From the NCBI GenBank assembly GCA_017882265.1, contig JADGPW010000109.1, forward strand, positions 1 to 64,000: a stretch of 64,000 bases of DNA. The letters are read 5' to 3'. The stretch comes from Chitinophagaceae bacterium (lineage in GTDB: Bacteria; Bacteroidota; Bacteroidia; Chitinophagales; Chitinophagaceae). Below the pieces are notes generated by a model. That model searched no databases, was not told the origin of the DNA, and saw only the letters and a list, made by a program, of their open reading frames with translations. The first letter of the stretch is position 1, and every line of letters starts with the position of its first letter. Positions 1 through 64,000 of this stretch are shown here, in pieces. The position numbers and the translations under genes are program-made.

Positions 1-125
1 GGGTTGGGCATTTTTACATATTTGTCAGGGACATCCCAGGGTGTAGGTTGCCGGAGGATTGTAAAAGAGGTGGTGGTAATACATACCATTGCTAAACAAG
101 CGATCATCACATTTATTTTTTTCAT
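1..125 (-). CDS. cytochrome c, N-terminal fragment cut by window edge
   Basis: The reverse strand reads ATG at 125 followed by 41 codons that run off the left edge. The fragment is a signal peptide (MKKINVMIACLAMV...) followed by TPWDVPDKYVKMPNP. This matches the start of the mature part of the cytochrome at 12455-12868 (KPWIVPDKYLKMVNP), so it is the N-terminus of a third paralogue of that class-I cytochrome c family. The heme motif itself would lie outside the window. It follows the DUF5777 gene by 45 bp on the same strand and is probably the next gene of that operon, just as the two complete paralogues follow the DUF5777 gene at 12940. The assignment rests on similarity to the paralogues only. 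Confidence 0.75.
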   Translation of the reverse strand, partial: MKKINVMIACLAMVCITTTSFTILRQPTPWDVPDKYVKMPN

Positions 126-170
126 GACATTTATTTTAGTTTTATTAAATAAATAGTTAAAAGGATCAAC

Positions 171-1082
171 TTAATTAAAGTTCCATCTTCTTGTAATGTT
201 AAACCCAATGACAAATTCTCCTTTTCGGTAATCGTTTTGGTTATAAAAATTAACATACTGCGGTATAATACCGCCACTGTTTCCTGCAAAAATCTGGAAG
301 GCGTGACTAATAGTTGTCATTTCTATACCAAAGCAAATATTGGGTTGGGGGTTATTGGTAATATGTTGCGTTAAGGGCTGATCATAATTGGCGATGAGGT
401 GAAACCGTTCCGTTAACTTATACCTTCCTAAAACGGATACTGCAAAATGATCATTTTTCATCTTGGGAAGGATATTTCCGTCTTTATCACGATAGGCTTC
501 GACATTATTGAAATGAGACAGGCTGGGAGCTACCTGCACCGATAATTTCTCCGTTATTTTTCTTGCGATCAGTAACTGATTGAAATACGATACACGATCT
601 CCGTATTTAACAAAAAGCCCTGAATTTTTGCGGGCATCTAATGCCATATTTCCAAAATAAGAAATGCTCACCGGCCAGCCACCCTTATCCATTTGCCTGA
701 CAATGGAATATTTGGCGTTAAAATCTACCAGGAAGTTTCCTTTGGTTACACCCACACCCACCGCCAGGTTTTCAATGGGTACATAATTTAATGCTAACCT
801 CATATTACCTGCGCCAAAAATTCCGTATAGGTCTTCTGCTCCATTCGAAACTTTACCGAACCTATGCTGAATGGACATATTGAGAACCTTTTTACGTAAT
901 ACAGTCACCGTCTGGTTATCCACAATAAATTGGCCATCAAACGTAGTTACCGGTCTCGGTTTTACTACGGTTACAGCTTCCGTCGAATCCTGTGCCATTA
1001 ATCCTGTTCCGGGGATTAGGATGAGCAGGTAGAGAACAGTCCCCCGGAGAATGGAGGAGAAATGTTTATTTAGCGTTTTCAT
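171..1082 (-). CDS. DUF5777 family outer-membrane beta-barrel protein (copy 1)
   Basis: 303 residues with a signal peptide ending near AQDSTEAV. The rest is an alternating aromatic/hydrophobic pattern typical of an outer-membrane barrel, ending in an aromatic strand (FVIGFNITRRWNFN). It is clearly paralogous to the proteins at 12940 and 16718: all share a QTV/QSV-containing first block, HRFG.V..G..D..G.., KITEKLSVQVAPSLSHFNNVE and the C-terminal IGFNITR.WN. Each copy sits directly downstream of a CX4CH lipoprotein, here by 10 bp. Function is unknown. From context it is a barrel partner of periplasmic or outer-membrane redox lipoproteins, but transport or electron-conduit roles are inference. 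Confidence 0.85.
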   Translation of the reverse strand: MKTLNKHFSSILRGTVLYLLILIPGTGLMAQDSTEAVTVVKPRPVTTFDGQFIVDNQTVTVLRKKVLNMSIQHRFGKVSNGAEDLYGIFGAGNMRLALNYVPIENLAVGVGVTKGNFLVDFNAKYSIVRQMDKGGWPVSISYFGNMALDARKNSGLFVKYGDRVSYFNQLLIARKITEKLSVQVAPSLSHFNNVEAYRDKDGNILPKMKNDHFAVSVLGRYKLTERFHLIANYDQPLTQHITNNPQPNICFGIEMTTISHAFQIFAGNSGGIIPQYVNFYNQNDYRKGEFVIGFNITRRWNFN

Positions 1083-1092
1083 GATTTTTAAT

Positions 1093-1494
1093 TTAATTGT
1101 TTTTAGCTTTTTGTGTGATCCAGGTAAGTACCAGCGAATTGATATTAGAAGGATTACTTGAACCGATCAAAGGCATGGCGGGTGTTATTCCCCCGGTTAA
1201 TCGCAGATAAAGTTTACTGTTCTTTGGATCTGTCAGATTTATGAATCCTCCGTTCATCAAGGAATTAAAAGCTTTAGCTGCTGTCAGATCCGGAGTATGG
1301 CCACCTGAAGCATGGCACCCGCTGATAGCGCATTTTTGGTTCATTATCGGGATAATATCCTTGCTAAAACTTACCGCTTTGGTTAATACCGTGTTTGTAT
1401 TCGGGTACAACGTGTCAGCTTTATAACAACCTGCTAAAATCAATATACTCATCACAACAAGCGTATAGGCTATTGCTTTTATCTTGTTTATCAT
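1093..1494 (-). CDS. small cytochrome-like lipoprotein with CX4CH heme motif (copy 1)
   Basis: 133 residues with a lipoprotein signal (LILAGC, Cys23). The only heme-attachment candidate is Cys55-x4-Cys60-His61 (CAISGCH), a CX4CH motif rather than the usual CXXCH. A downstream PAMPLIG could provide a methionine ligand. The C-terminus (VLTWITQKAKNN) resembles the last helix of small cytochromes. Two paralogues, at 13869 and 17710, have the same layout and position, before a DUF5777 barrel. It is expected to be a periplasm-facing, membrane-anchored electron carrier. Heme attachment is predicted only from the motif. Confidence 0.8.
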   Translation of the reverse strand: MINKIKAIAYTLVVMSILILAGCYKADTLYPNTNTVLTKAVSFSKDIIPIMNQKCAISGCHASGGHTPDLTAAKAFNSLMNGGFINLTDPKNSKLYLRLTGGITPAMPLIGSSNPSNINSLVLTWITQKAKNN

Positions 1495-1533
1495 GATCTT
1501 TTGGTTTTAGATTTCATAATGAAAAGCAATAGA

Positions 1534-2853
1534 TTATTTCTGAAAATGTAAATTGAGTCCGGCCACAATGGCGTGTTGATTATCCGCTCCGTTAAACATG
1601 ACGCCTATACCGAAGGGTTGATCGCTTAACGAGGTAAAATCAGCATCATTTGCATTATCCGTAGTTTTCAATGCACGTTTTAAAAGTAATCTCCAACCTG
1701 TTCCAGTATGGAACGCATTCGCAATCACATCGCCACGGCTGCCCGTAAAAGGAGCCACCACACTACCGGGTATACATTTCGGTCCATCGCCAGAGCCCAC
1801 TTGCTGGTAATCAGTGCCCACAGCAGGATTAATGGTAGTTCCATTACTGAGCGTCAGTACGCCATTAGCATCTACTGCAATAACTTTTAGAGCTGCTCCT
1901 GTGGCGAGCGTATCGCTTAATTTGATAGCACTATTACTATAGTTTCCGCTGGGAATTACCCATGTGGGGACCCCTTCTTTTGTAGTTGTTCCGGTAATCG
2001 TTAAGGTTTGTTTATTGGTGAATCCACCGTCGGCAGCCTGTGCTGTCTGAAATTGCGGTGGTACAGTTGATGCAGATCCGTTATTTACCTGCCAATCGCT
2101 ATGGACCTCATTCTTATCTAATGTACCGCTACTGCCCAAGCCCACACTAGCACCATCATCTATAAAACAATCATTTACCTGGTTAGCATTTACGACCTGG
2201 AGCATGCGGGCTCTCCAGACATCCAATCTCTCTGTAGGACCGTTTGTATACATGACACCCCCGGTAGGAGGGGTCCCGGTACCATAAGCAGAATTGACAT
2301 GACAAGCCACATAACAGGATAAAGTATAAAAGGCCGGGGTGGAATTAGCTATGTTAAACATCATGACAAACTGATCCTGTGCAAAAGCCGGTCTGTAGGT
2401 GCCATCAGCATTCAAAGTTGGGGCACCGGCTTCCTGCGCCCATAATTTTGTAACAGGATTAAAGTACCACTGTGCGCTTTTCACGTTTTTTTGCGGGGTG
2501 GCAAATTCAACGAGGTAGTAGATGTTGGTAGCATCGTACACGGAACGCATCGTAACATCCGTCGCATTACCCACAAATCCTGTAAAGGTCCCATTTCCCA
2601 GGTCCGGTACTACTGCATGTACGGTTAGTTTAGTGGCATTATTCCACATGGGATCAATGGTCCCATCCCAGGCGGCGCCGCCTGCAGGTTGAACAGCGGG
2701 TCCGGCCACTACTTTCATTGAAGTTAATTGATTGTCAGTTGTTGTTGAAGAAACTTCATCAATCAGTTGGTTACGTTTTGTGCATTCAGCTAAAATGGTA
2801 ACTGTAGCAATCAATAGCGCAATAACAATAACCTTTTTTTGTAGATGTTTCAT
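1534..2853 (-). CDS. ethylbenzene-dehydrogenase-gamma-like lipoprotein with CX3CH motif (copy 1)
   Basis: 439 residues with a lipoprotein-type signal (TILAEC, Cys24). The sequence WDGTIDPMWNNATKLTV opens a domain resembling the heme-b-binding gamma subunit fold of ethylbenzene dehydrogenase and related DMSO-reductase-family enzymes (EB_dh family). Cys180-x3-Cys184-His185 (CYVACH) is conserved in the paralogue at 14310 and may bind heme c or a metal. A second shared cysteine lies in GDGPKCIPG. The C-terminus (DQPFGIGVMFN...NQHAIVAGLNLHF) is also shared. It precedes a CX4CH lipoprotein by 39 bp. Here the gamma-like protein is a stand-alone lipoprotein; a periplasmic redox or sensing role is inferred. 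Confidence 0.75.
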   Translation of the reverse strand: MKHLQKKVIVIALLIATVTILAECTKRNQLIDEVSSTTTDNQLTSMKVVAGPAVQPAGGAAWDGTIDPMWNNATKLTVHAVVPDLGNGTFTGFVGNATDVTMRSVYDATNIYYLVEFATPQKNVKSAQWYFNPVTKLWAQEAGAPTLNADGTYRPAFAQDQFVMMFNIANSTPAFYTLSCYVACHVNSAYGTGTPPTGGVMYTNGPTERLDVWRARMLQVVNANQVNDCFIDDGASVGLGSSGTLDKNEVHSDWQVNNGSASTVPPQFQTAQAADGGFTNKQTLTITGTTTKEGVPTWVIPSGNYSNSAIKLSDTLATGAALKVIAVDANGVLTLSNGTTINPAVGTDYQQVGSGDGPKCIPGSVVAPFTGSRGDVIANAFHTGTGWRLLLKRALKTTDNANDADFTSLSDQPFGIGVMFNGADNQHAIVAGLNLHFQK

Positions 2854-2915
2854 ATTATTATTTTTTTGCCTTTATGAAATATGAATTGTTATAATGATTG
2901 GTTTATTAAAATGAT

Positions 2916-3902
2916 TTACTGTTTTTGTTCAATGCCTGTTTTGACCTGTTTATCGTTCTTTATTTTTCTCATCTGGTTAAAAATGAAAAAATAAGTAAGC
3001 CACACCCCGCCAAAAAGTGTTGATATGGTAAGGATGAGTGGTAACGGAGCGTAGGGTTCCCAAAGCGCACGGGGGAATGGATCTTTTTCAACCATAAGAT
3101 GTGTTCCCCAGGAGGTACTAGCCTTATTTTCCACGTTACCATATTGTTCATTATCATCCAACCTGGCTGCTACAGTGAGGAGCCCTGCTGTATCTCCCGG
3201 AATACCTTTAGCATAAGTAAAAACAGCTTCCCCGTTTTCATCTGTGTTAACGGAATAGTCTTCGGCGGCAGGCATGCTTCCGAAAAGACGCTGCACATAA
3301 AAATTCACCTTTATATCCTTCAAAGGCTTTTCCGTACCGTCTTTACCCGTTTCGGTTACTACAGCTGTAGCGGTTCTGCTGGTATCATGCGGGTTGAGTT
3401 TGATTGTAATATTGGCTTCTTTGAATCGTATCTTTTCATTGGCATCTTCATAGAGACTGTCATTTTCAATTTTTGCCACAACAACAAAGGCACGGCCGGT
3501 ATCTAAAGGCATTTCTTTCCGGAGTTGTACGAGCGCTTTACCCTTATTATCAGTATAAACATTTTTAAGTAATTGGAGCTCGTTACTATCCTGTATATAG
3601 AAGCTAACCCGTGCATTTTTTGCTGGAATAAACTTCCCGTCAGTATTTTTTGCCGTAACGATCGCTACCGCCCATTTAGTCAAGTCTGCTTTTTTGAAAT
3701 ACGCCATTTCAATAGAGGATTCTTTCTTTTCCTGGGCCATCGCGGGGGTACGGCTAAAAAACATAACTGCAAATGCCAGTACGATTAATAATTTTATTTT
3801 TAGAAAGGAGGACAAAGTGGCAAGAGGCTTTGAACCCAAACCCTTCTTCTTTACCGGGCGATCCTGGATAAGGGGGTATTCGTATATGCTTATGATTTTC
3901 AT
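2916..3902 (-). CDS. membrane-anchored periplasmic protein with two Ig-like repeats (copy 1)
   Basis: 328 residues. A signal segment ends near AMAQEKKES. Two roughly 100-residue beta-sandwich-like repeats follow, each with a VYTDNKGKA or VNTDENGEA turn, and a single transmembrane helix sits near the C-terminus (LILTISTLFGGVWLTYFF) with a short basic tail. The paralogue at 8281 has the same architecture, including a D-N-E-x-Y-G-N motif before the membrane helix. It lies 23 bp downstream of the NrfD-like gene, and its paralogue overlaps its own NrfD gene, so it is probably an accessory subunit of that membrane complex. No named family is recognised with certainty. Confidence 0.7.
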   Translation of the reverse strand: MKIISIYEYPLIQDRPVKKKGLGSKPLATLSSFLKIKLLIVLAFAVMFFSRTPAMAQEKKESSIEMAYFKKADLTKWAVAIVTAKNTDGKFIPAKNARVSFYIQDSNELQLLKNVYTDNKGKALVQLRKEMPLDTGRAFVVVAKIENDSLYEDANEKIRFKEANITIKLNPHDTSRTATAVVTETGKDGTEKPLKDIKVNFYVQRLFGSMPAAEDYSVNTDENGEAVFTYAKGIPGDTAGLLTVAARLDDNEQYGNVENKASTSWGTHLMVEKDPFPRALWEPYAPLPLILTISTLFGGVWLTYFFIFNQMRKIKNDKQVKTGIEQKQ

Positions 3903-3925
3903 ATTATCTGACTTAAGTTTATTAG

Positions 3926-5377
3926 CTAACCTATAATGATGTCTGGTTTTATGGGTTGGATGCCTGGATCTGTCTCCAGTGCCCTTGAACGTGCTTCTTC
4001 CGCTTCTCTTTGGATCCGGATATCAATGGCTCTCTGCTTGTCATGTTCGATTTTTATTCCGTCTTCTACTTCCCAGACTGCCATCATCGGGAACATCTTT
4101 GAAAAAAGCGTTATGACAAGGAATATCCCCGCCAGGGCGGCAGCTGTAACAGAAAATTCAACATAGTTTGGAAAATAACTTGACCAGTCCCCGGGAACTT
4201 CCTGTATCGGCATAAAGGGGTGCAAAAGCGTGGGCACTACTATGATGTATCTCTTTACCCATGCACCCAATACTATAATAATACAGGTGATGGCGAGCAT
4301 CAAAGGTTTTCGCCCTTTTGGTATCGAAAGGATAATAATAGGTAGCAGGACGGTGCCGAATTGCAAGGTCCAGAAAACGATTGAGTAGCTGCCACTGAAC
4401 AAATCCCTGAGTAAATGACCTTCTGCTGTTGCCATCTTATAGGCAGGTATCCAGTATTCATTCAGGTTCAGGTAGGCATAAATTAATGTAAGCGCCAAAA
4501 CGAGGCGTCCCATTAAATCAAAATGCCGGGGGGTGATATATTTTTCTAAGTGATATAACTTACGGAAAGCAGCCATACCTAATATCACTCCGGCAGAGCC
4601 GGAATAAAGCGCTCCGGCCACAAAGTAGGGACCAAATACAGTGCTGTTCCATCCGGGACGCAAGGTCATAGCGAAAATGTAGCTTACAACAGTGTGAACA
4701 GATACGGCTACTGGAATGATGATGATGGTCATTACGGTCATGGATTTTTCAAGCCGGTGCCATTGAGATTTGGTTCCTTTCCAGCCGATTGCCATTTTTG
4801 TGTAAAGCCACTTTTTGAACTTCCTGAATCGGGTGTCACAAACAGTTAACCTGTCTCTGCAAAGCGCCATATCAGGTATCATGGGCAGGAATAAGAATAC
4901 AGAACTACCCACAAAGTAGGTGCAGATAGAAATAATATCCCACATCAGGGGTGACTGCACCCTGCCAAAAATTACTAAGTTGGCGATACGGTCAGGACGT
5001 CCCAGGTCAATGATGGGCATGATTCCGCCAAAAAGAAGAGATACAAAAGTGAGTAGCTCTGCAGAACGGGTGATCGGTCTCCGCCATTCCTGCTTAGTGA
5101 TGCGTAAAATGGCTGAAACCAACGTGCCCGAATGGCTGATACCGATAAAGAATACAAAGGTGGAGATATATAATCCCCATGATACGTAGTTGCGCATGGC
5201 AGTGACTCCTAAGCCCGCCCTTAGTTGGTGTATGTAGCAATATAGACCCCAGGCAATAACAATCAACAGGCAACCAATCCAGATCTTTGTAGATCGCCCC
5301 CATTTTCTTGTTGGTTTTAGACAATCTTCCCGAACGGTTTCAATTTCTTTTTCCAGGTTGAGTCTTTCGTTTACCAT
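3926..5377 (-). CDS. NrfD/PsrC-like quinone-reactive membrane subunit (copy 1)
   Basis: 483 residues with about eight to ten hydrophobic segments, resembling the NrfD/polysulfide reductase PsrC family that exchanges electrons between quinones and a periplasmic ferredoxin subunit. Recognisable blocks include RNYVSWGLYISTFVFFIGISHSG, DLGRPDRIANLVIFGR.QSPLMWD, FGPYFVAGALYSG and a late HPFMPIQEVPGDW.SYFP motif. A charged C-terminal tail of about 60 residues follows the last helix and is longer than in the copy at 9164. It lies 47 bp downstream of the four-cluster ferredoxin gene, giving the classic NrfC-NrfD pair. The catalytic partner is not in the window. Confidence 0.88.
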   Translation of the reverse strand: MVNERLNLEKEIETVREDCLKPTRKWGRSTKIWIGCLLIVIAWGLYCYIHQLRAGLGVTAMRNYVSWGLYISTFVFFIGISHSGTLVSAILRITKQEWRRPITRSAELLTFVSLLFGGIMPIIDLGRPDRIANLVIFGRVQSPLMWDIISICTYFVGSSVFLFLPMIPDMALCRDRLTVCDTRFRKFKKWLYTKMAIGWKGTKSQWHRLEKSMTVMTIIIIPVAVSVHTVVSYIFAMTLRPGWNSTVFGPYFVAGALYSGSAGVILGMAAFRKLYHLEKYITPRHFDLMGRLVLALTLIYAYLNLNEYWIPAYKMATAEGHLLRDLFSGSYSIVFWTLQFGTVLLPIIILSIPKGRKPLMLAITCIIIVLGAWVKRYIIVVPTLLHPFMPIQEVPGDWSSYFPNYVEFSVTAAALAGIFLVITLFSKMFPMMAVWEVEDGIKIEHDKQRAIDIRIQREAEEARSRALETDPGIQPIKPDIIIG

Positions 5378-5424
5378 ATATCCTTATTTTGAAATGATAG
5401 TTTCATTTCGCTTAAAATTTTTTT

Positions 5425-6408
5425 TTACATCTGCATATTTCCCATATCCAGGTCCTTCACTACAGGTTTTCCGGCTTTCTTCTTATCAATATTGTTCATA
5501 TCCGGTTTGGGGTATTTCCTGTTTTTAGGTGGCAGGTAATAGACCCGTGGTTCAGTACCCAGTTCTTCCAGGTGCCGGTATCCTGCATTATCTTCCAGCA
5601 ACTGGCTGAATTTGACCGTTACGCCTGATGCATTTGTAACGGCATCTTCATTCTGGTCGCCAAAATAAATGGCATCCATCGGGCATCCACTTACGCAGGC
5701 AGGCATCTTTCCCTGACGGATCATATCGGGGCAGAAATCGCATTTCTCTACAGTTCCCATTCTTCTTGGAATACCTTTTTCAGGAGAATAAGTCATTCCT
5801 TCAAGTTCTGGCTGTTCAATAGGGGCGCTCCAGTTAAAAAAGCGGGTAGAATAAGGGCAAGCCACCATACAGGAGCGGCAGCCTATGCATCGTACATTAT
5901 CGATCAATACAATACCATCCTGCCTTTTAAAGGTTGCATTCACAGGACAAACCTTTGTGCAGGGGGGGTTATCGCAGTGGAAACAGGGTTTTGGAAAAAA
6001 ATAGGGGGCCGTAGCATTAGCATCCTGCATTTTGAATACCTTGATCCATTCCCGATCCGATTCGGTATAGTGCATTTTCTGGCAGGCTTCCGTGCATTTC
6101 TTGCAACCATCGCATTTAGCCTCGTCAATGACCATCACGAATTTTTTATTGGGGATTCCTTTCCTGGCTTCATCATTTGAAACAGGAGGAACTTCAAAAT
6201 CCTGTAAATGGGATTGGTCGGTTGTATATACTTTTCCGTCCTGAGTAAAAACAGTTCTTTTTACACCTGAACCTTCTTTTTTATTGCAGGAAAGGATATT
6301 TGATATAGCGAGTGTGCCTGCTGCTATGGACCCTCCCGCTATAAGCCCGACTTTCAGGAAATTTCTCCGGTTGGATGGTTTTTCTAAATTGTTATTTTCC
6401 TTTTCCAT
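5425..6408 (-). CDS. Tat-exported four-[4Fe-4S] ferredoxin subunit, NrfC/PsrB-like (copy 1)
   Basis: 327 residues. The N-terminus carries a twin-arginine signal (SNRRNFLK, Arg14-Arg15) followed by a lipobox-like NILSC. Four cysteine groups follow: CDGCKKCTEAC, CFHCDNPPCTKVCP, CIGCRSCMVACP and CDFCPDM...CVSGCP, as in the electron-transfer subunits of DMSO-reductase-family complexes. It is expected to be membrane-anchored on the periplasmic side, relaying electrons between the NrfD-like protein and a soluble partner. It is the first gene of a seven-gene minus-strand operon, with an FNR-like palindrome at 6531-6542. It is paralogous to the protein at 10496. Confidence 0.9.
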   Translation of the reverse strand: MEKENNNLEKPSNRRNFLKVGLIAGGSIAAGTLAISNILSCNKKEGSGVKRTVFTQDGKVYTTDQSHLQDFEVPPVSNDEARKGIPNKKFVMVIDEAKCDGCKKCTEACQKMHYTESDREWIKVFKMQDANATAPYFFPKPCFHCDNPPCTKVCPVNATFKRQDGIVLIDNVRCIGCRSCMVACPYSTRFFNWSAPIEQPELEGMTYSPEKGIPRRMGTVEKCDFCPDMIRQGKMPACVSGCPMDAIYFGDQNEDAVTNASGVTVKFSQLLEDNAGYRHLEELGTEPRVYYLPPKNRKYPKPDMNNIDKKKAGKPVVKDLDMGNMQM

Positions 6409-6862
6409 AAATTTTTATTTAATAACCCTTTTGCATTGTGATTTGGCATGACCGAGATTATTCATTTTTAGCAATTGATGTTATAACAATTGATGTTGTG
6501 AAGTTCATGTATAAAGAAGAGTAAGCCCTATGACTTAAATCAAAAGATTCATTGCATTAAGGCGGGAAAAAACCTGCGAAAATGCAGGTTTGATTATCCT
6601 GGAAAATAACAGAATGGTATTAACTGTAGAAATTCAGGCAATTGTTGTAACACGAAGCTGGAAAAATATTATTATCCCGGGTTTCAATATTGAAAATAAA
6701 TGAGTATGGGAGCGTTCCGGTGATGGCTGGTTGATAAGGAATTCTTTCATTTTATATGCCCGGTTAATGAAGGCGAATAGAAAATCCGGTTAAACTTTCT
6801 TCCAATTAATAATGAAGGTGTGTATGGAAGATTTCTTTACCTGCCGGTTCAGGGTATCTGGC
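6409..6862. other. 454-bp intergenic promoter region
   Basis: This non-coding stretch separates the FNR-type regulator gene (ends 6863) from the ferredoxin gene (starts 6408). It contains an FNR-like palindrome at 6531-6542 and two direct copies of CAATTGATGTT (6472-6482 and 6487-6497, 15 bp apart). No open reading frame of convincing quality is seen. The remainder is AT-rich and unremarkable. Confidence 0.6.
6531..6542. promoter_or_regulatory. FNR-like palindrome TGACTTAAATCA
   Basis: The site matches TGAY-N4-RTCA and lies 123-134 bp upstream of the ferredoxin gene at 5425-6408. The same pattern occurs upstream of five other operons in the window. Binding by the FNR-type regulator encoded at 6863 is inference. 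Confidence 0.45.
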
Positions 6863-7567
6863 TCATTCTATTTTGTAATCACCAACAATATCTTCCAGCC
6901 CTTTAATGTTCAGAAAAATAATATCTCTTTTATTCCGGGCTATTAATTTTTCGTTTTCAAAATCATTTAGTTGCCTTGTGATCTGTTCTGCTGTGGTGCC
7001 GGCAATATCGGCTATGTCTTGCCTGCTTAAAGAAATATTCAGCATTTTGGTTTCGGGGTTCATTCCAAATGCTTCATAACTATAAATAAACGCCATGGCT
7101 ACTTTTTCTCTTATGTTCATCTGCGCCTGGTATTTCACCCTCAGTTCCGCTCTTCGTAATTCCGATGCATAGAAAAATATAAGGTTAAAGGCAAACTTCG
7201 GACAATTCATACAAGCTTCATAAAATAGCTCGTTTTCAACAAAACACAACAAAGAATCCATTAAGGCAACCGCATTGAAATAATAAGCGGTTCTTCCCAG
7301 CCCCCGGTGCCCGAGTATTTCTCCTTCCTTTGCCAGGCGAACAATCTGTTCCCGCCCGTGCAAACTCGTGGTGACAACTTTTACCCCTCCCTGCTGAATG
7401 AAATTTATTCCGTAAATGGGCTCGCCCTCACGGAAGATATAATCTCCCTTTTTATACCAATGCTGGAATTTGTTGGTGCTGATTTTATTTAACCATTCGC
7501 CAAAACATCCTTGCTTTACGAAACATTTTTCGTTTTTGCATTCATGACAGGTGATTCTGTTTTTCAT
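6863..7567 (-). CDS. Crp/Fnr family regulator with N-terminal cysteine cluster
   Basis: 234 residues from the ATG at 7567; an upstream in-frame ATG at 7687 would add 40 residues that do not resemble the family. The N-terminus has Cys7, Cys10, Cys15 and Cys21 (CHECKNEKCF...GC), suggesting an FNR-type iron-sulfur cluster. A cyclic-nucleotide-binding-like barrel follows (YIFREGEPIYGINFIQQGGVK), then a winged helix with recognition segment TAEQITRQLNDF. The Glu..(Ser/Thr)-Arg arrangement matches FNR (VETISR) rather than CRP (RETVGR). It lies in the respiratory island and is the obvious candidate oxygen or redox sensor for the palindromes there. Confidence 0.88.
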   Translation of the reverse strand: MKNRITCHECKNEKCFVKQGCFGEWLNKISTNKFQHWYKKGDYIFREGEPIYGINFIQQGGVKVVTTSLHGREQIVRLAKEGEILGHRGLGRTAYYFNAVALMDSLLCFVENELFYEACMNCPKFAFNLIFFYASELRRAELRVKYQAQMNIREKVAMAFIYSYEAFGMNPETKMLNISLSRQDIADIAGTTAEQITRQLNDFENEKLIARNKRDIIFLNIKGLEDIVGDYKIE

Positions 7568-7711
7568 GTCGGCGAATTCTAATTGAATAGTACAATTATC
7601 CGGATGGTTCGAAGGACTCTTTTGGGAGGATCTCTGGTTTAATTTAAAAATTTGTAATCCGAAAATCCCAATTCCGGAAACGCCCAATTCATCCGGGAAG
7701 AAAAAACACCC

Positions 7712-8170
7712 TCATCCCCTGACTCTATCCAGGAGATCATTCAACAAAATGATCTCTTCCTCACTCAGCGCTGAAAGATGTTTATCCATACGTTCATTCT
7801 CCTTCTCTATTTCTTCAAGCAGATCTAACCCTTTTTGAGTAATTTCTACATTCATCTTACGCCGGTCCACATTACTGATATTTCGCTCCACCAGCCTTTT
7901 TTTACGCAGGAGTTCAACAATTCTTGAGGCATCGCTCATACGGTCAAGCATTCGTTCCCGAATAAGCTTTACTGTGACGGCCCCGGGATTTCTCCCGCGT
8001 AAAATGCGCAGAATATTATATTGCTGAACGGTTAGATTATACTGCTTTAATACATCGGAATGAAACTGAATCATCCACTTACCTGTAAAAATTAGGTTTA
8101 CAGCAGCTTTATGAAAATTGTTCCTGAATGGCTTGACCTGTTGAATTTCCTTCTCAAGTATCATATTCAT
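7712..8170 (-). CDS. MarR family transcriptional regulator
   Basis: 152 residues with the MarR layout: an N-terminal dimerisation helix, a winged helix (LTVQQYNILRILRGRNPGAVTVKLIRERM), the wing SNVDRRKMNVEITQKG and a C-terminal helix pair. MarR proteins are dimeric repressors, often responsive to small ligands. It lies 110 bp downstream of the Ig-like membrane protein gene and 144 bp upstream of the FNR-type gene on the same strand, so both regulators may be read through from the 11721 operon. An alternative start at 8164 is possible. Confidence 0.85.
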   Translation of the reverse strand: MNMILEKEIQQVKPFRNNFHKAAVNLIFTGKWMIQFHSDVLKQYNLTVQQYNILRILRGRNPGAVTVKLIRERMLDRMSDASRIVELLRKKRLVERNISNVDRRKMNVEITQKGLDLLEEIEKENERMDKHLSALSEEEIILLNDLLDRVRG

Positions 8171-8280
8171 ATTTTGTTATCCCGCTTAGATATCCGTATT
8201 GAGGAAATAATACGTAACGAAAATAAATTTACTTCCACACAGGCACAGGCGTTCCGATAACAAATCCTGACTTTCAGGTA

Positions 8281-9186
8281 CTACGTTTGAGATCGTATAG
8301 TCCTGCCCATCTTTTTTACTTTGACAATTTGCAACACTAAATAAAATATCGTTCCCCAGACACTTAATACGATGGAATAGGCCATAAATAAAAGCCATGG
8401 TGGTGTTCTGAACCGGGTTGACCAAAGTGTTCTTTGATCAAAAAAATTCTTTTCCGCCTTACGGGCCACACCCCAGGGGACAGTTTTTTCAATAAGCAGA
8501 TTACCATAATGTTCGTTGTCTTCCACTTTTGCCACCAACACATAATTTCCCTGCAGATCCCCTGCTAAACTGTCCTTATTAAGATCTACTGATGTGGTAC
8601 CTGAAGAATCGGTGGTATAGGATTCTTTATCACCGGCCGAAAGAATACCAGTTGAACGTACCACACCGATTTTCATTTCCACATCTTTGGCCGGGACCCA
8701 ATCCTTGTTATCCAAATACTTTACATTCACTTTAATGGTACGGGTTCCATCCGTGGTGGATGTATCGATTTCTATTTTCGCTTTTGTAATCTCCAGGATC
8801 GTTGTTTTTTCTTCATCAGGTGGAGTAGCCGCCATAATGGCTATGAATTTATGTTTGGCGCTATTCAACCACTGATCTTTTAAAGTGGTAGGAATCAAAA
8901 CCTTTGCCGTACCTGTTTCATCAGTGACCGTACTGGAAATGAAGTCTTCCGCCCTGTTGCTATCCAGGTATACCTGCACGGCCCGTTTTGGTAAAGGCTG
9001 AAATTTCTTTCCCACTTTCGATCTTGATTGGACCAATAAGTACTGGATGTTGTTATTATTAGCAAAATAACGAAGGTTGACAGATGATTCTGCCGCGGAC
9101 GAATCCTGTGCATTTATTTTACTGATGGTTGTCCCAAACAAAAACAACACGAGGATAAATAGTTTATGATGATTGCTGGGTTTCAT
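8281..9186 (-). CDS. membrane-anchored periplasmic protein with two Ig-like repeats (copy 2)
   Basis: 301 residues with a cleavable signal (ILVLFLFGTTISKINAQ), two beta-sandwich-like repeats with VTDETGTAKV and TTDSSGTTSV turns, the motif DNEHYGN, and one C-terminal transmembrane helix (WLLFMAYSIVLSVWGTIFYLV) with a basic tail. It is paralogous to the protein at 2916. Its start codon lies inside the 3' end of the NrfD-like gene (23-bp overlap), which implies translational coupling and a shared complex. Function is unknown; it is likely an accessory periplasmic subunit. Confidence 0.7.
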   Translation of the reverse strand: MKPSNHHKLFILVLFLFGTTISKINAQDSSAAESSVNLRYFANNNNIQYLLVQSRSKVGKKFQPLPKRAVQVYLDSNRAEDFISSTVTDETGTAKVLIPTTLKDQWLNSAKHKFIAIMAATPPDEEKTTILEITKAKIEIDTSTTDGTRTIKVNVKYLDNKDWVPAKDVEMKIGVVRSTGILSAGDKESYTTDSSGTTSVDLNKDSLAGDLQGNYVLVAKVEDNEHYGNLLIEKTVPWGVARKAEKNFFDQRTLWSTRFRTPPWLLFMAYSIVLSVWGTIFYLVLQIVKVKKMGRTIRSQT

Positions 9187-10483
9187 TTTTATCAGTTAAT
9201 GTTTTATAAATTGATATGATGGGAAACACTCTGGCAAAAAAGGTAATAATCAGTAAGACACCGGCCAGCGAACCCATCGCGATAGCCCACTCTTCCCAGC
9301 TTGGAAAATAGTGATGATAACTAGCCGGGACATCCTCCATCGGTAAAAAAGGATGAAGTAATGTGGGGGTCACGATCAGGTAACGTTTAAACCAGGCACC
9401 TACTACCACCATGACGCCCGCAATAAACATAGGAAGTGGTTTTCTTCCCTTTTTAAATAACATAATGAAAATGGGAATGATCATGCCTACGAGAATCGCA
9501 AACCAAAAAAGCGGTGCATATTCCCCGGCAAATAATTGTGTTAAATGAGCTTCCTCCGGTTTCTTCATTTTAAAGGCAGGAACCAGGTATTCGTTTATAT
9601 TAAAATAGAGGTATAAAAGAGCCAGTAATACCACTACTCTTCCCATTTTTTCAAAATGCTTTTCGGTAATATATTTTTCTAGGTTATAATATCTGCGGAA
9701 TATATACATGGCAACTACCACTCCACCTGCTCCCACCAGGAAAGCTCCTGATATAAAGTAGGCGCCAAAATTAGTGCTGTCCCATCCCGGCCGGTAGGTG
9801 GTGGCAAACAACCAGGAAGTAACCGTGTGAATGCTAAAAGCAACCGGGATTATTACAATACAAATTATGGTAATGCATCTGTTCCTGATCTTTTCCTGAG
9901 CTGTAGTTCCTTTCCAGTATGAAGCCAGCCAACGGTATAATTTTGAAAATGGTTTGCCTAACTTCTCTCTTGCATTGATCAGGATGCTGATATCCGGCAA
10001 TAACGTAATGTATAATAAAAACAGGCTGAGACAGAAATAGGTGCTAATTACGATCACATCCCAGATAATGGGTGATTGTAAGCGGCCATGGATGAACAGG
10101 TTAAGCAGTCGTTCCGGACGCCCCATATCCACAATGATGATCAGGGCGGCAAAGGTGATGGCTGATACCGCTATGATTTCGGATATCCGGGTCAGGGGTG
10201 TACGCCACGGAACATTGGCCAGCCGAAAAATGGCAGTGATCAGGGAGCCCACAAGACTAATGGCGACAAAGAAAACAAAATTGGAAATATAAATACCCCA
10301 TGAAACATAATCCCGCATATTCGTTACTACCAGGCCATATTTTAATTGACGGTAATAGGCGAAAGCGCCGAAAGCACAAAATAGAAGGAGAATTCCGGTC
10401 CAGATCATCCCTCTTTTTCCAAACTTTTGAGGAAGAAGGTCACTGGTAATTTGTTCGCTGGTTAATACTGTTGAGTTTTCCAC
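9164..10483 (-). CDS. NrfD/PsrC-like quinone-reactive membrane subunit (copy 2)
   Basis: 439 residues starting at a GTG. Multiple transmembrane helices show the same conserved blocks as the copy at 3926: MRDYVSWGIYISNFVFFVAIS, DMGRPERLLNLFIHGRLQSPIIWD, FGAYFISGAFLVG and HPFLPMEDVPASYHHYFP. It lies 12 bp downstream of the second NrfC-like ferredoxin gene. The C-terminal tail is short, unlike copy 1. It is expected to oxidise or reduce menaquinone at the inner membrane and pass electrons to or from the Tat-exported ferredoxin. Confidence 0.88.
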   Translation of the reverse strand: MENSTVLTSEQITSDLLPQKFGKRGMIWTGILLLFCAFGAFAYYRQLKYGLVVTNMRDYVSWGIYISNFVFFVAISLVGSLITAIFRLANVPWRTPLTRISEIIAVSAITFAALIIIVDMGRPERLLNLFIHGRLQSPIIWDVIVISTYFCLSLFLLYITLLPDISILINAREKLGKPFSKLYRWLASYWKGTTAQEKIRNRCITIICIVIIPVAFSIHTVTSWLFATTYRPGWDSTNFGAYFISGAFLVGAGGVVVAMYIFRRYYNLEKYITEKHFEKMGRVVVLLALLYLYFNINEYLVPAFKMKKPEEAHLTQLFAGEYAPLFWFAILVGMIIPIFIMLFKKGRKPLPMFIAGVMVVVGAWFKRYLIVTPTLLHPFLPMEDVPASYHHYFPSWEEWAIAMGSLAGVLLIITFFARVFPIISIYKTLTDKNETQQSS

Positions 10484-10495
10484 GATCAGTTATTT

Positions 10496-11431
10496 TTAGT
10501 GAGTCATTTTGTCTTCGGGGCTCTCGTTTTCAAGTCCTGATTCAAATGGGAAATTCCTGTTGACAGGTGGCAGGTAATATACCCGGGGTTTGGTACCGAG
10601 ATCTTCCATTAATCTGTACCCGGCTTTATCTTTAATGAGATCACTAAACCGGAAAGTTTCGGCTCCGTTAGTTACTGAATCTTCATTCATATCACCAAAA
10701 AAGTAAACGCCGTTTGGACAGGCAGATACACAGTGTGGCAATTCGCCCTTCCTGGCCATATCCGGGCAGAAATCACATTTACTTACTGTTCCTTTCTTTT
10801 GGGGGATACTGGTTTCACAAGAATAATGTTGCTCGGCAACTTCTTTTTCCAGAACAGGTTCCCCCCAATTAAAAACCCTTGTGGAATAAGGACAGGCAGC
10901 CATACAAAAACGACACCCGATACAGCGGTCGCTGTCGATCAACACGATTCCATCCTGGCGTTTAAATGTGGCGTCTACCGGGCAAACCTTTACACAGGGT
11001 GGTGAATCGCAATGCATACAGGTAGTAGGCTGCCAGTAAGGAGCCGTATGATCTGCATCCTGCATTTCAAGGACTTTGATCCAGTTTTGACCGGGACTTA
11101 ACTGGTGAGCATGATTGCAGGCTGTTTTACAGGCGCCCACATTCTTACATCGGGAAAGATCAATAACCATGGCGAATTTCTTGCCATTGATCCCTTTCCT
11201 TTCTTCGCTATTCGATATGGTAGGCAGGTCCGGTACGGGTTTCAGGAATGCTTTATCCATTTCAATGATCTCTCCATCTACCGATAACAGCTTTACGGTT
11301 TCTCCGGAAGCCTTTACATCATCTCCTGCATATTTATCAAATGGGTTTTTTTTGGAAGAACAACCGGCGGCTATACCAGCAAGAATACCCGCCGCCAGGA
11401 ACTGCCTTCTTGAAGTGCTTTTATTTTCCAT
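10496..11431 (-). CDS. Tat-exported four-[4Fe-4S] ferredoxin lipoprotein, NrfC/PsrB-like (copy 2)
   Basis: 311 residues from the ATG at 11431; a TTG six codons upstream is less likely. A twin-arginine motif (TSRRQFLAAG) is followed by a clear lipobox (GIAAGC). Cysteine groups: CKNVGACKTAC, CMHCDSPPCVKVCP, CIGCRFCMAACP and CDFCPDM...CVSACP. The first group has one residue more between its first two cysteines (Cys-x4-Cys) than copy 1 (Cys-x2-Cys). It lies 14 bp downstream of the small Tat-type protein gene and 12 bp upstream of NrfD copy 2. Role: periplasmic electron relay. Confidence 0.88.
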   Translation of the reverse strand: MENKSTSRRQFLAAGILAGIAAGCSSKKNPFDKYAGDDVKASGETVKLLSVDGEIIEMDKAFLKPVPDLPTISNSEERKGINGKKFAMVIDLSRCKNVGACKTACNHAHQLSPGQNWIKVLEMQDADHTAPYWQPTTCMHCDSPPCVKVCPVDATFKRQDGIVLIDSDRCIGCRFCMAACPYSTRVFNWGEPVLEKEVAEQHYSCETSIPQKKGTVSKCDFCPDMARKGELPHCVSACPNGVYFFGDMNEDSVTNGAETFRFSDLIKDKAGYRLMEDLGTKPRVYYLPPVNRNFPFESGLENESPEDKMTH

Positions 11432-11445
11432 ACTATTATTTTTGA

Positions 11446-11721
11446 TCAACCCTTCTTATTGATTTGGTTTTTATTGACCCAGGTTTTCAATTGTTCATCA
11501 CTGATTTTTTTTCTTTTGCCGCAATAAAGTTTGCTGGCATCAACTTCTACCAGTTTTCCATCCTGGGTGAGCATTTTTACGGTTTCTTTTTTTTCACCAT
11601 CGGGGGAAAATGATGGTTTTTTAGAACCTGCAAATATTTTAAATGCTGTTAGTGAAGTAAAAACAGTGGCGCCCCACAATAAGAATTTTTTTCTTGAGGA
11701 AGTTTTGTCTGTTTGTTGCAT
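11446..11721 (-). CDS. small Tat-signal protein of the NrfC/NrfD operon
   Basis: 91 residues. An N-terminal SSRKKFLLWGATVFTSLTAFKIF resembles a Tat signal with Arg-Lys in place of Arg-Arg. A roughly 55-residue hydrophilic tail contains MLTQDGKLVEVDASKLY, which resembles the LLSVDGEIIEMDKAFL segment near the N-terminus of the ferredoxin encoded next. This makes it look like a detached N-terminal module of that subunit family. It has a single cysteine and no cluster motif. It is first in its operon; an FNR-like palindrome lies about 80 bp upstream. Function unknown. Confidence 0.65.
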   Translation of the reverse strand: MQQTDKTSSRKKFLLWGATVFTSLTAFKIFAGSKKPSFSPDGEKKETVKMLTQDGKLVEVDASKLYCGKRKKISDEQLKTWVNKNQINKKG

Positions 11722-11799
11722 AATAATAAGTACTGTTTTTTAAAGTGTAAAACTACTCTGGATTTATCCCTGTTTGCTTATTTATCTCACGACGACTTA

Positions 11800-11811
11800 T
11801 GATTTTAATCA
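11800..11811. promoter_or_regulatory. FNR-like palindrome TGATTTTAATCA
   Basis: A perfect palindrome fitting TGAY-N4-RTCA, centred about 84 bp upstream of the ATG at 11721. It lies between the convergently spaced end of the cytochrome gene (11918) and the small Tat protein gene. Regulation of the 11721 operon by the FNR-type protein is inferred. Confidence 0.45.
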
Positions 11812-11917
11812 GCTAAATGAAAGAAAAGGGATTCGCCAATAACAGGGGTAAGGGTCGGCTATCATTGATGCCGGTTTGCACGGATGGACCGGGTTTTTAC
11901 TGGCCACCCCGGGAACA

Positions 11918-12331
11918 CTACTTTTTTAATGTTCTTATGAAATTTACAAGGCTCCAGATATCATCATTTTCCGGGATTTTCTTTTTAAAACTTGGCATAT
12001 CATCCCGCCCCTTGGAAATCTTATAAAAAAGAGAGCCATCGGTTTGGGCCTGGGTAGCTGCAAGTGAAAAATCACCGGGCTCGGTTTTTAATTGTGCTGC
12101 CTTGGGTCCATTGCCCATCCCGGTTTTACCATGACAGGATTGGCAATGCGTACCCCATAAATCCTTTCCATCTGCAATGGAAGAAGCATCGGCTTTTATG
12201 GGGTTAGCTTTGTTTTTGTCCGCATCGGGCACCAGCCAGGGCTTTTTCTGGTCCTGGAGCTTGAATGTAAAACCGGTGCCAATGACGATCATAGCAAGGC
12301 ATACATATTTTAGGAGACGTTTTGATTTCAT
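11918..12331 (-). CDS. class-I cytochrome c, single heme (copy 3)
   Basis: 137 residues with an N-terminal signal segment (YVCLAMIVIGTGFTF). The mature protein has one CQSCH heme site followed by GKTGMGNGPKAAQLKTEPGDF, and a DMPSF methionine ligand before the last helix (DDIWSLVNFIRTLKK). It is closely paralogous to 12455-12868 and to the fragment at 1-125. It is expected to be a soluble or weakly anchored periplasmic carrier. It is last in the operon that starts at 15653, 123 bp after its paralogue. Confidence 0.9.
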   Translation of the reverse strand: MKSKRLLKYVCLAMIVIGTGFTFKLQDQKKPWLVPDADKNKANPIKADASSIADGKDLWGTHCQSCHGKTGMGNGPKAAQLKTEPGDFSLAATQAQTDGSLFYKISKGRDDMPSFKKKIPENDDIWSLVNFIRTLKK

Positions 12332-12454
12332 GACCTTTTTTTTATTATTATTTTAAGATTGGAAGCTTATTTAATAATGCCAGGGTCTTGTAACAGAAAT
12401 AAGCCAGGCGCATGTTTTAACATCCATGCAGCCAGGCTTAAAAAGATTGGTCAC

Positions 12455-12868
12455 TTAACTTTTGAGTGTCCGCATATAGTTTACCAGGTTCCAGATATCG
12501 TCTGCTTCAGGAATTTTTTTCTTGAAGCTAGGCATATCACCTCTTCCTTCTGAAATTTTGAAGAAAAAGGATCCATCCGGCTCTTTTTGAGTGGCGGGTA
12601 GGGTAAAATTACCAGGCTCTGTTTTTAACTGGGCTGCCTTTGTTCCATCACCTTTACCGGACTTACCATGGCAGGACTGGCAATGCGTTCCCCACAATTC
12701 CTTGCCGTCTTTGACTGATTCGGCACTCGTTTTAATGGGGTTGACCATTTTCAGATATTTGTCAGGTACGATCCATGGCTTTGGCTGTTGAAGGGAGGCG
12801 ACTTTAAATCCCGAGCTTAATAAATAAACCGAAATACTGATAGCGACGACGGCTAATTTTGTTTTCAT
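12455..12868 (-). CDS. class-I cytochrome c, single heme (copy 2)
   Basis: 137 residues with a signal peptide (VAISISVYLLSSGFKVASL), one CQSCHGKSGKGDG heme site, a DMPSF axial methionine motif and the C-terminal helix DDIWNLVNYMRTLKS. It is a near twin of 11918-12331, pointing to recent tandem duplication. It follows the DUF5777 gene by 71 bp. It is expected to shuttle electrons in the periplasm between the lipoprotein cytochromes and the NrfC-like subunits or a terminal reductase; that routing is inference. Confidence 0.9.
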   Translation of the reverse strand: MKTKLAVVAISISVYLLSSGFKVASLQQPKPWIVPDKYLKMVNPIKTSAESVKDGKELWGTHCQSCHGKSGKGDGTKAAQLKTEPGNFTLPATQKEPDGSFFFKISEGRGDMPSFKKKIPEADDIWNLVNYMRTLKS

Positions 12869-12939
12869 TTTAATTTGTTTTAATCAATTTGAGTTTAGTA
12901 TTTTCTATCCAGTCAAATATACGCAAAGATTATACCCTG

Positions 12940-13857
12940 TTAAAAATTCCAAAGCCTTGTTATGTTAAAACCAATCTCAAATTGTCCTTTTCTATAATTA
13001 TTTTGGTTATACACGTTATTGCTTTGGGGAATAATGCCATGGTAATTTCCGAAAAATACCTGGAAGGCATGTGAACTGGTGACCATCTCCAGACCGAAAC
13101 TGATGTTTGGGTGAGGATTATTCATAGGATGCTGGGTAAGCGGTTGATCGTAGTTCACCATAAAATTTGTTTTAGGTGTCAGTTTGTACCTCCCCATCAC
13201 GGCTATGGCAAAATGATCATTTTTCATTTTTTTCTGAATTTTACCATTTTCATCTACGTATCCTTCCACATTATTGAAATGAGAAAGGCTTGGAGCAACC
13301 TGTGCGGAAAATTTCTCTGTTATTTTCCGGGCAATGAGTAGCTGGTTAAAATAAGAAAGCCGATCGGTACCGGTTACAAAATTACTCTTGTCCCGGGTGT
13401 CTATAACAACATTAGCGAAATAAGAAATGCTGATCGGCCAGCCGCCGGTTTTTCCCTGTTTTACGATGGCGTATTTACCATTTAAATCCCATTGTAGCCT
13501 GTCCTTGGTAAATCCCAGACCTAATTGGAAATTATTCCTGATAACATAACAGAATCCGATCCGGATATTGGAAGGCGCATAGATCCCAAACAGGTCTTTA
13601 TATCCTTTGTTTACAGTACCAAACCTATGCTGGATGTCCATTTCAAAGGTCCCTTTGATGGGTACCATCACACTTTGGTTATCCTGGATCCAGTTGCTTT
13701 CAAAGGTGTTTTTAATGGGTTTCTTTTTGGCAACAGGAGCCGGCTGTGTACTATCAGCGGCAACATCCTGGGCAACTACATTCATACTGAATAGTATAAA
13801 TAAGCAAAAGCCTGAAAAACGCATTACATATTGAAAATATTTATTTAGCTTTCTCAT
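12940..13857 (-). CDS. DUF5777 family outer-membrane beta-barrel protein (copy 2)
   Basis: 305 residues with a signal peptide ending at VVAQD. The barrel-like remainder is closely similar to copies 1 and 3: IQDNQSVMVPIKGTFEMD, IQHRFGTVNKGYKDLFGIYAPSN, KITEKFSAQVAPSLSHFNNVE and a terminal GFNITRLWNF. It is 11 bp downstream of the CX4CH lipoprotein gene, as in the other cassettes. The constant gene order argues for a physical or functional pair with that lipoprotein. Confidence 0.85.
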   Translation of the reverse strand: MRKLNKYFQYVMRFSGFCLFILFSMNVVAQDVAADSTQPAPVAKKKPIKNTFESNWIQDNQSVMVPIKGTFEMDIQHRFGTVNKGYKDLFGIYAPSNIRIGFCYVIRNNFQLGLGFTKDRLQWDLNGKYAIVKQGKTGGWPISISYFANVVIDTRDKSNFVTGTDRLSYFNQLLIARKITEKFSAQVAPSLSHFNNVEGYVDENGKIQKKMKNDHFAIAVMGRYKLTPKTNFMVNYDQPLTQHPMNNPHPNISFGLEMVTSSHAFQVFFGNYHGIIPQSNNVYNQNNYRKGQFEIGFNITRLWNF

Positions 13858-13868
13858 AAATTTTATTT

Positions 13869-14273
13869 TTAATTATCCTTTGCTCCTTGTTTGATCCATG
13901 CCAATACATATTGGTTGATATTAGATGGATTGTTAGCAGCGCCAATAGGCATGGCGGCAGCTTTTTTACCGGTTAACCATAGGTAGATATCGCTATTTTC
14001 CGGGTTTCCCAGGTCTACATAATTTCCGTTAATGAGTGAATTGTATGCTTTGTCAGCTGACAGATCAGGTTTAAGCCCACCCGTATTATGACAGCCACTC
14101 AGACTGCAATTTTTGCTAAACAGGGGAATGATATCAGAAGCCAGGCTAACCGGTGTAGTTATTTCCTGTTCGGTATTTAGGGTAAGGGTTGTTACTTTAT
14201 AACAGCTGACCAGGAAAACCATACAGGAGGTAACCAGTAATAATAATATTATTGCTAGAATTTTCTTTGGCAT
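13869..14273 (-). CDS. small cytochrome-like lipoprotein with CX4CH heme motif (copy 2)
   Basis: 134 residues with a lipobox LVSC (Cys24). The heme candidate is Cys56-x4-Cys61-His62 (CSLSGCH) followed by NTGGLKPDLSADKAYNSL, nearly identical in pattern to copy 1. A possible methionine ligand lies in AAMPIG. It sits between the EB_dh-like lipoprotein and the DUF5777 barrel with gaps of 36 and 11 bp. Attachment of heme through CX4CH is known for some multiheme cytochromes c3; here it is predicted. Confidence 0.8.
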   Translation of the reverse strand: MPKKILAIILLLLVTSCMVFLVSCYKVTTLTLNTEQEITTPVSLASDIIPLFSKNCSLSGCHNTGGLKPDLSADKAYNSLINGNYVDLGNPENSDIYLWLTGKKAAAMPIGAANNPSNINQYVLAWIKQGAKDN

Positions 14274-14309
14274 GATCTTTTTTTTAAAAAGTAAAAGAAC
14301 AGCGTGGGG

Positions 14310-15653
14310 CTATTTTTCAAACTTCAATAACAAATTGGGTTTAATTCCGTGTTGATTGTTTGATTTATTCCAAATAGCGATACCAAATGGCTGATCCTGT
14401 AAGCTTGAAAAGTCCACATCCTGTTTCAATACATCGGATGTTTTTAATAAACGTTTGTATTCCACTACCCAGCCGGAACCTGTATAGACGGCAGCACATG
14501 TAATATCGGCACGCTCATTTATTAAAGGAGAAGCTATATAACTTGGGATACATTTTGCTCCATCGCCACCATAGGCACCTGGAATCTGCAAATAATCCGA
14601 ACCTATCGAAGGTTCAATCGTACCACCATTATAGGTTAATGAACCTGTTGAACTAACACCCGTTATTTTTCTGGCGTTTCCACCAGCCAGGGTATCACTT
14701 GCTTTAATATAGTAATAATTCGTAGCGCCAGGTATGAACCACATGGGCACTGTTACACTCGCGCCTGTACCATCCAATTTCAGGGTTTGCCTGTTGTTGG
14801 AAGAACCTTGAACAGGTGTCGTAGTATAGGTAGGTGCATACGGCCAGGTTGCGGAAGCACCGGATACCGTTATACCATCCACATGGCGACCATTACCGGA
14901 ACCGCCTGTTAAATTGGTTACACCAGGGCCCCCTGCCCAATCCTGGTAATTATCGTCCATCTGGTTATTAACAAGATCCTTGCTTAAATGCGCCCACCAC
15001 ATGTCAATTTTTTCATTGGCGCCATTGGTATAGTGGTTACCACTGTTAGCATTGGATTTCAATACGGCGGGGGTAACAGAATAATCTAAATAAGGGGTAA
15101 ATACATGGCAACTGGCATAGCAGGTCTGCGTAATGAATTTCGGGGTGGAATTATCAATATTCCATAACATGGCCAGTTTATCTTCTCCAAAGCCATCCCT
15201 GAGCAACACGCCATTCGCATCAAAGCTTTTGCTGGTGGGTTCCTGTGCCCATCCGGTTTTACCCGCTGTATTGGCAGCAGGATTGAAATACCAGGTGGCA
15301 GTGGCTACACTTTTTTCCGCGTCGGCCCATTCTGCTAAAAAGTAGATACTGGTGCCATCATACATGGAACGGAGAGTAGCTGGATAGGTTTCCCCTATGT
15401 AACCTGCAAAAAGGCCATTGCCCGGGTCGGGAACCTGGGGCACCACATTTATCTTGGCCGCATTGTCCCACATGGGATCGATAATGCCATCAATCGTTGG
15501 CCCGGTAGTTATTTTTTTGGAGATCAACGTACTGCTGTTTGTAGTAGTTGTTACACCAAGTACCTGGTCATTTTTTGTACAACTTACAACATAACCCAAA
15601 CCTAATACGATCGATGTAAATACCCAGGCATATTTGTTTTTTAGCAGATTCAT
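14310..15653 (-). CDS. ethylbenzene-dehydrogenase-gamma-like lipoprotein with CX3CH motif (copy 2)
   Basis: 447 residues with a lipoprotein-type signal (GYVVSC, Cys25). The EB_dh-like domain starts at IDGIIDPMWDNAAKINV. Cys178-x3-Cys182-His183 (CYASCH) matches the position of CYVACH in copy 1. A shared GDGAKCIPS cysteine and C-terminal DQPFGIAIWN...NQHGIKPNLLLKF follow. It is first gene of a five-gene minus-strand operon (lipoprotein, CX4CH lipoprotein, DUF5777, two cytochromes c). An FNR-like palindrome lies about 70 bp upstream. Whether heme b, heme c or both bind is open. Confidence 0.75.
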   Translation of the reverse strand: MNLLKNKYAWVFTSIVLGLGYVVSCTKNDQVLGVTTTTNSSTLISKKITTGPTIDGIIDPMWDNAAKINVVPQVPDPGNGLFAGYIGETYPATLRSMYDGTSIYFLAEWADAEKSVATATWYFNPAANTAGKTGWAQEPTSKSFDANGVLLRDGFGEDKLAMLWNIDNSTPKFITQTCYASCHVFTPYLDYSVTPAVLKSNANSGNHYTNGANEKIDMWWAHLSKDLVNNQMDDNYQDWAGGPGVTNLTGGSGNGRHVDGITVSGASATWPYAPTYTTTPVQGSSNNRQTLKLDGTGASVTVPMWFIPGATNYYYIKASDTLAGGNARKITGVSSTGSLTYNGGTIEPSIGSDYLQIPGAYGGDGAKCIPSYIASPLINERADITCAAVYTGSGWVVEYKRLLKTSDVLKQDVDFSSLQDQPFGIAIWNKSNNQHGIKPNLLLKFEK

Positions 15654-15717
15654 AAAAAAAATATTTAGTTATAAATAAATTAGGACGCAAGCTATTAAAG
15701 GGCAAATGACAGATCCA

Positions 15718-15729
15718 TGACTTTTGTCA
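15718..15729. promoter_or_regulatory. FNR-like palindrome TGACTTTTGTCA
   Basis: Perfect inverted halves TGAC/GTCA with a TTTT spacer, centred about 70 bp upstream of the ATG at 15653. The identical 12-mer recurs at 49920-49931 upstream of the tryptophanase gene. Confidence 0.5.
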
Positions 15730-15739
15730 AAAATAGTAT

Positions 15740-15779
15740 TGAGATATGTCATGAATAAGATGAGATATATCATGAATAA
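15740..15779. repeat. two tandem 19-bp direct repeats, 21 bp apart
   Basis: TGAGATATGTCATGAATA and TGAGATATATCATGAATA lie 21 bp apart, close to two helical turns, just upstream of the FNR-like site. The GATATATCA core resembles the palindrome GTGATATATATCAC at 19002. These may be operator half-sites for a second regulator. Confidence 0.5.
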
Positions 15780-16028
15780 TTGCAAATATCTGATTACGAA
15801 AGCTTTCGTTAAAGGTTTAATTTGATAATTTTCATCAGACGCACGATCCGGGTAAAAGTCAAGAGGGTAAAGGTAGGCAAGATGGCCTCCCCGGTGTTAC
15901 ATTATTCCGGGGATTTATTATACTATTCACATATTGCATACTATTATTCCTCCCCATAGAATAATTATATTTTCTGCAAATTTGGGAATTTTTTTATCTC
16001 CTGAAATGGGGGATCGCCAATAAGGGAA

Positions 16029-16547
16029 TTATTTAGAAAAGTAAAACCCAAGAGCAGTGTCTATATTCATCATGTCGGCCAGTTCAGGTTCTTTTTTACC
16101 ATCAAATAAAAATAGTCCACACATATCACCCTTATTATTGAGGTCAATGCAGGTTTTCTTTTTATCAGTCTTGATAAAAAGAAGATATCGGTTTGCCGAA
16201 GTTTCAATGATATGGATCTGGGGCCAGTATTTTTTAAGCACGATCCGGGCATTACGCATCAGATAAAAGCAAGTATGTACATCGGTTTCATAATTATTTT
16301 TGGGGGTAATCTCTTTTATTTTTTGCAGTTGCAGGCTATCAGGATTATAAAAAACAGCAGTGGGGGAGCTGATCTTAAGTGTATCTGAAAAGCTGCTGGG
16401 TGGTTTTTTTATTATGATTTTATTTTCATTAGGGTGGGGCGAGGGACTTGTTTGCCGTGGAGAATCTGAACAGGAAATGTTTATTAGTAATGATATAAAG
16501 AAAGTAAAAAAACACGATCTGGTTTTAATAAAATATCCGATTTTCAT
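16029..16547 (-). CDS. hypothetical lipoprotein
   Basis: 172 residues from the ATG at 16547. A lipoprotein-type signal (FFISLLINISC) is followed by a Ser/Pro-rich linker (SDSPRQTSPSPHPN) and a compact C-terminal domain with three cysteines (HTCFYL, KKTCIDL, GDMCGLF). No family was recognised. A predicted terminator lies between it and the upstream DUF5777 gene, so it is probably transcribed on its own. Confidence 0.55.
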   Translation of the reverse strand: MKIGYFIKTRSCFFTFFISLLINISCSDSPRQTSPSPHPNENKIIIKKPPSSFSDTLKISSPTAVFYNPDSLQLQKIKEITPKNNYETDVHTCFYLMRNARIVLKKYWPQIHIIETSANRYLLFIKTDKKKTCIDLNNKGDMCGLFLFDGKKEPELADMMNIDTALGFYFSK

Positions 16548-16644
16548 ATAAAGCGGCAATAATAATTTGATTGATAAAATTAATTGTTTTCCGGGTTTTC
16601 ATCCTCGTGAAATTTATCAAACCAGGATGAAAGATCTGTATAGA

Positions 16645-16680
16645 AATAAAAAACCCCGGTTATTTTTTACCGAGGCTTTT
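16645..16680 (-). terminator. Rho-independent terminator after the 18904-16718 operon
   Basis: On the minus strand CCTCGGT, a short A-rich loop and ACCGGGG form a stem with one G-U pair, followed by a run of T. It lies about 40-70 bp beyond the stop of the DUF5777 gene at 16718. Confidence 0.75.
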
Positions 16681-16717
16681 TAAATGATAAGATTAGTTCA
16701 TCTGCTATCAAACCATA

Positions 16718-17689
16718 TTAATAATTCCATAACCTGGTAATATTAAATCCAATCAGGAATTTACCACCTTTCACTTTTGTACCTGTTACATCGGTATAAC
16801 CAAACGGGCTGTTTTGATTGTAGAGATTATTACGTTGCGGGCTCAGCATGGAATAGTTGGTCATAAAGAACTGGAAGGAGTGGCTGCTGGTATTAAACTC
16901 TACCCCAAAGGATAAGTTAGGATTAGGATTATTCGTCGCATGCTTTGTAATAGGCTGATCATAATTGACCAGGATGGAAGTCACTTTGGTCAATTTATAC
17001 CTGCCCGACAGGGCAATAGCAATATGATCAAATTTCATATCCTTGAATATTTCCTTTCCTGTACTGTCATTCTTTGTATAATAACCATCTACTGAATTCT
17101 GGTGGGAGACGCTGGGCGCTACCTGTACTGATAATTTATCATTGATCTTCCGGGCAATGATCAGTTGGTTGAAGAATAACAGGCGTTGTGATTGATATTT
17201 AAAAATACTATTATCCGGATCTTTCCTCAGGTCGTAGGCCATATTGCCATAATACGTTACACTGACGGGGTATTTGCCTTTTGTCTGCGAGATGATCGAG
17301 TATTTGGCATTGCCATCCCACAACTTATGATCTTTGGTAAGACCCATACCTACAAAAAGTTTATTGATGGGAGCATAATTCAGCGCGAGCCGTATATTAG
17401 ATGGAGCAAAAAACCCCCATACATCATCGAAACCATGATTAACGGTACCAAACCTATGCATAATATCCAATTCCAGGGTTCCTTTTACTGGCACCATCAC
17501 AGTTTGGTTATCAATGATCCAGACACTCTGAAAAGTATTTTTTACCGGTTTGGTTTTTGCCGGTGCTGTTACTTCAGTTACACCTGTGCTGTCCTGCGCT
17601 TGAAGGGTACCCTGAAGTAAAAACAGGCTACTGACCATGCATACAGAGAAAGTTAACAGGCGGTTTTGTATGTTTATTTTTAGTTTCAT
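16718..17689 (-). CDS. DUF5777 family outer-membrane beta-barrel protein (copy 3)
   Basis: 323 residues with a signal peptide ending at LQAQDS. The same conserved blocks as copies 1 and 2 are present (DNQTVMVPVKGTLELDIMHRFGTVNHG, KINDKLSVQVAPSVSHQNSVD, terminal GFNITRLWNY) with a few longer loops, including an added segment before the last strand (SPFGYTDVTGTKVKGG). It is 20 bp downstream of the third CX4CH lipoprotein gene and is followed by a terminator. Confidence 0.85.
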   Translation of the reverse strand: MKLKINIQNRLLTFSVCMVSSLFLLQGTLQAQDSTGVTEVTAPAKTKPVKNTFQSVWIIDNQTVMVPVKGTLELDIMHRFGTVNHGFDDVWGFFAPSNIRLALNYAPINKLFVGMGLTKDHKLWDGNAKYSIISQTKGKYPVSVTYYGNMAYDLRKDPDNSIFKYQSQRLLFFNQLIIARKINDKLSVQVAPSVSHQNSVDGYYTKNDSTGKEIFKDMKFDHIAIALSGRYKLTKVTSILVNYDQPITKHATNNPNPNLSFGVEFNTSSHSFQFFMTNYSMLSPQRNNLYNQNSPFGYTDVTGTKVKGGKFLIGFNITRLWNY

Positions 17690-17709
17690 TGTATTGTTTT
17701 TTAGATCAC

Positions 17710-18093
17710 TTAATTATTCAGTGCGCCGGTCCTGATCCAGTCATAAACTTTCTGCCGGTCTGCAGCAGAAGGGATATAATCTTTCATTTCCCCGTTGATC
17801 TTTTGATACAGAATGCTTTCCTTGGGGATAATGGTATTGACAAAACCTCCGTTCACGATCTGATTGTAGGAAACATCGACAGTCATATAAGGTTGATGGG
17901 CACCCGAAACATGGCAACCGACCTTTGCACAACTTGAATTGAACAGGGGTTTAAGGTCCGTATTATAGCTAACGGCCTGGGGCGGGCCATCAGGATCGAA
18001 GGCGGCATCCGGCAGAATGATGTCTTTATAACAACCGCTTAGGACAAAACCTATGGCGGTTATCAAACCTGTATATATTAATAGTTTTTTCAT
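17710..18093 (-). CDS. small cytochrome-like lipoprotein with CX4CH heme motif (copy 3)
   Basis: 127 residues with lipobox LSGC (Cys21). The heme candidate is Cys55-x4-Cys60-His61 (CAKVGCH). The Ala-Met-Pro segment of copies 1 and 2 is replaced by KDYIPSA, so the putative axial methionine is missing at that position. The C-terminal helix (VYDWIRTGALNN) is retained. It is 19 bp downstream of the YceI-like lipoprotein gene. It may have a different axial ligand and potential from its paralogues. Confidence 0.78.
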   Translation of the reverse strand: MKKLLIYTGLITAIGFVLSGCYKDIILPDAAFDPDGPPQAVSYNTDLKPLFNSSCAKVGCHVSGAHQPYMTVDVSYNQIVNGGFVNTIIPKESILYQKINGEMKDYIPSAADRQKVYDWIRTGALNN

Positions 18094-18112
18094 GATGTTT
18101 TATTTGTAGCTA

Positions 18113-18904
18113 TTACTTGTTATTGAAATTCATGTTGCATTCAATATCAACTTTATCTCCGATGCTGGTGCTGGTAATACTAAAATCCGTTTTGACTAAC
18201 TGGAATGTCAATTGCAAACCAAATACATCGTAAGGAGCTGCACCTGCTATTGTGGCTCTTTTGACATATTTTAATCTTCCCACAAGGGCCTTGGTAATCG
18301 CGGTAGCCGTTGTACCATGCCAACACAGATTCAGGTTAACGATATAATCGCCGGTGGTTGGATCAAAGGTTACTTTTGTGGTTTGGATCTTGGCAATGTT
18401 CGTCAGGGTCAGGTTTTGTACACCAGTTACAATAGCTGTAGTCCCAAGGGTAGTGATATTACAACCCGCATCTCTTCCAGGTTCCCCTGTATTGGAAGTA
18501 TTAATCTGGACATAACCATTAAAGTAGGTTTTACTGTCATCTCCTTCATAGAAAGCCCAGGAAGTATCTTTCAGCGGCTGCCCGGTGGTATTATAATTAA
18601 TCATTTCGGCATCTACTACATTGTGCATGCCAAACTGGTTAAAACGACCGGTTAGTAATCCGGCTGCACCGATATAGGCGCCTGACCATAATACACCAGA
18701 GTGTACCTTATCAAGTTTCCATTCTGAGGTATTTCCGGCGGTCATATTTCCCGGAAGGAATACTCCTGTCCCAGGAGTGTACTTTGTGCCTGTTGTTACG
18801 GCTGGCGGGGGAATTTGATTGTCATGTGTACAACCGATAATATAACCATAGCCACTGAAAACAACCAGCAGGATGAGTAGCATTTTATTACTGAGTAGTT
18901 TCAT
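18113..18904 (-). CDS. YceI-like domain lipoprotein
   Basis: 263 residues with lipobox-like YIIGC (Cys25). The region from EWKLDKVHSGVLWSGAYIG to LLTGRFNQFG resembles the YceI lipocalin-like fold, which in known members binds isoprenoids. It carries several cysteines (GRDAGCNI, NLCWHG, DIECNM). It occupies the position held by the EB_dh-like lipoproteins in the other two cassettes. It heads a three-gene operon with an FNR-like palindrome about 82 bp upstream. A quinone- or isoprenoid-binding role is an inference from the fold. Confidence 0.7.
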   Translation of the reverse strand: MKLLSNKMLLILLVVFSGYGYIIGCTHDNQIPPPAVTTGTKYTPGTGVFLPGNMTAGNTSEWKLDKVHSGVLWSGAYIGAAGLLTGRFNQFGMHNVVDAEMINYNTTGQPLKDTSWAFYEGDDSKTYFNGYVQINTSNTGEPGRDAGCNITTLGTTAIVTGVQNLTLTNIAKIQTTKVTFDPTTGDYIVNLNLCWHGTTATAITKALVGRLKYVKRATIAGAAPYDVFGLQLTFQLVKTDFSITSTSIGDKVDIECNMNFNNK

Positions 18905-18980
18905 AAAACGTATTTTAAAATGAATAATTAGTTTTTAAAATAGAAACGTAAAGCTATACACCGAAACCAAGTGCTTTTAA

Positions 18981-18992
18981 TGACTAAAATCA
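18981..18992. promoter_or_regulatory. FNR-like palindrome TGACTAAAATCA
   Basis: The site matches TGAY-N4-RTCA and is centred about 82 bp upstream of the ATG at 18904. It lies next to a second, longer palindrome at 19002-19015. Confidence 0.45.
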
Positions 18993-19001
18993 AAATGCTG
19001 A

Positions 19002-19015
19002 GTGATATATATCAC
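19002..19015. promoter_or_regulatory. perfect 14-bp palindrome GTGATATATATCAC
   Basis: A GTGA-N6-TCAC palindrome of CRP-like spacing, 10 bp from the FNR-like site upstream of the YceI-like gene. It could be the operator of a second Crp-family or MarR-type regulator. Confidence 0.4.
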
Positions 19016-19021
19016 AAAATC

Positions 19022-19054
19022 ATCAAATAAAGCGGAGGCGCCGCTTTATTTGAT
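19022..19054. terminator. 14-bp perfect inverted repeat, likely terminator
   Basis: Stems 19022-19035 and 19041-19054 are exact inverse complements with a 5-nt loop. The element lies about 100 bp beyond the stop of the membrane protein gene at 19154. The following T-tract on the minus strand is short (GATTTTG), so termination is likely but not certain. Confidence 0.5.
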
Positions 19055-19153
19055 TTAGGAATAATATAAAAGCAGGTAACGTTCTTTGTAATTGCAGGAG
19101 CTGAAATGTAGTAATTGCAGTTTAAAGAAGGGACTAATGGCAGGATTAAGAGC

Positions 19154-19669
19154 TTACCTGTTTTTTTGCCGGGAAAACAGGTAAGAAAATAATACAATAA
19201 GGATAAAAACCCCCCCGTTTAATAGAAGACTATCGGAATAAATTTTCATATCATTTCTCACTACATTTTTATCATGTGATGATTGAAAAGATTGTAAGAA
19301 CAGGTCTCTTAATAAAAAGAAGAAAAAGACAAGACTATGGATCAAGCTTAATACGGGCTTTTTACCAAGTGCGGGTATCCAGAAAAGAAGGGAAAGAAGT
19401 CCCCAGGTAATTAACCAGGGCTGCTGCATCGAGTGGTTTATATTTTCAATGGTGTAATCAGGATATAATTTTTTTAATTGTAACCCCAGGAATAAAGTAC
19501 CTACCATGGCATAGGAGAGAGGCAAAAGCGAAACAAGCCTGTTTTTAAAACTTCTTTTTTCCTGCTTATTTTTTCCGATAGCAATAATGACAGCATATAG
19601 TAAAGGATAACCGGAAAAAAAGGCCATTAGTTCAAGCTGCTCCAGGTAGGTAAAAAAACTATTATCCAT
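19154..19669 (-). CDS. hypothetical multi-pass membrane protein
   Basis: 171 residues with about four to five hydrophobic segments (FFSGYPLLYAVIIAI, LLPLSYAMVGTLFLGL, PWLITWGLLSLLFWIPAL, LIHSLVFFFFLLRDLF and LLLNGGVFILIVLFSYLF). It ends in a basic tail. No family was recognised and no catalytic motif is visible. It is a single gene between two intergenic gaps. Confidence 0.6.
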   Translation of the reverse strand: MDNSFFTYLEQLELMAFFSGYPLLYAVIIAIGKNKQEKRSFKNRLVSLLPLSYAMVGTLFLGLQLKKLYPDYTIENINHSMQQPWLITWGLLSLLFWIPALGKKPVLSLIHSLVFFFFLLRDLFLQSFQSSHDKNVVRNDMKIYSDSLLLNGGVFILIVLFSYLFSRQKNR

Positions 19670-19952
19670 ATTGATTATTATTGGCAGAAGACAAATATGG
19701 CCACGCTAAATTACATACCATTAACAGTGATAATCCGCAATGGCTGATTTTTTTTAAAATTACAGGTAAAAGAACGCTAAAATATAAAATAATTAAGTGG
19801 AGATAGAAACAAGAATTATTCTTGATTTTATTTATGAAGATTTAAATTAATTGAAAGAAATAATATGTTGAAGGACTCTCCCTAACATTTTGTAGTGATG
19901 ATCAGTTGAAGTACACTAACTACGACATATGCGAAGGCGGTGTAAGGAAATA

Positions 19953-22439
19953 TCAAAAAGTAAGCCTGAAACTTCCAAATATGCCAAATGTTTTATCTCC
20001 TATTTTTTTGAGGGTAGCCGGGGAGACCCGCCAAACAAAATCCAGCCGGAACACATGAAAAATATTGTCAATGCCGGTACCTAATTCGAGATAAGTTTTT
20101 CCGTCCAATGTCTGGAAAGAATTGCCTTGTTTGAAATTCAGGGCTTTGTTCGCAGGCGAAAGACCCCCCCACAGAGCTTTGGCGGTCCATAGCTGCCGAA
20201 ACCGCAATTTAGGGAGAAGCCGAAAAATCCCATTGCCGAAATTGTGTTCTATATTAATACCCACATATTGATCATGTATAAATTCCCAGCGGTTCATCAT
20301 ATTGAATGCATAGGTATTATAGTAATATAGTTCATTGCCCGGGGCGATATCTAACAGGGTATACGGTAAAGTGCCAAAGGTCTTACCACCAAAAACGAAA
20401 TAGGATATACTACCGAAGGGGGGTATTTTGAAGTAGTCGGATATGGTAGCGGAAATTTTTGTGTATTTGTAACTGCTTTTAAATATACCCGGAAAGCCGT
20501 GACTGATTGTGATTTCCCCGATAGGATAATCACTGCCCAGGCTACTACGGTAAAAATTAGTTTCCAGGAATTTTTCAAGGTAAGCAAAGCGGATTTTGAG
20601 CGACACCTCAAAACTGGTGAGTGGATCGCCGCTTCCCAATACTTTAAAAGAGTCAATAGGAGGTAAATTACGGAGAGGTATAGTTGAAGTATGCGTTATG
20701 GTTAGCTGGTTCGACATCCAGGGGGTCATTTCCCTGAAGAATTCAAAACGTTTTTCATTTACCTTGATGTTTTTTATAGGGATATTGTGTTTTCTTACGG
20801 CCAAAGCAAATACGTTATCCTCTGTCACTTCGCCATAATAATTCTGTCCGAAATCAAGATCATTTGTAAAAGAACCATACAGGTAGGTTCGCGGATTTTT
20901 TTTAGGCAGGTAAAAAGCTTCCGCCATGCCTTTCCATTTTTTATCACCAAATCCATAAGCCAGGTAACCATGGAGCCGGACTTTTTTATTAAAATATTTA
21001 TTGGTACCGAGATCAAACCGAAGCCTGAACCCTTCCCAGCCATTTGAGGTGACCCAGTTCATCCAGGGACCTATCTCCAGGTTACCCTCATCACGATAAC
21101 CGGTACCGATGAAAGTCATTGTTTTTGTAAAATTCTGAAATACTCGTGCGGTGGAAAGCGTATCAATCATTTTAATGATCCCGGTTTCTGATTTACTAAG
21201 TGGCTCATGTCGTGCCATGGTCCAGAATGCCTTGTCCTTTTTGCTGGCTCCCGGGAGCGTAATTACCTCTTCGAGTATTTTGTTTTTGCTAAGTTCATTT
21301 TCTACGGAAGTATCATTTACGACCACATTCCTATAGGTAGTGGTTTTTCGTCCGATCAAGCCAGGCTTGCTTTTCCCTGCAGGAGAGACATCGGCTACAA
21401 ATTTGTCTTTTGCCAAAAACCAGGTACTATCGTTGATCATTTTATATTCCTGGATCAGGCTCAGGTTTTCCAGGAAGTTAACATTGGCTTCTTTTCCCAG
21501 GCGCAGGTTCATTTTTTGGATAGCAAAACTGCCCACGTGCACCCAGCAATCTCCTTCAAAGGTATTACTGCCCTGGTGCTTTGGTGTAAAAACAAGATGG
21601 AAAAATCTTTTATTATTAATCACCTGTGTATCCACCACCCGGTAATTATAGTATATATCACCGTTATCGCTGATAGGACTGACAAACTCTTTATCAAAAA
21701 CGACAATAAAATTGTTGTACACATTCACTACCTGGTCCATCCCTCCCAACAACTTTATCACACTTTCATTTTTCACCCCATTGGTATTCGCAGCCTTTAT
21801 GATCTCCCGGCGTCGTTTGGGGCTTTTCTGGTAATAATAATCCGACAGGGTTTCGCTTAAGTAAGTTGGCAGGTATTTCAATCCTTCCGCCGTATCAATA
21901 TTCTGGTTGATCAGTTCAGTTACCGGTCGTAACGGTTTGAAGTTTCCGAATTTTTCAAAATTGATATGCTTCAGGTCCAGTTCAAGTTTATTATACAGTT
22001 CATAGGAAAAATTGGTGAAACGATACCGGTCATTTTCCGGTTTATGTTGAACGATTTTGCGCCACACCAGTAATCCCTTATTTACTCTCACTTTAACCTG
22101 GGCACTATCATTGAAAGTGCCTCTTTCCATATTGATATTAACAAATATGGAATCCTTCTTTTTGTTAATGATATACTGGAAGGGCTGGTACCCTACACAG
22201 GTAACTTCCAGTGTATCGGAAGGCCATCGGCTCAGCGTAAAGGAAAAATTGCCTGCGGAGTCACTCAGCTTGCCAATGGAGGTATTTTTGAAATTGATGG
22301 AGGCAAAAGGGATCATTTCTTCACTGTGCGAATCCTGTATGGTTCCATTGATGATTTTCCTTTGTGCCATCAGGGGCCCTGTTGATCCCAAAAAGATCAT
22401 GAAAAGAAGCAGGGGCTTATATAATTTAGGTATGTGCAT
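19953..22439 (-). CDS. DUF5686/carboxypeptidase-regulatory-like outer-membrane protein
   Basis: 828 residues with a signal peptide (PLLLFMIFLGSTGPLMAQ). Residues of about 25-110 form a CarboxypepD_reg-like domain (INGTIQDSHSEEMIPFASINFKNTSIGKLSDSAGNFSF). A long DUF5686 region follows (KRRREIIKAANTNGV, GDCWVHVGSFAIQKMNLRLG). The C-terminal third alternates polar and hydrophobic residues and ends GIFGSFRLTF, as in outer-membrane barrels. The domain order resembles a TonB-receptor-like envelope protein without a plug. It is divergent from the gene at 22568. Role in the cell is unknown. Confidence 0.85.
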   Translation of the reverse strand: MHIPKLYKPLLLFMIFLGSTGPLMAQRKIINGTIQDSHSEEMIPFASINFKNTSIGKLSDSAGNFSFTLSRWPSDTLEVTCVGYQPFQYIINKKKDSIFVNINMERGTFNDSAQVKVRVNKGLLVWRKIVQHKPENDRYRFTNFSYELYNKLELDLKHINFEKFGNFKPLRPVTELINQNIDTAEGLKYLPTYLSETLSDYYYQKSPKRRREIIKAANTNGVKNESVIKLLGGMDQVVNVYNNFIVVFDKEFVSPISDNGDIYYNYRVVDTQVINNKRFFHLVFTPKHQGSNTFEGDCWVHVGSFAIQKMNLRLGKEANVNFLENLSLIQEYKMINDSTWFLAKDKFVADVSPAGKSKPGLIGRKTTTYRNVVVNDTSVENELSKNKILEEVITLPGASKKDKAFWTMARHEPLSKSETGIIKMIDTLSTARVFQNFTKTMTFIGTGYRDEGNLEIGPWMNWVTSNGWEGFRLRFDLGTNKYFNKKVRLHGYLAYGFGDKKWKGMAEAFYLPKKNPRTYLYGSFTNDLDFGQNYYGEVTEDNVFALAVRKHNIPIKNIKVNEKRFEFFREMTPWMSNQLTITHTSTIPLRNLPPIDSFKVLGSGDPLTSFEVSLKIRFAYLEKFLETNFYRSSLGSDYPIGEITISHGFPGIFKSSYKYTKISATISDYFKIPPFGSISYFVFGGKTFGTLPYTLLDIAPGNELYYYNTYAFNMMNRWEFIHDQYVGINIEHNFGNGIFRLLPKLRFRQLWTAKALWGGLSPANKALNFKQGNSFQTLDGKTYLELGTGIDNIFHVFRLDFVWRVSPATLKKIGDKTFGIFGSFRLTF

Positions 22440-22513
22440 TGCCTATAAAAATACGACCTGGGACTGAATTTCAGACGCCCGGATTGATATTTTAAGCCCC
22501 CGTTTTGACAAAA

Positions 22514-22521
22514 TATATTTG
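22514..22521 (+). promoter_or_regulatory. TAnnTTTG promoter element (TATATTTG)
   Basis: It matches the Bacteroidota -7 consensus and has a TTTTG 11 bp upstream. It lies 47 bp before the ATG at 22568. Confidence 0.4.
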
Positions 22522-22567
22522 GAAAAGTGAAAAAGGAGTATGTGCTTTGTACTACAAAGTGCTTTTT

Positions 22568-23209
22568 ATGGAAGATAACAACCAATCAGGTGATACGCTG
22601 CAGGAAATAAAAGATATTCGCCGTATCATGGAACGGTCAAGCCGTTTTATTTCTTTAAGCGGTTTAAGTGGCATTTCTGCCGGTGCCTGTGCATTGATAG
22701 GGGCCTTTATCGGACGGTATATACTGAAAAATTATTATGGTACTTACAACAGCCACGGTTTTTTTTCAGGTGATGATTTCAGCAGGTTAAAAATAAAACT
22801 GACAGGGCTGGCGCTGGTGGTATTTGCTGCGGCATTTATTTCATCTTTTTACTTCACCTGGCAAAAGGCGAAAAAACAAGGTCTGCCGGTTTGGGACTAT
22901 ACTTCAAAAAGATTATTCTGGAATATGCTTATTCCTTTACTGGCAGGGGCTGGTTTTATTCTCGCCATGTTACAATATGACGAATGGCGGTTTGTAGCGC
23001 CGGCCTGTCTTATTTTTTATGGATTGGCGCTGGTAAATGCAAGCAAGTACACCCTGACAGATATACGTTACCTGGGGTATTGTGAGATAGCGCTGGGATT
23101 AATAAATATGTTGTTCATTGGTTACGGACTGTATTTCTGGGCAACAGGCTTTGGCGTATTGCACATTTTTTATGGCGCAATCATGTGGTTTAAATATGAG
23201 AAAAAATAG
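22568..23209 (+). CDS. hypothetical four-TM membrane protein
   Basis: 213 residues from the ATG at 22568; the upstream ATG at 22505 would add 21 atypical residues and lies upstream of the promoter element. A short cytosolic head (MEDNNQSGDTLQEIKDIRRIMERSSRFISL) is followed by four to six transmembrane segments. It is followed 43 bp later by a winged-helix regulator, a pairing that suggests membrane stress sensing or simple co-regulation. No enzymatic motif is seen. Confidence 0.7.
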   Translation: MEDNNQSGDTLQEIKDIRRIMERSSRFISLSGLSGISAGACALIGAFIGRYILKNYYGTYNSHGFFSGDDFSRLKIKLTGLALVVFAAAFISSFYFTWQKAKKQGLPVWDYTSKRLFWNMLIPLLAGAGFILAMLQYDEWRFVAPACLIFYGLALVNASKYTLTDIRYLGYCEIALGLINMLFIGYGLYFWATGFGVLHIFYGAIMWFKYEKK

Positions 23210-23252
23210 TTTTATAAGAAAGTAAATAGCTCTGCTTCAGGAGCTGAAATTT

Positions 23253-23552
23253 ATGAAAAACCCAATCAATGGTTTAAATAAAATTTTTGAAAGCCGCATA
23301 CGCCTCGGGGTGATGAGCATCCTGGTTGTGAATGAGGAGATCAGTTTTAATGACCTGAAACAGATGCTGGAGGTCACAGATGGAAACCTGGCGACTCACT
23401 TGGTGAACCTGGAAGAGAACGGGTTTATCAAAGTACATAAAGGATTTATCGGTCGTAAAACGAATACCACCTATTCCCTGACCAAGCCCGGTGAAAAAGC
23501 ATTTACGGATCATATAGTCGCGCTGGAAAATATGATCAAAGGAATAAAATAA
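23253..23552 (+). CDS. winged-helix transcriptional regulator
   Basis: 99 residues forming one winged-helix domain: IRLGVMSILVVNEEISFNDLKQMLEVTDGNLATHLVNLEENGFIKVHKGFIGRKTNTTYSLTKPGEKAF. It is similar to the small ArsR/MarR-like HTH proteins of Bacteroidota. No metal-binding cysteine motif is present. A possible ribosome site (AGGAG) lies 11 bp upstream of the ATG. It is co-directional with the membrane protein before it and the Coq4-like gene 7 bp after it. Confidence 0.85.
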   Translation: MKNPINGLNKIFESRIRLGVMSILVVNEEISFNDLKQMLEVTDGNLATHLVNLEENGFIKVHKGFIGRKTNTTYSLTKPGEKAFTDHIVALENMIKGIK

Positions 23553-23559
23553 AACTGTT

Positions 23560-24039
23560 ATGAAAAAAATAATACGCAAGACAAGGTCCGCCATATTGGT
23601 TTTCCTTACTCATAAAATGGCCTTGCCCTCATTGAAGATCATTCGCCAGCCCAATCATTTTACATATACGCAGCACCAGTTAATGGAATTTCCGGAAGGG
23701 AGCCTGGGACATGACCTTGGCCTGTTTCTGGATAAAAGAAACCTGGCCTTGTTAAAACATTATGCCCGTCATGACCTGAAACATGTGTTGCTAAACTATG
23801 ATACTACTGACAAAGGTGAGGCCTGTCTGCAGAGTTTTATGCTGGGCAATGGAAGGGTATCCTTCCCTGTGATCGCAACAGTACTATACGGGTTTCTGAC
23901 CATGCCGGAATACTGGAAACAAATGTGGGAATCATTTCGAAAGGGTAAAAAAAGTACTTCATTCCATCATTGGAAATGGAACGAGTTACTGGGGGAAAAA
24001 ACAATTCTGCTCAGGAACAAGATATTTTATAACAGGTAA
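23560..24039 (+). CDS. Coq4-like protein
   Basis: 159 residues. His71-Asp72-x2-His75-x11-Glu87 (HDLKHVLLNYDTTDKGE) matches exactly the HDxxH-x11-E metal-binding motif of the Coq4 family, and the ARHDLKHVL context is typical. Eukaryotic Coq4 acts in ubiquinone synthesis; Bacteroidota generally make menaquinone, so the substrate here is unclear. It is 7 bp downstream of the regulator gene, so probably in one operon with it and the membrane protein. A basic N-terminus (MKKIIRKTRSAIL) could associate with membranes. Confidence 0.7.
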   Translation: MKKIIRKTRSAILVFLTHKMALPSLKIIRQPNHFTYTQHQLMEFPEGSLGHDLGLFLDKRNLALLKHYARHDLKHVLLNYDTTDKGEACLQSFMLGNGRVSFPVIATVLYGFLTMPEYWKQMWESFRKGKKSTSFHHWKWNELLGEKTILLRNKIFYNR

Positions 24040-24117
24040 ACTTTATTAGGAGGCAGCAAGACTCCGTTACACGAGGCTAAATATTAGCATTTTTTAATTG
24101 GTAGTAAATACCGGGTT

Positions 24118-24684
24118 ATGAAGAGATCCTATTTTTTATCATACGCATTGATGGCGATGTTGGTTACGATCCTGGCTGGCCTTATATATGTCAGTGTTCA
24201 ACAATCCCATCGTTCAGCAGCGAATGATCCGCAACTACAAATGGCAGGGGATATCAGGGAACGGCTGGACCATCATCAATCCATTGATCCACTTATGGCA
24301 ATGGATTCGATCGACCTGGCGAAAAGCTTGGCTACCTTTACCGTATTATATGATGCTTCGGGTGAACCCATACGCTCAAATGGTGTATTGGATGGGCAAT
24401 TACCCCGGTTACCCAAAGGAGTTTTTGAATTTACAAGGAAAAAGGAGGAAGATGTATTAACCTGGCAACCGCGCCTGGGCATACGAATGGCCCTGGTGGT
24501 GGAATACGTTCAATCGCCCGGATCAGGTATCGCATTTGTTGCTGTTGGGCGCTCCTTAAAAGAGGTAGAAAAAAGAGTGGGAAACCTGACCACGATGGTG
24601 TTGGCCGGATGGCTGGCCTGCCTGGGACTTATTCTTTTACACGGCATGATCATGGGGTTTCAAAAAAACAATAGAAAAATATAA
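24118..24684 (+). CDS. hypothetical protein with two TM helices and an extracytoplasmic domain
   Basis: 188 residues: an N-terminal membrane helix (FLSYALMAMLVTILAGLIYVSV), about 115 exported residues (containing FTVLYDASGEPIRSNGVLDGQLPRLP, reminiscent of sensor-kinase periplasmic domains), then a C-terminal helix (TTMVLAGWLACLGLILLHGMIM). No kinase or HAMP domain follows. It lies 8 bp upstream of the diacylglycerol kinase gene. Function unknown. Confidence 0.65.
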   Translation: MKRSYFLSYALMAMLVTILAGLIYVSVQQSHRSAANDPQLQMAGDIRERLDHHQSIDPLMAMDSIDLAKSLATFTVLYDASGEPIRSNGVLDGQLPRLPKGVFEFTRKKEEDVLTWQPRLGIRMALVVEYVQSPGSGIAFVAVGRSLKEVEKRVGNLTTMVLAGWLACLGLILLHGMIMGFQKNNRKI

Positions 24685-24692
24685 AAGGAAAT

Positions 24693-25064
24693 ATGAAGAA
24701 GGATAAAACATTTTCGGTGAAAGCAAGGGGCAGAAGCATCCGGTATGCTGTAAATGGAATTGTACTGTTTTTTAAAAGTGAACACAATGCGATCATTCAT
24801 CTTTTGATTACTGCCGTCGTTATCTTATTATCACTTGTATTGCATGTGTCAGCATTTGAAACAATTGCTTTGGTCATGGCCATAGGGTTTGTATGGGTAG
24901 CTGAATTATTTAATACGGCGATTGAAAAAACGCTTGATTTCGTTTCTATGGAAAAGAGCCCTCCAATCAAATTCATCAAGGACCTGTCTGCTGCGGCGGT
25001 CTTAGTAGCAGTTTTGATCGCTGTCGTGGTCGGGTGTATTGTTTTTATTCCCCGACTTTGGTGA
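24693..25064 (+). CDS. dgkA: diacylglycerol/undecaprenol kinase family protein
   Basis: 123 residues with the three-helix DgkA layout. The signature region AELFNTAIEKTLDFVSMEKSPPIKFIKDLSAAAVL contains the Glu-Asn...Glu and Lys-Asp-x-(Ala/Ser)-Ala-Ala residues used for Mg-ATP and substrate. It recycles lipid intermediates by phosphorylating diacylglycerol or undecaprenol at the inner membrane; which one cannot be told from sequence. A strong bidirectional terminator follows. Confidence 0.88.
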   Translation: MKKDKTFSVKARGRSIRYAVNGIVLFFKSEHNAIIHLLITAVVILLSLVLHVSAFETIALVMAIGFVWVAELFNTAIEKTLDFVSMEKSPPIKFIKDLSAAAVLVAVLIAVVVGCIVFIPRLW

Positions 25065-25098
25065 AATAAGCCAATTGAGTCATTCATGCCTTAAAATA

Positions 25099-25131
25099 AG
25101 AGAGTCCTCCGCTCTGGAGGACTCTCTTTAT
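25099..25131. terminator. bidirectional intrinsic terminator
   Basis: A 12-bp perfect stem (AGAGAGTCCTCC / GGAGGACTCTCT) with a 5-nt loop and a following TTTA. It lies between the convergent diacylglycerol kinase gene and the large envelope protein gene. Confidence 0.85.
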
Positions 25132-25165
25132 CAGCGAAATCCTTTTTTAATCTATTAATCCGTGA

Positions 25166-28100
25166 TTAAAAATCAAGCCCCATCGCGAAATACCACATTG
25201 GCTTTCCCCTGAATAAACCGTTCATTTCCCAGGCAGCGTCTACGCGCAGGAAATAACCCAGCAGGGTACTTCTGGCTCCAAATCCATAGCCACCGGCAAA
25301 TGGACCGATTCCACCCGCTCTCACTTTTACCAGTAGTGGCGCAGCTCCATAAACAACACTGGGTCGTTCAATTTTATTATAGGCGCCGTTCCATGCCGTG
25401 CCAAGATCTACAAACTGCACCACCTGGAAATTACGCAGGAAGGCATTGTTGATTGGTTTATTAAAGAACGAGGAGAAAACAGGAGCCCTTACCTCGCTGT
25501 TAATGACCGCGGCATTATTACCATTGGCGACATTTTGTTTGAAACCCCTCATATTCACAGCCAGGGTTTGAAATGAATAGGCTACATCCGGGGCGGGTTT
25601 GTTCTGGTCATTGAATTTCGGGAATAGCCAGTTATCAACGCCGCCTAAATAGTAAATGAATTTTTGATTACCCCAGGACATATCACCGGCGGCTCGTACA
25701 GCCCAAATGATATTCCGGTAAATAGGCAGGTAATGCCGGGCATCAAAACCAAAATTAAAAGTAGTAGGATGATTGCCTTCTCCATTGCTTGAACTGACCC
25801 TGGCATTCAGGTCCATATAGGCTTTCCAACGTAACCCATTCCAGATATTCATAGCGGGAGTGATCACATCATCATGGACATATTCAACGTGCAGCAACCC
25901 GTAGGTTTGCCGGTTGTCTTTTCCTCTCAGTGATGCATCGGGGAACTGGTCATTGGCCAGTTTTACATATTTATCACTGCGGTAAGCCACGTTGAAGCGG
26001 AGGCTTTTTATTTTACTGAATGGATAAGTTAACGTGAGCTGGTAAAGGTTAGAATACTCTTTGACGTTAAACTGCGCCGTGTCCGCATACAGTGGTGGAT
26101 TTTTAACGGCATTGCGATAATAAGTAAACCCGTAATCAATTCTTTTCTTCAGGTATTGGGTACTCATTATATATTCATTATTGCTAAGATTAGGGCTGAT
26201 ACGAAATCCCCCGGCGAACTTCCAATCTTCAAACAGGTCGGAAGTGCCTACCCGGATAATACCATTAAATGGATCATCATTGCTTAGGTTGATAGGTCCT
26301 TTGCCGCCCTGGTAGGGTTGAAAACGGGTCACCAATACATTATTATTAAAACCACTCACGAGGTAGTCATTAAAGAATTTAGGAGGCCGGTATTCATATA
26401 CCTTGGCTTTTTTAAGAATGGGCTCTTTAGTGATCACCTGGCTCTCCACTACTTTACCTACCTTACTGCTGTCGGTCTTTTCGTTGCTGAATTCATTGGT
26501 GAAAAAATCATTCTGTTTTTTGGTCGAATCTGTTTTAGGCTGGAAGGCAGATTCTTTCCGGACCGCTTTCTTGTCTTCCTCGATCAGCTTTCTCATATAT
26601 TCGGTAGGCCTTGCCGTTACATTACGGCGTCTCAGCGTGTTCTCATCCACTTTCAGGCGGTACAATAATTTTACGGTACCCAGTTTCACCACCTCACTCA
26701 CCTGCTGGTTATCGCCGGCTGTTCTTGTTTCCAACATGCTGCTCTGGTAATTGGTCAGCGGGAACACATAGGAGGAATCATTGGTGATAGAAACATACCC
26801 GATGGAATCCGCTGCCGTTTTATTCCACTCTTTTAATAAACTATCTACATCTTTTTTCGGCGGGTTGCGCAGCATTTCATCGCCAATGAATATCAGGGTA
26901 TCCAATCCGGCCCTTTCTGTTTTGAAAAATCCAGCATAACGATTATTGATTCCGTTTTCATCACTAATAAAGGTAAAATGGGATGTATTGTATTGAGAAG
27001 GGAACCGGGCATTACCCCATTTTAGGTCCGTTAGTTTGGAGATCTGTTTACTGTCTGATTTATTCCAGTTATCGATCAGGTAAATATTATAATGTTTACC
27101 CGGTAATGAATCCTCGCTACTGGCCGCCATAGCCGATGGGCGGTTGCTGGAAAAGAGAATACCGGTCTTATTGGGAAAAGCGACGAAAGAAGGATCCAGG
27201 TCATCATATACATCATTCGTGATCTGCTCAACGGTTTGCTTATCAATTTTATAAACGAAGATATCAGTCTGCCCGCTTCGTACCGCACTCATCACAAGGG
27301 TATTATTATCCAGCATATACTTCATATCCTGCACCTGGTCAAACCTGGTGATCTCCTGTTGCCATAATTTGGTACGGTTGATCAGGTCATAAACAAAGAA
27401 TTTTGTTTTCCCTTTTTCATAATACAAAACAGCCAGGCGGGTTCCTTTGCCATCCCAGGCCAGGATAGGATAATTGGGATGTTCTGTTTCGTCCCGGGAA
27501 CGAACACCCAATTTCAGCAGTACATTTTTGGTAACAAAATTTTCCATCAACACCACCTGGTAACGTCCCTGTTTGAATTCGACTACCGCATAAGTAAAAC
27601 TCTTGGGTACGGGACTGGCATTAAACCGGATAAAATCTTTCTTTTCTATCACTTCGCTTACCGATAACTGTCCCTTGGGTGTATTACGTCGGCCCCGGAT
27701 ATCCTTAAAGTAGGCCTGCGGTACATCGATCATAAAATCCTCGAGCAGTTTTTTGAATTTCTTTTTGGCAATTTTTTCCGAAGCATTATTCAGGTTCCTG
27801 TAAATGCGGGCCAGGTATAAAAAATAAGTGATCTTGCTTTTACCATATTTATCGGCAACATATTTCCAGAAAGAATGACCGGCCAGCAGGGGTTTTTCAA
27901 ATGCGAATTGATAAAAATTATTATAGCTGCCGGCCAGCATAGCGGAACGCAGGTCATCATCGAGGGTAGGGCTCCAGTTTTCAGCCGCATATTCCACGTA
28001 ACCGTCAGTCAGCCATTTGGGCAGGTCCAGGAGTGCCTGGTTGGCGGCAAACTCACCAAGATCATCCCCGAAAAGCACATTATCCACCAGGATCCTCGCG

Positions 28101-28522
28101 ATACCCTGGCGTACCTGCCGGCGAAGGTTATCATGGTTGCCATCAAAATAAACGATCATTTTATTGTTCACCAGTTTGGTAACGCCACCGGTGTTCTGCC
28201 AGTCAATACCCAGCCCGATATTGGACTGCTGCATTTGATCGTAATTATTATAAATAACCAGGTTGATCCGGCGCTGCAGACCATATTCCACAAATTCTTC
28301 AATGCCCGGAAGTTCCAATTCTGCGATCTGTGCTACATATTTACCTAGTCCCAGGCCATCCTGGCTGAAATAACTATTGAAGTTCTCGGTCTGGTAATAT
28401 TTCCATTTGAATTTCTGGTATTGGATACGGTTCTTACCAAATTCAACCGTGTTTACTTGAGCTGCGCTTTCCAGGCAGAGAAAAACGGAAAGGCAGGCGA
28501 CCAGGCTTGATACTTTCTTCAT
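25166..28522 (-). CDS. TolB-propeller/outer-membrane barrel protein with degenerate peptidase-MA-like head
   Basis: 1118 residues with a signal peptide (ACLSVFLCLESAAQ). The N-terminal 250 residues look like a peptidase-MA (gluzincin) domain (LPKWLTDGYVEYAAENWSP) but the expected HExxH helix is replaced by RRQVRQGIARILV, so it is probably not a protease. Residues of about 300-560 carry TolB/PD40-type propeller repeats (YDDLDPSFVAFPNKTGILFSSNRPS). The last 350 residues resemble a BamA/surface-antigen barrel (FRISPNLSN, GIGPFAGGYGFGARSTLLGYFLRVDAAWEMNG) and end MWYFAMGLDF. It is likely exported to the outer membrane; function unknown. Confidence 0.8.
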   Translation of the reverse strand: MKKVSSLVACLSVFLCLESAAQVNTVEFGKNRIQYQKFKWKYYQTENFNSYFSQDGLGLGKYVAQIAELELPGIEEFVEYGLQRRINLVIYNNYDQMQQSNIGLGIDWQNTGGVTKLVNNKMIVYFDGNHDNLRRQVRQGIARILVDNVLFGDDLGEFAANQALLDLPKWLTDGYVEYAAENWSPTLDDDLRSAMLAGSYNNFYQFAFEKPLLAGHSFWKYVADKYGKSKITYFLYLARIYRNLNNASEKIAKKKFKKLLEDFMIDVPQAYFKDIRGRRNTPKGQLSVSEVIEKKDFIRFNASPVPKSFTYAVVEFKQGRYQVVLMENFVTKNVLLKLGVRSRDETEHPNYPILAWDGKGTRLAVLYYEKGKTKFFVYDLINRTKLWQQEITRFDQVQDMKYMLDNNTLVMSAVRSGQTDIFVYKIDKQTVEQITNDVYDDLDPSFVAFPNKTGILFSSNRPSAMAASSEDSLPGKHYNIYLIDNWNKSDSKQISKLTDLKWGNARFPSQYNTSHFTFISDENGINNRYAGFFKTERAGLDTLIFIGDEMLRNPPKKDVDSLLKEWNKTAADSIGYVSITNDSSYVFPLTNYQSSMLETRTAGDNQQVSEVVKLGTVKLLYRLKVDENTLRRRNVTARPTEYMRKLIEEDKKAVRKESAFQPKTDSTKKQNDFFTNEFSNEKTDSSKVGKVVESQVITKEPILKKAKVYEYRPPKFFNDYLVSGFNNNVLVTRFQPYQGGKGPINLSNDDPFNGIIRVGTSDLFEDWKFAGGFRISPNLSNNEYIMSTQYLKKRIDYGFTYYRNAVKNPPLYADTAQFNVKEYSNLYQLTLTYPFSKIKSLRFNVAYRSDKYVKLANDQFPDASLRGKDNRQTYGLLHVEYVHDDVITPAMNIWNGLRWKAYMDLNARVSSSNGEGNHPTTFNFGFDARHYLPIYRNIIWAVRAAGDMSWGNQKFIYYLGGVDNWLFPKFNDQNKPAPDVAYSFQTLAVNMRGFKQNVANGNNAAVINSEVRAPVFSSFFNKPINNAFLRNFQVVQFVDLGTAWNGAYNKIERPSVVYGAAPLLVKVRAGGIGPFAGGYGFGARSTLLGYFLRVDAAWEMNGLFRGKPMWYFAMGLDF

Positions 28523-28673
28523 AAACTCTTTGCTGTTTCGTAACTTATTAATCGGTCTTTTTGGTGATTTGGCAGCCAGATTAAGTTTTTAATGGTATTG
28601 TCTCACGTGTCGCCATTTTGTACTGCCGTTTCCTGCCATCAGGCAGATGCTCTTCAGCAGTAATAATTGAAAC

Positions 28674-28681
28674 TATCTTTG
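28674..28681 (+). promoter_or_regulatory. TAnnTTTG promoter element (TATCTTTG)
   Basis: A -7-type element 45 bp upstream of the ATG at 28726. The same AACTATCTTT string precedes the dtd promoter at 34137. Confidence 0.4.
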
Positions 28682-28725
28682 CAACCGGAAACCATCCCAA
28701 TTTTAAAAGTACGAAAAAACCATCC

Positions 28726-29370
28726 ATGTTAACTGTTAAGACATTCACTTTTAGTCCCGTTCAGGAGAATACCTATGTTTTGTATAACGAAAAAGGGCAT
28801 TGCTGCATTATAGACCCGGGTTGTTATTTTCAGGAGGAAAGGGACGAATTAAGAACGGGCATTAAAAAGACAGGGCTGACGCCGGTTTTGCTGCTTAACA
28901 CACATTGCCACCTTGACCATGTTTTTGGCAACAAATTCGTTCACGATACCTGGGGTCTGCCCCTGCACCTGCACGAGAAGGAAAAGCCGGTGCTCGATTT
29001 TGCTCCTCAATCAGGCAAATTATACCAGTTGCCTTTTGACAACTATGAAGGCCCCCTGGTTTACCTGAAAGAAGGCAATTCCATCAAAATAGATGGAGAT
29101 GAACTGGAAATCCGTTGGGTACCCGGTCATTCTCCGGGAAGTATTGCCTTTTATCATGAAGTCGGCGGATTCATCATCGGCGGGGATGTCTTATTTAATG
29201 GCAGTATTGGCAGGACCGATCTGCCGGGTGGCAATTTTGATGTGTTGGTAAACAGTATCCAGACCCAGTTCTTCACCCTGCCCGATGAGACTAAGGTCTA
29301 TTCCGGGCATGGGCCGGTGACGACGATTGGGTTTGAGAAGATGAATAATCCTTTTGTGAAGCTATATTAA
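28726..29370 (+). CDS. MBL-fold metallo-hydrolase (glyoxalase II-like)
   Basis: 214 residues from the ATG at 28726, chosen because a promoter element and low-quality sequence lie upstream. Metal motif His60-x-His62-x-Asp64-His65 (THCHLDH), then VPGHSPGS (His), GGDVLFNGSIGRTDLPGG (Asp) and YSGHGPVT (His) give the full dinuclear zinc or iron site. This matches the YcbL/GloB-like branch of hydroxyacylglutathione-hydrolase-related proteins. Substrate is unproven. It is monocistronic or paired with the small membrane protein that follows. Confidence 0.88.
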   Translation: MLTVKTFTFSPVQENTYVLYNEKGHCCIIDPGCYFQEERDELRTGIKKTGLTPVLLLNTHCHLDHVFGNKFVHDTWGLPLHLHEKEKPVLDFAPQSGKLYQLPFDNYEGPLVYLKEGNSIKIDGDELEIRWVPGHSPGSIAFYHEVGGFIIGGDVLFNGSIGRTDLPGGNFDVLVNSIQTQFFTLPDETKVYSGHGPVTTIGFEKMNNPFVKLY

Positions 29371-29390
29371 AAACGTAATCTTTATATTTT

Positions 29391-29630
29391 GTGAGTGAAA
29401 ACCGATTTCAAAAAATAGTATTGTCTATTATTTTAGTAGTTGGAGCATTCATTGCCACTTATTTCGTTACTAAAATTCACCGTGCAATAGGAGGTTTTAG
29501 ATTCAATAGAACCGATCTGACAGAATATGAGAAGAAGCTACTGAAAAAATATACTTTAAAGGCGAGATTAGTTGCATTGTTTACGTTCATTTTAATAGTC
29601 ATCCTAAGCCTCTTTGTTTTTAAAAAATAA
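29391..29630 (+). CDS. small hypothetical membrane protein
   Basis: 79 residues from a GTG start, 20 bp after the hydrolase gene. Two transmembrane helices (IVLSIILVVGAFIATYFVT and LVALFTFILIVILSLFVFKK) flank a basic loop. No family is recognised. Codon use is ordinary and the reading frame is intact. Confidence 0.5.
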   Translation: MSENRFQKIVLSIILVVGAFIATYFVTKIHRAIGGFRFNRTDLTEYEKKLLKKYTLKARLVALFTFILIVILSLFVFKK

Positions 29631-29655
29631 TTGTTATTTCATACCTGGAAATATT

Positions 29656-31158
29656 TTATCTCAAGAATCTCCCAATCACCGGCAATCGCTGAAACTCCTT
29701 TCTTTCTATATTCAACACAAAAATAATGAACGCGAGAAGCAGGAAACTGGCAAAACCTCGGTTGACCCAAACATTCAGTCCCAATTTGGCGAATAACAGG
29801 TGAATGAAATACAGCAGCACTACAATAACTATATAAGTGGACAATTTTTTCCAGGCATAAGGTACCCGATAGGCTTTCTGTCCCCAGACAAATGAAACCA
29901 CCATCATCGTTCCATAACAGACAAAAGTGGCCCAGGCACAGGCCAAATAGCCATACCTGGGAATAAAGAGATAATTGATAACAAGGGTTAATGCGGCGCC
30001 GATCAATGTGATCCATGCTCCGGCCTTTGTTTTATTAGTGAGTTTGTACCAGATAGATAGGTTATAATAGATCCCGAGAAACATATTGGCGAGCAGCAAA
30101 ATGGGAACTACTTTCAATCCCACCCACATCTTAGGGTTCTGGATAAAATGTTTCCATATATCAAGATACAATGCCACGAAGAGGAACATAACACAAATGG
30201 TGATGACAAAGAATTTCATCACCCTTGCATAAATCCGTTGCGGGTTTTCTCCCTGGGCTTGTTTGAAAAAGAAAGGCTCGGCGCCCATCCGAAAGGCCTG
30301 TATGAACAGGGTGATAAGGATGGAAAGTTTATAACAGGCGCCATAAGTACCCACCTGGAATTTTACCTCGGATTGTGAAGGCGCGATCGACCACCAGGCC
30401 AGCATGATCCGGTCAAATGTTTCATTGATGATACCTCCAAAGCCGGCAATGATCAGGGGCATGGAATAGATCATGATCTGTTTCCATAACTGTCCATTGA
30501 ATTTCCATTTGAAAGAAAAGAATTCTTTGCGTAGTAAAATAAAGGTGATGACCGATTGAACCAGGTTGGCAATAAAGACATATCCCACCCCAATGTTCTT
30601 ATCATAGAAATATAATAAAAAGCTATGGGGATGTTTTTCAGCGATGGAAGGACAAACCGATAAAAAGAAAAAAGTTACCGCAATATTTACCAGGATACCT
30701 GCTATTCTGATAGCGGCAAACTTCCTGGGTCTTCCCTCATAGCGGAGTCTTGCAAAGGCCAGGGCTGCCAGGCTATCGAAAGCAATAATGAATGCGCTCC
30801 AGGTAATATATTCCGGGTGCTCATCGATCCTTAAAATTCCGGCAAAAGTAGTTTTGAAGAGGATCATCAGCGAGGTCAGCGAAATAGTGGTGATGATCAG
30901 GGAAACCGTGGCGGTATTATATACTTCTTCCTCATGTTCTTTTTTCTGAACATAACGGAAATAAGCCGTTTCCAACCCGTACGTGAAAATGACATTCAGG
31001 AATGGAATGGCTGAATAGATGATGGTCATATCGCCATAAGCCGCCCCGGATAATTTCAACGTGAGATAAGGTGTGAGCAGATAATTGAGAAAACGCGCCG
31101 CAATGGAGCTTGCTCCATACCATATTGTTTGCCCGGCCAGTTTTTTTATTCCACTCAA
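29656..31158 (-). CDS. polysaccharide flippase, MOP/Wzx-like
   Basis: 500 residues with 12-14 transmembrane segments, resembling lipopolysaccharide or O-antigen flippases of the MOP superfamily (opening GQTIWYGASSIAARFLNYLLTPYLTLKLSGAAYGD). The start appears to be a TTG (MSGIKKLAGQTIWYG); the next ATG is too far in. It would move lipid-linked sugars across the inner membrane. No glycosyltransferase genes are adjacent, so the substrate cannot be predicted. Confidence 0.85.
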   Translation of the reverse strand: MSGIKKLAGQTIWYGASSIAARFLNYLLTPYLTLKLSGAAYGDMTIIYSAIPFLNVIFTYGLETAYFRYVQKKEHEEEVYNTATVSLIITTISLTSLMILFKTTFAGILRIDEHPEYITWSAFIIAFDSLAALAFARLRYEGRPRKFAAIRIAGILVNIAVTFFFLSVCPSIAEKHPHSFLLYFYDKNIGVGYVFIANLVQSVITFILLRKEFFSFKWKFNGQLWKQIMIYSMPLIIAGFGGIINETFDRIMLAWWSIAPSQSEVKFQVGTYGACYKLSILITLFIQAFRMGAEPFFFKQAQGENPQRIYARVMKFFVITICVMFLFVALYLDIWKHFIQNPKMWVGLKVVPILLLANMFLGIYYNLSIWYKLTNKTKAGAWITLIGAALTLVINYLFIPRYGYLACAWATFVCYGTMMVVSFVWGQKAYRVPYAWKKLSTYIVIVVLLYFIHLLFAKLGLNVWVNRGFASFLLLAFIIFVLNIERKEFQRLPVIGRFLR

Positions 31159-31435
31159 AGGATTGGAAATTTAGTGCCTTGCCACCCAAAGCTTTCACCT
31201 GGTGTTAGCCCGGAAAAATGCAACTGCGAAGGCAGGACAAAAGTAATTGTTGAACCGGCAAAAAACGAATCTGAATCTTTAAGCGCCTTTATTTAAGACA
31301 ATTACAACGGTTTTAATAGCGGGGCAGAGGTCCATCATCAGGCAAGGGATTCAAATCGTCGTCCTGTTCATAGGATTAAACTGAAACATTACCATTTTGC
31401 ACCTTACTGTATCTTTACGCTCAAATCATTTGTAT

Positions 31436-32077
31436 ATGAAAAAGATCTTTTTACCTGTTTTATTCACGATGGGTTTTTCAGCTTATTCAGCCGCGCAGGC
31501 CTATGAAGGCACTATCGAATACGATAAGAAAAAGCAACAGGCCATCATGATCGATTATTCGTATCCTCCGGAAGCCGTGGAAAATGCCATTGTGCAGAAA
31601 CTGGGGAGACAGGGTTTTAAAGCCAAAGAGGAAAAGGGATTTTTGAATAAGGACAAGGGTTTCCTGGTATTTAAAAATATCTATGTTACAGATATCAGCA
31701 ACGACAGGATGGATTATATCATTAAAGTGGAACGAAAAAGCCGGAAAGAAAATGACGAATCCGTCCTTTATATGATCATAAATAAGAATGGGGAGAACAT
31801 TCTTGAAAGAATGGATGCTGATGATGCGGACCGGGCCAAATCATTCCTGAATAATATGATCCCCGATATTGATGCTTCCAGCCTTGAATTACAAATAAAG
31901 GACCAGGAAGAAACCGTGACAAAGGCGGAGAAGAAAATGAGGGGTCTCAAGGATGACCAGGTAACACTGGAAAGAAAACTGGATGATAACCAGAAAGCCC
32001 AGATGGATACCCAAAAAGATATTGACAACCAAAAACAAACCCTTGAAATGCTAAGGGGGAAGAGAAAGACTAATTAA
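31436..32077 (+). CDS. hypothetical secreted protein with C-terminal coiled coil
   Basis: 213 residues from the ATG at 31436, preceded by a TATCTTTA element at 31410. A signal peptide (IFLPVLFTMGFSAYSAAQA) is followed by a roughly 120-residue alpha/beta domain and a heptad-rich tail (LQIKDQEETVTKAEKKMRGLKDDQVTLERKLDDNQKAQMDTQKDIDNQ) of about 60 residues. It is likely periplasmic. The family is unrecognised. The gene ends 2 bp before a heptamer-repeat array. Confidence 0.6.
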   Translation: MKKIFLPVLFTMGFSAYSAAQAYEGTIEYDKKKQQAIMIDYSYPPEAVENAIVQKLGRQGFKAKEEKGFLNKDKGFLVFKNIYVTDISNDRMDYIIKVERKSRKENDESVLYMIINKNGENILERMDADDADRAKSFLNNMIPDIDASSLELQIKDQEETVTKAEKKMRGLKDDQVTLERKLDDNQKAQMDTQKDIDNQKQTLEMLRGKRKTN

Positions 32078-32078
32078 T

Positions 32079-32194
32079 AGACAATTGACAATAGGCAATA
32101 AGCAATAGACAGAAATCAAAAAATTTGTTCTAATTGCCCATTGTCTATTGTCCATTGTCCATTGTCTATTGCTCATTGTCTATTGCCCATTGTC
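32079..32194. repeat. inverted pair of 7-bp-periodic arrays
   Basis: The left arm (32079-32112) repeats CAATAGR-type heptamers. The right arm (32133-32194) repeats the complement, ATTGTCY/ATTGCCC, about nine times. It fills the gap between two convergent genes and could fold into a long imperfect hairpin that serves as a terminator. Confidence 0.75.
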
Positions 32195-33250
32195 CTAAAG
32201 TGGTTTCGAAAACCGAGGATCAATTAAAAAAGCTGAATCTGTCAGTGTACGGAGAAAAACGGAAAGATCAGTGGCCTGTGAATTCGTTAATGTAATACCC
32301 TGGATAAGTATAGGATCTAAAGTAGGACTTTGCTGCACACCTGTACGATAATGGTTGATGCATTGGGCAAGGGTATTGAACCGCCCGTCGTGCATATAAT
32401 TGGAAGAGATATATACATTACGAAGGCTGGGCACTTTAAATTTCAGAGAATCTTCTTTCTTCCCGGTAATTCTCATCCGGCCATAATCTTTCAGGAAAGT
32501 ATCTACCGGTAAACCGATGTTACGAATGCTGTAATCGGTGAACATGGGTTCGGTATGACAGATGGCGCAATTAGTTTTGAATAACTGGTACCCGTTTTCC
32601 TCCTGCGTGGTGAAAGTGGCGGTTCCTTTTTTATACCGGTCGTATTTGGAATCGGAAGAGATCATATAGTCCGTAAACTGAGCCAATGCTTTTAAAATAA
32701 ATTCCGGGCGGATAAAAGGATATCCGAAAACCTGTTTGAATAGGTTGAGATAATCCGGATCATCCTGTATCTTTTTGATCACACCCTCGAAAGATTCTCC
32801 CATTTCAATATGTCCGTTGATGGGTTGGGCGGCTTCATCTTTTAAAGAAGTAAATTCTCCATCCCAATGCAGGACCGGGCTCCAGGCCAGGTTAAACAGT
32901 ACCGGTGCATTGCGGAGTGTATGTGAATTGTAAACTCCATGACTCCGATCGTGTTCATAGGTCCCAAAGGCCGCTATCTGCTGGTGACAGGAAGAACATG
33001 GATGAAGATCATCAATAGAAAGCCGGCCATCGTAAAATAGTTTCCTGCCCAACTCAAAACCTTCCCGGGTGATGGGGTTGTCTTCAAACCTATACAATGG
33101 CTGAGGAAATCCGGCCGGGATCTCCTGTGACAGCAGATGGAGATGATTGGTATTTTGAACCTTGCGGCATGACGCAATCAGGTAAGAGATAGAAACAATA
33201 GTAATCGTTAAAGCAAATAATATGAGGAAGCTTTTCCGCACCTGGCTCAA
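32195..33250 (-). CDS. di-heme cytochrome c peroxidase, MauG/CCP family lipoprotein
   Basis: 351 residues, probably from a TTG start. A lipobox-like YLIASC is followed by two CXXCH heme sites: Cys85-Cys88-His89 (CSSCH) and Cys228-Cys231-His232 (CAICH). Family blocks GRKLFYDGRLS, RNAPVLFNLAWSPVLHWDG, FKVPSLRNVYISSNYMHDGRF and the late LSVFLRTLTD are present. It reduces H2O2 in the periplasm with electrons from small cytochromes, or, as in MauG, oxidises other substrates. Candidate electron donors are the class-I cytochromes at 11918-12868. Confidence 0.9.
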   Translation of the reverse strand: MSQVRKSFLILFALTITIVSISYLIASCRKVQNTNHLHLLSQEIPAGFPQPLYRFEDNPITREGFELGRKLFYDGRLSIDDLHPCSSCHQQIAAFGTYEHDRSHGVYNSHTLRNAPVLFNLAWSPVLHWDGEFTSLKDEAAQPINGHIEMGESFEGVIKKIQDDPDYLNLFKQVFGYPFIRPEFILKALAQFTDYMISSDSKYDRYKKGTATFTTQEENGYQLFKTNCAICHTEPMFTDYSIRNIGLPVDTFLKDYGRMRITGKKEDSLKFKVPSLRNVYISSNYMHDGRFNTLAQCINHYRTGVQQSPTLDPILIQGITLTNSQATDLSVFLRTLTDSAFLIDPRFSKPL

Positions 33251-33660
33251 TTGAGGATGTAATTTACAATTTACTTTTTGGGTTCCCGGATGCTAAATAG
33301 TATAACAATTAGATAAGCTTGAAAGTGAACTCCAGGGTGATAAAGACTTATGCTTTTACTACTTGATTCTATATTCAATTTTCAAGTACAACCTTAATAA
33401 TTTATTGAAATTATCAGTAGGGTAGGGGAGGAGAAAGTTAATTACGATATCCCGGTGATATCCCGGCCTATATTAAAGGTATATTAGAGATATATTAGAG
33501 GTATATCCATGTTATACGGCAGATGTATCCATCGATAACGGCTTTATAATCCCTGGCCTGAAGAAATCAACCCCTGCCAATGCCATTCCTGGATTACTCC
33601 TTCTTTAAGGGTTCACTTAGGGACAAATACTAATGTAATGAGAACACAATCTGAAACAGA
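33251..33660. other. 410-bp intergenic region with 11-bp tandem repeats
   Basis: Non-coding gap upstream of the peroxidase gene and downstream of the ArfB gene. It contains five or more 11-bp units at 33446-33505 and otherwise no recognisable gene. Confidence 0.5.
33446..33505. repeat. 11-bp tandem repeats
   Basis: Units of 11 bp: GATATCCCGGT, GATATCCCGGC, then TATATTAAAGG, TATATTAGAGA and TATATTAGAGG and a partial TATATCC. One extra base separates the two subtypes. The period is near one helical turn, so the ATAT tracts face the same side. Confidence 0.7.
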
Positions 33661-34065
33661 CTACAAATTACCCGGTCTCAATTTTAGCCTTCCTGATTTG
33701 ATCTCAGATTTTCTTTTTTTTGATTCCAGTCTTTTTTCTTTGGAAGCTTTGCTGGCCTTGGTGCCAATGCGGAGTTTTTTCTTTACCAGGGCTTTCTTTA
33801 TCAGTTCATTCAGTCTTTCGATCACTTCTTCTTTATTGGCCAGCTGGCTGCGGTGGGTTTGGGATTTTATCTGTAAAAGGCCATCCTTGCTGATCCGATG
33901 TGATAGTTTTTCTTTAAGTAATTCTTTTTGTTCCAGGCTCAGCAATTGAGAAGATTCAATATGAAATGAACCAATAACGGCTGTCTCCACTTTATTTACA
34001 TTCTGCCCGCCCTTGCCACCGCTTCGTGTGGTTTGGAATTGTATTTCGGGAGAGAAGTCGATCAT
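33661..34065 (-). CDS. arfB: alternative ribosome-rescue factor ArfB (YaeJ-like peptidyl-tRNA hydrolase)
   Basis: 134 residues with the release-factor GGQ motif at 19-21 (SGGKGGQNVNKVETAV) and a basic C-terminal tail (KKKLRIGTKASKASKEKRLESKKRKSE) that in the family enters the empty mRNA channel. It hydrolyses peptidyl-tRNA on stalled ribosomes. The start codon abuts a heptamer array (34066-34094), which forms nearly the whole 5' leader. It is divergent from dtd. Confidence 0.92.
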   Translation of the reverse strand: MIDFSPEIQFQTTRSGGKGGQNVNKVETAVIGSFHIESSQLLSLEQKELLKEKLSHRISKDGLLQIKSQTHRSQLANKEEVIERLNELIKKALVKKKLRIGTKASKASKEKRLESKKRKSEIKSGRLKLRPGNL

Positions 34066-34107
34066 GTTGCTGGTTGCTGGTTACTCGTTGCTGGTAAAAA
34101 TTCCTAT

Positions 34108-34115
34108 CAAAGGTA
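34108..34115 (-). promoter_or_regulatory. TAnnTTTG promoter element of arfB (TACCTTTG)
   Basis: Read on the minus strand, it matches the Bacteroidota -7 consensus and lies 42 bp upstream of the arfB ATG. The expected leader is made mostly of the heptamer array. Confidence 0.45.
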
Positions 34116-34136
34116 GCATCGTTATATGATTGAAAC

Positions 34137-34144
34137 TATCTTTA
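34137..34144 (+). promoter_or_regulatory. TAnnTTT-type promoter element of dtd (TATCTTTA)
   Basis: It lies 34 bp upstream of the dtd ATG. The predicted transcript would start at or near the first base of the four-unit heptamer array, so the leader would consist almost only of repeats. Confidence 0.4.
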
Positions 34145-34178
34145 TAAGGTAACCAGCAACCAACAACTAGCAACCAGT

Positions 34179-34631
34179 ATGCGTGCAGTAATTCAACGGG
34201 TTTCAAAAGCCTGTGTAACAATTGAGGGAAAAATTCATTCACAGATCGGGAATGGGCTGCTTGTGTTATTAGGTATTGAGGATGCAGATACAAATGAGGA
34301 TATTGAATGGCTTTGCACCAAAATCGTTAACCTCCGCATTTTTGATGATGCTGCGGGGGTGATGAATGAATCAGTAATAGATAAAAATGGGGAGATACTG
34401 CTCGTCAGCCAGTTTACTCTACATGCTTCAACAAAAAAAGGTAATCGACCTTCTTATAGTAAAGCCAGTAAACCTGGGATCGCCATTCCGGTATATGAAA
34501 AAGTCATTCGGCAACTGTCATCTGACATGGGAAAACAAATCAAAACCGGAATATTCGGCGCCGATATGAAAGTGGAGTTATTAAATGACGGCCCTGTAAC
34601 CATCGTAATTGATACGAAGAAAAAAGAATAA
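34179..34631 (+). CDS. dtd: D-aminoacyl-tRNA deacylase
   Basis: 150 residues with the DTD signatures Ser77-Gln-Phe-Thr-Leu81 (SQFTL) and the later NDGPVT (Gly-cisPro) motif, together with the conserved MRAVIQRVSKA start. It removes D-amino acids (and glycine mischarged on tRNA-Ala) from tRNAs, a chirality-proofreading step. Length is normal. Divergent from arfB; both are translation-quality genes. Confidence 0.95.
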   Translation: MRAVIQRVSKACVTIEGKIHSQIGNGLLVLLGIEDADTNEDIEWLCTKIVNLRIFDDAAGVMNESVIDKNGEILLVSQFTLHASTKKGNRPSYSKASKPGIAIPVYEKVIRQLSSDMGKQIKTGIFGADMKVELLNDGPVTIVIDTKKKE

Positions 34632-34635
34632 TCAA

Positions 34636-34676
34636 ATTGCCTTTTGCCATTTGCCTATTGTCTATTGCCTATTGCA
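34636..34676. repeat. heptamer array between convergent genes
   Basis: Units ATTGCCT, TTTGCCA, TTTGCCT, ATTGTCT, ATTGCCT and ATTGCA. It begins 5 bp after the dtd stop and contains the stop codon of the gene at 34669. Confidence 0.7.
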
Positions 34677-35010
34677 GCCCAATCTTCTCCGTATAAATCT
34701 TTCCATCACTCAACCCTACCATCAGGAAGTATAGCTTTTCGCTGATGGGAATGCTGAATGTATAAGAACTGGCATTGATCTCTTTTTGTTCCACTACCCG
34801 GTTCCCACTGGTAGTCCATAACATGATATGGTTAATTTCTTTGGTGCTTTTAATGGTAACCTGCTTACCTGAAGTAAACACTTTATAAGGCCTGCTTTCT
34901 CTTTTTGATAGCTGGTCGCCGGGATTGCTGACGGGTTGCCCTTTGGCAACAAAGAATAAACAGGAAAGCAGCAGAACAGCCAGCACCCGTCGGGTAGATG
35001 AAAACATCAT
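34669..35010 (-). CDS. small secreted protein resembling a T9SS C-terminal sorting domain
   Basis: 113 residues from the ATG at 35010; upstream in-frame sequence overlaps the divergent gene and does not look coding. A signal peptide (RRVLAVLLLSCLFFVAKGQ) is followed by a short linker and a roughly 75-residue domain (VTIKSTKEINHIMLWTTSGNRVVEQKEINASSYTFSIPISEKLYFLMVGLSDGKIYTEKIGL). The latter resembles the beta-rich tail that directs proteins to the type IX secretion system, but no cargo domain precedes it. The stop codon lies in a heptamer array. Confidence 0.55.
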   Translation of the reverse strand: MMFSSTRRVLAVLLLSCLFFVAKGQPVSNPGDQLSKRESRPYKVFTSGKQVTIKSTKEINHIMLWTTSGNRVVEQKEINASSYTFSIPISEKLYFLMVGLSDGKIYTEKIGLQ

Positions 35011-35152
35011 AGAATACAATAATTTTTTAGAGGAATTGGTTATTACGGTCTTCAAAGGGCAGGGGGTACAGGATGCCGCTTTCGGAACATGCGGGGCGTC
35101 TTTAACGACAGGAATCATGGTATATTGCAACAGGTATTCAAAAATTTTTGTT

Positions 35153-35500
35153 ATGACGATCCAGCAGGCACAACAACAGGTAGACGGATGGATAAAAACG
35201 GTGGGTGTCCGTTATTTCAGCGAACTGACCAATCTCGCCATCCTCACCGAAGAAGTGGGAGAATTAGCCCGCATCATGGCCCGGAAATATGGTGACCAGA
35301 GTTTTAAAGAAAGCGATACCGATAAAATTATGGCCGATGAGATGGCGGATATATTATGGGTATTGTTATGCCTGGCCAACCAGACCGGGGTGGATCTGAC
35401 GGAAGCACTAGAAAAGAATTTTGAGAAGAAAACGATTAGAGATGCGGATAGGCACCAGCAAAATGAGAAGTTAAAACCCCCAACCCCTAAAGGGGAGTAA
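35153..35500 (+). CDS. MazG-like nucleotide pyrophosphohydrolase
   Basis: 115 residues from the ATG at 35153. The MazG-type motif is visible as EEVGELARIMARKYGDQ...KIMADEMADILWVLLCLANQTGVDL, with the E-x-G-E and E-x2-D metal ligands. It hydrolyses non-canonical or excess NTPs to NMP and PPi. The last eight residues (KPPTPKGE) are encoded by a dispersed repeat shared with the nuoD-nuoH gap, so the original C-terminus was probably slightly different. Confidence 0.85.
   Translation: MTIQQAQQQVDGWIKTVGVRYFSELTNLAILTEEVGELARIMARKYGDQSFKESDTDKIMADEMADILWVLLCLANQTGVDLTEALEKNFEKKTIRDADRHQQNEKLKPPTPKGE
35477..35498. repeat. dispersed 22-bp repeat (copy a)
   Basis: Contains CCCCTAAAGGGGAGT preceded by CCCCCAA. 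One mismatch from the copy at 58041-58062. Here it forms the 3' end of the MazG-like reading frame. Confidence 0.7.
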
Positions 35501-35636
35501 ATATTGAAAACTATAGTTTTAATAAATAAAACAAAGATTAAATGACCGATACACCTTAACATATGAAAGAACTACAGCAAAAACTCTGAATGACAAGAAA
35601 AACCAGAACAAACACTCTTTCAGTTCATCACCGATA

Positions 35637-35792
35637 ATGATGTTATTGATTGTAGAAACTCAGGTAGCATTGCAAATAGAGGATATTAAGGCGTTGATAG
35701 CATTACCGAAATTAGATTGGGCTTATATCAGGCAATGGATAATTGCTCTTAAATTGAATACCTTTAACCTGTTAAATGACAGACACTCCTAA
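35637..35792 (+). pseudogene. possible gene remnant, 51 codons
   Basis: A short frame reads MMLLIVETQVALQIEDIKALIALP and KLDWAYIRQWIIALKL. Amphipathic helices of this kind look like the end of a longer protein, and no credible start or N-terminal part is found upstream; a tiny frame MKELQQKL ends just before at 35587. Its stop overlaps the start of the next gene by 17 bp, as in coupled gene pairs. A real small protein cannot be excluded. Confidence 0.35.
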
Positions 35793-35970
35793 GCATATTA
35801 AAGAAGCCCAGCTAAAAATCTGGCTTTCCAAAACACCCGGGGAAAGGCTCTATCAGTTTATAATGGATAATGATGCCATGTATAAGGCCCTTCGTGAGTT
35901 TAAGATCAAAAACGGGCTTCCACTTGGAAGCCTTGACCCGGTGGGAGAATATCTAAATAAAAAGAAATAG
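35776..35970 (+). CDS. hypothetical small protein
   Basis: 64 residues, helical and charged: MTDTPKHIKEAQLKIWLSKT then PGERLYQFIMDNDAMYKALREFKIKNGLPLGSLDPVGEYLNKKK. It overlaps the upstream remnant frame by 17 bp, suggesting it was the second gene of a two-gene unit, possibly of toxin-antitoxin type; that is a guess from layout only. No promoter is obvious. Confidence 0.5.
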   Translation: MTDTPKHIKEAQLKIWLSKTPGERLYQFIMDNDAMYKALREFKIKNGLPLGSLDPVGEYLNKKK

Positions 35971-36030
35971 CAAAATGATGCCAGCTAAGGTAGTGCTCAA
36001 ATTTAAAATTTATTAGATCGAAGCCTCTTA

Positions 36031-36060
36031 CACAGCCTACGGTTTAAACCGTGGGCTGTG
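36031..36060. repeat. 30-bp palindrome centred on GGTTTAAACC
   Basis: CACAGCCTACGGTTT is followed directly by AAACCGTGGGCTGTG; 14 of 15 pairs are Watson-Crick and one is T-G. It lies 61 bp after the small gene and 119 bp before yihY. It may be a terminator-like hairpin or a dispersed palindromic repeat. Confidence 0.65.
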
Positions 36061-36178
36061 GTTCGGAAATTCAAATTTGACCACTACCCCAGTCAATTGA
36101 GCATTAATATTTCGCTCTGAAATCGTAACATATAAATAGGAAAGCCCTCTTTGGCACCCTATATGATTCAATAATATC

Positions 36179-37144
36179 ATGTCTTTAAAAAATATCTGGA
36201 AAATTACCAGGCAAACTTTCTCTAATCTGGTTGACAGTAATGTCTTGAAATTGAGCGGGGCCCTTGCTTTTTTCACTATTTTTTCATTACCCGGACTCCT
36301 CATCATTGTTATCTGGTTCAGCGACCTGTTTTATGGTCGTGCCGTAGTGGAAAGATCTGTATACCGGCAGATCGAAGGATTTATTGGGCATAATGCGGCT
36401 ATTGAGATCCAGCAAACTATCCATACAGCCATGGAAGCAACGGGGAATAACTTTGCGACCGTGGCGGGACTGATTGCGCTTATTTTTGGCGCCACCAGTG
36501 TATTTGGCGAGATCCAGGATTCTATCAACCTGATCTGGAAACTGAAAGTCAAGCACCGGAAAGGCTGGGTATGGCTAAAACTGATCGTTAACCGCCTGCT
36601 TTCCTTTTCGATGATCATTACGCTGGGTTTTATCCTGCTGGTATCGCTTCTACTGAATGGAGCTATGGATCTTTTGCTGAATAACCTGATGGAGAAATTT
36701 CCGCATTTGACAGTGATTATTGTGTATTCCCTGAACCTGCTACTCACTTTAATAATTTCCACATTCATCTTTGGCGCCATTTTCAAGGTGTTGCCGGATG
36801 CCAGGGTTAAATGGAAACATGTATGGAGAGGCGCTTTTGTTACTGCTATTTTATTCATCCTGGGTAAGTTTCTCATCAGTTATTACCTGGCGCATAGCAG
36901 CCTGAGCACAGCTTATGGCGCCGCCGGATCGCTTATTGTGATCCTGCTTTGGGTTTACTATTCATCCATGATCCTTTATTTTGGCGCCGCCTTTACCCAT
37001 GTATATGCCGCGCATAGCGGGTCCAGGATCTATCCTAATAATTATGCAGTATGGGTGCAGCAGATAGAAGTGGAATCACACAAATCCATTGATCAACAAC
37101 CGGAACATAAAACGGTGATCGAAACGCCGGATAAGAAGGAATAA
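36179..37144 (+). CDS. yihY: YihY/BrkB family inner-membrane protein
   Basis: 321 residues with about six transmembrane helices. Family features include LSGALAFFTIFSLPGLLIIVIW near the N-terminus, the FGATSVFGEIQDSINLIWKLK segment, LPDARVKWKHVWRGAFVTAILF and the ending GAAGSLIVILLWVYYSSMILYFGAAFTHVYA. The family was once called RNase BN; its true role, probably in envelope or transport, is unsettled. Hydrophilic tail of about 50 residues. Monocistronic. Confidence 0.9.
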   Translation: MSLKNIWKITRQTFSNLVDSNVLKLSGALAFFTIFSLPGLLIIVIWFSDLFYGRAVVERSVYRQIEGFIGHNAAIEIQQTIHTAMEATGNNFATVAGLIALIFGATSVFGEIQDSINLIWKLKVKHRKGWVWLKLIVNRLLSFSMIITLGFILLVSLLLNGAMDLLLNNLMEKFPHLTVIIVYSLNLLLTLIISTFIFGAIFKVLPDARVKWKHVWRGAFVTAILFILGKFLISYYLAHSSLSTAYGAAGSLIVILLWVYYSSMILYFGAAFTHVYAAHSGSRIYPNNYAVWVQQIEVESHKSIDQQPEHKTVIETPDKKE

Positions 37145-37329
37145 TGGAGGTTGTCTCAAAAGCAGATTATTTGCCGCTCCACCCTCAGGGTTCTGCGAAC
37201 AGGACTCTGAGATTACGACGGGATAAAATCATTAACTGAAAATCAATTCTTCCCGTCCTTCCCGGCTATTTTTAAAAATAGTAGTACTGAGCCAGCTTCA
37301 TTTCCCTTAGTCATATAAATCTTAGTTCT

Positions 37330-37337
37330 TACTTTTG
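37330..37337 (+). promoter_or_regulatory. TAnnTTTG promoter element of glyS (TACTTTTG)
   Basis: It ends 6 bp before the glyS ATG, so a transcript starting at the normal distance would begin at or within a few bases of the start codon. Confidence 0.45.
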
Positions 37338-37343
37338 CGCCCT

Positions 37344-38807
37344 ATGGCAAATGATTCGAACAAATTCCAGGCAATCATATCGCATTGTAAAGAGTATGGC
37401 TTTATTTTCCCCAGCAGTGAAATATATGATGGTTTGCAGGCCGTATACGATTATGGCCAGATGGGCAGCGAACTGAAAAAGAACATCAAAGACTATTGGT
37501 GGAAAAGCATGACCCAGTTGCAGGACAATATAGTAGGTATTGATGCCGCAATTTTCATGCACCCTACTGTCTGGAAAGCCAGTGGCCATATCGATAATTT
37601 CAACGACCCGATGATCGATAATAAGGACAGCAACAAACGCTACCGGGTGGATCATTTGATAGAAGGTTTTGCTGAAGAGCAATCGGCAATGGGCAATGAG
37701 CAATTGGCAAATGATGTATTGGCAACTATGGAGGTGATGCTCGCAAAAGATGATTTTGCGGGGTTAAAAAAGCTTATTGAAGACAATAATATTAAATGTG
37801 CCATCAGTGGCACCCGCAACTGGTCGGATATAAGACAGTTCAACCTGATGTTCAGCACACAAATAGGAAGTGTAGCGGGAGAAGAGGAGAATAGCATTGT
37901 GTATTTGCGCCCTGAAACGGCCCAGGGCATATTTGTCAATTTTTTGAATGTCCAGAAAACGGGCAGGATGAAGATCCCATTTGGTATTGCGCAAACAGGC
38001 AAAGCATTCAGGAATGAGATCGTGGCCAGGCAATTCATTTTCCGCATGAGGGAATTTGAACAAATGGAAATGCAGTTCTTCGTCCGCCCGGGTACCGAAG
38101 GAGAATGGTACCAGTACTGGAAAAAAACAAGATTAGAATGGCATTTAAGTTTGGGCTTTGACCCAGCTAAATTCCGTTATCACGATCACCTGAAACTGGC
38201 GCATTACGCAAAAGAAGCCTGCGATATTGAATTTGAATTTCCGATCGGGTTTAAAGAAGTGGAGGGTATTCACAGTCGCACCGATTTTGACCTCAAACAA
38301 CACCAGGAATTCAGCAAAAAGAAACTGCAGTATTTCGATAATGATATAGACCCGGTCACCGGTAAGCCCTTTGGTAATTATATTCCTTATGTCGTTGAAA
38401 CCTCGATCGGGCTTGACAGGATGTTCCTGCTGGTGATGAGTAGCGCATATGAAGAACAGGATCTCGGTACTGCTGAAAGAGCCGATAGCCGTGTGGTTTT
38501 AAAATTACCCAATCAACTTGCTCCTGTCAAACTCGCCATATTGCCGCTGGTGAAAAAAGATGGCCTGCCGGAAATTGCAAAAAAGATCATGGATGATTGC
38601 CGCTCTTCTTTCCGTTGTTTTTATGAAGAAAAAGACACTATTGGAAAGCGCTATCGCCGTATGGATGCGATCGGCACCCCATTTTGTGTAACCGTGGATC
38701 AGCAAACCAAGGAAGATAATACGGTTACGATCCGGCACAGGGATTCGATGGAGCAGGAGAGGGTAGGGATAGAAAAGATCAAAGAAATAGTTCAAGCTTC
38801 ATTGTAA
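37344..38807 (+). CDS. glyS: glycine--tRNA ligase, single-chain (alpha2) type
   Basis: 487 residues from the ATG at 37344. Class II motifs are clear: RPETAQGIF, motif 2 in GKAFRNEIVARQFIFRMREFEQMEMQFF, motif 3 in VVETSIGLDRMFL, and a C-terminal anticodon-binding domain (KLAILPLVKKDGLPEIAKKIMDD). It charges tRNA-Gly. Around residues 112-124 the sequence EEQSAMGNEQLANDV is encoded by a CAATNGG-type heptamer array (37680-37714), an insertion that looks repeat-derived. Confidence 0.95.
   Translation: MANDSNKFQAIISHCKEYGFIFPSSEIYDGLQAVYDYGQMGSELKKNIKDYWWKSMTQLQDNIVGIDAAIFMHPTVWKASGHIDNFNDPMIDNKDSNKRYRVDHLIEGFAEEQSAMGNEQLANDVLATMEVMLAKDDFAGLKKLIEDNNIKCAISGTRNWSDIRQFNLMFSTQIGSVAGEEENSIVYLRPETAQGIFVNFLNVQKTGRMKIPFGIAQTGKAFRNEIVARQFIFRMREFEQMEMQFFVRPGTEGEWYQYWKKTRLEWHLSLGFDPAKFRYHDHLKLAHYAKEACDIEFEFPIGFKEVEGIHSRTDFDLKQHQEFSKKKLQYFDNDIDPVTGKPFGNYIPYVVETSIGLDRMFLLVMSSAYEEQDLGTAERADSRVVLKLPNQLAPVKLAILPLVKKDGLPEIAKKIMDDCRSSFRCFYEEKDTIGKRYRRMDAIGTPFCVTVDQQTKEDNTVTIRHRDSMEQERVGIEKIKEIVQASL
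37680..37714. repeat. heptamer array inside glyS
   Basis: CAATCGG, CAATGGG, CAATGAG, CAATTGG and CAAATGA, in the same 7-bp register as intergenic arrays at 32079 and 34636. It is read in frame as part of the synthetase. Confidence 0.75.
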
Positions 38808-38866
38808 AGTGTCAGACATCGTGAAAGCGTCTATAACGTGTCAGACCCCCTGAAGGTGTCAGACAC
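38808..38866. repeat. three GTGTCAGAC repeats between convergent genes
   Basis: Copies at 38809, 38838 and 38856 in the 60-bp gap after glyS; the last reads GTGTCAGACAC, itself a palindrome. It resembles a REP-type element. Confidence 0.6.
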
Positions 38867-38867
38867 A

Positions 38868-39320
38868 CTACACACCAAACTGCTGCAAATGATGATCCAG
38901 GTGCTTCCAGGTGCCAATACTCCATTGATCTTTGGTCATTTTACCAAAAAAAGGATGCACTTCATTTACGATCGTTTTTTCTGAAAAGTCATTGACCATT
39001 TCCAGCAGCTGTTGTTTTTCCTCTTCAAACTTTTTGTCCGTTGTATTGATCATTACAAAAGAAGGGTCGGTAGGCAAGCTGCGTTTAAAGGGTTTTTCGT
39101 TATACAAAATGGGCTTGACCATCGGTCCAAAGATCCGGCCCATAAGTGTTCTTTTTATCTGCCGGGTGCCTACTGCCACACCGATAGGTACCTGCACATG
39201 CGCCAGCATTTGCTCTACCTTCATTTTTCCCCACAGGGCTTTTGTTTCGGGGGTTAACTTATTGATACGGTCAATGATCTCCTGTTTAACGGCAGGGTCA
39301 AATAGATTTTTTACTTCCAT
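38868..39320 (-). CDS. DUF1569 (DinB-like) protein
   Basis: 150 residues of a DinB-like four-helix type. Putative metal-site histidines are in QMLAHVQVPIGVAVG and in the C-terminal SIGTWKHLDHHLQQFGV. DinB-fold proteins include thiol-dependent transferases and hydrolases, but DUF1569 members are uncharacterised. It converges on glyS. No operon partner. Confidence 0.8.
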   Translation of the reverse strand: MEVKNLFDPAVKQEIIDRINKLTPETKALWGKMKVEQMLAHVQVPIGVAVGTRQIKRTLMGRIFGPMVKPILYNEKPFKRSLPTDPSFVMINTTDKKFEEEKQQLLEMVNDFSEKTIVNEVHPFFGKMTKDQWSIGTWKHLDHHLQQFGV

Positions 39321-39463
39321 AATGCTGGTATTTTAGTAAAAGGGTGAATATATAAATTTTAGAATTTATTTCCTCTCTTTTGATTGGGAACAAATGACAA
39401 TTACGGCTGGGTAAGCTGCATCTTTTTTTAAATAAAGAGAACATTTTCATGCCTGGCTCCTGC

Positions 39464-39496
39464 CTACCTAGTACCTAAAAAGCTCCAGAAAAGCCC
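39464..39496. repeat. 33-bp direct repeat, copy 1
   Basis: Reads CTACCTAGTACCTAAAAAG followed by CTCCAGAAAAGCCC. The second copy is at 39739-39772 with about four differences. Each copy is followed by a set of interleaved inverted repeats. Confidence 0.7.
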
Positions 39497-39531
39497 TCAT
39501 TACCAAAATTTCAACCCCACTCACCTGCCAT

Positions 39532-39631
39532 AAACCCTTCTCCCTACCCGGGCTATACCCTCTATCCAGTTAGTCCACTACACAGTGGACTTTGTGGATA
39601 GAGGTAGTGGACTAACTAGGGAGAGGGGTTT
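39532..39631. repeat. 100-bp nested/interleaved inverted repeats
   Basis: Outer arms 39532-39546 and 39617-39631 (15 bp, one wobble) enclose CTCTATCCA (39560-39568), GTTAGTCCACTAC (39569-39581), TGGATAGAG (39595-39603) and GTAGTGGACTAAC (39604-39616). The inner arms pair in the order B-C-B'-C', the topology of a pseudoknot. AGTCCACT/AGTGGACT offers an alternative hairpin. Confidence 0.75.
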
Positions 39632-39651
39632 TTGGAACAAGATGCTGTATT

Positions 39652-39710
39652 CTGGATACTGGATGCTTGCGATACTAAACTGAATAGCCGGAGTTCTATC
39701 CAGTATCCAG
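39652..39710. repeat. inverted heptamer arms CTGGATACTGGAT / ATCCAGTATCCAG
   Basis: Perfect 13-bp arms at 39652-39664 and 39698-39710, each built of 7-bp units; the right arm continues as ATCTGGC, ATCTAGT and ACCTACC into the next direct repeat. Confidence 0.7.
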
Positions 39711-39738
39711 CATCTGGCATCTAGTACCTACCTCCACC

Positions 39739-39841
39739 CTACCAAGTACCTAAAAAGTTCGAGAAAAGCCCCAGACTCCTCTCACAATCCTCCCACTGCT
39801 GTGAGAGGATAAGACATGAGTAAGACAACAGTGGGAGAAAA
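39739..39841. repeat. 33-bp direct repeat copy 2 with interleaved inverted repeats
   Basis: The direct repeat (39739-39772) is followed by TCCTCTCAC (39777-39785), CTCCCACTGCTGT (39790-39802), GTGAGAGGA (39801-39809) and ACAACAGTGGGAG. The arms again interleave as F-G-F'-G', mirroring the first set although the sequences differ. Confidence 0.7.
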
Positions 39842-39966
39842 ATGCGGATTGTTGCAAATACTGCGGATTTCGCGGACAAATTTGGAAACGGGTAATTGGC
39901 AGCCCCATATTTGTTTTAAAGGCAATGCGGGGTTCCTATTATTATGATATGAATCAGTGCGTTGCC

Positions 39967-39978
39967 TGAACTAGGTCA
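39967..39978. promoter_or_regulatory. weak FNR-like site TGAACTAGGTCA
   Basis: The right half (GTCA) fits, the left half (TGAA) deviates by one base from TGAY. It lies about 95 bp upstream of the ATG at 40068, at the spacing seen for the stronger sites. Confidence 0.25.
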
Positions 39979-40067
39979 ACTGGAATAATTGTATATGGTT
40001 CTAATTTTCAACTCTTTTTGATCCTGTCAAAATCAACCAATATTATTATTTACCGAAATAAATAAAG

Positions 40068-41717
40068 ATGTCCTCAACTGATATTACCAAACCTATTGAC
40101 CCTTTTCTGCATGCTGAAGGTACGGGTCCCAAAAGATTCCGGCGCCCTGTGTATGTTGATTTTATGCCACCGTGTAATAGTGCCTGCCCTGCGGGTGAGA
40201 ACATCCAGGCCTGGATGGCCTATGCACAGGCTGGTAATTATTTCCAGGCTTTCCAGACTTTGGTAGAAGACAATCCATTTCCAGCCATTATGGGCCGGGT
40301 TTGCGTGAAACCCTGTGAGACGGGATGCAACCGTACGCATATTGATACGACGGTAAATATTCATGCGGTAGAAAGATATATCGGTGATGAAGCTATTCGT
40401 CAAAAATGGCCCATTCAATTTGTGCTTAATCCAACAGGGAAAAGAGTTTTAGTAATTGGATCAGGACCTTCTGGTCTGTCTGCTGCTTATCATCTGACAC
40501 GTATGGGTCATACGGTGGAGGTTTTTGAAGCAGGAGCCCATCCCGGTGGTTTATTGTGGACCGGTATTCCCGATTACCGGTTGCCAAAAGATATGCTGGA
40601 CTTCGAAATAGACCGCATTGTCCGGGCAGGAGTAAAGATCCGTCTGAACTATAAAGTACAGGACGTACTTGTTGAAAAACTGGCCGGGAACTTTGATGCC
40701 GTTTATCTCGGCATCGGCGCACAACTGATACATAAAGAAGAATTTCAGCATGATGACTCTGTCTATATCACCGATGCATTTTCTTTTTTTAATGAGGCTA
40801 AGAGAAATTCATCACCTTATATAAAGAAAAAAGTGGTGGTATATGGAGGGGGTAAATTGGCTTTATACCTGGCCAGGATCATAAAACGATTTGGTTCAAC
40901 CGTCACTGTTTATTTCCCCGGTGATAAAAAATTAATGCCTGCTTATGATTATGAAACGGAAGATGCGCTGGCAGAAGGAGTAGAAGTGAAACTATTAAGA
41001 AATATCAGCGATATAAAAGAAAATAAAATTACGCTGGAGAAGACGAAAGTGGAAAAAGGAAAGGTGACCGGCACAAATGAATTCGAAACAATTGATGCAG
41101 AGGTATTGATCATAGCCAATCGACAGGAAGCTGATTCCGGATTCTTACGGGTTATCCCTGAAATGGAGATCAATGATGATGGAACCATTAAAATTGATGC
41201 GCAACGGATGACAGGATATGAAGGAATATTTGCCGGGGGTGATTTGTTGCCGGGAGAAACCAGGAGTTCCACCATCGCAATTGGCCAGGGTAAAAAAGCA
41301 GCCCGTTATATCAATAGCTTTTTATTGCAACAACCTTTTATTAAAGGAGAAAAACATCCGACCGCCGGATACCGTAAGCTGCATATGTGGTATAAAACGG
41401 ATGCGCCGCAAAAAGAACAGGACAAATTGGCTCCTGCCGAAGCGGTAAAAAGTTTTGATGAAGTAATTGCCGGGTTATCCGAACCAAAGGCCAGGTTTGA
41501 AGCGCAGCGTTGCCTGAGTTGCGGTAACTGTTTTGAATGCGATGGTTGTTTCGGGGCCTGCCCGGAAGATGCTATTATAAGATTAGGGAAAGGCAATCGT
41601 TACCAGTTCAATTATAATGCCTGCACCGGTTGCGCGGTATGTTATGAACAATGTCCCTGCCATGCTATAGAAATGATTCCAGAACCTGTTAATTCAACTA
41701 GTAATGTCCAACAATAA
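40068..41717 (+). CDS. GltD-like NAD(P)H oxidoreductase with C-terminal ferredoxin domain
   Basis: 549 residues. The N-terminal cluster region (CNSACPAGENIQAWMAYAQAG...MGRVCVKPCETGC) is that of glutamate synthase beta-type proteins. FAD site VLVIGSGPSGLSAAYHL, NAD(P) site KVVVYGGGKLALYLARI, and the second FAD motif GIFAGGDLLPG follow. Two [4Fe-4S] motifs close the protein (CLSCGNCFECDGCFGACP, CTGCAVCYEQCPCHAIE). It overlaps the PFOR gene by 14 bp. It probably passes electrons between NAD(P)H and the ferredoxin/PFOR system. Confidence 0.85.
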   Translation: MSSTDITKPIDPFLHAEGTGPKRFRRPVYVDFMPPCNSACPAGENIQAWMAYAQAGNYFQAFQTLVEDNPFPAIMGRVCVKPCETGCNRTHIDTTVNIHAVERYIGDEAIRQKWPIQFVLNPTGKRVLVIGSGPSGLSAAYHLTRMGHTVEVFEAGAHPGGLLWTGIPDYRLPKDMLDFEIDRIVRAGVKIRLNYKVQDVLVEKLAGNFDAVYLGIGAQLIHKEEFQHDDSVYITDAFSFFNEAKRNSSPYIKKKVVVYGGGKLALYLARIIKRFGSTVTVYFPGDKKLMPAYDYETEDALAEGVEVKLLRNISDIKENKITLEKTKVEKGKVTGTNEFETIDAEVLIIANRQEADSGFLRVIPEMEINDDGTIKIDAQRMTGYEGIFAGGDLLPGETRSSTIAIGQGKKAARYINSFLLQQPFIKGEKHPTAGYRKLHMWYKTDAPQKEQDKLAPAEAVKSFDEVIAGLSEPKARFEAQRCLSCGNCFECDGCFGACPEDAIIRLGKGNRYQFNYNACTGCAVCYEQCPCHAIEMIPEPVNSTSNVQQ

Positions 41718-44700
41718 AAAAATGATCGCGACAATAGATGGAAATGAGGCGGCTGCTTATGTAGCCTATCGTGTAAATGAAGTTTGTGCCATCTATCCCA
41801 TTACGCCGTCTTCTACTATGGCCGAACTTGCAGATGAATGGGCTACCAAAGGAATAAAAAATATCTGGGGTACTATACCCGAAGTAATGGAACTGCAAAG
41901 TGAGGGCGGTGCCGCCGGTACGGTGCATGGCGCATTGCAAACCGGTTCGCTCACCACCACTTTTACTGCTTCACAGGGCTTGATGCTGATGTTGCCTAAT
42001 ATGTACAAGATCGCCGGCGAATTAACGCCCTGTGTATTTCATGTGGCGGCCCGTTCCTTAGCGGCACAGGGTCTTTCCATTTTTGGTGATCACCAGGATG
42101 TAATGGCGGCAAGAACCACCGGCTTTGCTATCCTGGGTGCTGCCAGTGTGCAGGAAGCCCATGATTTTTCATTGATTTCCCAGGTGGCATCATTGAAATC
42201 GAGGATCCCATTTCTCCATTTCTTTGATGGCTTCCGTACTTCCCATGAAGTGAATAAACTGGAGATGTTAGCTGATGAACAAATAAAATCAATGATACCG
42301 GATGAGCTGGTGATTGAACATCGTCACCGGGGATTGAATCCCGAACACCCCTTTATCAGGGGAACCGCACAAAACCCTGATGTGTATTTCCAGGGCAGGG
42401 AAACCGTGAACAGCTTTTATAATAATTTGCCGGGCATTGTAGAAGAGGTTATGAATGATTTTTTATCCATGACGGGAAGGAAATATGAACTCTTTCAATA
42501 TACGGGTGCTGCCGATGCTGAACAGGTAGTTATCATTATGGGTTCCGGGGGAGAAACTGTAGCAGAAACAGTGAGTGCATTGAATACTACAGGCGGAAAA
42601 ACCGGGGTGATACAGGTTCGTCTATACAGGCCATTTTCCTTAGACCATTTCATTAAAGCATTACCTGCTACTGTACGATCCATCGCGGTGTTAGACAGAA
42701 CAAAAGAATCAGGCGCTGCCGGGGAACCCATGTACCAGGATGTGCTGGCTACATTAGTGGAAGCCCTGCAACAAGGTAAACTGAAGAAATTACCCAATAT
42801 AGTGGGTGGCCGTTATGGTCTTTCCTCTAAGGAGTTTACACCGGCCATGGTGAAAGCCGTGTATGATGAACTGAAAAAGAATCACCCAAAGAATGGATTT
42901 ACCGTGGGTATCAATGATGATGTTACTTTCACCAGTCTTGATTATGACCCTGCCTTTAAACTGGATGAATCGGCATGGAGACAGGGTTTATTTTTTGGAT
43001 TGGGCGCCGATGGAACAGTAGGTGCGAATAAAAATACGATCAAGATCATTGGAGAGAATACTGATTTGTTTGCACAGGGGTATTTTGTTTATGATTCAAA
43101 AAAATCGGGAGCCCGAACCGTATCCCATTTGCGGTTTGGCCCTCAGCCGATCAGGGCGCCCTACCTAATTTCAAAAGCAGATTTTATTGCCTGCCACCAG
43201 TTCAACTTTACTGAAAAAGCAGAGATGCTGGAATTCGCCAAAGAGGGAGCCACGTTCTTATTAAACAGTCCTTATGGCAAAGAAGAAGTGTGGGATAAAT
43301 TAACCGGCCAATTGCAAAAGATGATTATTGATAAGAAATTAAAAGTATATGTGATTGATGCTACGACAGTAGCGAGGGAAACAGGAATGAGTGGGCGCAT
43401 TAATACTATCATGCAGACCTGTTATTTTGCATTGTCCGGTGTATTACCCAGGGATGAAGCTATTAAGCAAATTAAAAAGGCGATCGAGAAGACCTACTTA
43501 AAAAAAGGACAAAAAGTTGTTGACCAGAATTTTAAGGCGGTAGATGCCACCCTGGAAAATTTACATGAGGTCAGCTACCCGGAAAAGGTTTCTGCAGCTG
43601 ATCATCTACTTTTTACTGTACCCAATAATGCTCCGGATTTTGTAAAAGAAGTGACGGCTGTGATGATGGCGGGTCATGGTGATGATCTGCCGGTAAGTAA
43701 AATGACCGTGGATGGTACCTACCCCAGCGGCACTACCCAATGGGAGAAAAGAAATGTATCTGACCTGGTAGCTATCTGGGAACCTGATCTCTGCATTCAG
43801 TGCGGTAATTGCGCTTATGTATGCCCCCATAGTGTAATAAGAGCAAAATTTTATCACAAAGACTATTTGGAAAAGGCCCCGGATGATTTTAAATCATCGC
43901 CTATCAATTCAAGAGGGTTTCCGGAAACACAATATTCTTTACAGGTTTATCTCGAAGACTGTACCGGTTGTAATTTATGTGTGGAAGTTTGCCCGGCTAC
44001 CAAGCCATTTAACCGTTCTCATAAAGCCATTAATATGGGTGAGAAGGAACCTATATTGAAAAGCGAGCAAAAGAATATTGAATTCTTTGAAAACATTCCC
44101 TGGAATGACCGTTCCAGAATAGATTTTTCCACCGTGCATGGTGCCCAATTCCTTGAACCTTTGTTTGAATTTTCCGGCGCCTGCGCAGGTTGTGGGGAAA
44201 CGCCGTATTTGAAATTACTATCACAATTATTTGGCGACAGGTTATTGGTGGCGAATGCTACCGGTTGTTCTTCTATTTATGGAGGCAATCTTCCCACCAC
44301 ACCCTGGTCGGTCAATAAAGAGGGCAGGGGCCCGGCATGGTCTAATTCATTATTTGAAGACAATGCAGAGTTTGGCCTGGGTATGCGCATCACTTCCGAC
44401 AAGCAACTGGTAATTGCCAGGCAATTGTTGCTGGAATTAAAAGAAGAATTGGGAGAAAAACAGGTAACAGAAATAATGGAGGCTAAACAAATCCTGGAAT
44501 CCGAACTGGCTATACAGCACCTGCGGGTAGCGCAATTAAAAGAGAAACTAAAAACAATGACTTCCTCCGCTGCCCATCATTTATTATCAGTAGCGGACCA
44601 ATTAGTAAGACGCAGTGTTTGGCTGGTAGGCGGCGATGGCTGGGCCTATGATATTGGTTACGGCGGACTCGATCATGCATTAGCCAGCGGAAGAAATATT

Positions 44701-45279
44701 AATATCCTGGTGCTGGATACCGAAGTTTATTCCAACACGGGGGGGCAATCTTCGAAAGCAACACCCACAGCTGCCACTGCAAAATTTGCTGCGGGTGGTA
44801 AGACAGGTGGAAAAAAAGACCTGGCTATGCAGGCCATTTCTTATGGGAATGTATATGTAGCAAGAGTGGCCTTTGGCGCCAACCCGCAACAAACATTACT
44901 CGCGATGCGTGAAGCAGAAGCTTATGACGGCCCTTCTTTGATCCTGGCCTATAGCCATTGTATTGCTCATGGCTATGATATGAAAGACGGTCTGAGCCAG
45001 CAGAACAAAGCGGTGGCTTGTGGTCACTGGCCCTTATTACGGTATAACCCGGCGTTGAGAAAGAAAAACCAAAATCCGTTTGTACTGGATTCACCCAGAC
45101 CCACGATGTCACTTAAAGATTATGCCTATAATGAGTTGAGGTATAAGGTGCTTACTATTACCAATCCTCAATCGGCAGAAGAACTGATGAATCATGCACA
45201 GGACCTGGTGAACCTGAAATGGAAAACCTATGAAGAAATGGCCATAAAGAAAGCCAGTGATTTTGTTCCTATAGCCTGA
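41704..45279 (+). CDS. nifJ: pyruvate:ferredoxin (flavodoxin) oxidoreductase
   Basis: 1191 residues, the full length of the single-chain enzyme. Motifs: N-terminal YPITPSSTMAELADEWA, two [4Fe-4S] sites (CIQCGNCAYVCPH and CTGCNLCVEVCP), GACAGCGETPYLKLLSQLFGDRLLVANATGCSSIYG, and the thiamine diphosphate region GGDGWAYDIGYGGLDHALASG with NTGGQSSKATPT. It converts pyruvate and CoA to acetyl-CoA, CO2 and reduced ferredoxin in the cytosol. The ferredoxin may feed the NuoEFG-less complex I encoded at 50557-60752. Confidence 0.95.
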   Translation: MSNNKKMIATIDGNEAAAYVAYRVNEVCAIYPITPSSTMAELADEWATKGIKNIWGTIPEVMELQSEGGAAGTVHGALQTGSLTTTFTASQGLMLMLPNMYKIAGELTPCVFHVAARSLAAQGLSIFGDHQDVMAARTTGFAILGAASVQEAHDFSLISQVASLKSRIPFLHFFDGFRTSHEVNKLEMLADEQIKSMIPDELVIEHRHRGLNPEHPFIRGTAQNPDVYFQGRETVNSFYNNLPGIVEEVMNDFLSMTGRKYELFQYTGAADAEQVVIIMGSGGETVAETVSALNTTGGKTGVIQVRLYRPFSLDHFIKALPATVRSIAVLDRTKESGAAGEPMYQDVLATLVEALQQGKLKKLPNIVGGRYGLSSKEFTPAMVKAVYDELKKNHPKNGFTVGINDDVTFTSLDYDPAFKLDESAWRQGLFFGLGADGTVGANKNTIKIIGENTDLFAQGYFVYDSKKSGARTVSHLRFGPQPIRAPYLISKADFIACHQFNFTEKAEMLEFAKEGATFLLNSPYGKEEVWDKLTGQLQKMIIDKKLKVYVIDATTVARETGMSGRINTIMQTCYFALSGVLPRDEAIKQIKKAIEKTYLKKGQKVVDQNFKAVDATLENLHEVSYPEKVSAADHLLFTVPNNAPDFVKEVTAVMMAGHGDDLPVSKMTVDGTYPSGTTQWEKRNVSDLVAIWEPDLCIQCGNCAYVCPHSVIRAKFYHKDYLEKAPDDFKSSPINSRGFPETQYSLQVYLEDCTGCNLCVEVCPATKPFNRSHKAINMGEKEPILKSEQKNIEFFENIPWNDRSRIDFSTVHGAQFLEPLFEFSGACAGCGETPYLKLLSQLFGDRLLVANATGCSSIYGGNLPTTPWSVNKEGRGPAWSNSLFEDNAEFGLGMRITSDKQLVIARQLLLELKEELGEKQVTEIMEAKQILESELAIQHLRVAQLKEKLKTMTSSAAHHLLSVADQLVRRSVWLVGGDGWAYDIGYGGLDHALASGRNINILVLDTEVYSNTGGQSSKATPTAATAKFAAGGKTGGKKDLAMQAISYGNVYVARVAFGANPQQTLLAMREAEAYDGPSLILAYSHCIAHGYDMKDGLSQQNKAVACGHWPLLRYNPALRKKNQNPFVLDSPRPTMSLKDYAYNELRYKVLTITNPQSAEELMNHAQDLVNLKWKTYEEMAIKKASDFVPIA

Positions 45280-45286
45280 TAAAAAA

Positions 45287-46282
45287 ATGTATATGAAAAT
45301 ACAGTCAACCTACATGGGATTGAAATTAAATTCCCCGATCGTGGTCTCCGCCTGCACACTATCTGAGCAAACAGATAATATAATTAAAATGGAAGACAAT
45401 GGCGCCGGGGCGGTGGTACTGTTTTCCTTATTTGAAGAACAGATCCGGAAAGAAGAGGCCAGGTTTAACGGGGTGATCTCCGGAACGACCGGTTCTTTTG
45501 CCGAGGCATTAGACTATTTTCCCGACCTGGACGATTTCAATGTGGGTACAGATAAATACCTTGAGATCATACGTAAAGCAAAAGAGCGGGTTCATATTCC
45601 CATCATCGGGAGTTTAAACGGCATTACCAACAAGGGCTGGATTGACAATTCAAAACTGATGGAGCAGGCCGGGGCTGATGCCATTGAAGTAAATATATTC
45701 TTTATCCCCGGGGAGGTCGCCATGTCATCTTCAGAAGTGGAACACCGCTATCTCAATATCATAGAATCTATCAGGCAAACCGTAAGAATCCCTGTAGCGG
45801 TAAAACTGAATCCCTATTTCAGTTCCATGGGTAATATGTCGATCCGTATGGAAAAAGCGGGCGCTGATGCTCTGGTCCTGTTCAACCGGTTTTACCAGCC
45901 GGATTTTGATATCAATGAATTGGTGATCAAACCCGATCTGCATTATAGTGAACCCACTGAGATAAAGCTACCTTTGTTATGGATTGCTTTATTATACGGT
46001 AAAGTAGACCTGTCGCTCGCCGCCACTACCGGCGTGCAGAGCGCTGTGGAAGTTATAAAATATATTCTGGCAGGGGCGGATGTGGTCATGACAGCTTCGG
46101 CATTATATAAAAACGGGATCTCCTATCTAAAAACAATGAATAAAGAACTGCAGGACTGGATGTACATGATGGGTTTTGACAATATCGATGCTTTTAAAGG
46201 ACATATGAGCCAGCGACATATCCCGGATCCTACCGCTTTCGAACGGGCTAATTATATTAAGATCCTGGGAGGGGTAAAATGA
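45287..46282 (+). CDS. dihydroorotate dehydrogenase-like FMN protein
   Basis: 331 residues of the DHOD-type TIM barrel (MGLKLNSPIVVSACTLSEQTDNIIKMEDNGAGAVVLFSLFEEQI). Conserved glycine and lysine positions for FMN are seen around KLNPYFSSMGN and in the C-terminal TGVQSAVEVIKYILAGADVVMTASALYKNG. It starts 7 bp after the PFOR gene. The pairing with GltD-like and PFOR genes suggests an electron-transfer or reductive role distinct from pyrimidine synthesis; true PyrD activity is unproven. An alternative start is 45293. Confidence 0.8.
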   Translation: MYMKIQSTYMGLKLNSPIVVSACTLSEQTDNIIKMEDNGAGAVVLFSLFEEQIRKEEARFNGVISGTTGSFAEALDYFPDLDDFNVGTDKYLEIIRKAKERVHIPIIGSLNGITNKGWIDNSKLMEQAGADAIEVNIFFIPGEVAMSSSEVEHRYLNIIESIRQTVRIPVAVKLNPYFSSMGNMSIRMEKAGADALVLFNRFYQPDFDINELVIKPDLHYSEPTEIKLPLLWIALLYGKVDLSLAATTGVQSAVEVIKYILAGADVVMTASALYKNGISYLKTMNKELQDWMYMMGFDNIDAFKGHMSQRHIPDPTAFERANYIKILGGVK

Positions 46283-46439
46283 TGATATCAAACGACTGGG
46301 ACCTGGGTAACGGATGGCCTGCAGCGGTCAATGGGTATTCAAAACAACTTTGTTATCAATGTTAATCAAATAATCATCTACAGGCTGATTCTTCTCTTTG
46401 AGAAATAATATTTATAAGCTTCATCATATAACTCATCTT

Positions 46440-48242
46440 ATGAATTATTCTACGCATCATAAATTTCATATCCCGGTAATGGGGTTGGCATTCACCATTG
46501 ATACGCCCATTAAAGTGGCCAGGTTTGGGATCTCATCCGTTATCTCCATTGTGGAAGACAGGTTAATAGAAATGATGAGAAAACATTATTATCCAACTAT
46601 CGGCAAAGAGTATCAACCTATCAGCACAAGGGAGGAGGATTATCGGGCAAAAAGAATTACGGATTACCTGAACCTGGTAAATACCATCGTCCAGGCACAG
46701 GTTGAAAAATTAAGAGCTGCAGCTTTTGAAGGCGGCTCTGAGATTGTGAGATATTTTGAGATGCTCCCGGATGATTCTGTACTAAAACAACTTTACCAGC
46801 AAATGACGAAAACAAGTGATCAATCCGAGAAGAATAAAATAGAGAATTATTTACGTACACAAATAAGACCCGGCTGCATTGATGTAAACGTCATGACAAA
46901 ATTAGACCGGAACAATAATAATAAACAGGGCGAATTGCTTGAAGATGGTTCCGATGCGGTAGCGGCACTGAGAGGGTATGCGAAAAGCAACCTGTCGAAT
47001 TCTTCAGTTGTTTTTTCGGCCGGGATGAATCCGAGGCTGTATAATTACCTTGGAAGTTGTAATGAGTTTGAGCTAAACGAAGAGGGCGGGTTTACAAAAA
47101 AAGTTATTATTAAGGTTAGTGATTACCGTTCTGCATTGATCCAGGGTAAATACCTGGCCAAGAAAGGTATTTGGGTGAGTGAATTCAGGATTGAATCCGG
47201 CTTGAATTGCGGGGGTCATGCTTTTGCAACGGAGGGCTATTTGATGGGCCCTATACTGGAAGAATTCAAATCAAACAAACCCGAACTGGTTAATACACTT
47301 TTTGAAATCTATACTACCGCCGTGCAGAACAGAAGCAATAAAAAACTTATAGACCCTCCCCAAATGATATTTTCTGTGCAGGGAGGAATTGGTACTCATG
47401 AAGAAGATGAATTTTTGCACCGGCATTATAATATTGAAAGTACCGGGTGGGGAACTCCCTTTCTGCTCGTTCCGGAAGCTACCACTGTTGATGAAACCAC
47501 GTTGAAGAAATTATGTGCGGCGAATGAAAGGGATGTGGTGTTGAGCCGCCATTCACCATTAGGTATCCCGTTCTTTTACCTGAAAGGAACCAGTGCCGAA
47601 AATGAAAAGAATGCGCGTATCAAAAGTGGAAAACCGGGAAGCCCCTGTACTGAAAAACACCTTGCCTTTAATACAGAGTTTACAAAAGAACCAATTTGTA
47701 CAGCTTCCCACAAATATCAAAAGCTGAAAATTGCACAGTTACAATCGCTTCATCTGCCCGAGCCTGAATACAAAAAGCAATTGAATGATGTATTGGACAA
47801 AGAATGTTTATGCGTAGGACTGAGCAATGCAGCCGCCATTAATTATAAACAGACTTTTGTTAAAAAACTTAACGCTGTTAATATTTGCCCGGGGCCGAAT
47901 ATTGTTAATTTCTCCAAAGTGGTTTCATTGCAAACGATGACGGATCATATTTATGGGAGAAAAAATATTCTAACCAAAACCAGACGGTCTCATATGTTTA
48001 TTGCAGAGCTGAATTTATATATTGATTACCTGAAAGATCAATTAGCAGATGACCTAAAAACAGGTCAATTTTCTAAAAAGAAAAAATACTATGCTTCCTT
48101 TTATCAAAACCTCTGTGATGGCATATCGTATTACCGTCAGTTGCGGGGTATAGCTGCTAAACGCCGAAACCAGTTTGATAAAGCCCTGTATTATGCCGGA
48201 ATAGAGCTTGATTGTTTAAATTATCAATACGGAATTAGCTAA
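46440..48242 (+). CDS. uncharacterised 600-residue protein, possible TIM-barrel oxidoreductase
   Basis: 600 residues from the ATG at 46440. The protein opens FHIPVMGLAFTIDTPIKVARFGISSVISIVEDRL and contains SEFRIESGLNCGGHAFATEGYLMGP (about residues 245-270), VQGGIGTHEEDEFL and GWGTPFLLVPEATTVD. These resemble the phosphate-binding glycine turns of nitronate-monooxygenase-like FMN barrels. The C-terminal third is cysteine-rich (GSPCTEKH, PICTASHKY, ECLCVGLSN, ICPGPNIVNFS), which may bind a metal or iron-sulfur cluster. Context in an anaerobic-metabolism cluster fits an oxidoreductase. Assignment is tentative. Confidence 0.6.
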   Translation: MNYSTHHKFHIPVMGLAFTIDTPIKVARFGISSVISIVEDRLIEMMRKHYYPTIGKEYQPISTREEDYRAKRITDYLNLVNTIVQAQVEKLRAAAFEGGSEIVRYFEMLPDDSVLKQLYQQMTKTSDQSEKNKIENYLRTQIRPGCIDVNVMTKLDRNNNNKQGELLEDGSDAVAALRGYAKSNLSNSSVVFSAGMNPRLYNYLGSCNEFELNEEGGFTKKVIIKVSDYRSALIQGKYLAKKGIWVSEFRIESGLNCGGHAFATEGYLMGPILEEFKSNKPELVNTLFEIYTTAVQNRSNKKLIDPPQMIFSVQGGIGTHEEDEFLHRHYNIESTGWGTPFLLVPEATTVDETTLKKLCAANERDVVLSRHSPLGIPFFYLKGTSAENEKNARIKSGKPGSPCTEKHLAFNTEFTKEPICTASHKYQKLKIAQLQSLHLPEPEYKKQLNDVLDKECLCVGLSNAAAINYKQTFVKKLNAVNICPGPNIVNFSKVVSLQTMTDHIYGRKNILTKTRRSHMFIAELNLYIDYLKDQLADDLKTGQFSKKKKYYASFYQNLCDGISYYRQLRGIAAKRRNQFDKALYYAGIELDCLNYQYGIS

Positions 48243-48324
48243 AGCCTGCGGTAAGATAGAAAGGCCCGGTTTATTGCTTTCTTTATTTAAGCGGGTATCA
48301 TCATTTTCGACAACTCCGGCATTT

Positions 48325-49755
48325 TCATTTTAGAGTGTTCAGCCCGGATTTTTTCCTAAAGTTTTTAATGGTTTTACCTTTCATACTTATAGGTTGAAGT
48401 TTGGCAGTAAAATGCCGTAGTGTCGGTGCTTCCTCCAAAATGGTTAATCCTTTCAACTCATTTCTTTTATTAAATACTTCAATCATTACCTCTGCCACAT
48501 AATCAATATGACTTTGCGTATACACTCTTCTCGGAATAGCTAATCTCACCAATTCCATGGCGGCAGGGATCAGTTTTTTACGGGCATCGTATTTTCCAAA
48601 CATCAAAGAACCTATTTCAACACTACGGATACCCCCCTGTTCATATAAAGCACATACCAGGGCCTGTCCGGGATATTGGTCAACTGGTATGTGGGGTAAA
48701 AATGCTTTGGCGTCAATATACACGGCATGTCCTCCTGCAGGCTGTATCACCGGTACGCCGGCGGCTATTGCTTTATTGGTCAGGTATTCAATACTTCGGA
48801 TACGGTATTGCAGGTAATGTTCATCCATTACTTCATAAAGACCGATAGCAATGGCTTCCAGGTCGCGGCCCGCAAGTCCCCCATATGTGGTGAAGCCTTC
48901 GGTCATGATAAGTAAGTTTCTGCATTGGGTGGCCAGGTCCAGGTCCCGCATAGCTAAAAAGCCGCCAATATTTGCAAAAGCATCTTTTTTGGCACTCATT
49001 GTACAGCCATCTGCGTAAGAGAAAAGTTCATTAACTATTTCCGGAACCGGCGTGTGGGCATAACCTTTTTCCCTTAGTTTGATGAAATAGGCATTTTCCG
49101 CAAAACGGCAGGCATCAATAAATAAGGGTATTTTATTTTCAGTACACACTTTTCTGACTGCTTTAATATTCTGCATACTGACCGGCTGCCCTCCTCCTGA
49201 GTTATTGGTCACCGTGATGATTACCATCGGGATGTTTTTGGCACCTTTTTCTTTAATCACTTTTATTAATGCTGCCACATCAATATTTCCTTTAAAAGGA
49301 GCAGGGACACCTGCCTGCCTGCCTTCCTTGCAGATCAAATCAATTCCTTCGGCACCGGAGAATTCAATGTTGGCCCTTGTCGTATCAAATAATGTATTAC
49401 TGCAAAAGTATTTGCCTTTTCCGCCCAGGATGCTAAAGATGATCTTTTCAGCAGCACGGCCCTGGTGAGTTGGAATGACCAGCGGCATACCGGTGATTTT
49501 TTTCACGGCCTCCTCAAAGCGGAAGAAGCTGCTGCTGCCGGCATAGGATTCATCTCCCTGCATAATACCCGCCCATTGGTGGCTGCTCATGGCACTGGTA
49601 CCACTATCGGTCAGCAGGTCAATCAATACATCATTCGCATGTATACGGAATGGATTGTAGAATGCTTTTTCAAGTATTATTTTTCGCTCTTCTTTGCTGG
49701 TAAAATAGATCGGCTCAACCGATTTTATTCGGAAAGGTTCAATGATCGTTTTCAT
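48325..49755 (-). CDS. tnaA: tryptophanase (PLP beta-eliminating lyase)
   Basis: 476 residues from the ATG at 49755. It is full length and matches tryptophanase/tyrosine phenol-lyase throughout (EPFRIKSVEP, DLLTDSGTSAMS, IPTHQGRAAEK, PLP lysine in MSAKKDA, RHFTAKL at the C-terminus). At the two substrate-specifying sites it has Asp in FDTT and Ile in SVEIG, as tryptophanase does, rather than the Thr (FTTT) and Arg (SMERG) of tyrosine phenol-lyase. The predicted reaction is tryptophan to indole, pyruvate and ammonia. It has an upstream FNR-like palindrome. Confidence 0.88.
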   Translation of the reverse strand: MKTIIEPFRIKSVEPIYFTSKEERKIILEKAFYNPFRIHANDVLIDLLTDSGTSAMSSHQWAGIMQGDESYAGSSSFFRFEEAVKKITGMPLVIPTHQGRAAEKIIFSILGGKGKYFCSNTLFDTTRANIEFSGAEGIDLICKEGRQAGVPAPFKGNIDVAALIKVIKEKGAKNIPMVIITVTNNSGGGQPVSMQNIKAVRKVCTENKIPLFIDACRFAENAYFIKLREKGYAHTPVPEIVNELFSYADGCTMSAKKDAFANIGGFLAMRDLDLATQCRNLLIMTEGFTTYGGLAGRDLEAIAIGLYEVMDEHYLQYRIRSIEYLTNKAIAAGVPVIQPAGGHAVYIDAKAFLPHIPVDQYPGQALVCALYEQGGIRSVEIGSLMFGKYDARKKLIPAAMELVRLAIPRRVYTQSHIDYVAEVMIEVFNKRNELKGLTILEEAPTLRHFTAKLQPISMKGKTIKNFRKKSGLNTLK

Positions 49756-50076
49756 AATCAAATGATTGGCCAGGTATTGCTACCCGTAAATGAAAAAATC
49801 GATTAAAAAGGGAATACTAATCTTTTGGAGCTTTCAGGTGGGTTTGCTGATAATATTTTTCCAGATGTTCATAAATAAATAATCAACACAAAATTAGGAA
49901 TGACCGACTTACTAAACTATGACTTTTGTCATTAATAATACTCGGGTAACCAATTGTTTCAGGCGCTGTCCCGATAGTTTCCAGGATCCTTTTCATCATA
50001 ACCCTTTCAATTGGTTTAGCAAAAGGAAACGCCGATTACTTAATGAGGTAAATGCAGGATAAGACAATAAAGAAAG
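49756..50076. other. 321-bp intergenic region upstream of tnaA
   Basis: It holds the FNR-like palindrome at 49920-49931 and no recognisable gene. No leader peptide with a tryptophan codon cluster was found, so TnaC-type attenuation is not supported. Confidence 0.5.
49920..49931. promoter_or_regulatory. FNR-like palindrome TGACTTTTGTCA
   Basis: Identical to the site at 15718-15729, extended here to ATGACTTTTGTCAT. It lies about 170 bp upstream of the tnaA ATG, farther than the other sites. Confidence 0.45.
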
Positions 50077-50493
50077 CTATTTACTTTCGTAGTAAGGAAT
50101 TTCATCGTGGCTCACAGGATCTTTCTGTTGCCAGTATGCGAGTGTTACGATATGACCACCCTTGGTTTTTAGTTGTCTTCCAAATATGGCATTGATTGTA
50201 TTAAAAGTATAATCTGTTACACCTACGGTAAATGTTTCAGGCGCTACCGGTGGAGGTGGTGGCGGTACAACAGGCTCTCCCGCTTTGGGAATTGGCGCCG
50301 GCTTGTCCGCAGAAGCTTGCGCGGAGGCCGTGGCAGTTTTTGGGGCCGGGGAAGGAACAGCCACCACCGTAAAGCCGTTATACTCCAGCAATCCTTTCAG
50401 GAAAGCCACTCTTTCCGGTTTTACATTCTTTTCCACGATGCCGCATTTGACACCGTCTAATTCTTCAAATTCGTGATTTTTATTTATTGCCAT
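50077..50493 (-). CDS. hypothetical protein with proline-rich linker, at the end of the nuo operon
   Basis: 138 residues: an N-terminal domain (DGVKCGIVEKNVKPERVAFLKGLLEYNGFTVVAV), a Pro/Ala linker of about 45 residues (including PVVPPPPPPVAPE) and a C-terminal block (FTVGVTDYTFNTINAIFGRQLKTKGGHIVTLAYWQQ). No signal peptide, so cytosolic. It lies 63 bp after nuoN in the same direction and may be co-transcribed. The family is unknown. Confidence 0.65.
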   Translation of the reverse strand: MAINKNHEFEELDGVKCGIVEKNVKPERVAFLKGLLEYNGFTVVAVPSPAPKTATASAQASADKPAPIPKAGEPVVPPPPPPVAPETFTVGVTDYTFNTINAIFGRQLKTKGGHIVTLAYWQQKDPVSHDEIPYYESK

Positions 50494-50556
50494 ATCAATT
50501 TAGAATAGAGATCAAGGAGTTCACACCCGGGGGAGCAGGCGTCAATTCATTGTTCA

Positions 50557-51957
50557 TTATGTAACGAGTGATTGTATATAATCATAGATCCAGCTCAATA
50601 AACCTGTCAGTAATATCCCTGTACCACAAATGATCAATCCCAGTTTGGCGATGTTATTTGTTTTAATGGTGGGGATGGGGTGTTCATTTTTATCCATGAA
50701 CATGGCCCTTACTATTCTTAAATAGTAGTATAGGGAAATAACCATGTTCAAAGCAGCAATCGCAATGAACCAATAAGTTCCTTTTGATGCACCGGCGGTG
50801 ATGAGGAATAATTTTCCAAAGAATCCTGCCGTAGGCGGTATACCGGCCAGGGAAAACAGGGCCAGGGTCAGTATCCAGCTTAGGAATGGGTTGGTTTTAT
50901 AGAGGCCTTTATAATCCGAAATATTTTCTTTGCCGGAGGCCGTAGCAATAACACCGGCCACTCCAAAAGCTGCGAGGTTAGAGAATATATAAATAAGAAT
51001 GAAATAGACCACGGCCACAAGACCCGCACGATCATTACTGCTGATACCGACCAAAATAAAACCTACCTGGGCAATGGAGGAAAAGGCAAGGAAGCGTTTG
51101 ATATTTTGCTGACGTATAGCAAATAAATTGCCGATGACCATCGTGGCAATGGCCAATATCACCAGTATCGCATACCAAACTTCCTGCATCGGTTGAAATA
51201 CTTTGTACAGGGCGGTGATAAAAATGAACGCCACTGATCCTTTTGAAATGACAGAAAGGAAAGAAGTCACGGCAACCGGGGATCCTTCATACACATCCGC
51301 GGTCCATAAATGGAAAGGAACAATGGACAATTTGAATGCAAAGGCAGTGAACAGGAATACAAATGCCAGTACCTGCAGGGGCGATCCATCCAGTTGCTGG
51401 GGCAACTCGGCAAAACTTATTGTCCCGGTAGCGCCATACAGTAAAGAAATACCAAACAAAAGAATACCGGAAGAAAATGCCGAAGACAGGATCATCTTCA
51501 TAGCTCCTTCAGAAGAACGTTTTTTCCCGAGGTCAAAATTGGCCAGTGCGGCTACAGGGATCGTCGCCAGTTCCAGTGACAGAAAAAATATCAGCAGGTT
51601 GCCGCTGGAGATCATCAGGAACATCCCCAGCAGAGCTGATAAGATCAGCATAAAGAATTCAGGGAGTTGTTGTGATTTTTTCAGCCAATCGGTGAAGAGT
51701 AAGGAAATAAGGAACACACCGAAATTCAGGATACTTTTTTGAAACGCGATCAGCGGGTTGGTGAAAAACATATTACCAAACAAATGGCCTTCTTTTGTAA
51801 ATAAGAAACCCAATATAAAATTCAACAGCAACAGCACCTGTATGACGGGGAGTAAGGTCTCATTTTTCAACCCTTTGCCGATTTTAATAAACAGTAAAAG
51901 GAAAATGATGGCGGTAACCAACCATTCACTTTTCATCAATGTGAGAAATTCATTCAT
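50557..51957 (-). CDS. nuoN: NADH-quinone oxidoreductase subunit N
   Basis: 466 residues of an antiporter-like membrane subunit with about 14 helices. It has the LAALANFDLGKKRSSEGAMKMILSSAFSSG and HLWTADVYEGSPVAVTSFLSVISKGS motifs of NuoN, the latter with the lysine used for proton translocation. Last nuo gene of the operon, 11 bp after nuoM. It forms part of the membrane arm that pumps protons as quinone is reduced. Confidence 0.95.
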   Translation of the reverse strand: MNEFLTLMKSEWLVTAIIFLLLFIKIGKGLKNETLLPVIQVLLLLNFILGFLFTKEGHLFGNMFFTNPLIAFQKSILNFGVFLISLLFTDWLKKSQQLPEFFMLILSALLGMFLMISSGNLLIFFLSLELATIPVAALANFDLGKKRSSEGAMKMILSSAFSSGILLFGISLLYGATGTISFAELPQQLDGSPLQVLAFVFLFTAFAFKLSIVPFHLWTADVYEGSPVAVTSFLSVISKGSVAFIFITALYKVFQPMQEVWYAILVILAIATMVIGNLFAIRQQNIKRFLAFSSIAQVGFILVGISSNDRAGLVAVVYFILIYIFSNLAAFGVAGVIATASGKENISDYKGLYKTNPFLSWILTLALFSLAGIPPTAGFFGKLFLITAGASKGTYWFIAIAALNMVISLYYYLRIVRAMFMDKNEHPIPTIKTNNIAKLGLIICGTGILLTGLLSWIYDYIQSLVT

Positions 51958-51968
51958 CCCATCTTGTT

Positions 51969-53447
51969 TTATTTTCCACTAATTCTGTCCATTATCACTT
52001 GCGCTGCAGGTCGCAGCAGGTTATTTAACCAACCTGGCGCCACCCCGATTGCCACAATTCCAGCCACTAAAATGATGGCTGCCCATTTTTCATTCCAAGT
52101 CGCGTCTTTCAATTGTAAAAAATTTTCATTTTTTACCGGGCCCATTACCGTTTGCCCAATAGCTCTTAAAATATATACCGCGGTTACTACTATCGACATG
52201 GCGGCAATGATCGTAGCTATTCGATGGAAGGTATCATCCACCTGCCAGGAACCCATGAAAACCGTGATCTCAGCTACAAAACCGCTTAGCCCGGGTAATC
52301 CGAGGGAACATAGCCCAACAATAAAGAATACCGTTGAAATAAACGGCATCACTTTCATCAGCCCCCCCATTTCAGCCACCATACGGGTATGCGTTCTGTC
52401 GTATATCATCCCGATCACGGCGAAGAAAAGGGCTGTCATCAAACCATGCGATACCATCTGCAGCAGCGCCCCGGTAATGGCCGTCTGGGTCAACATGCCG
52501 ATACCCAGCAAACTGAAACCTACATGGCTCACTGATGAGTACGCGTTGATATATTTCAGATCCTTCTGCATCATGGTGGCAAAGGCGCCATATAAAATGG
52601 CTATCGCGGAAAGAATAATAATGATATTGGCATATTCTTTCGCGCCTTCCGGCAGCAGGTAAGTAGCCACCCTTAGACAACCATACCCACCCAATTTCAT
52701 GGAAATACCTGCCAGGAACATTGACCCGGCTGTGGGTGCAGATGAATGTCCATCAGGCACCCAGGTATGAAATGGAAATAATGCGGTGAATACTCCAAAT
52801 CCAATAAACAGGAACGGGAATATGATATGCTGAATATTGCCGGGGATATTTGTTTTTGATAAACTCAACAGATCAAAACTATGCCCGGCTGTAAAGTATA
52901 AACCAAGAATTCCGACCAATATCAGTGCCGACCCGCCCATCAGCATCAGCGCCAGCTTATTGGCGCTATATTCTTTCCGGCCGCTACCCCAGATGCCGAT
53001 CAGCAGGTATTTTGGTATCACCGAAATTTCGAGGAAGAAGAATAAAATAAAAAGATCAAGTGAAATGAAAAAGCCATAAGCGCCCAGGGCAAGTAGTATA
53101 AGCAGAAAGTAGAACTCCTTTGTCATCTTTTCTATATTCCAGGAAACCAGCACACCCGCCATCACTACAAAAGAGGTAAGTAAAACCATGGCCACCGAGA
53201 TACCATCCACACCAATATGGAAATTGATATTCAGCGCAGCAAACAATTTGTAATGTTGTTCAAACAGCATTTGAGCTGTATTGTTGGCAGCCCTTTCCTG
53301 GCGAAAAGCAAACAGTAAGGCAATAGCCAGCCCTAGTTGTGCAAGGGAGCCCAGCAGGGAGATCCATTTTACCTGTTGTTTATTCCGGGATAACAACACG
53401 GCCAAAGCCGTCAGCACCGGGAGACCTATGAGTAATAATAGATTCAT
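51969..53447 (-). CDS. nuoM: NADH-quinone oxidoreductase subunit M
   Basis: 492 residues, antiporter-like subunit. Motifs: FFFLEISVIPKYLLIGIWG, the conserved LFPFHTWVPDGHSSAPTAGSMFLAGISMKLGGYGCLR and YINAYSSVSHVGFSLLGIG. The conserved glutamate of the first block and the lysine of the last are in place. Preceded by a 103-bp gap filled by 7-bp-periodic arrays (53456-53544). Confidence 0.95.
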   Translation of the reverse strand: MNLLLLIGLPVLTALAVLLSRNKQQVKWISLLGSLAQLGLAIALLFAFRQERAANNTAQMLFEQHYKLFAALNINFHIGVDGISVAMVLLTSFVVMAGVLVSWNIEKMTKEFYFLLILLALGAYGFFISLDLFILFFFLEISVIPKYLLIGIWGSGRKEYSANKLALMLMGGSALILVGILGLYFTAGHSFDLLSLSKTNIPGNIQHIIFPFLFIGFGVFTALFPFHTWVPDGHSSAPTAGSMFLAGISMKLGGYGCLRVATYLLPEGAKEYANIIIILSAIAILYGAFATMMQKDLKYINAYSSVSHVGFSLLGIGMLTQTAITGALLQMVSHGLMTALFFAVIGMIYDRTHTRMVAEMGGLMKVMPFISTVFFIVGLCSLGLPGLSGFVAEITVFMGSWQVDDTFHRIATIIAAMSIVVTAVYILRAIGQTVMGPVKNENFLQLKDATWNEKWAAIILVAGIVAIGVAPGWLNNLLRPAAQVIMDRISGK

Positions 53448-53455
53448 CAGTTGAG

Positions 53456-53544
53456 TATCGAATATTGAACAGGGAACGATGATTGATGAAGTAGTTCAGG
53501 GTGGCCTGATTCGATAATCGTTATTCTATGTTCGTTATTCATTA
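53456..53544. repeat. inverted heptamer arrays between nuoL and nuoM
   Basis: Left arm TATCGAA, TATTGAA, CAGGGAA, CGATGAT and TGATGAA (53456-53490). Right arm TTCGATA, ATCGTTA, TTCTATG, TTCGTTA and TTCATTA (53510-53544). The two could fold together within the operon transcript. Confidence 0.7.
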
Positions 53545-53550
53545 TTATTT

Positions 53551-55491
53551 TTATTTCCATATATAAATAAACAGGGCTGCCAGTACAATAACACCGGTTA
53601 AAAAATAAATAGCATATTGCTGTACTTTTCCTGATTGTACTTTTTTTATTCCTTCTGAAGCCGCCTGGATGCTGGTACCGGTCAGGTTGACCAATCCATC
53701 AACCACATTCCGGTCAAACCAGGCAGCGGGTCTTGCGATGAGATTGAATATGATTTTCTTTGTTATAAACAGGTAGATTTCATCAATATAAAATTTATGG
53801 TAAGCTGCTTTATAGAAACCGCCCAATGATGCCGCTAACCTGGCGGATCTGTTATTTTGTTTTTTGTATAACCACAGGGCGGCCATGATACCGGTAAGGC
53901 CCAGGGCCACCGGCGCAATGGAAAAAACTAAATTGATTTTTGAAACCAGTGGTTTTCCGTCAATGCTTACAAATTCGCCAAATGGGATAAAGCCTGCTGC
54001 CGCCGCCCCCACTCCTAATAATACCAGGGGTAACATCATGGCAAAACCACCTTCCTTGCCCGCCGTAGCTTTAGCGAAGGTGGGCGTCTCTTTATTCCAG
54101 AAAATACTAAAATATAAACGGAACATATAAAAGGCGGTTAGACCGGATGTAATTAATGCGATCCAGTAAACGGCCATATTGTTCTGATAAGCCGCGTGAA
54201 GAATTTCCTCTTTGCTGAAAAAACCTGCAAAGGGCGGAATACCTGCAATAGCAAGACAGGCAATTAAGAAAGTAATATGTGTAATGGGCAAATACTTTCT
54301 CAGGCCACCCATATCTTTTATATCATTACTATGTACATAATGAATAACAGCTCCTGCCCCGAGGAAGAGCAATGCTTTGAACATCGCATGGGTAAATAAA
54401 TGGAACATAGAGGCCGTATACCCAGATCCTGCTTCACCACCATATTTTGAAACACCCAATGCAAACATCATAAAACCGATCTGCGACATGGTAGAATAAG
54501 CCAGTACTCTTTTTATATCTGTCTGGGTACATGCAATGACAGCAGCCAGGATAGCTGACAGGGCACCTACCCAGCCGACTATTTCCAATACTCCCGGCGT
54601 AGTAATGGAAAATACGGGGAATAATCTGGCCACCAGGTAAACGCCGGCAACGACCATGGTAGCGGCATGTATCAGTGCAGAAACCGGGGTTGGACCTTCC
54701 ATCGCATCAGGCAACCAGATATGCAGCGGGAACATGGCGCTTTTTCCGGCGCCACCAATGAATACCAGGGCTGCGCCCCATGTCAATGCACTGGCGCCAA
54801 GGAATGAATAAGCTGTGGCTGTTTTTACGACATTGGATTCGGGGGAAGTTAAGCGTTGAATAAGTGTACCAATATCCAATGTTCCTGCACTATAAGATAA
54901 TACTAATATGCCGATCAAAAAACCAAGGTCAGCAAAACGGGTCACAATAAATGCTTTTTTACAGGCGGCTACGGCACTTGGTTTATCGTAATAAAAACCG
55001 ATCAATAAAAAGGAGGAGACACCAACCCCTTCCCAGAAAATATACATCTGGAAAATATTAGATGCCAATACCAGCCCCAGCATCGAGAAAGTAAACAATC
55101 CAAGAAATGAATAATAAGTGGAAAAACGCTTTTCCCCTTTCATATAGCCGAGGCTATAGATGTGTACCATCAGCGAAATAAAAGTCACCACCACCAGCAT
55201 CATCACGGAGATCGGGTCGATAATAATCCCCATATCAATCGAGACCCCTTTGTAAAATTCAAGCCAGGTTAATTGCAGCAAAACAAATTTCTGGTAAACT
55301 CCATCCACTTTACCATATACAAAAAAATATTCATAGGCTGTGTACAAGGCGAGGATGGTAGCTGCCAGCAAGAGGGCAGTTCCGATAAGACCAGCACTTT
55401 TCTTAAACAATTTTTGGCCAAATAAGCCCAGCAATAAAAACCCGGCAAGCGGTAATAAAGGGATCAGTGCTATGGTGGTGGCATTAGGCAT
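53551..55491 (-). CDS. nuoL: NADH-quinone oxidoreductase subunit L
   Basis: 646 residues, the largest antiporter-like subunit, with the long C-terminal lateral helix (ITKKIIFNLIARPAAWFDRNVVDGLVNLTGTSIQAASEGI). Conserved motifs include FWEGVGVSSFLLIGFYYDKPSAV, HIWLPDAMEGPTPVSALIHAATMVVAG and KRVLAYSTMSQIGFMMFALG. After about residue 470 an unusual ETPTFAKATAGKEG segment sits in a loop between helices. It is encoded by a dispersed-type repeat at 54055-54092. Confidence 0.95.
   Translation of the reverse strand: MPNATTIALIPLLPLAGFLLLGLFGQKLFKKSAGLIGTALLLAATILALYTAYEYFFVYGKVDGVYQKFVLLQLTWLEFYKGVSIDMGIIIDPISVMMLVVVTFISLMVHIYSLGYMKGEKRFSTYYSFLGLFTFSMLGLVLASNIFQMYIFWEGVGVSSFLLIGFYYDKPSAVAACKKAFIVTRFADLGFLIGILVLSYSAGTLDIGTLIQRLTSPESNVVKTATAYSFLGASALTWGAALVFIGGAGKSAMFPLHIWLPDAMEGPTPVSALIHAATMVVAGVYLVARLFPVFSITTPGVLEIVGWVGALSAILAAVIACTQTDIKRVLAYSTMSQIGFMMFALGVSKYGGEAGSGYTASMFHLFTHAMFKALLFLGAGAVIHYVHSNDIKDMGGLRKYLPITHITFLIACLAIAGIPPFAGFFSKEEILHAAYQNNMAVYWIALITSGLTAFYMFRLYFSIFWNKETPTFAKATAGKEGGFAMMLPLVLLGVGAAAAGFIPFGEFVSIDGKPLVSKINLVFSIAPVALGLTGIMAALWLYKKQNNRSARLAASLGGFYKAAYHKFYIDEIYLFITKKIIFNLIARPAAWFDRNVVDGLVNLTGTSIQAASEGIKKVQSGKVQQYAIYFLTGVIVLAALFIYIWK
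54055..54092. repeat. repeat-derived insertion in nuoL (FAKATAGK)
   Basis: On the minus strand the segment around CTTCGCTAAAGCTACGGCGG encodes TFAKATAGKE. This sequence type recurs as an in-frame insertion in unrelated Bacteroidota proteins, from memory. Only one copy is in this window. Confidence 0.6.
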
Positions 55492-55497
55492 AGTTGT

Positions 55498-55812
55498 TTA
55501 ATACTTTAGGTCTTCCGCATTCCCTACATCGATCGATTGGTGACTCCGGTATAAATTGATAATAATAGCTATGGCCAAAGCTGCTTCAGCGGCGGCAATA
55601 GCTATGATAAACACGGTAAAGAACAGCCCGTCCATTTTTTGCGGCCATAGGTATTTATTGAAAGCAATGAAATTCAGGTTCACACTGTTCAATATAAGTT
55701 CTATACTCATAAGCATCGTAATAAGATTTCTACGGGTAAGAAAGCCGTACACACCAATAAAGAACAGGGCGGCGCTGATGAATAGTATATGGTATAGTCC
55801 GGGTGCCAGCAT
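55498..55812 (-). CDS. nuoK: NADH-quinone oxidoreductase subunit K
   Basis: 104 residues with three transmembrane helices and the conserved in-membrane glutamates (NLITMLMSIELILNSVNLNF and AAAEAALAIAIIINLYR). The stop is 6 bp before nuoL. It is preceded by a 110-bp AT-rich gap after nuoJ, which is longer than the other gaps in the distal half of the operon. Confidence 0.95.
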   Translation of the reverse strand: MLAPGLYHILFISAALFFIGVYGFLTRRNLITMLMSIELILNSVNLNFIAFNKYLWPQKMDGLFFTVFIIAIAAAEAALAIAIIINLYRSHQSIDVGNAEDLKY

Positions 55813-55922
55813 AATTATTACCGAAAAACGAATAAGGGAAAATAAATTTTGAACAGAGTCCGGTTATTCACTTTCATTTTTATTATTTTTCTTTACTTCA
55901 TTAAGTTCTTTTTTGTACTGTT

Positions 55923-56483
55923 TTATTCCTTTCCCGTGTGATCAGGTGAGGATGTTCCTGGTTCATTATCCGTTATTTTCTTTTCTTTCATGGCAATTAC
56001 AATGCAGCCAATCATCGCTGCCAGTAATAACATACTCACCACTTCAAAGGGTAAAGCATAGCCCTCATCATTCATACTAAGCATTTTTTGTCCGATAGCG
56101 GCTACACTTACAGGTACCCCGGTTTCCGCGGGTTCATAAAATGCATGTTGATAAACCTGGATAATAGTGAGTCCAAAGCCACAAAACACAGCTAATGCTG
56201 CAAAAAGCTTCCGACCGATCTTTTGTTTTTGTAATTTTTCCCCGGCCTGCTGGGTCAGGAATATGGAGAAAATGATCAGCACCACAATGCCTCCTACATA
56301 TACCACCACCTGTACAGCGGCTATAAACTGGTAATTAAGCCAGAAATAAAGACCGGCAATACCGATTAAAGTAAACAGCAGGTAAATAGCTGCACGGAAG
56401 ATCTGGCGGGTTGACACCGATAACACCCCATTGACAAGAGTAAGAGCCGCTAATAAATAAAATATGACAGTTGAACCGTTCAT
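55923..56483 (-). CDS. nuoJ: NADH-quinone oxidoreductase subunit J
   Basis: 186 residues with five transmembrane helices (signature YLLFTLIGIAGLYFWLNYQFIAAVQVVVYVGGIVVLIIFSIFLT). The hydrophilic C-terminal tail (KITDNEPGTSSPDHTGKE) is about 15-20 residues. The start codon overlaps the nuoI stop by one base, implying translational coupling. Confidence 0.95.
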   Translation of the reverse strand: MNGSTVIFYLLAALTLVNGVLSVSTRQIFRAAIYLLFTLIGIAGLYFWLNYQFIAAVQVVVYVGGIVVLIIFSIFLTQQAGEKLQKQKIGRKLFAALAVFCGFGLTIIQVYQHAFYEPAETGVPVSVAAIGQKMLSMNDEGYALPFEVVSMLLLAAMIGCIVIAMKEKKITDNEPGTSSPDHTGKE

Positions 56484-56959
56484 TATTCTACTCCTTCTTT
56501 GATTTTTGATCCCGGTTTATTCAGAATTTTAGTCAACTCGCTTCTGTCAAATACACTGTGTTCAAAAGTTTGCGCCATTTTGATAGCATCGGTTGGGCAA
56601 GCGATGATACACAGGTTACACATCGTACAAAGCTCCAGGTGATATACAAACTTATCAATGGCTTTTTTCTTTTTCCCATCAGGGGTGATATCAAATTTGG
56701 TGATGATCTTGATCGTGGCGTTAGGACAGGCAAGCTCACAGGCGGTACACCCGGTGCAGAGGTGTTCATTGTTCTCATCATGGAGCATCACTACTTCACC
56801 TTTAAACCGTTCCGGGAGATGTAATGTATCCTTATTGTCAGGATATTGCTGGGTAATGATCTCTTTATGATGGGTGAAATAATAACCTGTTCTTCGCATA
56901 CCTTTCAGCAACGATCGCACCGCATTCCAAACATCTTTTATATATTTTACAATAAACAT
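56483..56959 (-). CDS. nuoI: NADH-quinone oxidoreductase subunit I
   Basis: 158 residues with two [4Fe-4S] motifs: Cys68/71/74/78 (CTGCTACELACP) and Cys111/114/117/121 (CTMCNLCIIACP). These are clusters N6a and N6b, which pass electrons to NuoB. With NuoEFG absent, NuoI is the probable entry point for electrons, for instance from ferredoxin. It lies 3 bp after nuoH and overlaps nuoJ. Confidence 0.95.
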   Translation of the reverse strand: MFIVKYIKDVWNAVRSLLKGMRRTGYYFTHHKEIITQQYPDNKDTLHLPERFKGEVVMLHDENNEHLCTGCTACELACPNATIKIITKFDITPDGKKKKAIDKFVYHLELCTMCNLCIIACPTDAIKMAQTFEHSVFDRSELTKILNKPGSKIKEGVE

Positions 56960-56962
56960 AAT

Positions 56963-58039
56963 TTAAAAATGCCATTTTAATATCGCCATGGCTGTTACCA
57001 GTAATAAATTGACCATACTTATGGGTAATAAATATTTCCATTCCAGGTTGAGCAACTGGTCGATCCTTAAACGCGGGAAAGTCCATCTGAACCACATAAT
57101 GACGAATATCAGGAAGAAGGTTTTTCCAAAGAACCATAAGCTGGAAGGGATATAATCCATCACATGATTGAACCCTGCCCAATGACCAATGTGAAAAGGC
57201 ATCCAACCGCCCAGGAATAAAGTAGCTCCTATCGCGCAAACAATAAATACATTCACATACTCCGCAAGGAAGAATAAAGCGAATTTCATTCCCGAATATT
57301 CAGTATGGAAGCCAGCGGTAAGTTCTGATTCAGCTTCTGCAAGGTCAAAAGGCGCCCGGTTGGTCTCAGCTGTTACTGCGATAATAAAGGTGACAAAAGC
57401 GATGACAGCAGGAATATGTCCTTTGAATATCCACCAGCCATCGGCCTGCGATTGTATAATATCAGAAACTCTGAGACTCCCTGTCAGCACGACAATAGAT
57501 AAAACAGATAGGCCGGCAGATAATTCATAGCTGACGATCTGTGCCCCACTACGCATGGCACCCATGAGAGAGTATTTATTATTACTCGCCCAGCCGGCCA
57601 TTAATATGCTGATGACCATCATGGATGAAATTGCAGATACATACAGTACCCCGATATTCAGATCCCATAACTGAAAATCTTTGGCAAAAGCGATGGGCGC
57701 CATCAGCAGCATGGCTACAATCATGGCAATAAAAGGAGCCAGGTTGAATAAAAGTTTATCGGCTCCGGTAGGAGTTAATCCTTCTTTCACCAATAATTTC
57801 AATGTATCGGCTAATGACTGAAACATTCCTTTCGGGCCTACCCGGTTGGGGCCGAGCCGTATCTGCATCCAGGCTGACACTTTTCTTTCCATGATCACCA
57901 GCACCAATCCCAGGCCGGCGAATAAACCAATGACGGCAACGCCGGCAATCACCATTTCAATAATGATGGTCAATGTCGGGTTGAAGGTTTGGCTCAACCA
58001 TTCATGTATACTATTTGATATTCCTGAAAAACTCCACAT
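56963..58039 (-). CDS. nuoH: NADH-quinone oxidoreductase subunit H
   Basis: 358 residues with eight transmembrane helices; the quinone-site signatures ERKVSAWMQIRLGPNRVGPKGMFQSLADTLKLL and RAPFDLAEAESELTAGFHTEYSGMKFALFFLAEY are present. It is preceded by a 62-bp gap from nuoD where nuoE, nuoF and nuoG would stand in a 14-gene operon; that gap contains a dispersed 22-bp repeat. Confidence 0.95.
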   Translation of the reverse strand: MWSFSGISNSIHEWLSQTFNPTLTIIIEMVIAGVAVIGLFAGLGLVLVIMERKVSAWMQIRLGPNRVGPKGMFQSLADTLKLLVKEGLTPTGADKLLFNLAPFIAMIVAMLLMAPIAFAKDFQLWDLNIGVLYVSAISSMMVISILMAGWASNNKYSLMGAMRSGAQIVSYELSAGLSVLSIVVLTGSLRVSDIIQSQADGWWIFKGHIPAVIAFVTFIIAVTAETNRAPFDLAEAESELTAGFHTEYSGMKFALFFLAEYVNVFIVCAIGATLFLGGWMPFHIGHWAGFNHVMDYIPSSLWFFGKTFFLIFVIMWFRWTFPRLRIDQLLNLEWKYLLPISMVNLLLVTAMAILKWHF

Positions 58040-58040
58040 A

Positions 58041-58062
58041 CCCCCAGCCCCTAAAGGGGAGT
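58041..58062. repeat. dispersed 22-bp repeat (copy b) in the nuoD-nuoH gap
   Basis: Contains CCCCTAAAGGGGAGT preceded by CCCCCAG; one mismatch from the copy at 35477-35498. It starts 1 bp upstream of the nuoH ATG. Confidence 0.7.
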
Positions 58063-58101
58063 TTGATCTTTATTGTTATTAAAACTTATTATCAATCGTC
58101 A

Positions 58102-59238
58102 TCATCTGTCAATATCGGGTATTACCAGATCCAATGTTCCCATCATAGCTACCAGGTCACCCAGTTTACTACCCCTGGCGATATGGTCCAGTACAGAAAG
58201 ATTTGAAAATCCCGGCGAACGGAATTTAATTCTGTAAGGTGTTGTTCCATTTTCACTCACGATATAAACACCGAGTTCTCCACGGGCTGTTTCCACCCTC
58301 GAATAATATTCTCCTTTGGGTAATTTTAATACGGCTTTTGTTTTTGCCTGGAAATCTCCTTCAGGTATATTATCTATCAATTGTTCAATAATGCGAATAG
58401 ATTGCTGCATTTCCCCGATCCGGATCATGTAACGGGCAAATGAATCACCGGCGGATTCCAGCACTTCATCGAACTCCAGCTTATCATATATCTCATAGGG
58501 ATAAAGTTTCCGGATATCACTGCTTACACCACTACCTCGTGCCGTAGGGCCGGTGCAACCATAAGAAACAGCATCTTCGGGTGATAAATAACCAATCCCT
58601 TTCATCCTGTTCTGGAAAATGATATTCCCGGTAACCAACTCATCGTATTCATGGATCTTACGTTTATAGAGCTGAATAAACTCTTTTGTTTTTTTCTGGA
58701 AGTCCGGGTGAAGATCTGCCATGACGCCTCCCGGTACGATATAGTTCATGGTCAGCCTGGCCCCGCAGGTATCCTCCATGATGTCATTGATTGTCTCTCT
58801 TTCCCGAAATGCATGGAAGAACGGCGTAAAAGCACCCAGGTCCATCGCCATAGCGCCCCACCAAAGTTCATGCGATGCAATTCTGGTCAGTTCATCCATT
58901 AGGATCCTTATGACCTGCGCTCGTGGAGGTATTTCCACCTGTAAACCTTTTTCTACACATAAAGCACAAGCATGGTTATTGATATGCGCGGATAAATAAT
59001 CCATCCGACTGGTCACATAAATGAATTGCCGGTAAGAGAGGCTCTCACACATTTTTTCAATGGAGCGGTGGATATAACCTAAATGAGGCTCTACTTTTTT
59101 TATCGTTTCCCCATTCAAGGTAATCACAAGATGCAGCACTCCATGTGTCGCCGGATGTTGCGGACCCACATTGATGACCATATCACCCTCTATTCCTGGT
59201 TGCGAAGCATCTTTGATTATTTCTGTTTGCCTGTACAT
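58102..59238 (-). CDS. nuoD: NADH-quinone oxidoreductase subunit D
   Basis: 378 residues of the 49-kDa subunit: NVGPQHPATHGVLHLVITLNGE, PHLGYIHRSIEKMCESLSYRQFIYVTSRMDYLSAH and a C-terminal GTLDLVIPDIDR. These line the quinone-reduction site next to cluster N2. It is a separate protein rather than a NuoCD fusion. It lies 20 bp after nuoC. Confidence 0.95.
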   Translation of the reverse strand: MYRQTEIIKDASQPGIEGDMVINVGPQHPATHGVLHLVITLNGETIKKVEPHLGYIHRSIEKMCESLSYRQFIYVTSRMDYLSAHINNHACALCVEKGLQVEIPPRAQVIRILMDELTRIASHELWWGAMAMDLGAFTPFFHAFRERETINDIMEDTCGARLTMNYIVPGGVMADLHPDFQKKTKEFIQLYKRKIHEYDELVTGNIIFQNRMKGIGYLSPEDAVSYGCTGPTARGSGVSSDIRKLYPYEIYDKLEFDEVLESAGDSFARYMIRIGEMQQSIRIIEQLIDNIPEGDFQAKTKAVLKLPKGEYYSRVETARGELGVYIVSENGTTPYRIKFRSPGFSNLSVLDHIARGSKLGDLVAMMGTLDLVIPDIDR

Positions 59239-59258
59239 TGAGTATTCAATTGCTATAC

Positions 59259-59717
59259 TTACAACTTTACCATGTTGATCGGGTCTTCAAAATCTTTTCT
59301 CATAGGGTTCTTTCCTTCCCATCCGTCCGGAAGTATCAGCAATCGCAGATCCGGGTGGTTTAGAAAATTCACCCCAAACATTTCATACACTTCTCTTTCA
59401 TGAAAGTCAGCCGTTTTCCATATCCCCGATACGGATTCAATTTGAGGGTTGTTCCTGTCAAGCTTTGATTTAACGACAAGGTTGTGCCGAAATGCTGTCG
59501 ACGATAAATGATACACCATTGTCAGGTGCGTCTTCCAGTCAATACAGGTCAGGCAAAACAGATAATCAAATAATAGGGAAGCATCATTGCGTAATTGCTG
59601 CGCCTGGGCTAACCAGTCTTCTGGCGCCATAGTTATATTGAGCCATTCTCCCCCTTCTTCCACGGGAGCGGAAGGGAATAATTCACCCATCTTTATTTTT
59701 AATTCTACTTTTGTCAT
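59259..59717 (-). CDS. nuoC: NADH-quinone oxidoreductase subunit C
   Basis: 152 residues of the 30-kDa subunit with DYLFCLTCIDWKTHLTMVYHLSS, SGIWKTADFHEREVYEMFGVNFLNHPDLRLLILPDGWEGKNPMRKDF. It is short at the N-terminus. It is a structural hydrophilic subunit contacting NuoB and NuoD. It lies 23 bp after nuoB. Confidence 0.95.
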   Translation of the reverse strand: MTKVELKIKMGELFPSAPVEEGGEWLNITMAPEDWLAQAQQLRNDASLLFDYLFCLTCIDWKTHLTMVYHLSSTAFRHNLVVKSKLDRNNPQIESVSGIWKTADFHEREVYEMFGVNFLNHPDLRLLILPDGWEGKNPMRKDFEDPINMVKL

Positions 59718-59740
59718 TAATTCATCGCCATTATAAAATG

Positions 59741-60343
59741 CTATTCACTCCCCTCCACCTGCTTGGGGATTCTTATTTGTTCCCTGGTCAGCCCGCTTTT
59801 TATTTTTTGCTGCAGGGTGATTAATGCATGTAATAAAGCTTCCGGACGTGGGGGACAACCGGCTATATATACATCAACGGGTATCACATGGTCTGCACCT
59901 TTTATTACTGAATAGGTGTTATAAAAAAAGGGGCCTCCACTGATGGCACAGGCTCCCATAGCAATGACATATTTGGGATCGGCCATCTGGTCATATAATC
60001 TTTTTAATACCGGTCCCATTTTATTGACGATGGTACCCGCGATAATAATAACATCTGCTTGCCTGGGAGTAGCTCTCGCCACTTCAAAACCAAACCTGGA
60101 GAAATCATATTTCGCGGAAGCAACCGCCATCATTTCAATACCGCAACAGCTGGTAGCAAATGTCAGGGGCCATAAGGAGTTGGATCTTGCCCAGTTGATA
60201 ATATTATCCAGTTTACTCAAAACGATCCCGCCACCGGGTGTTTCATGAATTTGCCCGGGAAAAGAAGCTTTCTTTGCTTCTACTCCTCCAGCCGTCGAAA
60301 TGACTTTCGTGGAGCTATTTAATATGTTTTTTTCTTCACTCAT
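59741..60343 (-). CDS. nuoB: NADH-quinone oxidoreductase subunit B
   Basis: 200 residues. The cluster N2 ligands are present as Cys66-Cys67 (TSCCGIEMM), Cys132 (MGACAISGG) and Cys163 (AGCPPRPEAL). A non-conserved N-terminal extension of about 40 residues (VISTAGGVEAKKASFPGQIHETPGGG) precedes the core. It is the last iron-sulfur carrier before quinone. Confidence 0.96.
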   Translation of the reverse strand: MSEEKNILNSSTKVISTAGGVEAKKASFPGQIHETPGGGIVLSKLDNIINWARSNSLWPLTFATSCCGIEMMAVASAKYDFSRFGFEVARATPRQADVIIIAGTIVNKMGPVLKRLYDQMADPKYVIAMGACAISGGPFFYNTYSVIKGADHVIPVDVYIAGCPPRPEALLHALITLQQKIKSGLTREQIRIPKQVEGSE

Positions 60344-60401
60344 TTAATATTTCAGATTGCATTTTAGCGTGTTATTAAATTCCCCATTTGGGGAACAGGG
60401 A

Positions 60402-60752
60402 TTACATCCATTTCAATGCGCCTTTTTTATGAGCATAAAGGAATCCCATAAACAGGATAAAGAAAAAAATGACAATTTCAATAAAAGCTACCCAACCCAC
60501 GTTTTTAGCCACCACGGCCCATGGATACAGGAAAACAAGTTCCACATCAAAGATCAGGAAGAGGAGGGCAAATAAATAATAGCCAACATTTAATTGTATC
60601 CAGGTTTCTCCCTGTGTGGGGATACCACATTCGTAAGGTTCCCCTTTTTGCTTATTGGTGGTGGGTTTTAACACAAACCTGGCAACCAGTATGGCAATTC
60701 CTGAGAAAGCAATAGCAGCGATAATCAGAACAATAAGCGATGATGCCCCCAT
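60402..60752 (-). CDS. nuoA: NADH-quinone oxidoreductase subunit A
   Basis: 116 residues from the ATG at 60752 (a GTG at 60758 is also in frame). Three transmembrane helices; the conserved YECGIPTQGE..WIQLNVGYYLFALLFLIFDVELVFLYPWA segment marks the family. First nuo gene, with an FNR-like palindrome centred 55 bp upstream of the ATG. Confidence 0.95.
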   Translation of the reverse strand: MGASSLIVLIIAAIAFSGIAILVARFVLKPTTNKQKGEPYECGIPTQGETWIQLNVGYYLFALLFLIFDVELVFLYPWAVVAKNVGWVAFIEIVIFFFILFMGFLYAHKKGALKWM

Positions 60753-60801
60753 GACCACATTGGTTTGCGCGAATATAGTAACTATGCGTTAAACCCTGAT
60801 A

Positions 60802-60813
60802 TGACAGTTATCA
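60802..60813. promoter_or_regulatory. FNR-like palindrome TGACAGTTATCA upstream of nuoA
   Basis: It matches TGAY-N4-RTCA and lies in the 111-bp gap between the flavoprotein gene and nuoA. If used, it would let nuo expression respond to the FNR-type regulator independently of the upstream gene. Confidence 0.4.
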
Positions 60814-60863
60814 ACGGGTCTCCTGCTTTTTATCAAGCGGCAAATAGCAATGCCCGGATGATC

Positions 60864-61583
60864 TTATCCATATAACTCTAAATGGATCCATTTATTTTCA
60901 TAGCCCATTTCCACTATTCTTTTTTGTGCCTCATCAATCATAAGCTTCCATCCACAAAGGAAAAATATGGCAGGCTGATGGTTAGCGCAAAGTTGCTGGT
61001 AAATCGGGTGAACATAGCCAAAATGTCCTTCCCAGTGTTGTCTTGAAAGAGTAGGGAGGAAGTGGAAATCTTTTATCTCATTTTGCAATGCATTGATTTC
61101 ATCATAGTAGAGCAAATCTTCCTTTTTCCTGCAGCCAAAGACCAGGTAAATATTTTTATGTGCGATTTCCTTATTCTTAATATGATGTACCATACTTCGG
61201 AAAGGGGCAATGCCGGTACCCGTACAGACCAGGAAAAGATCTTTATCCAGTTTTTCAGGTAACGTAAATACACCCTGTGGACCCCGGAATTTCAACTCAG
61301 TACCGACTATCACCTGGTTAAAAAGATATTGTGTTCCGGCCCCGTGCTGGTTAAGTACTACGATCAGTTCAAAAATGGCTGACCCATCCGGCCAGGAAGA
61401 TATAGAGTAACTTCTCAGGCGTTTATTAACTTTTTCACTTATGGGTAAATCAAGTGTTACAAATTGACCAGGCTGAAAATCAAAGGAAGCTAATTCGGAA
61501 ACCTTAATCCAGAAACGACGGGTATTTGCTGTCTCGTTTTCTATCTTGATAATAGTGCCTGTCCGCCATGGTTGAAGAGCCAT
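60864..61583 (-). CDS. ferredoxin-NADP reductase-like flavoprotein
   Basis: 239 residues. FAD motif Arg57-Ser-Tyr-Ser60 (RSYSISS) after QPGQFVTLDLP, the NAD(P) motif VCTGTGIAPFRSM, FGCRKKEDLLYYDE, then LCGWKLMIDEAQKRI and a short C-terminal WIHLELYG. This is the minimal FNR/Fpr two-domain form without its own ferredoxin domain. It moves electrons between NAD(P)H and ferredoxin or flavodoxin. It lies directly upstream of the nuoEFG-less complex I operon and on the same strand, which suggests it feeds it. Confidence 0.85.
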   Translation of the reverse strand: MALQPWRTGTIIKIENETANTRRFWIKVSELASFDFQPGQFVTLDLPISEKVNKRLRSYSISSWPDGSAIFELIVVLNQHGAGTQYLFNQVIVGTELKFRGPQGVFTLPEKLDKDLFLVCTGTGIAPFRSMVHHIKNKEIAHKNIYLVFGCRKKEDLLYYDEINALQNEIKDFHFLPTLSRQHWEGHFGYVHPIYQQLCANHQPAIFFLCGWKLMIDEAQKRIVEMGYENKWIHLELYG

Positions 61584-61673
61584 TCGTAAGTGATTTTAAT
61601 AAAGATAAAACCAATAATACACCTATATGTTCTGAAGTCCGGAAATTATTAACATCATTTTTTGAATAAGAAT

Positions 61674-61681
61674 TATCTTTG
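61674..61681 (+). promoter_or_regulatory. TAnnTTTG promoter element of mfd (TATCTTTG)
   Basis: It lies about 30 bp upstream of the first mfd ATG, in the divergent gap with the flavoprotein gene. Confidence 0.45.
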
Positions 61682-61718
61682 ACCGCCCGAATGAATTTCG
61701 TTTGAAGGGATGCCGCTC

Positions 61719-64000
61719 ATGAGTGTAAGGGATTTGTTGCAACAGTATCAAGACACCCCCCGCCTTTTTCAATTGGCGGACAGGCTCTCTTTTGCCCAGC
61801 CTCAAAAAATATTTCTTAAAAACTTACAGGGAAGTTCATCGCAGTTCATAGTAGCCGCTGCTTTTCTTCATCCTTCCTGTTCACAACTGAATCATATTAT
61901 TGTATTAAATGATGCAGAAGAAGCCGCTTATTTCCATAACACGCTGGAGAACCTGACAGAAGCCCTGGATATTTTTTATTTTCCTTCTTCCTTTAAGAAC
62001 AGGAAGAATTACCAACTACTGAACTCATCCCATGTCATGCTTCGTACGGAAGCACTGATAAAGATAGCCGGCGCCTTCCCATCTCCCTCAGGAGAATTGG
62101 CAGGGGTAAAACGAAAGATCCTGGTTACCTATCCCGAAGCTTTATTTGAAAAAGTAGTATTGCCCGGTACATTAAATTCCAATATCATCTACATTAAGTC
62201 GGGCGATACACTGGATGTGGAGCAACTGTTACTGAAACTATCCGGTTATGGCTTTGAAAGAACTGATTTTGTTTATGAACCGGGTCAGTTTGCCATCCGG
62301 GGAGGCATTCTTGATATCTATTCTTTTGGCAATGAAAAACCCTATCGTCTTGAATTATTCGGGAATAACATAGACTCGATACGTATTGTGGACCCGGAAA
62401 CACAGTTGAGTGAAAGAAAACTGCTGCAGGTGAGTATCATTCCAAATGTAGATTCACTTCCAATGGATGGCGGGAACGGGAAAAGAATATCGTTGCTGGA
62501 GTTTTTGCCTGCCCATACCGTTGTCTGGATGCAGGATTTTGAAGTATGTAAAGAGAGATTAGCTGATTGCGAGGAGGAACTACATGCTTTTTTGCGGATG
62601 CAGGAAGAGTCAGTTATCAGTCGGCAGTCGGCAGGCAGCAGTCGGCAGCCCGCAATCGGTCGGAATGCATTGCCGGATGAGGAGGATCGCCTGGTAAAGA
62701 AAAAAATTAGCGTGGATGAGTTTATTGACCCCCATCGGCTGGAAGAGGAACTCTCAAAATATCATCTGGTTGAATTTGGTTACCGGCCTCACCTCGCCAC
62801 TACTGAAATTGAATTTCACACCAAAGCTCAACCAGCATTCAACCGTCAATTTGATTTATTAATAAAAGACCTCAAAAGCTGGGAGCGTAAAGGTTTTGGA
62901 CTTTACCTGTTTGCAGATAATCCAAAACAATTGGAAAGGTTGCAAAGCATATTTGATGACCTGCCCGCAAGCCCCGGTGGGAAGGCGGAAATCGTCTTCC
63001 ATCCGGTTGCTGTATCCATTCACGAAGGCTTTATAGATGAAGACCTAAAGCTTGTTTGCTATACTGATCACCAGGTGTTCCAGCGGTATCATAAATACAA
63101 AGTAAAACAAGCCTATAATAAAAATAAGGCGATCACTTTACGAACGCTCCGGGAATTGCAACCGGGCGATTTTGTTACACATATTGATCATGGTGTTGGC
63201 ATCTTCAGTGGTTTACAAAAGCTGGAAGTGAACGGGCGATTACAGGAAGCCGTCCGGTTGATCTACAGGGATAGTGATATACTTTATGTAAACATCAACT
63301 CACTGCACAAGATCGCCAAGTATACCGGGAAGGAAGGAAGTGTACCAAAGGTAAATAAACTGGGAAGCGATGTTTGGAACAGGTTGAAGGAAAAAACCAA
63401 ATCAAAGGTCAAGGAGATTGCATTTGACCTGATAAAACTATACGCCAAACGAAAGGGACAAAATGGGTTCCGCCATACCCCGGACAATTATATGCAAACC
63501 GAGCTCGAAGCTTCTTTCATCTATGAGGATACACCTGACCAGAGTAAAGCTGTAATTGATGTAAAGAAGGATATGGAATCATCATCACCTATGGACCGGC
63601 TGGTTTGCGGCGATGTGGGTTTTGGCAAAACAGAGGTAGCTATTCGGGCTGCTTTTAAAACCTGCCTGGATGGGAAACAGGCTGCCATACTTGTTCCCAC
63701 CACGATTCTTGCCTTTCAGCATTTCCAGACCTTTGGCGAACGGTTGAAAGATTTCCCTGTGACAGTTGATTATATCAACCGGTTTAAATCCACGAAACAG
63801 AAAAAAGAAACACTGAAGAAACTGGAAGAAGGGAAAATTGATATCCTGATCGGGACACATGCTATTCTTGGGAAAGAAGTAAAGTTCAAAGACCTGGGCT
63901 TACTGGTTGTGGATGAAGAGCAAAAATTTGGTGTGGGGCATAAAGAAAAGATCAAAACATTACGTACCTCCGTTGACTGTTTGACCTTAACAGCTACACC
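61719..64000 (+). CDS. mfd: transcription-repair coupling factor Mfd, 5' part
   Basis: About 760 codons are present and the gene runs off the right edge; the start is the ATG at 61719 or 61710. The UvrB-like N-terminal domain is recognisable (YEPGQFAIRGGILDIYSFGNEKPYRLELFG), then the RNA polymerase-interacting region (ELQPGDFVTHIDHGVGIFSGLQKLEVNG), and the start of the RecG-like motor with Walker A GDVGFGKTE and DEEQ. It removes stalled RNA polymerase at lesions and recruits UvrA. At about residues 297-315 an array of CAGTCGG heptamers encodes a linker (SVISRQSAGSSRQPAIGR). Confidence 0.95.
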   Translation, partial: MSVRDLLQQYQDTPRLFQLADRLSFAQPQKIFLKNLQGSSSQFIVAAAFLHPSCSQLNHIIVLNDAEEAAYFHNTLENLTEALDIFYFPSSFKNRKNYQLLNSSHVMLRTEALIKIAGAFPSPSGELAGVKRKILVTYPEALFEKVVLPGTLNSNIIYIKSGDTLDVEQLLLKLSGYGFERTDFVYEPGQFAIRGGILDIYSFGNEKPYRLELFGNNIDSIRIVDPETQLSERKLLQVSIIPNVDSLPMDGGNGKRISLLEFLPAHTVVWMQDFEVCKERLADCEEELHAFLRMQEESVISRQSAGSSRQPAIGRNALPDEEDRLVKKKISVDEFIDPHRLEEELSKYHLVEFGYRPHLATTEIEFHTKAQPAFNRQFDLLIKDLKSWERKGFGLYLFADNPKQLERLQSIFDDLPASPGGKAEIVFHPVAVSIHEGFIDEDLKLVCYTDHQVFQRYHKYKVKQAYNKNKAITLRTLRELQPGDFVTHIDHGVGIFSGLQKLEVNGRLQEAVRLIYRDSDILYVNINSLHKIAKYTGKEGSVPKVNKLGSDVWNRLKEKTKSKVKEIAFDLIKLYAKRKGQNGFRHTPDNYMQTELEASFIYEDTPDQSKAVIDVKKDMESSSPMDRLVCGDVGFGKTEVAIRAAFKTCLDGKQAAILVPTTILAFQHFQTFGERLKDFPVTVDYINRFKSTKQKKETLKKLEEGKIDILIGTHAILGKEVKFKDLGLLVVDEEQKFGVGHKEKIKTLRTSVDCLTLTAT
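62611..62663. repeat. heptamer array inside mfd
   Basis: CAGTTAT, CAGTCGG, CAGTCGG, CAGGCAG, CAGTCGG, CAGCCCG and CAATCGG, then TCGG. It is read in frame as a Ser/Arg/Gln-rich linker between the UvrB-like part and the rest of Mfd. Confidence 0.75.

What the first reader, a model, noticed from the sequence alone, without database searches (positions are those of the whole stretch)
39464..39841. Duplicated intergenic element with interleaved (pseudoknot-type) inverted repeats
Two 33-bp direct repeats are each followed by inverted arms that interleave as B-C-B'-C' and F-G-F'-G'. The sequences of the arms differ between copies but the topology is the same. The first set is enclosed by 15-bp outer arms. 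Shared architecture with different sequence suggests selection on structure, as in a structured RNA or a mobile palindromic element.
Basis: seen in the sequence. Interest (0 to 1): 0.65.

Follow-up and report, generated by a model that had tools for sequence, protein, structure and literature searches.

The report
Dispersed mosaic palindrome, not a pseudoknot
This is a patchwork of three scattered repeat modules between two genes; its first module is a 102-base hairpin repeat present about 14 times in this bacterium, with distant cousins in two related genera that are built from 11-base units, so it is a real new repeat family but probably not a pseudoknotted RNA machine.

Summary
Window 39464-39885 is a mosaic in a 747-bp intergenic region. 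Module 1 (39532-39633) is a 102-bp hairpin with 14 strong copies in this 4-Mb genome, all intergenic beside unrelated genes. Module 2 is a 7-nt-periodic hairpin of a type found elsewhere in the family. Module 3 (the F-G-F'-G' part) recurs at 5-6 places.

Across module-1 copies the nested hairpin covaries strongly (96% of cells paired, 8 of 21 pairs with double changes). The interleaved pairing is kept less well (85%); it arises because the right arm holds a 22-nt tandem copy of one hairpin segment.

Relatives occur in only 2 of 102 other genera sampled. There the same centre, AGTCCACT-N4-AGTGGACT, is flanked by arms of 11-nt units (lag-11 z = 12.6). Empty sites in sister species point to insertion. 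Loops inverted between copies suggest that replication template switching, not only RNA selection, keeps the arms matched.

Best reading: a non-autonomous, dispersed palindromic (REP/MITE-like) mosaic with no known partner enzyme. The 11-nt modular class appears undescribed. Transcription and function are untested.

The parts
39321..40067 (.). Intergenic region between divergent genes (DUF1569 protein on -, NAD(P)/Fe-S oxidoreductase on +) that holds the whole mosaic
   Evidence: ORFs; Pfam PF07606 and Pyr_redox_2/Fer4_20; no TTTG/TANNTTTG promoter match inside
39464..39496 (+). First 33-bp direct repeat (upstream partial duplicate of the start of module 3)
   Evidence: 90% identical to 39741-39771 over 31 nt
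39509..39531 (+). Left extension (TTCAACCCC..CTGCC) shared by about 7 of the core copies
   Evidence: alignments
39532..39633 (+). Module 1: 102-bp palindromic core repeat, family A
   Evidence: 14 strong places in own genome; fold z = -9.9
39532..39546 (+). Outer left arm (AAACCCTTCTCCCTA), pairs with 39617-39631
39559..39579 (+). Inner left arm: B (39559-39568) and AGTCCACT (39572-39579)
   Evidence: 8 of 21 pairs of this stem have changes on both sides among 14 copies
39584..39604 (+). Inner right arm: AGTGGACT (39584-39591) and B' (39595-39604)
39604..39617 (+).
   Evidence: family D5; interleaved pairing 85.2% of cells
39617..39631 (+). Outer right arm, runs into a T-tract
39637..39740 (+). 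Module 2: 7-nt-periodic (GATGCTG/GATACTG) hairpin, arms 39640-39658 and 39697-39715
   Evidence: similar heptad DNA supplies most of the hits in 20 of 396 family genomes
39739..39771 (+). Second 33-bp direct repeat, start of module 3
39741..39885 (+). Module 3: F-G-F'-G' arms plus GCGGATT..GCGGATTTCGCGG block, dispersed separately
   Evidence: own-genome matches at C194, C253, C166, C279, C13

Best explanation
The feature is a mosaic of three independently dispersed, non-coding intergenic repeats. Module 1, the striking part, belongs to a family of non-autonomous palindromic repeats that spread by insertion or duplication into intergenic DNA. The repeat can fold as one long, imperfect nested hairpin in single-stranded DNA. 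The arms of such hairpins stay complementary, and the loops flip, through template switching between arms during replication, perhaps together with selection. The interleaved B-C-B'-C' pattern arises because one 22-nt unit of the right arm is tandemly repeated, so the C arm has two possible partners. Shown here: dispersal, covariation, the 22-nt duplication and, for related elements in a sister genus, the 11-nt units and empty sites. Inferred: template switching as the maintenance mechanism, a trans-acting mobilising activity, and absence of an essential RNA function.
For: 14 strong copies beside unrelated genes. Nested-stem covariation: score 0.252, 0 of 500 shuffles as high, slid versions 0.07 or less. 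The related genera g42 and g91 have the same centre, AGTCCACT-N4-AGTGGACT: 8 of 396 genomes including the own one, reversed-pattern control 1 genome. Their arms are made of 11-nt units: lag-11 z = 12.6, lag-22 z = 12.5. Empty sites: the mnmG locus is empty in G138 and filled in G295 and G255; another locus has 12 bp in G041 against about 330 bp in G255. The D-family element has reproducible ends. Loop inversion between same-orientation copies: ACAC/GTGT in family A, GATTTC/GAAATC in family D, a reported footprint of template switching (PMC8794818, PMC8604942).
Against: No target-site duplication or sharp single boundary was found for family A; different copies carry different extensions. No partner transposase was identified. 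One orthologous element is unchanged over 115 bp between two species while its flanks differ at 35 of 564 positions (Fisher p = 0.002), which hints at purifying selection rather than pure selfishness. Lag-11 itself is not raised in the family-A core; its link to the 11-nt class rests on the centre motif, the 22-nt repeat and adjacent 11-nt arrays in three copies. The four-nt loop inversion in family A is weak evidence on its own, because short loops coincide easily.
Confidence: 0.6

Rival explanations
1. It is a structured regulatory RNA (5' leader, sRNA or pseudoknot) whose fold is under selection.
For: Strong fold; covariation, with some left in the interleaved pairing too (0.155 against 0.102 shuffled); a related element conserved better than its flanks; 8 of 15 related elements with both neighbours known lie between divergent genes, i.e. 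upstream of starts.
Against: Neighbouring genes are unrelated and orientations mixed; no Rfam match; no Bacteroidota-type promoter match in the window region; the reverse strand scores well too, as expected of DNA palindromes; compensatory changes have a mutational explanation; the interleaved pairing is less conserved than the nested one.
Confidence: 0.16
2. It is a bidirectional intrinsic transcription terminator family (AAAACC..hairpin..GGTTTTT).
For: A-tract and T-tract flank the outer arms in most copies.
Against: The window copy, L015 and L020 lie between divergent genes, where no terminator is needed, and only one copy looks convergent (read by eye); internal loops make it unlike a simple terminator.
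Confidence: 0.08
3. It is a protein-binding DNA array: an oligomeric protein recognises 11-bp (about one helical turn) units around a dyad centre, for regulation or chromosome organisation.
For: The same 11-nt period in families with different unit sequences, with almost none at 10 or 12 nt; exact centre motif kept in three genera.
Against: No candidate protein; unit sequences differ widely between families; the own-genome core lacks a raised lag-11 signal.
Confidence: 0.13

Closest known systems
REP / BIME elements with RAYT (TnpA-REP) transposases
   Same: Dispersed, intergenic, palindromic, sub-families with alternative complementary stem residues, mosaic grouping
   Different: REPs are 20-40 bp with a GTAG or CGTC tag at one end (PMC3733652); this core is 102 bp, has no conserved tag, and the only two Y1 transposases found in the genome resemble subclass 1.2, which is not linked to REPs (PMC6006769)
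MITEs and enterobacterial RU/ERIC-type small mobile sequences (e.g. PMC2229807, PMC2759123)
   Same: About 100-300 bp, non-coding, inverted outer arms, intergenic; related elements are present or absent at orthologous loci
   Different: No target-site duplication or parental IS with matching ends found here
Heptanucleotide direct repeats (e.g. TAACTGA, PMC4679880)
   Same: Short-unit intergenic arrays; module 2 of the mosaic is 7-nt periodic
   Different: The elements related to module 1 have an 11-nt unit and a palindromic centre; no report of an 11-nt class was found in the library
Quasipalindromes maintained by template switching (PMC8794818, PMC8604942)
   Same: Arm homogenisation and loop inversion
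   Different: Described as a mutation process, not as a dispersed repeat family

Membership tests
REP/RAYT elements | 20-40 bp stem-loop with unpaired GTAG or CGTC tag | tested here: not met
   102-bp core; GTAG occurs at 39604-39607 inside the arm and is lost (GGAG) in L010, L019, L020, L021
REP/RAYT elements | Cognate RAYT gene in the genome or flanked by the repeat | tested here: not met
   Two Y1_Tnp genes only, subclass-1.2-like motifs, no core copy beside either; genome about 90% complete, so a missed gene is possible
REP/RAYT elements | Dispersed intergenic palindrome in many copies | tested here: met
MITE | Terminal inverted repeats and short non-coding body | tested here: met
   15-bp outer arms, 102 bp, intergenic
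MITE | Target-site duplication and sharp ends | tested here: inconclusive
   No clear duplication; copies have different extensions
MITE | Parental IS sharing the ends | tested here: inconclusive
   DNA search of the own genome found only short copies; a full IS census was not possible
Structured non-coding RNA (Rfam-type) | Match to a described family | tested here: not met
   0 matches in the window at gathering score
Structured non-coding RNA (Rfam-type) | Transcription | not testable with these tools
   No RNA-seq available
H-type pseudoknot | Interleaved stems conserved across homologues | tested here: inconclusive
   The interleaved pairing is unpaired in 1-7 of 14 copies at eight of its 14 pairs; 85.2% of cells paired against 80.1% shuffled, clearly below the nested stem at 96.3%. 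Its residual covariation is what a tandem copy of the nested arm would show

The most novel reading that the evidence does not exclude
Several hairpin families of different sequence in these genera are built on the same 11-nt unit around a dyad centre. They would then be one machinery-defined class: either phased binding sites of an unknown oligomeric protein, or products of a dedicated hairpin-copying mobile system that replaces arm sequences while keeping the architecture, as at the mnmG locus where two sister species carry different but fully paired stems.
Probability: 0.2. Interest if true: 0.7.

Novelty: new variant of a known kind. Interest (0 to 1): 0.42.

Why it matters
It shows that 'same structure, different sequence' is not by itself proof of RNA selection: here copies also show flipped loops and whole-arm replacement, as expected of template switching. 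It also adds a repeat class with an 11-nt unit next to the known 7-nt class. Empty and filled sites in sister species make its spread testable.

Tried and rejected
Pseudoknot as the conserved fold: disfavoured by pair counts. Rfam family: none. RAYT-linked REP: no RAYT, no tag. Phage, plasmid or viral carriage: no match. A genome contigs pattern scan was too loose and returned four unrelated contigs. Riboswitch or leader of one gene family: neighbours unrelated. Integron attC or telomere-resolution site: considered from general knowledge only, not tested, set aside because copies are dispersed singly. G-T against A-C mismatch counts as a test of RNA selection: 10 against 3, 7 against 3 and 1 against 2 in the three families, too few and not independent. 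Promoter motif scan: nothing. Literature searches for an 11-bp or Chitinophagaceae repeat class found nothing matching; only open-licence papers are held.

Full report
Observation. The first set (39526-39640) folds with -66.2 kcal/mol against a shuffle mean of -33.5 (z = -9.9). No Rfam family matches anywhere in the window. The region is a 747-bp intergenic stretch between divergent genes.

What it is made of. A search of the window's own genome (4.02 Mb, 293 contigs) shows three modules with separate copies. Module 1, 39532-39633, is a 102-bp repeat with 14 strong places plus two weak relatives; two of the 14 (C277 and C72) may be strain variants of one locus, being 95% identical over 400 bp. 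Module 2, about 39637-39740, is a hairpin of 7-nt units; similar heptad DNA accounts for most of the hits in 20 of 396 genomes of the same family, and the window holds two other heptad inverted arrays. Module 3, 39741-39885, has matches at C194, C253, C166, C279 and C13. Long composites of all three occur three times (window, C194, C253). The 'same topology in two copies' therefore joins two unrelated modules.

Which fold is conserved. On an alignment of 14 module-1 copies the nested inner stem forms standard pairs in 96.3% of cells, has 8 of 21 pairs with changes on both sides, and a covariation score of 0.252 (shuffle mean 0.092, 0 of 500 as high; slid controls 0.07 or less). The interleaved C:C'' pairing forms in 85.2% of cells (80.1% shuffled), has 3 such pairs and a score of 0.155 (shuffle mean 0.102), so it keeps some signal but clearly less. 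The second partner C'' lies in a 22-nt tandem copy of the inner right arm (39584-39604 and 39606-39626, 71% identical, family D5), which explains both the interleaving and its residual covariation. For module 3, the G:G' pairing can still form in other copies, in a changed register, while F:F' is lost or mismatched in some (by eye only).

Relatives. The model finds nothing in 40 near relatives taken one per genus, and the genus has only this species. Among 396 family genomes, weaker matches occur only in two other genera, g42 and g91 (3 of 103 genera counting the own one). The centre AGTCCACT-N4-AGTGGACT occurs 13 times in the own genome, 1-4 times in each of seven g42/g91 genomes, and nowhere else; the reversed-pattern control hits one genome. 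In g42/g91 the centre is followed, reading outward, by 2-nt spacers and units of exactly 11 nt (consensus about NNNCGAAGNAG): mean identity at lag 11 is 0.413 against 0.279 shuffled (z = 12.6), at lag 22 z = 12.5, the other tested lags at most z = 4.2. The own-genome core can be laid out in the same register, but its lag-11 identity is not raised (0.251) and its lag-22 identity is (0.383). Three own copies carry adjacent 11-nt arrays on the right (GTTTCAGTAGG), two of them found again by a blind scan.

A wider 11-nt class. Of the 16 hairpins with 20 or more net pairs in 397 kb of g42 and 377 kb of own DNA, 11 are either family-A cores or 11-nt-periodic hairpins of other sequence. Blind scans found 13 period-11 arrays in 530 kb of own DNA (3 of them in a 306-kb, less selected subset), 3 in 397 kb of g42, none in 200 kb of another genus and none in Markov sequence; in the own DNA periods 10 and 12 gave 0 and 1. 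Part of the own sample was chosen because it held core copies, so its rate is not unbiased.

Mobility. At the mnmG locus of g42, G138 has no insert while G295 and G255 have one of about 250 nt; the stems of the two filled sites differ in sequence yet both pair fully. A second locus has 12 bp in G041 and about 330 bp in G255, and six copies of this D family share recognisable left and right ends. No target duplication could be read. A related element at the secA/atpG locus is unchanged over 115 bp between two species whose flanks there differ at 35 of 564 positions (p = 0.002), so some constraint is possible.

Mechanism. Compensatory changes usually argue for RNA selection, but template switching between hairpin arms also produces them in one step, and one of its footprints is an inverted loop (PMC8794818, PMC8604942). 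Same-orientation copies here show ACAC against GTGT (family A) and GATTTC against GAAATC (family D). The family-A case is weak because the loop is only four nt. I therefore favour a DNA-level explanation, with RNA selection not excluded.

Classification. It behaves like a REP, MITE or small mobile repeat but fails the REP definition (no 20-40 bp size, no conserved GTAG/CGTC tag, no RAYT found), and the MITE test is incomplete. I call it a new variant of a known kind. The organism is taken to be a Bacteroidota member, probably Chitinophagaceae, by inference from gene content and repeat types; no named record was found.

Noticed in passing
window 32076-32194 and 34070-34177: Two further inverted arrays built of 7-nt units (CAATAGA-type and CTGGTTG-type).
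   Followed up: no
window 38809-38860: Two copies of a GTGTCAGAC..TGAAGGTGTC repeat (0.01 expected by chance) just upstream of the mosaic.
   Followed up: no
window 33468-33522: A period-11 array (TATATTAGAGG units) within the window.
   Followed up: no
L223 about 7020, L228 about 10441 (own genome): Long non-palindromic 11-nt arrays with a conserved half (NATTGNC) and a variable half.
   Followed up: partly
L251 / L195 locus across g42 species: Intergenic insertion hot spot: 12 bp in G041, about 310-330 bp in G255, about 1 kb in G138, about 1.5 kb in G207.
   Followed up: partly
L024, L025: Two Y1 (IS200-like) transposase genes that resemble the poorly understood subclass 1.2 of PMC6006769.
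   Followed up: partly
L009 about 2000-2150: The module 3 copy is followed by a GGAGGCGCTGAGG..CTCTGCGTCTCC inverted repeat of a type often seen in environmental Bacteroidota (recalled, not tested).
   Followed up: no
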